From assembly GCA_016840305.1 (NCBI GenBank), contig JAEOSP010000103.1:1-18863 (forward strand): DNA of 18,863 nucleotides, given 5' to 3'. The stretch is from Candidatus Hodarchaeota archaeon. Lineage in GTDB: Archaea > Asgardarchaeota > Heimdallarchaeia > Hodarchaeales > Hodarchaeaceae. Shown here in pieces: positions 1 through 18,863 of the stretch. Under the pieces are notes generated by a model that was not told the DNA's origin, searched no databases, and saw only the letters and a list, made by a program, of their open reading frames with translations. Position 1 is the stretch's first letter; every line of letters begins with the position of its first letter. The position numbers and the translations under genes are program-made.

Positions 1-2
1 AG

Positions 3-368
3 AAGAAGAAAGGCTTTGCATTAGCTATCGAAGATGTAAAATTGTCCACTTTTTTGGGTCATCTTGAGATCGATTATCGGTGGGATTCATTACAGCCATC
101 AATTTCAATAACTATCACTCCCTCACAACAAAAGAAACAATTTGGAACGGCAGCATTACAGCTAGGGCTCAACTATATTTTCAATAATCTACCTGCGATG
201 CAAGTGAATTGCTGGATATCAGAATGGAATGTCAACGGGCTAAAATTTGCTGAGAAGAATGGTTTCAGACATTGTGATAGAATGCGCAGAGTAGGCTTCT
301 TTAACGGTAAATTTTATGATATTATAGTTCTTGATATGCTAAAAACTGAATGGAGGAGCACTCAATAA
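3..368 (+). CDS. GNAT-family N-acetyltransferase, C-terminal part (5' end outside window)
   Basis: The reading frame is open from the left edge, so the gene starts upstream and only about 121 C-terminal residues are visible. The sequence fits a GCN5-related acetyltransferase of the RimJ/RimL type: a strand (SISITI) leads into an acetyl-CoA pyrophosphate loop of the Q-x-x-G-x-A kind (QQKKQFGTAA) and helix, then a strand with WISEWN and the family-typical 'GLKFAEKNGFR' segment. A TTG at 42 could be read as a start but falls inside the fold, so I do not treat it as the true start. The stop TAA (366-368) shares its last base with the ATG of the next acetyltransferase, which indicates co-translation of two tandem GNATs. 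The acceptor substrate cannot be told from sequence. Confidence 0.8.
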   Translation, partial: KKKGFALAIEDVKLSTFLGHLEIDYRWDSLQPSISITITPSQQKKQFGTAALQLGLNYIFNNLPAMQVNCWISEWNVNGLKFAEKNGFRHCDRMRRVGFFNGKFYDIIVLDMLKTEWRSTQ

Positions 369-937
369 TGGGACTCGAAGGAAAACTTGTTTACTTAAGA
401 GAAGAGAAAGAGGAGGATCTAGAAAAGCAGAAGGATTTAAGGAATGATCTCGCGACACAAGGTTGAGGCAGAACTTTACCACCTGATTATACCATTCCGA
501 TGTATAAGGAACGATTTCTTAAAAGAAAGTTCTCGTTTGATAGAAATGATGGAAGATTTACTATCATTAGTAAAGATACCGATGAATATGTTGGACTTAT
601 TTCTTACTCGGAATATGAGGATAGATTTTCAGCGAATATAGGTATTGTAATTGATAAAAAGTTCTGGGGGAAGGGAGTAGCCTATGATGCACAGGAAGTA
701 ATGCTAAAGTTCTTATTTTTAGAATTGGGATGTCAAGTAGTGCGTTTATGGACAGAAAGTGGGAAGAAACAGGCAGTAGGGCTAGCAAAAAGATCAGGAT
801 TCAAAATATCAGGTAAATTGCGAAATACAATCTATAAAGGAGGAATCATAAACAGCACAATGATCATTGACCTACTTCGAGAAGAATATTTCGCACTCCA
901 CCCTGAGTTAGAAGACAATCTTCCTCCCCTCGTTTAA
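368..937 (+). pseudogene. GNAT-family N-acetyltransferase interrupted by in-frame TGA
   Basis: From the ATG at 368 the frame reads MGLEGKLVYLREEKEEDLEK..., typical for the N terminus of a RimJ/RimL-like acetyltransferase ('G..VYLRE...ED'). It meets a TGA at codon 33 (464-466), then continues in the same frame for 156 more codons to TAA at 935-937. Both sides of the TGA belong to one fold: the acetyl-CoA loop is in 'DKKFWGKGVAYDAQ' and the C-terminal 'GLAKRSGFK' segment follows. The local context (ATQG-stop-GRTLPPDY) would be restored by one base change, TGA to TGG (Trp). TGA is a normal stop here (it ends the genes at 1335, 7795 and 15415), so a recent nonsense mutation or a sequencing error is likelier than recoding. 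An internal ATG at 500 could give a 145-residue product lacking the first strand and helix. It overlaps the preceding GNAT by one base (TAATG). Confidence 0.75.
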
Positions 938-1010
938 ACACTGATCGATAAAATCATATAAGGTAGTAGATAATATTCTTAAACGAAACAATTAAATCTT
1001 TAACAGCTAT

Positions 1011-1016
1011 GAGGAG
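1011..1016 (+). promoter_or_regulatory. Shine-Dalgarno site deciding the start at 1024
   Basis: GAGGAG lies 7 bases before the ATG at 1024. It overlaps the alternative in-frame ATG at 1009, which has no such motif in front of it, so 1024 is the better start of the glutaredoxin-like gene. Confidence 0.6.
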
Positions 1017-1023
1017 CATTATA

Positions 1024-1335
1024 ATGTCATTGGATCAAGTAAAAATTCCAGATAACGTAGTAGAGGTAACTGGGCCTCGTGACACGCATAAAATTTTTCT
1101 AACAACACTTTCAACTTGTATGTGGTGCAAGAGAGGGAAACAGTGGTTAATTGACCAAGGTTACGCCTACTCATATTTAGATATAGATAAACTACCAGTT
1201 AAGGAAAAAAACGAATTGAAGAAGCAATTAAAATCAGCTTTTGGGGTAAATCCAAGATTTCCTTTCATAGTTATCGACAGGATGTTTTGGAATTCGGGTT
1301 ATAATCCAGATGAATGGGAGGATATGCTGAAATGA
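1024..1335 (+). CDS. Glutaredoxin/thioredoxin-like protein with CMWC active site
   Basis: About 103 residues, the size of a single thioredoxin-fold domain. A first strand (HKIFLTTLST) runs into a CxxC redox site, C-M-W-C-K, followed by a helix (RGKQWLIDQG) and a second strand (YSYLDID). The cis-proline expected in front of strand 3 is seen in 'RFPFIVID', and the C terminus ends in a short helix (PDEWEDML). This order matches glutaredoxin/NrdH-like proteins, although CMWC is not the usual CPYC. Such proteins reduce disulfides or deliver electrons to reductases in the cytosol. The TGA stop overlaps the ATG of the ferredoxin:thioredoxin reductase gene (ATGA, 1332-1335), so the two are translationally coupled, and the glutaredoxin is the likely electron acceptor of that enzyme. 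The start at 1024 is chosen over 1009 because of the GAGGAG at 1011. Confidence 0.85.
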   Translation: MSLDQVKIPDNVVEVTGPRDTHKIFLTTLSTCMWCKRGKQWLIDQGYAYSYLDIDKLPVKEKNELKKQLKSAFGVNPRFPFIVIDRMFWNSGYNPDEWEDMLK

Positions 1336-1664
1336 GTACCAAGAAAACAATATCTGACGTTAAGGATTATGTAAAAAGCATCGCTGAGCGAAAAAACTTA
1401 ATCCTAAACAAAGATCCAGATACATTTGAGGATTTAGTAGAAGGATTACAGCAGAATTTTAATAGACTCGGATACTATAACTGCCCATGTCGTGATTCTG
1501 AAAATGATAATAAGCTAGATAGTGACATTATTTGTCCTTGTAGATATTCTGAGCAAGATATTCAGGAATTTGGATATTGTTATTGTACCCTTTTTTTCGA
1601 TCCCAAATTCGATTCGAGTAAAAAAGTGCCTATGATTCCTGAGAGAAGGCCAGAAAGGAAATAA
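1332..1664 (+). CDS. Ferredoxin:thioredoxin reductase, catalytic (beta) subunit
   Basis: 110 residues from the ATG at 1332, which overlaps the preceding stop. The family's three Cys-x-Cys motifs are all present: CPC at 51-53, CPC at 68-70 and CYC at 83-85. By analogy with the plant enzyme, C51, C68, C70 and C83 would bind the [4Fe-4S] cluster, and C53 and C85 would form the redox-active disulfide. The spacing between the second and third motifs is 12 residues, longer than the 8 of the plant/cyanobacterial form, and the block ends in 'GYCYCTLFF'. No variable alpha subunit is encoded nearby. The enzyme takes electrons from ferredoxin one at a time and reduces a protein disulfide; the coupled CMWC glutaredoxin-like protein is the obvious candidate partner. 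Confidence 0.93.
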   Translation: MSTKKTISDVKDYVKSIAERKNLILNKDPDTFEDLVEGLQQNFNRLGYYNCPCRDSENDNKLDSDIICPCRYSEQDIQEFGYCYCTLFFDPKFDSSKKVPMIPERRPERK

Positions 1665-1700
1665 GCGAATCTACAGAATTCGTTTAAATCCAATCTTTTT
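1662..1700 (+). terminator. Hairpin plus T tract after the FTR gene
   Basis: TAAGCGAAT (1662-1670) pairs with ATTCGTTTA (1678-1686): 9 pairs, one a G-T wobble, around a 7-base loop. A T5 run follows at 1696-1700. The TAA stop codon forms the base of the left arm. It lies between convergent genes and would end the glutaredoxin-FTR transcript. Confidence 0.5.
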
Positions 1701-1738
1701 GCTCACTAGTATCTTCAGAAGAAGAAAATCTGACAATT

Positions 1739-2185
1739 CTACAAAGGCTTCATTTTCCAAATCTTATACGTTTCAAATGAGAAAAATAGAATCCCACTTA
1801 AAGAAAGAACTAGAAAAAGCCCGTCAACAAATTCTATAGTTTTAGAATTCAATATAAGGTAGAAAATATACAAAATCCCAAATACGAGAAAGAAAGATAA
1901 GTAAAATAACATTCGAGGTATCATTCTTCGTCCAATTTTGATGTATAAGCTCAATATACCAGATTTCACTGGTTCGATCACAAAATACTTTTCAGATGCA
2001 TCTTGATCAACCAAACCAGCATTTAATAATTTGTTTAGATGGTAATGGACAGTGGATGAAGAAGAAATGCTTAGTTCTTTCTGGATCTCACGAACTCCAG
2101 ATTTTCCTGAAAGTAATAAATGCCAATAGATCTGTAAAGTCTTCCCCTTTAACAATTCATCAAGTGAAATATTAGTTTCGACCAT
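1739..2185 (-). CDS. Membrane-anchored winged-helix transcriptional regulator
   Basis: 148 residues. The N-terminal part (about 8-75) is a winged helix-turn-helix of the ArsR/MarR-like archaeal type: 'ALQIY'-like first helix (KTLQIYWHLLLSG), 'VREIQKELSI', recognition helix 'SSTVHYHLNKLLNAGLV', then a wing ending in 'KYFVIEP'. The C-terminal half holds two hydrophobic helices (about 91-112 and 119-138) with basic residues (GRRMIPR, KIWKMK) flanking them, so the DNA-binding domain is tethered to the inner face of the membrane. Such one-component membrane regulators are common in archaea, but their signals are mostly unknown. It is a separate unit from the upstream minus-strand gene, because a strong terminator lies between them. 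Its neighbours encode extracytosolic proteins, so regulation of the envelope block is a reasonable but unproven guess. Confidence 0.82.
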   Translation of the reverse strand: MVETNISLDELLKGKTLQIYWHLLLSGKSGVREIQKELSISSSSTVHYHLNKLLNAGLVDQDASEKYFVIEPVKSGILSLYIKIGRRMIPRMLFYLSFFLVFGILYIFYLILNSKTIEFVDGLFLVLSLSGILFFSFETYKIWKMKPL

Positions 2186-2220
2186 GAAATTACCATCTTC
2201 TTCAAGTCATGATTGTGCAT

Positions 2221-2230
2221 TAAATATAAT
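2221..2230 (-). promoter_or_regulatory. TATA-like box for the winged-helix gene
   Basis: ATTATATTTA on the minus strand lies about 40 bases before the start at 2185. An archaeal start site about 25 bases downstream would leave a leader of roughly 15 bases. Confidence 0.35.
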
Positions 2231-2243
2231 TTGATATTGTGGT

Positions 2244-2277
2244 AAAAAAAAAGACATTTCCTTAATTAAGGAAATGT
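2244..2277 (-). terminator. Intrinsic terminator: 24-bp perfect palindrome plus T9
   Basis: Positions 2254-2277 form a perfect palindrome with half-site ACATTTCCTTAA. On the minus strand this is a 10-pair stem with an AATT loop, followed after one base by nine Ts (2252-2244). The TAA stop of the secreted-protein gene (2266-2268) sits at the apex. The T tract fixes the direction as minus. Confidence 0.8.
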
Positions 2278-2955
2278 TGTGTAAAATAGGTTAGCGAAGT
2301 TCTGTAAGGAAGTTAGAACCAATGAAGGATCTTCTAATGGGAAAAATAATAATGAATCATAATTATAATTCATTTCAACTTGATTAATTCCATGGAAAAG
2401 ATGCTCGGATAAGTTCCAAGTACCATTAATCACACTAACTAGATTATGCTCCTGTGAGTAAATAACAGATATTGAAGTATAATCTTCGTAAGCAATATCA
2501 ATAAGGAAGGTGAGAGGCAATAAATCTCCCAAATTATCGATTAACGTGCTTGTATCATTCAAGACTGAAAGGGAATTTCTAAAATCAGCTAAAATGCTAT
2601 TTACATCTGCCTGATCAATATCTGCAAAATCAGCAGTTGGTTCATGAATCAGGGCTGCAGTAGGAGTTTGATCAACTAAGTCAATTAAGACACCATCAAT
2701 ATATTCTCCATAGTGTTCGCTTAAATTTAAATTTGCCCAGGTATTATTGTAACACCAAATATAGGAAATATTCTCTTCTCTTGTTTCCATTCTTGCAGCA
2801 ATTTTCATACCTAACCCTTGAGTTCCTGGAGGATTTGGATCAGGTAGGTTCACTTGTGTTGCATTTAACAGTACACTAAATGTTATAATAGCTAATATGC
2901 TGCCAAAAATGACTGCTACTGCAACATACTTTTGTAAATTTCCATTAAAACTCAT
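2266..2955 (-). CDS. Secreted or membrane-anchored protein of unknown function
   Basis: 229 residues from the ATG at 2955. I do not recognise the family. One hydrophobic segment near the N terminus (about residues 10-30, YVAVAVIFGSILAIITFSVLL) is preceded by a short Lys-containing stretch. It acts as an uncleaved anchor or signal peptide and leaves about 200 residues outside. The outer part has several N-x-S/T sites (NIS, NNT, NLS, NDT, NGT), acidic stretches (FADIDQADVN) and aromatic strands near the C terminus, but no catalytic motif and only one visible Cys. The frame is open to a TTG at 2985, but 2955 is preferred: GGTGG lies 5 bases upstream (2965-2961), and a TATA-like box at 3002-3008 fits a short leader. 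It is likely exported like the larger surface protein upstream on the same strand, from which it is separated by a terminator and its own promoter region. Confidence 0.75.
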   Translation of the reverse strand: MSFNGNLQKYVAVAVIFGSILAIITFSVLLNATQVNLPDPNPPGTQGLGMKIAARMETREENISYIWCYNNTWANLNLSEHYGEYIDGVLIDLVDQTPTAALIHEPTADFADIDQADVNSILADFRNSLSVLNDTSTLIDNLGDLLPLTFLIDIAYEDYTSISVIYSQEHNLVSVINGTWNLSEHLFHGINQVEMNYNYDSLLFFPLEDPSLVLTSLQNFANLFYTTFP

Positions 2956-3001
2956 TATGTCCACCAAATTACTTGATTTTCTCAATTAAGCAATAAAATC
3001 C

Positions 3002-3008
3002 TTATAAA
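3002..3008 (-). promoter_or_regulatory. TATA-like box for the 2266-2955 gene
   Basis: TTTATAA on the minus strand, about 50 bases before the ATG at 2955. Transcription about 25 bases downstream would give a leader of roughly 20-25 bases. Confidence 0.35.
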
Positions 3009-3033
3009 TGATGTTTTAAATAGTTATACAATC

Positions 3034-3080
3034 GAACAGCCTGTTTGCAAAACAGAACACGGTGTTCTTCATTGCGAACA
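3034..3080. repeat. Cluster of overlapping inverted repeats, candidate operator
   Basis: Two perfect inverted repeats overlap: CTGTTT-GCA-AAACAG (3041-3055) and AGAACAC-G-GTGTTCT (3054-3068). Further GAACA half-sites lie at 3034-3038 and 3076-3080. The cluster begins about 25 bases upstream of the TATA-like box of the minus-strand gene at 2955, the usual place for an archaeal activator or repressor site. Confidence 0.4.
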
Positions 3081-3185
3081 AAGCTAACACTACTTAGATT
3101 AGTTGTATAGTTCAAGGTTTATACCAAGAGATATCCTTGAATAGGGTGGTCTGGGTCTTAAAAACAATATAAACGAATTTTATAG

Positions 3186-3220
3186 AAAAAAAAGAGGGGA
3201 AGAGAGAAGTTACTTTCTCT
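3186..3220 (-). terminator. Hairpin plus T8 after the surface-protein gene
   Basis: On the minus strand AGAGAA (3220-3215) pairs with TTCTCT (3208-3203). The loop AGTAAC contains the TAA stop codon (3212-3210). A C-rich spacer and eight Ts (3193-3186) follow. Confidence 0.55.
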
Positions 3221-6200
3221 TACGGAACCACAGTAATAATAATCCCATTACTGTTAATGAGAATAACCAGTCAAAACCAGGAGTTAGAGCGGGAACATCA
3301 TCAGTCGTATTGAGACCATTTTGTATTTCAAAGAGATTCGATGTCAGTTCAATTGTATCAATTCCGTCTGTGACCTTGATTACGAATTTGTAATTAGGAC
3401 CATCGAGATATGCAGTACTATCAAAAGAATAGCTAGTTGAGGTGAGACTGGATGCTAAAACATCTTCAGAAGCATCAGGATTTACAAGAATGACTTGGAA
3501 AGTCAAACTATCCCCATCTGCATCAGTCGCAGTCCATGATAATTCATATACACCGTTAATAACATTTGAAACTGGGTTCAAAGTTCCTTCAGGTGCTCGA
3601 TTCCCAACTTGAATTTTTAAGCGGATTATCAAAGGATTCATATCAAGTCCTATTACACCTATTACGATGACTTGCAGACCCGCTGAAACACCAGATGTAC
3701 CATATTCAAAGCTCAGATCTTGGGTAGCTCCTTGCGCCCATGAAACAAATGTTAGTGTTGGGTAGGTTACACTAAGATCTGTCACTGTAAATATTGTTCC
3801 ACTATCTATCATTCCTAGCCCCAAGTTCTGTAAGGAAAAACTAACAGTTACAACATCACCTATATCGACATAGCTAGGCAAATCAACACTGGTAGCCTCT
3901 ACTGCATGTGAAAACAACGGGGGATTTACTGGTATGAAATGGATATCTAATCCAGAAAAAGTTGAAATAACTAATCTATAGCGGAGAATTTGAGGGTAAG
4001 AGCTGGGATAATTATAATCTATAACCTCTGTACTATACTCAAGAATGTGACCTGTTTTTGATAATGCTCGGCCACGTAGAATTAATTGCTGAGATCCAAT
4101 ATCTCCAGCTTCGTCAGTTGTAGGAAGAATATCAACCATGTATTCTCCTTTAGAAGGAGAAGCAATCAAGACAGTTTGAGTATCTGCTAGCATACCAGAA
4201 TAAGTAGCACCGCCAGATTCCTCGGTTCCTGTTGTATAGTTGTATCCTGCTTCTAAAGTTCCGTTCCATACACAAAGAACTGCTCCATTTTCAGATTCAA
4301 GACTGATTTCTAAGGAATCAGTGGGAATATCACCATACAACACTTGTTGGGAAAGTATAGCTTGCACCGTGGCAAAAATCGGAGGTTCATCCCAAGAATT
4401 TCCAGACCAATACGCACTAGTAGGAGTATCTATGACCATATGTGTGTTTAAATACTGTGTTATCGCGTCGTACCACCATTGATCTTGTTCACGACCTGCC
4501 ATCAGGAAGGCTTTGCTTGCGGAGAGGTACCAATAATATTCAAAAGACTTTCCAGAATTTGGGTTCTGACCTGCAATTTCATCAATAGAATGAGATCCGA
4601 TCCAGTCAAGAGCAGTGGTTATATTCGCATTTGAAGGATTTACACCAGAAAGGAATAATCCCCAGATGCCTGCAGCGGTCATACTACCATAACTACCGCC
4701 ACCTTGGTCTCGCCAATCCTGAGTCGATGGAGTATATGTGAAGCCACCATCAGCTATAAACTGAGGAGTTACATCATCCCAGTAACCTCCACGGCAACGT
4801 TCAACAAATAATACCACTTTATCCCAGAAAACAGGGTCATTATAACCATAAGACGCTAATGCAAGGATTACCCATTGAGAAACAGATAAATCTGAACTCA
4901 TATGATCGTCCCCATATCGCCAGCCACCATACCATGGTTCACTAGGATTAACACCCCATGTCTCATCATTTTGTGTAGCAACCAACCACTCAACTGCTTC
5001 ATCAATGAGATCATTTAGTGGTCCATCATACGAGGGTAATGTAGCATTATATGCAATCAAGGCAATTGTTGCCATAGCAGATTCGTAACTTGCGTGTCCT
5101 GATTGACGAATGACTTTTCCAGGTACATTAGGATCATTATCATCCTCAAAAGCATCACGGAGGAAATTAATTCCATCTGTGACAACTGTGTCATGAGCAA
5201 GTCCTGCTTGAATGAAACTTAAAGTTGCTAGAGCGGTCATACCTGCAGAAGGTTGTCCATCATAATATTCCCAAGCTCCATAATCCCAATTGCTTGGATT
5301 ACCTAGTACCTGTTTATTACGTAACCAGTTCAGTCCTTTAGCAATTGTACTGTCAGGAACTGGAGGGGTTCCAGGTTGGATAGTGATAGGTAAAATTGAG
5401 GTAGCTAAATTAAAGATAACATCAAAAGCTTCAACTTTTAGATTGATTGGACCAGTAAGATTATCGGGAGGATACCAGACAAAGGAAAATTCACTTAATG
5501 CACCGATACCTGATCCCCCAGTATTTTCAAATGGAGAATAAGTAAATAATAGATTAGCTCCATTATAAATACTAAATTGTGTCACAAAAGTTTCATCAAC
5601 TATCGATCCTCTGAATGGAATTCCATAATATTGTTGGTAAGTATCACCAGGTAAAGGATTGTTGTAAGTAATTAAGGGAGGTGAACTATCGACAATATAA
5701 TCCAATGATACTCTTAGCAATGAAGCAGGAAAAACCTCATCAGGTTGATCAGGATATTCTATTGTTACAAACCAAGGTGAAAGGTTTTTTCCAAGAGGTG
5801 CGAGTATGTTTTGTGTCTCGGTATTCATATTCCAATCATTCCAAGTGATATAGCTCTGGAACTGGCCCATGTTCCATAAATCAATCCAGCGTCCATAACC
5901 ATCGATGATTGTAATATGGAATTGCGGTGTCCATTGATTTATTGGTTCTGTTCTGTTAATTTGTAATTTCAAAATGGAATCCAAGGTTTCTGGATAGAGA
6001 ATAAAGGAAACCATATCACCTTCGTTCAAGCTACCGAAATCATAGATATTAGTAATAGAAGTTGTTGGAGAGGCATGAGTGACATTAATCGAATAAGTAG
6101 GATATGTTTCTGACATGTAAGAAACATTATGATCATATAGCCATTCGTTGTATCCAGTTAGTTGTGCCATTGTAAATTCTTTGAATTTAATTACGGGTGT

Positions 6201-7085
6201 ATTATTCTCGAATCCACCATATTGATAAAAACCAGATAAATATTCACTTGGAATTTTCAAAGTTAGGTCATTAGTTGTAGAAGAGGATAGATTGAAGAAT
6301 TCTTCAAAAGTGGCAATGGGAAAATCTGTTGAATTTGTTAGCATGAGGTGGCAGTAATAATCTTCTACATTACCTCCATCATGATCAAATGAGTTAAACG
6401 TGAAGTCAATCTCTAAATCATCGCCTACTAATCCTGCAGTATTTACCGTTAGTTCTGATGTATCTATCAATGGATCGAAGGTAAATATATCATACTGACC
6501 TGAAATTCTGAAGAGGGGATATTCATCATATTCCCATCTATCATCTACCATCCAAGAAGGACTTCCCCAGTCTGCAAGGGATGTAGATACTATTTCGTAA
6601 GGACCACCCATTTGGAATGCTCGCAAATAGGAGCAATTAAAGGCAACAGTAACATTCTGTACACCAATGGAAAGTTGTTCAGGGTTACTAACTCCTTGGA
6701 TTGAATTACCCTCTTCATAATGAAATCCGAATTCGCCATCGCTAACACGACGTAAAAAATTGGGGTCGAAAAGTTCAGCTCTCACTAAATACTCGTAAAT
6801 TGTTGTTTCTGTGATATTAACTTCAACATCAAGTAGGAGCGTATTATAAAGAAAATCTGAATCTGTATCATTAAATCCGAGGAAAAAATAGCGTCCTGTT
6901 AAATGCCCACGCGAGTCAAATGCATTGACTCCTGATTTGATGTTGGGAAGGTTATTAGCAATAGAAGGCTCTGATAAAGTATTTAAAAAGGTATTTCCAT
7001 TATTTCTAACTCCTGATAGTACTAAAAAAGAAAAAGAACTAATCAAGAACGTTATAATTATAAAATATCCTATAATTTTTTTCAT
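3210..7085 (-). CDS. Large surface protein with squalene-cyclase-like toroid, Ig-like domains and PGF-type C-terminal anchor
   Basis: 1291 residues from the ATG at 7085. Order of parts: signal peptide (MKKIIGYFIIITFLISS..., about 1-27); a long beta-rich region with many N-glycosylation sequons (about 30-465); an Ig-like domain (about 467-572, starting 'DSSPPLITYNNPLPGDT'); an alpha/alpha toroid of the prenyltransferase/squalene-oxidase-repeat class (about 577-912) with repeated 'GLNWLRNKQ', 'AVEWLVATQND', 'GGWRYGDDHMSSDLSVSQW', 'GGGSYGSMTAAGIWGL' units; a CARDB-like beta domain (about 1062-1160); an FN3/cadherin-like domain (about 1160-1254, 'SWTATDADGDSLTF'); and a tail with T-P-G-F, a hydrophobic helix and R-K-R-K at the very end, as in archaeal PGF-CTERM sorting signals. 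No GCGEQ thioester motif or DxDD cyclase acid motif is visible, so the toroid is probably a binding scaffold. The frame is open to an ATG at 7139, but 7085 has GGTGAT 7 bases upstream and starts a proper signal peptide. Confidence 0.85.
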   Translation of the reverse strand: MKKIIGYFIIITFLISSFSFLVLSGVRNNGNTFLNTLSEPSIANNLPNIKSGVNAFDSRGHLTGRYFFLGFNDTDSDFLYNTLLLDVEVNITETTIYEYLVRAELFDPNFLRRVSDGEFGFHYEEGNSIQGVSNPEQLSIGVQNVTVAFNCSYLRAFQMGGPYEIVSTSLADWGSPSWMVDDRWEYDEYPLFRISGQYDIFTFDPLIDTSELTVNTAGLVGDDLEIDFTFNSFDHDGGNVEDYYCHLMLTNSTDFPIATFEEFFNLSSSTTNDLTLKIPSEYLSGFYQYGGFENNTPVIKFKEFTMAQLTGYNEWLYDHNVSYMSETYPTYSINVTHASPTTSITNIYDFGSLNEGDMVSFILYPETLDSILKLQINRTEPINQWTPQFHITIIDGYGRWIDLWNMGQFQSYITWNDWNMNTETQNILAPLGKNLSPWFVTIEYPDQPDEVFPASLLRVSLDYIVDSSPPLITYNNPLPGDTYQQYYGIPFRGSIVDETFVTQFSIYNGANLLFTYSPFENTGGSGIGALSEFSFVWYPPDNLTGPINLKVEAFDVIFNLATSILPITIQPGTPPVPDSTIAKGLNWLRNKQVLGNPSNWDYGAWEYYDGQPSAGMTALATLSFIQAGLAHDTVVTDGINFLRDAFEDDNDPNVPGKVIRQSGHASYESAMATIALIAYNATLPSYDGPLNDLIDEAVEWLVATQNDETWGVNPSEPWYGGWRYGDDHMSSDLSVSQWVILALASYGYNDPVFWDKVVLFVERCRGGYWDDVTPQFIADGGFTYTPSTQDWRDQGGGSYGSMTAAGIWGLFLSGVNPSNANITTALDWIGSHSIDEIAGQNPNSGKSFEYYWYLSASKAFLMAGREQDQWWYDAITQYLNTHMVIDTPTSAYWSGNSWDEPPIFATVQAILSQQVLYGDIPTDSLEISLESENGAVLCVWNGTLEAGYNYTTGTEESGGATYSGMLADTQTVLIASPSKGEYMVDILPTTDEAGDIGSQQLILRGRALSKTGHILEYSTEVIDYNYPSSYPQILRYRLVISTFSGLDIHFIPVNPPLFSHAVEATSVDLPSYVDIGDVVTVSFSLQNLGLGMIDSGTIFTVTDLSVTYPTLTFVSWAQGATQDLSFEYGTSGVSAGLQVIVIGVIGLDMNPLIIRLKIQVGNRAPEGTLNPVSNVINGVYELSWTATDADGDSLTFQVILVNPDASEDVLASSLTSTSYSFDSTAYLDGPNYKFVIKVTDGIDTIELTSNLFEIQNGLNTTDDVPALTPGFDWLFSLTVMGLLLLWFRKRK

Positions 7086-7092
7086 ATCAAAT

Positions 7093-7098
7093 ATCACC
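7093..7098 (-). promoter_or_regulatory. Shine-Dalgarno site deciding the start at 7085
   Basis: GGTGAT on the minus strand, 7 bases before ATG 7085. It matches the archaeal anti-Shine-Dalgarno core and argues against the longer start at 7139. Confidence 0.6.
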
Positions 7099-7295
7099 AA
7101 CACATAAGGTTTGAAACTAGTTTTTGGGAAGACTCTCATGAAATAAAATCCTCATGCTCTCCAAATCTAGTCTATTGTGTATAATGCTATATGAGAGAGC
7201 ACTCCTCCGATAAGAACCCCTAACAAATATTCAAATGAAAATCAAATAAATTTTGTCGGTTGAAAGCGAAGAAAAATATCGATATTTGAGGACGA

Positions 7296-7303
7296 TTAAA
7301 TAT
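7296..7303 (+). promoter_or_regulatory. TATA-like box for the hotdog gene
   Basis: TTAAATAT centred near 7300 would place the transcription start around 7326, just before the ATG at 7334. If real, the TTG start at 7253 cannot be used from this promoter. Confidence 0.3.
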
Positions 7304-7333
7304 TTATTAGATTTGAATCAAAAGGATTTTTTC

Positions 7334-7795
7334 ATGGAAGACAGTTATCACTATCAAAAATTAGAGAATATGTATCATAATCATCCTTTAAACAAGTTTT
7401 ACAACGCGAAAATAAGTATATCAGAAAATAAATCCGAAATAATTCTCCCAATTCAGGATAAATTTCATCACGCTGCATCAGCAGTTCATGGATCAGTATA
7501 TTGGAAACTTCTTGATGATTCAGCATTTTTTTCAGTAAATTCAATTGTCAAGGATGTTTTTGTATTAACAGCTAGTTTTACAATTTATCTATTATCTCCT
7601 ATATCATCTGGCACTCTTATTGCTAAAGGTAAATTAGTCAGTTCAGCAAGAAGTCAGTTTATTGCAGAATCTGTGATAATGAATGACCTTGGGGAGCAAA
7701 TAGCTAGAGGAAGTGGAGTTTATATAAGAAGTAAGTTAAGACTTGAAGCAAAAATGGGATATAAGCTTGAAGATACCAATATAATTAAAAGATGA
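7334..7795 (+). CDS. PaaI-like hotdog-fold thioesterase
   Basis: 153 residues from the ATG at 7334, a normal length for the PaaI/YbgC-like hotdog class. The family signature is visible as a strand (KSEIILPIQDKFHHA) followed by 'AVHGSVYWKLLDDSAFFSVNSI', where H-G-S starts the long central helix and the D in LLDD takes the place of the catalytic acidic residue. Later strands 'VLTASFTIYLLSPISSGTLIAKGKLVSSARSQFIAESVIMND' complete the sheet. Such enzymes hydrolyse acyl-CoA thioesters; the acyl group cannot be predicted. The frame is open to a TTG at 7253, which would add 27 residues, but the internal ATG fits the family's usual start. It is divergent from the surface-protein gene and 85 bases ahead of the coiled-coil gene. 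An acyl-CoA dehydrogenase elsewhere in the window is not in its operon. Confidence 0.8.
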   Translation: MEDSYHYQKLENMYHNHPLNKFYNAKISISENKSEIILPIQDKFHHAASAVHGSVYWKLLDDSAFFSVNSIVKDVFVLTASFTIYLLSPISSGTLIAKGKLVSSARSQFIAESVIMNDLGEQIARGSGVYIRSKLRLEAKMGYKLEDTNIIKR

Positions 7796-7880
7796 AAACC
7801 ATAAGGAAAAGTCTATATTGTGAATAATGCTTATAGAAGATAATAACTCACTATCCCCTTAATTATGAAGTGAACGGAAA

Positions 7881-8816
7881 ATGTTCTGGAAGAAAAATAA
7901 AACCCAAGAAGATTACGAGAGACGCTTATCGGACATAGAGAAGCAGATAGAGAGTACAGCAAACCGTTTAAGTGATTTATCGCAAACTATTGAGGTTAAA
8001 ATGGTAGATACTCGATCACAGGTGAAAAAAGAAGTTATTAGTACGATCGATGAGCTGCGTGAATCTTTGGAAACACTATCGCTAGAATTGAATAATCAGA
8101 CACTTGATCTAAGTGCGAGGGTTGAAAAGATTGATACGAATTCAATGAACTGGTCATTTGCGATAAATGAACAAATAGAAGAATTCCGAACTAAGTATGT
8201 TGAAGTTCTTGAGAAGCTTAGACAAACAACGGCAATAGCTGTTGAGAAAGAAGAGATTATGACTCGTAAATACGAAGAACTGGTTGATCAGTTGAAATCT
8301 AAAGAAGAACTGACTATAGAAAAGGAAAAGCTATCTCAAGAAAGGATTAAAACTCTTCAAACTGAACAACAGAAGAAAATCCAAGAATTAGAAAAATTAC
8401 GTGAACAGCTTTCAGCGAAAGAGGAAGCTTTGAAGAAACGTAATCAGAAGATAGAAGAGCTATCCCGTCGAAAAGAAGAAGCTCACGATCTTGAAACTAA
8501 AGTGAAAAGACTAACTGAAGAGCTGGAAATGCAGAAATACGAATTAGATCGCGCAAAAACAAAGATTCAAACCATGTCAGATGATTCTCGCGAAACGCTA
8601 AGCAAAAATAAGATAATTAAAGCCTTCCTCTCGGAAACGGAATCAGGGCGTGTTCTCAAACATTTACTGTCTTTGGAGCAAGTTACAGTTGATGAACTCG
8701 CTGCGATGACGTCAATTGCTACCTTTACAGTTCAACAAATTATTCAACATTTGCGAGACACGGGGATAGTCACTTTTGATGAAGGATCGCGCCAGGTACA
8801 ACTTTCAGAAAAATAA
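7881..8816 (+). CDS. Long coiled-coil protein with C-terminal winged-helix domain
   Basis: 311 residues, not a family I recognise by name. The start (MFWKKNKTQEDYERRL) leads straight into heptad-rich helix rich in E, K, Q and L from about 8 to 235, with a break near 'TNSMNWSF' (about 87-92). Residues from about 244 form a small winged-helix domain: 'NKIIKAFLSETESGRVLKHLLSLEQ', 'TVDELAAMTSIATFTVQQIIQHLRDTGIV' and a short wing 'TFDEGSRQVQLS'. There is no membrane segment. The protein is probably an elongated dimer with DNA- or protein-binding heads. Its stop lies 12 bases before the macrodomain start, and a hairpin spans the junction, so the two are co-transcribed and probably translationally coupled. 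That suggests a role linked to ADP-ribose or ADP-ribosylation, which is an inference from context only. A TATA-like element around 7829-7836 could serve as its promoter. Confidence 0.82.
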   Translation: MFWKKNKTQEDYERRLSDIEKQIESTANRLSDLSQTIEVKMVDTRSQVKKEVISTIDELRESLETLSLELNNQTLDLSARVEKIDTNSMNWSFAINEQIEEFRTKYVEVLEKLRQTTAIAVEKEEIMTRKYEELVDQLKSKEELTIEKEKLSQERIKTLQTEQQKKIQELEKLREQLSAKEEALKKRNQKIEELSRRKEEAHDLETKVKRLTEELEMQKYELDRAKTKIQTMSDDSRETLSKNKIIKAFLSETESGRVLKHLLSLEQVTVDELAAMTSIATFTVQQIIQHLRDTGIVTFDEGSRQVQLSEK

Positions 8817-8829
8817 TGATGTTTTCTGA
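8805..8829 (+). promoter_or_regulatory. Intercistronic hairpin holding a stop codon in its loop and the next start at its foot
   Basis: TCAGAAAA (8805-8812) pairs perfectly with TTTTCTGA (8822-8829), 8 pairs. The 9-base loop contains the TAA stop of the coiled-coil gene (8814-8816), and the last base of the right arm is the A of the macrodomain ATG (8829-8831). No T tract follows, so a terminator is less likely than translational coupling: a ribosome reaching the stop would open the stem. Confidence 0.45.
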
Positions 8830-9377
8830 TGATAAATTTGGAAGTCCAGATTAAAAATACAAAGATTTGTCTTATTCAAGGAGATATTACTCTCGAAGAA
8901 ACTGATGCTATTGTAAATGCGGCTAATACATCATTAAGAGGTGGTGGTGGGGTTGATGGTGCAATACATAGAGTAGGGGGGCCTGAAATTTTAGAAGAAT
9001 GTATCCGCAAGTATCCACATGGTTGCGAGACGGGAGAAGCACGTGCTACTTCTGGTGGACTACTGAAAGCAAGATTTGTTATTCATACACCTGGTCCAAT
9101 CTGGCGAGGTGGAAATCAGAATGAATCAGATTTACTAGCAAAATCTTACAGAAATTCATTTCAAATGGCGGAATTGGTGGGAGCTACATCAATATCGTAT
9201 CCTTCAATATCAACAGGTATTTACGGATATCCAGTAAAGCTTGCATCGAAAATTGCTATTAACACCGTAATTGAATGTTTACCTAGTTATGCGATTAAAG
9301 AAGTACACTTTGTCCTTTTTACACAAAGTGATTATCTGGTTTACCAAGATCAATTATCAAAAATTACCACCGATTAA
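8829..9377 (+). CDS. Macrodomain ADP-ribose hydrolase (MacroD/YmdB type)
   Basis: 182 residues covering one complete macrodomain. Visible motifs: 'IQGDIT' (16-21; D19 contacts adenine), 'DAIVNAANTSLRGGGGVDGAIHRVGG' split over 26-51 with N30 and N33 and the Gly-rich loop followed by D43 as in MacroD/YmdB enzymes, 'FVIHTPGPIW' (83-92) and the phosphate-binding 'SISTGIYGYP' (126-135). This class hydrolyses O-acetyl-ADP-ribose and removes mono-ADP-ribose from acidic side chains in the cytosol. The key N and D/G-rich loop residues are kept, so it should be active. It is the second gene of an operon with the coiled-coil/wHTH protein. No ADP-ribosyltransferase is encoded within the window. Confidence 0.93.
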   Translation: MINLEVQIKNTKICLIQGDITLEETDAIVNAANTSLRGGGGVDGAIHRVGGPEILEECIRKYPHGCETGEARATSGGLLKARFVIHTPGPIWRGGNQNESDLLAKSYRNSFQMAELVGATSISYPSISTGIYGYPVKLASKIAINTVIECLPSYAIKEVHFVLFTQSDYLVYQDQLSKITTD

Positions 9378-9724
9378 TGATCCTAAAGTTATAGAAAGGT
9401 TAACTGTCCCAAAATAAAGGCTTAAAAATCAAAACTGATCAGAATTAAATACGGTTGGAAAAGCGATGACGAGTACTAAAAATCAATCTTGTACTAATTT
9501 TACAGCACTCGGTACTCCAGCTCCCGTGTACATCTGAAGAGTTTTGAAGATTTTTCAGAAATTCCGACCTAAACTGTTATTTTCTTGTCATTGTTCTGGT
9601 GGATCTTCAGTAATCCTTTAAGTTGTTTTAAAAGAGTTTTTTATAATTTTTTTTTACGAAATTAGAGTTTAAACTAGAAGTTGGTACTAATAATGAAGTT
9701 GACAAGTAAAATGAAGTGAATGAT
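9378..9724. other. Intergenic region, no gene found
   Basis: No supported coding or tRNA sequence. It contains several GTAC-centred repeats (for example AGTAC/GTACT arms around 9472-9495), a TTAAATAC element near 9445-9452, a strong T-rich terminator-like segment at 9617-9655, and TTTAAAC near 9668-9674 that could be the TATA element of the MFS gene. The 3' half is very AT-rich. Confidence 0.5.
9617..9655 (+). terminator. T-rich terminator-like segment
   Basis: CTTTAA/TTAAAAG arms (about 9617-9634) form a short bulged stem, followed by T6 (9637-9642) and T9 (9647-9655). Oligo-T on the coding strand is the archaeal termination signal. It would end the macrodomain transcript or a separate untranslated RNA from the intergenic region. 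Confidence 0.5.
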
Positions 9725-10963
9725 ATGACTGGTAATGATAACCGAAGTAACCAGAGTATCATGTTTACAGAAGAACAGATAAATCGTAATATTAAGATTT
9801 TCCAAATAACAGGAATAGATATTACGGTTTTACTTGTTCCTGTTCTTGTATTAATATGGATAAATGCAGAAATAAGCTTTGATGAAATAATCATGCTTCA
9901 GGGAATATTTATGTTTGCTATATTCCTGTTTGAGGTTCCTAGTGGTTCGTTAGCTGATTACTGGAGCCGTAAAGGAAGTACTGCGTTATTTCATTTAATA
10001 TTTGGAGCAGGTATATTCTTTTACGCAATTGGGAATAGCTTTGAGATGTTTGTTATAGCAGAATTCTTAGCTGGTGTTGGAATTACGTTTGAAACAGGAA
10101 GTGATAGTGCATTAGTTTATGACTCACTGCTTACAAGAAATAATAATCCTAATGGCCAATTTGGTAAAATAATGTCTAATCGAATGACTCTTATGTTTGT
10201 AGGTGCTTCTGTTGGAGCATTAGTAGGTGGCATTTTAGCTGAAAGTGGACTACTGCGGTTACCAATCTATATTACTTTCCTAGGTCAATTTGGACTTGCA
10301 TGCTTAACATATTTTGGATACAATGAACCACCAAGAATTCAAGCGAAATCTCCAAGAGTAGCAGTTAAAACCGCTGTAAATTCATTACTTCGTAAAAGGG
10401 AACTACAACTGATACTAGTAGTTTTCATCTCAGTTATGGTATTCGCTAATTTAGGGTTTTGGGCTTCACAACATTTACTTGTCACTACATTTAGTATTGA
10501 CCCATTAGGTATGGGAATGTTTATTTCACTTCTCAATATCGGTGCAGCAGTGAGCTCGATAGTTGTTAAATCTAAAATTACAAGTTTAGCTAACTTTCAG
10601 ACACTATTCGTTATCTTGATCATGGATGGACTTTATTTAATAGCTTTAATTCCTGCAATATCGGTATTAAGCATCGTGGTTGTTTCGATGATTGGCCAAA
10701 TTGCAAGAGGAATAAGAACTCCTATAACACAGTCAATAATGCAAAATAATTTATCTTCTGATGAACGAGCTACATTCAGCTCTTTGTTATCCTTGATTGG
10801 TTCGTTCATGTACTTCGTTTTAAGTGGATTTATCGATGTATATAATCTAACTCGTGAGCAATCGTTAGAACTTGGAACACTAGGAATTGCTTCACTGATA
10901 CTAGCATTCACCCTACTGATTGTTCCCCGATTTTCCACACGAATATCAGGAACCCCTAGTTAA
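9725..10963 (+). CDS. Major facilitator superfamily transporter
   Basis: 412 residues from the ATG at 9725, with hydrophobic segments along nearly the whole length, in the pattern of a 12-helix MFS permease. The cytosolic loop 2-3 motif A is recognisable as 'EVPSGSLADYWSRKGS' (about 70-85; usual form G-x-x-x-D-R-x-G-R-R). A glycine-rich helix 5 (GASVGALVGGILAESG) and a basic mid loop (KSPRVAVKTAVNSLLRKREL) separate the two halves. The sequence resembles drug/proton antiporter-like members with 'FEVPSGSLAD', but the substrate is unknown. The frame is open to a GTG at 9716; that GTGA instead fits as Shine-Dalgarno (9716-9719), 5 bases before ATG 9725. It ends in a strong intrinsic terminator and converges on the acyl-CoA dehydrogenase gene. 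Confidence 0.9.
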   Translation: MTGNDNRSNQSIMFTEEQINRNIKIFQITGIDITVLLVPVLVLIWINAEISFDEIIMLQGIFMFAIFLFEVPSGSLADYWSRKGSTALFHLIFGAGIFFYAIGNSFEMFVIAEFLAGVGITFETGSDSALVYDSLLTRNNNPNGQFGKIMSNRMTLMFVGASVGALVGGILAESGLLRLPIYITFLGQFGLACLTYFGYNEPPRIQAKSPRVAVKTAVNSLLRKRELQLILVVFISVMVFANLGFWASQHLLVTTFSIDPLGMGMFISLLNIGAAVSSIVVKSKITSLANFQTLFVILIMDGLYLIALIPAISVLSIVVVSMIGQIARGIRTPITQSIMQNNLSSDERATFSSLLSLIGSFMYFVLSGFIDVYNLTREQSLELGTLGIASLILAFTLLIVPRFSTRISGTPS

Positions 10964-10980
10964 AGGGGTTCCCTCTTTTT
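10949..10980 (+). terminator. Intrinsic terminator with the MFS stop codon in the loop
   Basis: GGAACCCC (10949-10956) pairs perfectly with GGGGTTCC (10965-10972). The 8-base loop TAGTTAAA carries the in-frame TAA stop (10961-10963), and T5 follows at 10976-10980. The GC-rich stem stands out in this AT-rich sequence. Confidence 0.8.
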
Positions 10981-11007
10981 CTATTTAGGTGAGAAGTTAG
11001 GAAAGGT

Positions 11008-11028
11008 CTCCGGAAATTTATTCTGGAG
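11008..11028 (-). terminator. Hairpin with the acyl-CoA dehydrogenase stop codon in the loop
   Basis: On the minus strand CTCCAGAA pairs with TTCCGGAG (7 of 8 pairs, one A-C mismatch) around the loop TAAAT, which contains the TAA stop (11020-11018). Only pyrimidine-rich sequence, not a clean T run, follows, so its action as a terminator is uncertain. Confidence 0.4.
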
Positions 11029-12250
11029 TGTAATTCTTAGCCATTTCAGCACGAGAGATAACTATGCGCTGAACCTCGTTTGTACCTTCATATATGGGTG
11101 TAATACGAGCATCACGATAATAACGTTCTACATCATATTCCTTAATATATCCATAACCACCATGCATCTGGATAGCCTCATAAGTAACCTCTTGCGAAAT
11201 TTCAGAGCCATAAAGTTTGGCAACACTGGCATATTCAGCAAAATCAAGGCCGTTATCTTTCATCCTAGCTGCGACGAGATAAGAAACTCGTGCTGTGTGG
11301 ATTTTCGTAAAAAGATCCGCCATCTTGAACTGAGTAACTTGAAAGCTCTCAATTGGACGACCAAACTGTTTACGGGATTTAACATAGTTCACTGCTTTCC
11401 GATATGCTGCATCAGCGATTCCAACCCCCTGTGCACCTATACCAATTCGAGCAGCTGATAATTCATATAAAACCACACTAAAACCGCGACCGAGCTTCCC
11501 AAGAACATTTTCTTTGGGAATAGCAACATCTTGGAATGTAATTTCACCAGTAGCATTTCCGTGTAATCCAAGTTTTTCTTCAATCCGTGAGACTTTAAAA
11601 CCAGGATTATTCTTGGTATCAAGAATAAAGGCAGTTAAACCTTTTGATTTCTGTTCTGGATCAGTAGATCCTAAAAACAGATATGTATCTGCAATACCTG
11701 AGTTGGAGATGAAGTTTTTTGACCCATTTACAAGATAATGATCTCCATTATCGACCACTTTTGTTTTTAAAGAACCCAGATCTGATCCTGAACCAGGTTC
11801 AGTAAAAAGAAGTCCCCCGAACTTTTCTCCGCGAGCCAGCTTGGGTAAATATTCTTGTTTTGCTTCCTCTGATCCAAAGTGTTCGATAACATCTGAAGAG
11901 GAGTTTTGAAGTCCAAATAATAATGAGGTACTTGCATCTGCACGAGAAAATCTTTCATAACATGCATTCACCAAGGCAAATGAAAGGCCTACCCCTTCAT
12001 ACTTTTCAGGAATCGCCAAACCCATTAAATCGCTTTCACCGAGTTTTTTCAAAATCTTATAAGTTTGTGGAGGGTAAGTAACTTTGCCTGTTTTTGGATC
12101 ATGACTGCAGCCAATTTCATCCATTTCTTGAGCATAAGGTTCAATTTCTTTTATTGCAATTTCATTTACTAGATCCAAAATCATCTCATTCTCCTCGGAT
12201 TCTTCTTTCGTGAATCCTAAGGTTGATAAGACTTGATATAAATCTTTCAT
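11018..12250 (-). CDS. Acyl-CoA dehydrogenase
   Basis: 410 residues, a full-length member of the FAD-dependent acyl-CoA dehydrogenase family (SCAD/MCAD/BCAD-like). It oxidises acyl-CoA to the 2-enoyl-CoA in the cytosol and normally passes electrons to ETF. Domains in order: N-terminal helices (1-130), the beta domain with the flavin-binding 'FGGLLFTEPGSGSDLGSLKT' region, and the C-terminal helical domain with 'SRKQFGRPIESFQ', 'QMHGGYGYIKEYDVERYYRDARI' and 'PIYEGTNEVQR', where the Glu of YEGT is in the catalytic-base position of short- and medium-chain enzymes. GTGA lies just upstream of the ATG. It is transcribed alone: there is no ETF, enoyl-CoA hydratase or thiolase in the window. The chain length of the substrate cannot be told. 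It is divergent from the P-type ATPase across a 330-base gap rich in inverted repeats. Confidence 0.95.
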   Translation of the reverse strand: MKDLYQVLSTLGFTKEESEENEMILDLVNEIAIKEIEPYAQEMDEIGCSHDPKTGKVTYPPQTYKILKKLGESDLMGLAIPEKYEGVGLSFALVNACYERFSRADASTSLLFGLQNSSSDVIEHFGSEEAKQEYLPKLARGEKFGGLLFTEPGSGSDLGSLKTKVVDNGDHYLVNGSKNFISNSGIADTYLFLGSTDPEQKSKGLTAFILDTKNNPGFKVSRIEEKLGLHGNATGEITFQDVAIPKENVLGKLGRGFSVVLYELSAARIGIGAQGVGIADAAYRKAVNYVKSRKQFGRPIESFQVTQFKMADLFTKIHTARVSYLVAARMKDNGLDFAEYASVAKLYGSEISQEVTYEAIQMHGGYGYIKEYDVERYYRDARITPIYEGTNEVQRIVISRAEMAKNYTPE

Positions 12251-12580
12251 TGTGTATTCACTTACTTTAATTATTTTAATCTGATAAAAATTAGTTCTCC
12301 TACTGGGAGGTAATAATTAGAATAACTTTCCCGTTAGGAAAGTATGATAAAACTCCTCTTAATGTTGATAAATATAATTTTGGTATTACAAAGTAACTAA
12401 TAATCCTCTCTTCTTTCGCTTATCGGTTTTGATGACTATTTTTCTCTTAAAGGGGAAAGCATTAATTCTAATTACCTTTTTTGACATAATTTTATGCAAG
12501 TGTGGACGAAAATCTCTTTCCCAGAAATCAACTATTAAAAGGATAAAAAAAATGAATTCCACCTAAGGAATGAAATTAGA
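12251..12580. other. Divergent intergenic region with candidate operators, no gene
   Basis: No supported coding sequence. It holds AT-rich promoter-like stretches for both flanking genes (for example TTAAAATAATTAAAG on the minus strand near 12265-12280 and ATAATTTTATG near 12487-12497 on plus). It also holds a perfect inverted repeat at 12325-12343, a smaller one CTCC-N5-GGAG at 12297-12309, and further copies of a CTTTCC half-site. Confidence 0.55.
12325..12343. repeat. Inverted repeat ACTTTCC-N5-GGAAAGT
   Basis: Perfect 7-base arms around CGTTA, 75-93 bases upstream of the acyl-CoA dehydrogenase start. The same half-site recurs at 12452-12459 (GGGGAAAG) and 12516-12522 (CTTTCCC). It is a plausible dimeric regulator site; no T tract follows, so it is not an obvious terminator. 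Confidence 0.45.
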
Positions 12581-15415
12581 ATGAGTCAATCTAATGCGCA
12601 CAAACCTCGCGTTCATACTCAAACCGTTGAAAATCTTAAAAGAGAATTCAACACTGATCTGAAGAGAGGTTTATCAAACGAAGAAGCCAAAAAACGCCTA
12701 GAAAAATATGGAATGAATGAGCTAATTTCAGCAGAAACGATTACTCCTCTGAAAATGTTCTTACTACAGTTTAAAGATTTTATTGTATTTTTATTGCTTG
12801 GAGCGGCTTTTGTTTCAATAATTTTTCAAGATTGGATTGAAGCTCTCATAATTATTGTAATTGTTATGTTGAATGCAATAATGGGTTTTGTTCAGGAGTA
12901 TAGAGCAGAATCAGCATTAGAGAAACTCAAAGAGCTCACAGGTGATGATACCTTAGTTATCAGAGATGGGGTTGAAACAAGAATTGACACACGGGATTTA
13001 GTGCCAGGAGACATTTTACTTATGTATGAAGGGGAAACTATTGCAGCAGATGCTCGAATTTTTGAAGCAAGTAGACTGAGAATAGAGGAAGGGTTACTTA
13101 CGGGAGAATCAGTTCCTGTTGATAAAATGCATGAACCATTGATGGATGAATATCTTCCTATTGCTGAGCGTAAGAATATTGTTTATATGGGAACTACTAC
13201 TGTAAAAGGTCGTGGAAAAGCCATCATCACTGGGACGGGAATGAATACTGAAATGGGAGAAATTGCTAAATCAACATCTGAAACAGTAGAACAAGATACA
13301 CCTCTACAAATACAACTTTCAAAGCTAGGGAAAATATTAGGAGGGTTAGTTATTATCGTTGTCTTTTTTGTATTGATAGCTCAGATTTTACAAGCTGAAG
13401 ATACTTTCCTACAAATGCTCGAAAATGCCTTATCCCGTCGGGATGAAGAGCTAATTCATATTGTTGAAGCTGCCCTTGCATTGGCAGTTTCTGCTGTACC
13501 AGAAGGATTAGCTGCTGCAATAACGCTAACTTTTGCGATTGGAGTTCAAAGAATGGTTAAGAAAAATGCCATAATCAGAAAGCTACCAGCAGTAGAAACA
13601 TTAGGATCTGTAGAGGTAATATGCACTGATAAAACTGGTACCTTAACCCAGAATAAGATGACAGTTCAAAAGTTATGGACTCCCGAATTAGGATATACTG
13701 ATGTAACTGGAACTGGCTACTTACCTAAAGGCAACTTCATTAGCACAAAGGATAACAAAAAAATTAATGTCAAAGATTACAAGGATGTATACCAATTACT
13801 TAAGGCTGCATCATTATGTAATACCGCAACAATCAACTATTCTTATGAAAAAAGCGAATGGACATGCGAAGGAGATCCAACAGAAGGAGCATTGATAGTT
13901 ACTGCAATGAAAGCCGCTCTTCATAATCGATGGGAAGAAGGATACGAACTCAAAAAGCAAGGAGAAATTTTCTTTGATTCAGATCGTAAGCGAATGTCAA
14001 TGGTTTTTAGTAGAAAAAGACCAAATATTGAGGAAACCTGGGCTTTTATGAAGGGAAGTCCAGGGATTGTCCTAAACCTATGTACACATGTGTTAATGGG
14101 TGAAAAAAGGATCCCTTTAACTGATGAAATTCGCAAACAAATTATCGATAATAATTCCCAACTGGCTAGTAAGGCCTTCAGGGTGCTAGGGATTGTACAG
14201 AAGGAACTTTCTAATAATCTGGTAGAATTTACAGAGGAGTCAGTGGAAAATGAGATGACTTTCATAGGCCTAATTGCAATGATTGATCCACCACGTCTTG
14301 AAGTCGAAGAAGCAATTCGAAAATGTAAAGATGCAGGCATTCGTATTATTATGATTACTGGAGATCAACAAGACACCGCATTAGCAATAGCTCAGGCGCT
14401 TGATCTGAAACCGTATGAAGATACAGTCTATCTTGCGCATACTTCATCAGAGTTAGAAGCAATGAATGATGAGGAATTCATTAAAGTATTAAAGGATCTG
14501 GATGTATGTGCAAGAGCCTCACCCAATATTAAGAAAAGAATAGTAGAAACATTGCAAGATGAATTTGGGCTTGTAGTAGCAATGACAGGAGATGGAGTAA
14601 ACGATGCTCCAGCCCTTAAAAAAGCAGATATTGGAATTGCAATGGGAATAACAGGTACCGATGTCGCTCGTGAAGCAAGTGATATGGTACTCATGGATGA
14701 TAATTTCGCTACCATTGTATCAGCAGTAGAAGAAGGCCGAAATATTTATGCGAATATGAAGAAATTTATTAGATATCTTCTCTCCTCAAATTTCGATGAA
14801 ATTCTAGTTGTTTTCACAGCTACTGTGATACTGGCACTTCCTTCCCCTTATCTTGTGCTGAGTATTTTATGGATTAATTTATTAACAGATGGTTTACCAG
14901 CGTTAGCTTTGTCAGTTGACCCTGGAGATCCCACCATAATGAAGAAAAAACCACGTGGAAAGCAGAGTAACATGTTGAATGAAATATTAGTCTTTTCACT
15001 CGTAGCAGGGATTATATCTTTCCTCGCGACTATGATTTTTTTTATGTCCTATGGTGGCGACTTTACTGGAGAAAATTTGAAAATTGCACGTACTCTTGCT
15101 TTAACAGTTTCTGTGATCTTTGAACTGTTTCAAGTATTCGTTTCTAAAGCAGATGATAAAAGTGTATGGGTATCTAATCCATTTAACAATCTTTACTTGG
15201 TTGGGGCAGTTGCTATGGCATTCATCCTTCACCTATTTATTGTATATGTTGAACCATTAGCAAATATCTTTGAATTAATTCCCATAACATTTGGTCAATG
15301 GGTACTGATTTTTGTGGTGGTTATAATAGGTATTATCATATTAGATGCTGTAAAGGTGCTGCAAGCGAAAATAATTAACCAATCGCACAATAGAAGTGTT
15401 TTTCGCTCTGAATGA
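12581..15415 (+). CDS. P-type Ca2+-transporting ATPase (type IIA, SERCA-like)
   Basis: 944 residues, complete. It pumps cations across the membrane using ATP. The order is normal: N-terminal cation-ATPase domain, M1-M2, actuator domain with T174-G-E-S, M3-M4 with 'AVSAVPEGL' (P307, E308), phosphorylation site D350-K-T-G-T-L-T, nucleotide-binding domain with 'KGSPG' (491-495), hinge 'TGDGVNDAP' (669-677), then M5-M10. Residues that bind Ca2+ in SERCA are kept at matching places: E308 in M4, N737 and E740 in M5 (SSNFDE), N766, T769 and D770 in M6 (NLLTD), and E848 in M8 (VIFELF). That points to a two-site Ca2+ pump and not a Na+/K+- or Mg2+-type one, though transport is not proven. The start ATG has AAGGA about 12 bases upstream. 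It stands alone on its strand between the divergent dehydrogenase and the histone gene. Confidence 0.95.
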   Translation: MSQSNAHKPRVHTQTVENLKREFNTDLKRGLSNEEAKKRLEKYGMNELISAETITPLKMFLLQFKDFIVFLLLGAAFVSIIFQDWIEALIIIVIVMLNAIMGFVQEYRAESALEKLKELTGDDTLVIRDGVETRIDTRDLVPGDILLMYEGETIAADARIFEASRLRIEEGLLTGESVPVDKMHEPLMDEYLPIAERKNIVYMGTTTVKGRGKAIITGTGMNTEMGEIAKSTSETVEQDTPLQIQLSKLGKILGGLVIIVVFFVLIAQILQAEDTFLQMLENALSRRDEELIHIVEAALALAVSAVPEGLAAAITLTFAIGVQRMVKKNAIIRKLPAVETLGSVEVICTDKTGTLTQNKMTVQKLWTPELGYTDVTGTGYLPKGNFISTKDNKKINVKDYKDVYQLLKAASLCNTATINYSYEKSEWTCEGDPTEGALIVTAMKAALHNRWEEGYELKKQGEIFFDSDRKRMSMVFSRKRPNIEETWAFMKGSPGIVLNLCTHVLMGEKRIPLTDEIRKQIIDNNSQLASKAFRVLGIVQKELSNNLVEFTEESVENEMTFIGLIAMIDPPRLEVEEAIRKCKDAGIRIIMITGDQQDTALAIAQALDLKPYEDTVYLAHTSSELEAMNDEEFIKVLKDLDVCARASPNIKKRIVETLQDEFGLVVAMTGDGVNDAPALKKADIGIAMGITGTDVAREASDMVLMDDNFATIVSAVEEGRNIYANMKKFIRYLLSSNFDEILVVFTATVILALPSPYLVLSILWINLLTDGLPALALSVDPGDPTIMKKKPRGKQSNMLNEILVFSLVAGIISFLATMIFFMSYGGDFTGENLKIARTLALTVSVIFELFQVFVSKADDKSVWVSNPFNNLYLVGAVAMAFILHLFIVYVEPLANIFELIPITFGQWVLIFVVVIIGIIILDAVKVLQAKIINQSHNRSVFRSE

Positions 15416-15561
15416 TCTTTCAAGTGTTAATCTAAAGAATTATGCCTAGATTTCATCTATCAAAGCCTATAAATATCAAAAATTCAGTTTTTGTTTAACT
15501 AGAAGGGTATTTAGAAAATTATTGTCCGATAGTTAGAAAAAAACAAGGAAAGGCATTTAAA

Positions 15562-15669
15562 GTGAAGAACTACTATAATGCTAGATCTAAAAAAGAACAC
15601 AAAGCAGTAAATCCTTTTGTAAAAGTTTTTAAAGGGTTTTTTTATAGGTTCACTAGATTTGTTATCTAA
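15562..15669 (+). CDS. Possible small basic protein (35 residues), weakly supported
   Basis: A GTG at 15562 opens a 35-codon frame ending in TAA at 15667-15669: MKNYYNARSKKEHKAVNP followed by VKVFKGFFYRFTRFVI-type sequence. It is strongly basic, with an aromatic/hydrophobic C-terminal helix. AAGGAAAGG lies 8 bases upstream (15545-15553), and a TATA-like box at 15468-15477 could drive it. The frame is open further upstream, to 15499, but without a start codon. Against it: it is short, GTG-started, and a hairpin + T tract lies inside it. I recognise no family. Confidence 0.2.
   Translation: MKNYYNARSKKEHKAVNPFVKVFKGFFYRFTRFVI
15609..15643 (+). terminator. Hairpin plus T7 between the ATPase and histone genes
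   Basis: AAATCCTTT (15609-15617) pairs with AAAGGGTTT (15631-15639): 9 pairs, one T-G wobble, with a 13-base loop. The T run continues to 15643. It would end transcription from the ATPase gene (stop 194 bases upstream) or from a short RNA starting near 15500. Confidence 0.5.
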
Positions 15670-15692
15670 AGTACTAAACTTTGAATTAAAAC

Positions 15693-15700
15693 TATAATTT
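15693..15700 (+). promoter_or_regulatory. TATA-like box for the histone gene
   Basis: TATAATTT, about 45 bases before the ATG at 15743. A start site about 25 bases downstream would leave a leader of roughly 20 bases that carries the GGTGA site. Confidence 0.4.
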
Positions 15701-15730
15701 GACGAATCAAAAATCTAAAATACGATAAAA

Positions 15731-15735
15731 GGTGA
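15731..15735 (+). promoter_or_regulatory. Strong Shine-Dalgarno site of the histone gene
   Basis: GGTGA, 7 bases before the ATG at 15743, is a canonical archaeal ribosome-binding site and fits a highly expressed gene. Confidence 0.65.
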
Positions 15736-15742
15736 AAAGAAA

Positions 15743-16168
15743 ATGGGTGTTTTTGCTAAAGCAAGATCAGAGGCAATAATGAAGAGTGCTGGTGCAGAAC
15801 GTATTTCTGCTAAAGCTCTCGAACGAATGGATGAATTAGTAGCTGAATTTGGTCAGAACGTATCTAAAGCAGCTATTGAGTTTGCTAAAGCAGCTGGCCG
15901 TAAAACGGTTCAAGGAGCTGACGTTAAATTAGCTGTTTCAAAAATTGGAGAACCTAAGAGCTCTCCTACGGGAAAATCCCGTGCTTTTGCGAAAGCACGA
16001 GTTGAACGACTTATCAGAGATGCAGGCGCAGATAGGGTAGCTTCAGATGCAGTTGACAAATTAAATACAGATCTTGAAAATTACTGCTATACGCTAGCCA
16101 AATCTGCAATCGAAATTGCACGACACGCCAAACGTAAGACCCTTAAAGATACAGATATTATGCCGTAA
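15743..16168 (+). CDS. Archaeal histone doublet (two fused histone folds)
   Basis: 141 residues with two HMf-like histone folds in one chain: fold 1 about 4-66, linker 67-80 (SKIGEPKSSPTGKS), fold 2 about 81-141. Fold 1 has 'SAGAERIS' and 'GRKTVQGADVKLAV'; fold 2 has 'DAGADRVA' and 'KRKTLKDTDI'. The DNA-binding R-K-T loop is kept in both (53-55 and 131-133), as is the Arg of the AER/ADR loop. The folds differ at the tetramer interface: the His matching HMfB His49 is H128 in fold 2 but Ala50 in fold 1, while the Asp matching Asp59 is in both (D60, D138). Fold 2 stops right after 'DIMP', so its last helix is missing. Single archaeal histones are about 67 residues and pair as dimers; this chain would be a built-in pseudodimer. 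It has its own promoter, a strong ribosome site and a terminator. Confidence 0.95.
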   Translation: MGVFAKARSEAIMKSAGAERISAKALERMDELVAEFGQNVSKAAIEFAKAAGRKTVQGADVKLAVSKIGEPKSSPTGKSRAFAKARVERLIRDAGADRVASDAVDKLNTDLENYCYTLAKSAIEIARHAKRKTLKDTDIMP

Positions 16169-16196
16169 GCATAGTATTCTTTCCCCTCTTTTTTTT
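16154..16196 (+). terminator. Intrinsic terminator with the histone stop codon in the loop
   Basis: GATATTATGC (16154-16163) pairs with GCATAGTATT (16169-16178): 10 pairs, two of them G-T wobbles. The loop CGTAA carries the TAA stop (16166-16168). A C/T-rich spacer and T8 (16189-16196) follow. Confidence 0.7.
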
Positions 16197-16229
16197 AATA
16201 AGTTCTCTTCTAGTTGCTGTGTACATTAA

Positions 16230-18146
16230 ATGAACAATGATTTTGGCCGAAAAACAAAGGATCTAGGCCAATATTATACTCCCTCAAGTATAGTAGAATT
16301 TATTGTTAATAATACGATTGGTTCTCTGCTTAAATCATCTGATAGAACATCTTTTGATGAGATAACAATACTTGACCCATCAGTTGGTAAGGGAGCTTTC
16401 TTAATAGGTGCGAAAAATTACTTAGAAGCCTATCAAATACAAAAAAATCCAGAAATAGAGAATGGTTCACAAACTAAAATAGAAATCGTTGTAAATAACT
16501 TATATGGGATTGATATTGATCTAAAACAGGTAAAAGATACCCGTTCTGCCCTCGGTCATCCAGAATTTATTGGAAATATTAAACAATTTGATGCACTTGT
16601 TCCAGCTCCAGACATAAGCGAGAATGTTAGTGATATAACCCCCCTTTACGCTCTTCGTCTGCGTTATAAAAAAGCTTACATTGAAAATGACACACATATT
16701 ATCAATGAAACTAAAAATCAAATACTAGAATTAGAGAGGATAATTAGAAAAAATACTCTAGAGACATTCAACGGGGATAGGGGCAAGGTATTCCCCCTTG
16801 CTTGGGAAGAGATTTTTCCTGAAACTGGAGGGAAATTCAACGTGATCATCGGTAATCCACCTTGGGGAGCTGATATTACACGAATCAAGTATCAGGTATC
16901 TTACTTAAAATCAGCCACATCACAGATGGACTCTTGGAGTTTATTTATTGAAAGAAGCGTACTTGGATTACGAAAAGGTGGATTAATTGGTTTTGTTGTA
17001 CCGAATACACTGCTCTTGAATCCTAATTATTCTCAGATACGTTCAATTCTTCTTTCAACATGTCAAATAACACATCTAGTTAATCTTGGAGAAGGTATAT
17101 TTCCAGGTGTTTCACAGCCAGCTATGATCCTCATAGCTAGAAAAACACGTAATGAGCCTTCTCACAAAATCTCTATAATACCTAGTATTACTAAGCAGGT
17201 TAGAGAAGAAATATTGGCTGATATGCCTAATTTTACATTTAGTTCTCCTCTATCATGTCTTCAAACTCGTTTTAGTAATAATTTTAATAAAGAATTCGAT
17301 ATTTTCTCATTAGAGTTAGACGATTTTGTAAAAATTGTTGAAAAAGACCTTTACTCAGACCAGAAACAAGTTTGCAATCTTGGAACACTTGTTAAGAATG
17401 GTAGAGGAGTCGAGATAGGGAAAAAGGGAAAAATTGTGCAGTGCCCCCTATGCAAATGTTGGAGTTCACCGCCTCTGATAGAGCGGAAATGCAGAACTTT
17501 CAATTGTGGTTACAACCTATCTTCAATGGACAAAGAAATCGAAATTGTACATGATTCAATGATAGATCCTTTAATTGATCGACCATTCCTTGTTGGATAT
17601 CAAATACAACGATACTTCACTCATCGAGAGAAGTACATTTCGGTTCAATATACAGGTATTAATTATAAAACCCCAGAATTGTATCAAAGTCCAAAATTAC
17701 TAGTAAGAAAAACGGGGAAAGGGATGAATTGGGTTATCGACTATCAAAATAGATGGGTATCACAGGTAGTGTATATTTTCCAGCTAAAGGAAAATTTAAA
17801 AGAAATATATAAATCAATATCGTTGGAATACTTATTAGGTATTCTGAATTCTCAGATGATGAAGAATTACGTTATTTCAAAGGTTTTAGATCCTAATCGT
17901 ACTGAATTTCCTCATTTTGTTCAGAAATCCATACTACAACTGCCGATAAAAATTCCTCTTTCAAAAGAAGAAATTGTGCTAAGCAAAATGATCCATAATA
18001 TTGCTTCTAAACTTCAACTTTTATATCAACAACAACATGAGGAGGGTTCAACTACGAAAAGAAAAAGTAAGCTGCAGGATCAAATCCAAAAAAATGAAGA
18101 AGAAATGGAAAAGGTTGTAACAACAATTTATTCAATTATCAGCTAA
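16230..18146 (+). CDS. N6-adenine DNA methyltransferase (TaqI/Eco57I-like) with zinc-ribbon insertion
   Basis: 638 residues. The N-terminal catalytic domain carries the gamma-class amino-methyltransferase motifs: motif X 'GQYYTP' (13-18), motif I 'DPSVGKGAF' (49-57, a variant of DPxxGxGxF), motif II 'YGIDID' (92-97), 'QFDAL' (119-123) and catalytic motif IV 'NPPW' (209-212). The C-terminal part is a TaqI-like target-recognition domain ('LLVRKTGKGMNWVIDYQNRWVSQ' in two pieces around 491-512). A Cys cluster C405-x2-C408 ... C421-x4-C426 within that half looks like a zinc ribbon, then a C-terminal Lys/Glu-rich coil (605-630). The chain begins directly at motif X, so the N-terminal nuclease of type IIG enzymes is absent, and no endonuclease gene is next to it. 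It is thus either a solitary methyltransferase or one whose partner lies outside. It starts 61 bases after the histone stop with no clear Shine-Dalgarno, perhaps leaderless. Confidence 0.88.
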   Translation: MNNDFGRKTKDLGQYYTPSSIVEFIVNNTIGSLLKSSDRTSFDEITILDPSVGKGAFLIGAKNYLEAYQIQKNPEIENGSQTKIEIVVNNLYGIDIDLKQVKDTRSALGHPEFIGNIKQFDALVPAPDISENVSDITPLYALRLRYKKAYIENDTHIINETKNQILELERIIRKNTLETFNGDRGKVFPLAWEEIFPETGGKFNVIIGNPPWGADITRIKYQVSYLKSATSQMDSWSLFIERSVLGLRKGGLIGFVVPNTLLLNPNYSQIRSILLSTCQITHLVNLGEGIFPGVSQPAMILIARKTRNEPSHKISIIPSITKQVREEILADMPNFTFSSPLSCLQTRFSNNFNKEFDIFSLELDDFVKIVEKDLYSDQKQVCNLGTLVKNGRGVEIGKKGKIVQCPLCKCWSSPPLIERKCRTFNCGYNLSSMDKEIEIVHDSMIDPLIDRPFLVGYQIQRYFTHREKYISVQYTGINYKTPELYQSPKLLVRKTGKGMNWVIDYQNRWVSQVVYIFQLKENLKEIYKSISLEYLLGILNSQMMKNYVISKVLDPNRTEFPHFVQKSILQLPIKIPLSKEEIVLSKMIHNIASKLQLLYQQQHEEGSTTKRKSKLQDQIQKNEEEMEKVVTTIYSIIS

Positions 18147-18207
18147 GAAATTCTTATAGTGTGAAGAAAATTCACTGAATCATGCCATAATTGGAGATAT
18201 TCAAACA

Positions 18208-18816
18208 TTGGAGAAACAGTCAAGTCTTTCCGAAGGAAATAAAAAATCAAGTTATTTTAAAACAGAGGAATTAGTGATTATTGCATTATTTGCGGCTCTT
18301 GGAGGAATGTCTAGCACTTTTATTGCTAATATAGCACGTGCAATCTTCCTACCATTAGGAATCCCTGGAAGTGGACAGATAGCCTCTGGATTACACATTA
18401 TCTGGTTTGTTTTAATTTATTTAATGATAAATAAGAAAATTGGAGCTGTACTGCTTTCTGGATTTATAAAAGGATTTATAGAACTTTTTACGGGGAATTC
18501 AATAGGTATAATGGCAATGATTGTTGCTGTTGGGGCAGGAATAACTTTTGAGGTTACAATTTATTTGTACACACGAATAATTAAAACAAAGAGCTATCAA
18601 CATATTGGAATTGCTCTTGCTGCAGGATTAGCATCTCTATCAAATATAGTAATACAATTGGAAACATTTATTGGAAGAAATCTACCACCAGAAATATTTA
18701 CTTTGATTTTAGTATTCAGCTTCCTTTCAGGTATCCTCCTAGCGGGTTATCTTGGAATAATAATTTACAATGTGTTTGAACGATCACAAATTCTAGATTG
18801 GAGAACGAACAGTTAA
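18208..18816 (+). CDS. ECF-type transporter S component (membrane substrate-binding subunit)
   Basis: 202 residues with a short polar N terminus and about six hydrophobic helices. 'TEELVIIALFAALGGMSSTFIANIARAIFLPLGIPGSGQIASGLHII' (in parts from 19-65), 'GAVLLSGFIKGFIELFTGNSIGIMA' and the late 'GILLAGYLGIIIYNVFERS' resemble YkoE/thiamine-precursor-like S components of energy-coupling factor transporters. These bind a vitamin or metal and need the ATPase (EcfA) and scaffold (EcfT) subunits, which are not in the window and may lie just downstream or elsewhere. The only in-frame start before the first helix is the TTG at 18208, with GGAGAT 9 bases upstream (18193-18198). The ligand cannot be told, and the family call rests on overall pattern. 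Confidence 0.7.
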   Translation: MEKQSSLSEGNKKSSYFKTEELVIIALFAALGGMSSTFIANIARAIFLPLGIPGSGQIASGLHIIWFVLIYLMINKKIGAVLLSGFIKGFIELFTGNSIGIMAMIVAVGAGITFEVTIYLYTRIIKTKSYQHIGIALAAGLASLSNIVIQLETFIGRNLPPEIFTLILVFSFLSGILLAGYLGIIIYNVFERSQILDWRTNS

Positions 18817-18839
18817 TATTCAAAAATTTTTATTGAATA
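18817..18839 (+). terminator. Hairpin directly after the S-component stop codon
   Basis: TATTCAA (18817-18823) pairs perfectly with TTGAATA (18833-18839). The 9-base loop contains T5. It begins at the base after the TAA stop. No T tract follows the stem before the window ends, so function as a terminator is tentative. Confidence 0.4.
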
Positions 18840-18863
18840 CATAGACTCAATAACTCATTTAAG

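What the first reader, a model, noticed from the sequence alone, without database searches (positions are those of the whole stretch)
15743..16168. Asymmetric histone doublet: tetramer His kept in only one fold, last helix shortened in the other
Two histone folds are fused end to end. Fold 2 has the His matching HMfB His49, but fold 1 has Ala at that place; fold 2 lacks most of its last helix. Doublets are known from a few archaea such as Methanopyrus and haloarchaea. Here the chain would form a pseudodimer that can stack through one face only, which may limit the length of the hypernucleosome or make capped units, closer to a defined particle.
Basis: partly seen in the sequence, partly recalled or inferred. 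Interest (0 to 1): 0.7.

Follow-up and report, generated by a model that had tools for sequence, protein, structure and literature searches.

The report
Lopsided double histone in Asgard archaea
An Asgard archaeon from the group thought closest to eukaryotes makes a histone with two folds in one chain, each fold missing a different part of the surface that normally lets histones join into long stacks, so it may set where such stacks end.

Summary
Window 15743-16168 encodes a 141-aa basic histone doublet. Fold 1 has Ala at HMfB position 49; fold 2 keeps His but its last helix is cut to about one turn. AlphaFold2 gives a confident pseudodimer with last helices of 11 and 3 residues. It is not an assembly error: with 36 relatives, His in fold 1 is 0 of 37, His in fold 2 is 37 of 37, and all 37 chains end 3-4 residues after Asp59. 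A full-length doublet was found in 8 of 227 Asgard genomes, all on Hodarchaeota/Heimdallarchaeota records, each with 3-8 one-fold histones recovered here. Its existence was published (2021, 2024) with function unknown; I found no description of the asymmetry in the passages read. 'One competent face' is only partly supported: fold 2 keeps His but lacks most of the last helix, fold 1 keeps that helix but lacks His, so neither face is canonical. Most likely it is a pre-paired DNA-binding unit that weakens or ends histone stacks (0.45). A heterotypic joint (fold 1 to fold 2') is the boldest open reading. Haloarchaeal doublets, probably independently, keep this His only in fold 2.

The parts
15743..16168 (+). 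histone doublet gene, 141 aa (P0001), ATG to TAA
   Evidence: 36 relatives
15743..15949 (+). fold 1 (residues 1-69): helices 6-15, 23-50, 58-68; Ala50 at HMfB position 49, Asp60 = 59, Leu63 = 62
15950..15982 (+). linker (residues 70-80, EPKSSPTGKSR in the window); Pro71, Lys72, Pro75, Thr76 and Lys78 are invariant in the alignment, as is Gly69 just before it
15983..16165 (+). fold 2 (residues 81-141): helices 84-93, 101-128, then a 3-residue last helix; His128 at position 49, Asp138 = 59; chain ends IMP
15727..15736 (+). ribosome-binding-like stretch AAAAGGTGAA; AAAAGGTGAAAA stands before the start codon in the window and in 8 of 8 relatives
   Evidence: read by eye
16189..16196 (+). run of eight T after the stop, possible archaeal terminator; runs of six or more T also follow the gene in 7 of 7 relatives with downstream sequence
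   Evidence: read by eye
16230..18146 (+). neighbour, probably not part of the mechanism: Eco57I/TaqI-type adenine DNA methyltransferase, 638 aa, next downstream in 7 of 7 relatives with sequence there
12581..15415 (+). neighbour: P-type (Ca-type) ATPase, found upstream of the doublet in 7 of 8 relatives (in one of them, L004, with another gene between)

Best explanation
It is a basic histone doublet, known so far from Hodarchaeales, that folds as a pre-paired pseudodimer and binds DNA like an archaeal histone dimer. Because neither end has a complete dimer-dimer surface, it works as a weak joint or end unit among the cell's ordinary one-fold histones. It joins a stack through one face (most likely the His-bearing fold 2 face, or fold 1 using its full last helix) and disfavours further growth, so it shortens or partitions hypernucleosomes. 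Shown: two folds, conserved lack of His in fold 1, conserved shortening in fold 2, retained DNA-contact residues, coexistence with one-fold histones that have His. Inferred: DNA binding, joint weakness, any effect on stack length.
Against: No tetramer or DNA complex could be modelled or measured here. Ala/Thr/Ser at 49 are small and neutral; Thr/Ser/Asn, neither charged nor hydrophobic as in the proposed capstones, make up 20 of 37 rows. Asp59 may be kept for the fold itself (salt bridge with Arg52, PMC6136690) and need not mean an interface. Stacking pair 34-65 is kept in neither fold. In fold 1, residues 46 and 62 change together (F with L/V/I in 17, L with L in 13, A with F in 7 of 37), which hints that the fold 1 face is still packed against something, though these may be few evolutionary events.
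Confidence: 0.45

Rival explanations
1. Split, matching faces: fold 1 of one doublet (full last helix, Asp59, Leu62, no His) docks on fold 2 of the next (His49, Asp59, no full last helix). One His-Asp bridge and one last helix then serve the joint, giving a polar, one-way stack. The eukaryotic H4-H2B joint, where only H4 supplies the His (recalled), would be the precedent.
For: The missing His and the missing helix lie on opposite folds in all 37 rows. Some stacking residues are kept in each fold. Positions 46 and 62 of fold 1 vary together.
Against: Complementarity may be coincidence of two losses. A four-helix bundle with one helix 3 missing has no measured archaeal example known to me. No docking done.
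Confidence: 0.2
2. Stand-alone DNA bender or local regulator: the doublet binds about 30 bp as a single pseudodimer, does not join stacks, and acts at particular sites, as suggested for haloarchaeal HpyA.
For: Both faces altered, stacking pair 34-65 lost in both folds. Haloarchaeal doublets with the same His pattern (119 of 119 in fold 2, 1 of 119 in fold 1) are thought to act in condition-specific regulation rather than compaction (HpyA; PMC10128011, passages).
Against: Haloarchaeal doublets are acidic (pI 4.4-4.7 in 8 checked) and this one basic. Gly16 and two of three stacking pairs are kept in one fold or the other, which a lone bender would not need.
Confidence: 0.2
3. Ordinary stack builder: the losses are tolerated and the doublet makes normal hypernucleosomes, the fusion only fixing stoichiometry.
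For: Three of four interface positions remain on each fold, loop Gly16 kept. AlphaFold3 predicted an open tetramer for an acidic haloarchaeal doublet, though its authors advise scepticism about such predictions (PMC13260811, section 12).
Against: The losses are conserved through the 37 rows, and 0 of 63 one-fold histones compared is as short at the C-end.
Confidence: 0.1

Closest known systems
Hodarchaeales histone doublet reported by Warnecke and colleagues (PMC8775648, PMC10919886)
   Same: Same family: L003 is from the B3-Heim genome named in the legend of PMC8775648, and its doublet is 77% identical over the full length. High pI is stated in PMC10919886.
   Different: The passages I read do not mention the missing His of fold 1 or the short end of fold 2; PMC10919886 says that nothing is known of function.
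Methanopyrus kandleri HMk (1f1e)
   Different: No His at position 49 in either fold (Ala and Glu, read from the alignment). Its folds sit on very long branches, so kinship is open.
Haloarchaeal doublets (HpyA/HstA type)
   Same: His only in the second fold: 119 of 119 fold 2, 1 of 119 fold 1.
   Different: Acidic; by sequence it is fold 1, not fold 2, whose helix 3 region is altered; one common doublet clade is disfavoured (p-AU 0.029).
Capstone histones of Methanobacteriales (PMC7776873)
   Same: Loss of His49 in a conserved paralog next to ordinary histones.
   Different: Single folds, with negatively charged or hydrophobic residues at 49 (passages); their last helix was not checked here.
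Alpha3-truncated histone family (PMC11390915)
   Same: Last helix of 3 residues in fold 2.
   Different: Helix 2 is full length (28 residues) in both folds here.

Membership tests
Archaeal histone superfamily (NF043032, PF00808) | score above curated cut-off | tested here: met
   126.4 vs 50 bits; 90.4 vs 21.4 bits, two stretches
Hodarchaeales histone doublet | two fused folds, full-length homology to the B3-Heim protein, Hodarchaeales origin | tested here: met
   77% identity over 1-141 to L003 (B3_Heim); 8 of 8 loci from Hodarchaeota/Heimdallarchaeota records; window neighbours (ATPase, acyl-CoA dehydrogenase) 79-94% identical to those of L002/L003
Hodarchaeales histone doublet | high pI | tested here: met
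   9.71; range 9.5-10.1 in 37 rows
Haloarchaeal doublet | acidic pI (4.4-4.7 in 8 checked) | tested here: not met
   pI 9.71
Haloarchaeal doublet | common descent of the fusion | tested here: not met
   one clade of Hodarchaeal and haloarchaeal folds 27.5 lnL worse, p-AU 0.029; 62 columns, so modest
Methanopyrus-type doublet (HMk) | common descent of the fusion | tested here: inconclusive
Alpha3-truncated histones | helix 3 of 3-4 residues | tested here: inconclusive
   fold 2: 3 residues; fold 1: 11 residues
Alpha3-truncated histones | helix 2 shorter by 4-5 residues | tested here: not met
   28 residues in both folds
Hypernucleosome-forming histones | interface 46, 49, 59, 62 intact | tested here: not met
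   49 lost in fold 1 (36 of 36), 62 is Pro in fold 2 (34 of 36)
Hypernucleosome-forming histones | small loop residue at 16 | tested here: met
   Gly in both folds, 36 of 36
Capstone histones | charged or hydrophobic residue in place of His49 | tested here: inconclusive
   fold 1 Ala 17, Thr 12, Ser 7, Asn 1 of 37; fold 2 His 37 of 37
Capstone histones | unstable dimer-dimer interface, blocks growth | not testable with these tools
   no multimer modelling or simulation available

The most novel reading that the evidence does not exclude
The two folds carry matching halves of one joint (His on fold 2, last helix and Leu62 on fold 1), so doublets, or doublets with one-fold partners, assemble in one direction through heterotypic joints. 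That would be an archaeal counterpart of the H4-H2B joint, evolved in the Asgard order closest to eukaryotes, and could give stacks of defined polarity or length.
Probability: 0.2. Interest if true: 0.75.

Novelty: new variant of a known kind. Interest (0 to 1): 0.45.

Why it matters
How open-ended archaeal histone stacks became closed eukaryotic particles is an open question, and Hodarchaeales are a natural place to look. A conserved doublet with two unlike, incomplete joining faces is a concrete, testable object: it asks whether stack length or direction can be set by one variant before octamers existed. The lack of the His in the first fold of two doublet lineages that do not group together suggests that fusing two folds tends to release one face from the joining role.

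Tried and rejected
Assembly error or premature stop: rejected, since 36 of 36 relatives end alike. Recent internal duplication versus fusion of two old paralogs: unresolved. Each fold is its own clade (100/99), and holding the two together is not rejected (p-AU 0.701, likelihood even 6.6 higher than the free tree; 62 columns, bootstrap not settled). Common origin with haloarchaeal doublets: disfavoured (p-AU 0.029). Common origin with HMk: open, its folds are too long-branched. Virus-borne copies: 9 stretches in viral contigs matched a pattern, 0 encoded a relative. Plasmid-borne: two hits, both annotated genes of one-fold size. Doublet and methyltransferase as one functional unit: considered because of 7 of 7 conserved adjacency. 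Not adopted: T-runs separate them, and the upstream ATPase (7 of 8) and the downstream permease (6 of 6 that reach it) are conserved too, so the block may simply be stable. Among PADLOC families the best matches are type II methyltransferases, with weaker ones to mad2, PglX and DrmMI (25 of 59 families shown). One genome with a methyltransferase ortholog but no doublet found, G047, seems cut at a contig end just upstream, so it decides nothing. Oligomer modelling: not possible, as the structure tool folds one chain and gives no coordinates. Rows dropped: P0037 (partial) from the fold counts of 36; five long-branch rows from the trees; doublets thinned to 15 and 10 of 37; one of 120 haloarchaeal rows was not parsed; two of nine haloarchaeal rows chosen were not split by the motif and left out. 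Only the 120 best of 1698 haloarchaeal hits were listed and used; the typed query itself had His in fold 2 only, so these rows lean towards that pattern.

Full report

The asymmetry. At the HMfB position 49, fold 1 has Ala and fold 2 has His. Fold 2 stops three residues after the Asp59 equivalent, so position 62 is a Pro and the rest of helix 3 is missing. This is fixed in the family as sampled. In 37 rows (window plus 36 database relatives, 73-94% identical) fold 1 has A 17, T 12, S 7, N 1; fold 2 has His 37 of 37; the chains end KDTD(I/L/F) plus 2 or, in one row, 3 more residues. Position 62 of fold 2 is Pro in 34 of 36 rows, Met and Val in one each. Synonymous sites are saturated in 26 of 36 pairs of nine gene copies. 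Non-synonymous divergence is lower in fold 2 (median dN 0.114) than in fold 1 (0.202). The short-ended fold is therefore the better kept one, not a decaying one.

Who has it. The eight loci found in genome contigs are Hodarchaeota/Heimdallarchaeota records, 74-80% identical over the full length. In whole genomes a full-length match occurs in 8 of 58 of the class and 8 of 227 of the phylum (E up to 1e-25), one copy each, all in these same eight; many genomes are incomplete, so absences are soft. The window itself has no held genome, but its ATPase and acyl-CoA dehydrogenase are 79-94% identical to those of L002 and L003, so I take it as Hodarchaeal. Each of the eight genomes also carries other histones: 6 to 11 matched stretches counting both doublet halves, and 3 to 8 distinct one-fold proteins recovered here. 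All 63 have at least 8 residues counted from Asp59 to the end, against 4 in fold 2.

What it means for joining. The published criteria for stacking are positions 46, 49, 59, 62 for the dimer-dimer joint, Gly16 for the loop, and pairs 30-61, 34-65, 14-48 between turns (PMC6136690, passages). Fold 1 keeps Asp59, a hydrophobic residue at 62 and, in 29 of 36 rows, Phe or Leu at 46, but lacks His49. Fold 2 keeps 46, 49 and 59 but lacks Leu62 and most of helix 3. Gly16 is kept in both. Pair 30-61 is kept in fold 1 (Glu/Asp with an invariant Lys), and pair 14-48 in fold 2 (Asp/Glu with an invariant Arg). Pair 34-65 is kept in neither, 30-61 not in fold 2 and 14-48 not in fold 1. DNA contacts Arg19, Lys53 and Thr54 are kept in both folds; position 10 stays basic only in fold 2, save one Lys in fold 1. 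The protein thus looks like a DNA-binding unit with two incomplete, unlike joining faces and partly kept stacking contacts. I judge a weak joint or end unit most likely (0.45). A heterotypic matching joint is the boldest alternative (0.2). All oligomer statements are inference.

Comparison. Doublets in Hodarchaeales are in print since 2021 (PMC8775648, a figure legend naming the B3-Heim clade, passages) and 2024 (PMC10919886, passages), the latter noting the high pI and that nothing is known of function. A 2026 review lists doublets in Asgard archaea as M. kandleri-type (PMC13088155, passages). I did not find the asymmetry described in the passages and one section read from eight papers or in the listings; figures and supplements were not read. 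Capping histones have been proposed for Methanobacteriales from simulations and residue 49 (PMC7776873, passages). A parallel seen here: in the 119 haloarchaeal doublets parsed (of the 120 best of 1698 hits), the His is in fold 2 in 119 and in fold 1 in 1; the typed query had this pattern too, so the sample leans that way. There, by sequence, fold 1 has the altered helix 3 region, and the protein is acidic. A tree disfavours a single clade of Hodarchaeal and haloarchaeal doublet folds (p-AU 0.029). The Hodarchaeal folds fall in a group of 69 rows (support 96/77) with 47 one-fold histones of the class, no haloarchaeal fold and two other rows, by subtraction most likely the long-branched HMk folds. 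So the pattern probably arose twice, while kinship with HMk stays open. Whether the two Hodarchaeal folds are sisters is unresolved (p-AU 0.701).

Limits. The trees rest on 62 columns. Most rows are from metagenomes. No multimer prediction, no coordinates and no experiment were available. Ranawat et al. 2025, on an Asgard histone, was seen only as a reference entry and as PDB titles.

Noticed in passing
window 16230-18146; L001-L005, L007, L008: An Eco57I/TaqI-type adenine methyltransferase without a recognised nuclease domain, with a Cys-rich insert (by eye), follows the doublet in 7 of 7 relatives with sequence there; it evolves fast (39-50% identity) beside a slow histone.
   Followed up: partly
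P0056-P0175 (haloarchaea): Haloarchaeal doublets keep the His of position 49 only in fold 2 (119 of 119; 1 of 119 in fold 1), an apparently independent case of the same asymmetry.
   Followed up: yes
L019, L077, L079, L080, L083, L091: Six one-fold histones with lysine-rich N-terminal tails have Asn at position 49, so tail and changed joint go together.
   Followed up: partly
L084, L086, L087, L088, L093, L095, L096: A group of seven one-fold histones (support 82/66) has Tyr at position 49 (ELASYAGKKT type), the residue recalled at that place in eukaryotic H2B.
   Followed up: no
L098, L099: Histone fold near the start of proteins of 371 and 365 aa (365-381 aa open frames); Roadblock/LC7 fusions are reported for this order in PMC10919886, the rest of the chain was not tested here.
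   Followed up: no
L054-L062 (G050-G058): The best-matching histone in each of nine other genomes of the class has Phe at position 49.
   Followed up: no
window 3210-7139 (-): 1309-aa protein, by eye secreted with a C-terminal membrane segment, with no Pfam or NCBIfam match.
   Followed up: no
window 1009-1664: Glutaredoxin-like gene overlapping a gene that weakly matches the FtrB double-selenoprotein family (45.7 bits, below its cut-off of 160).
   Followed up: no
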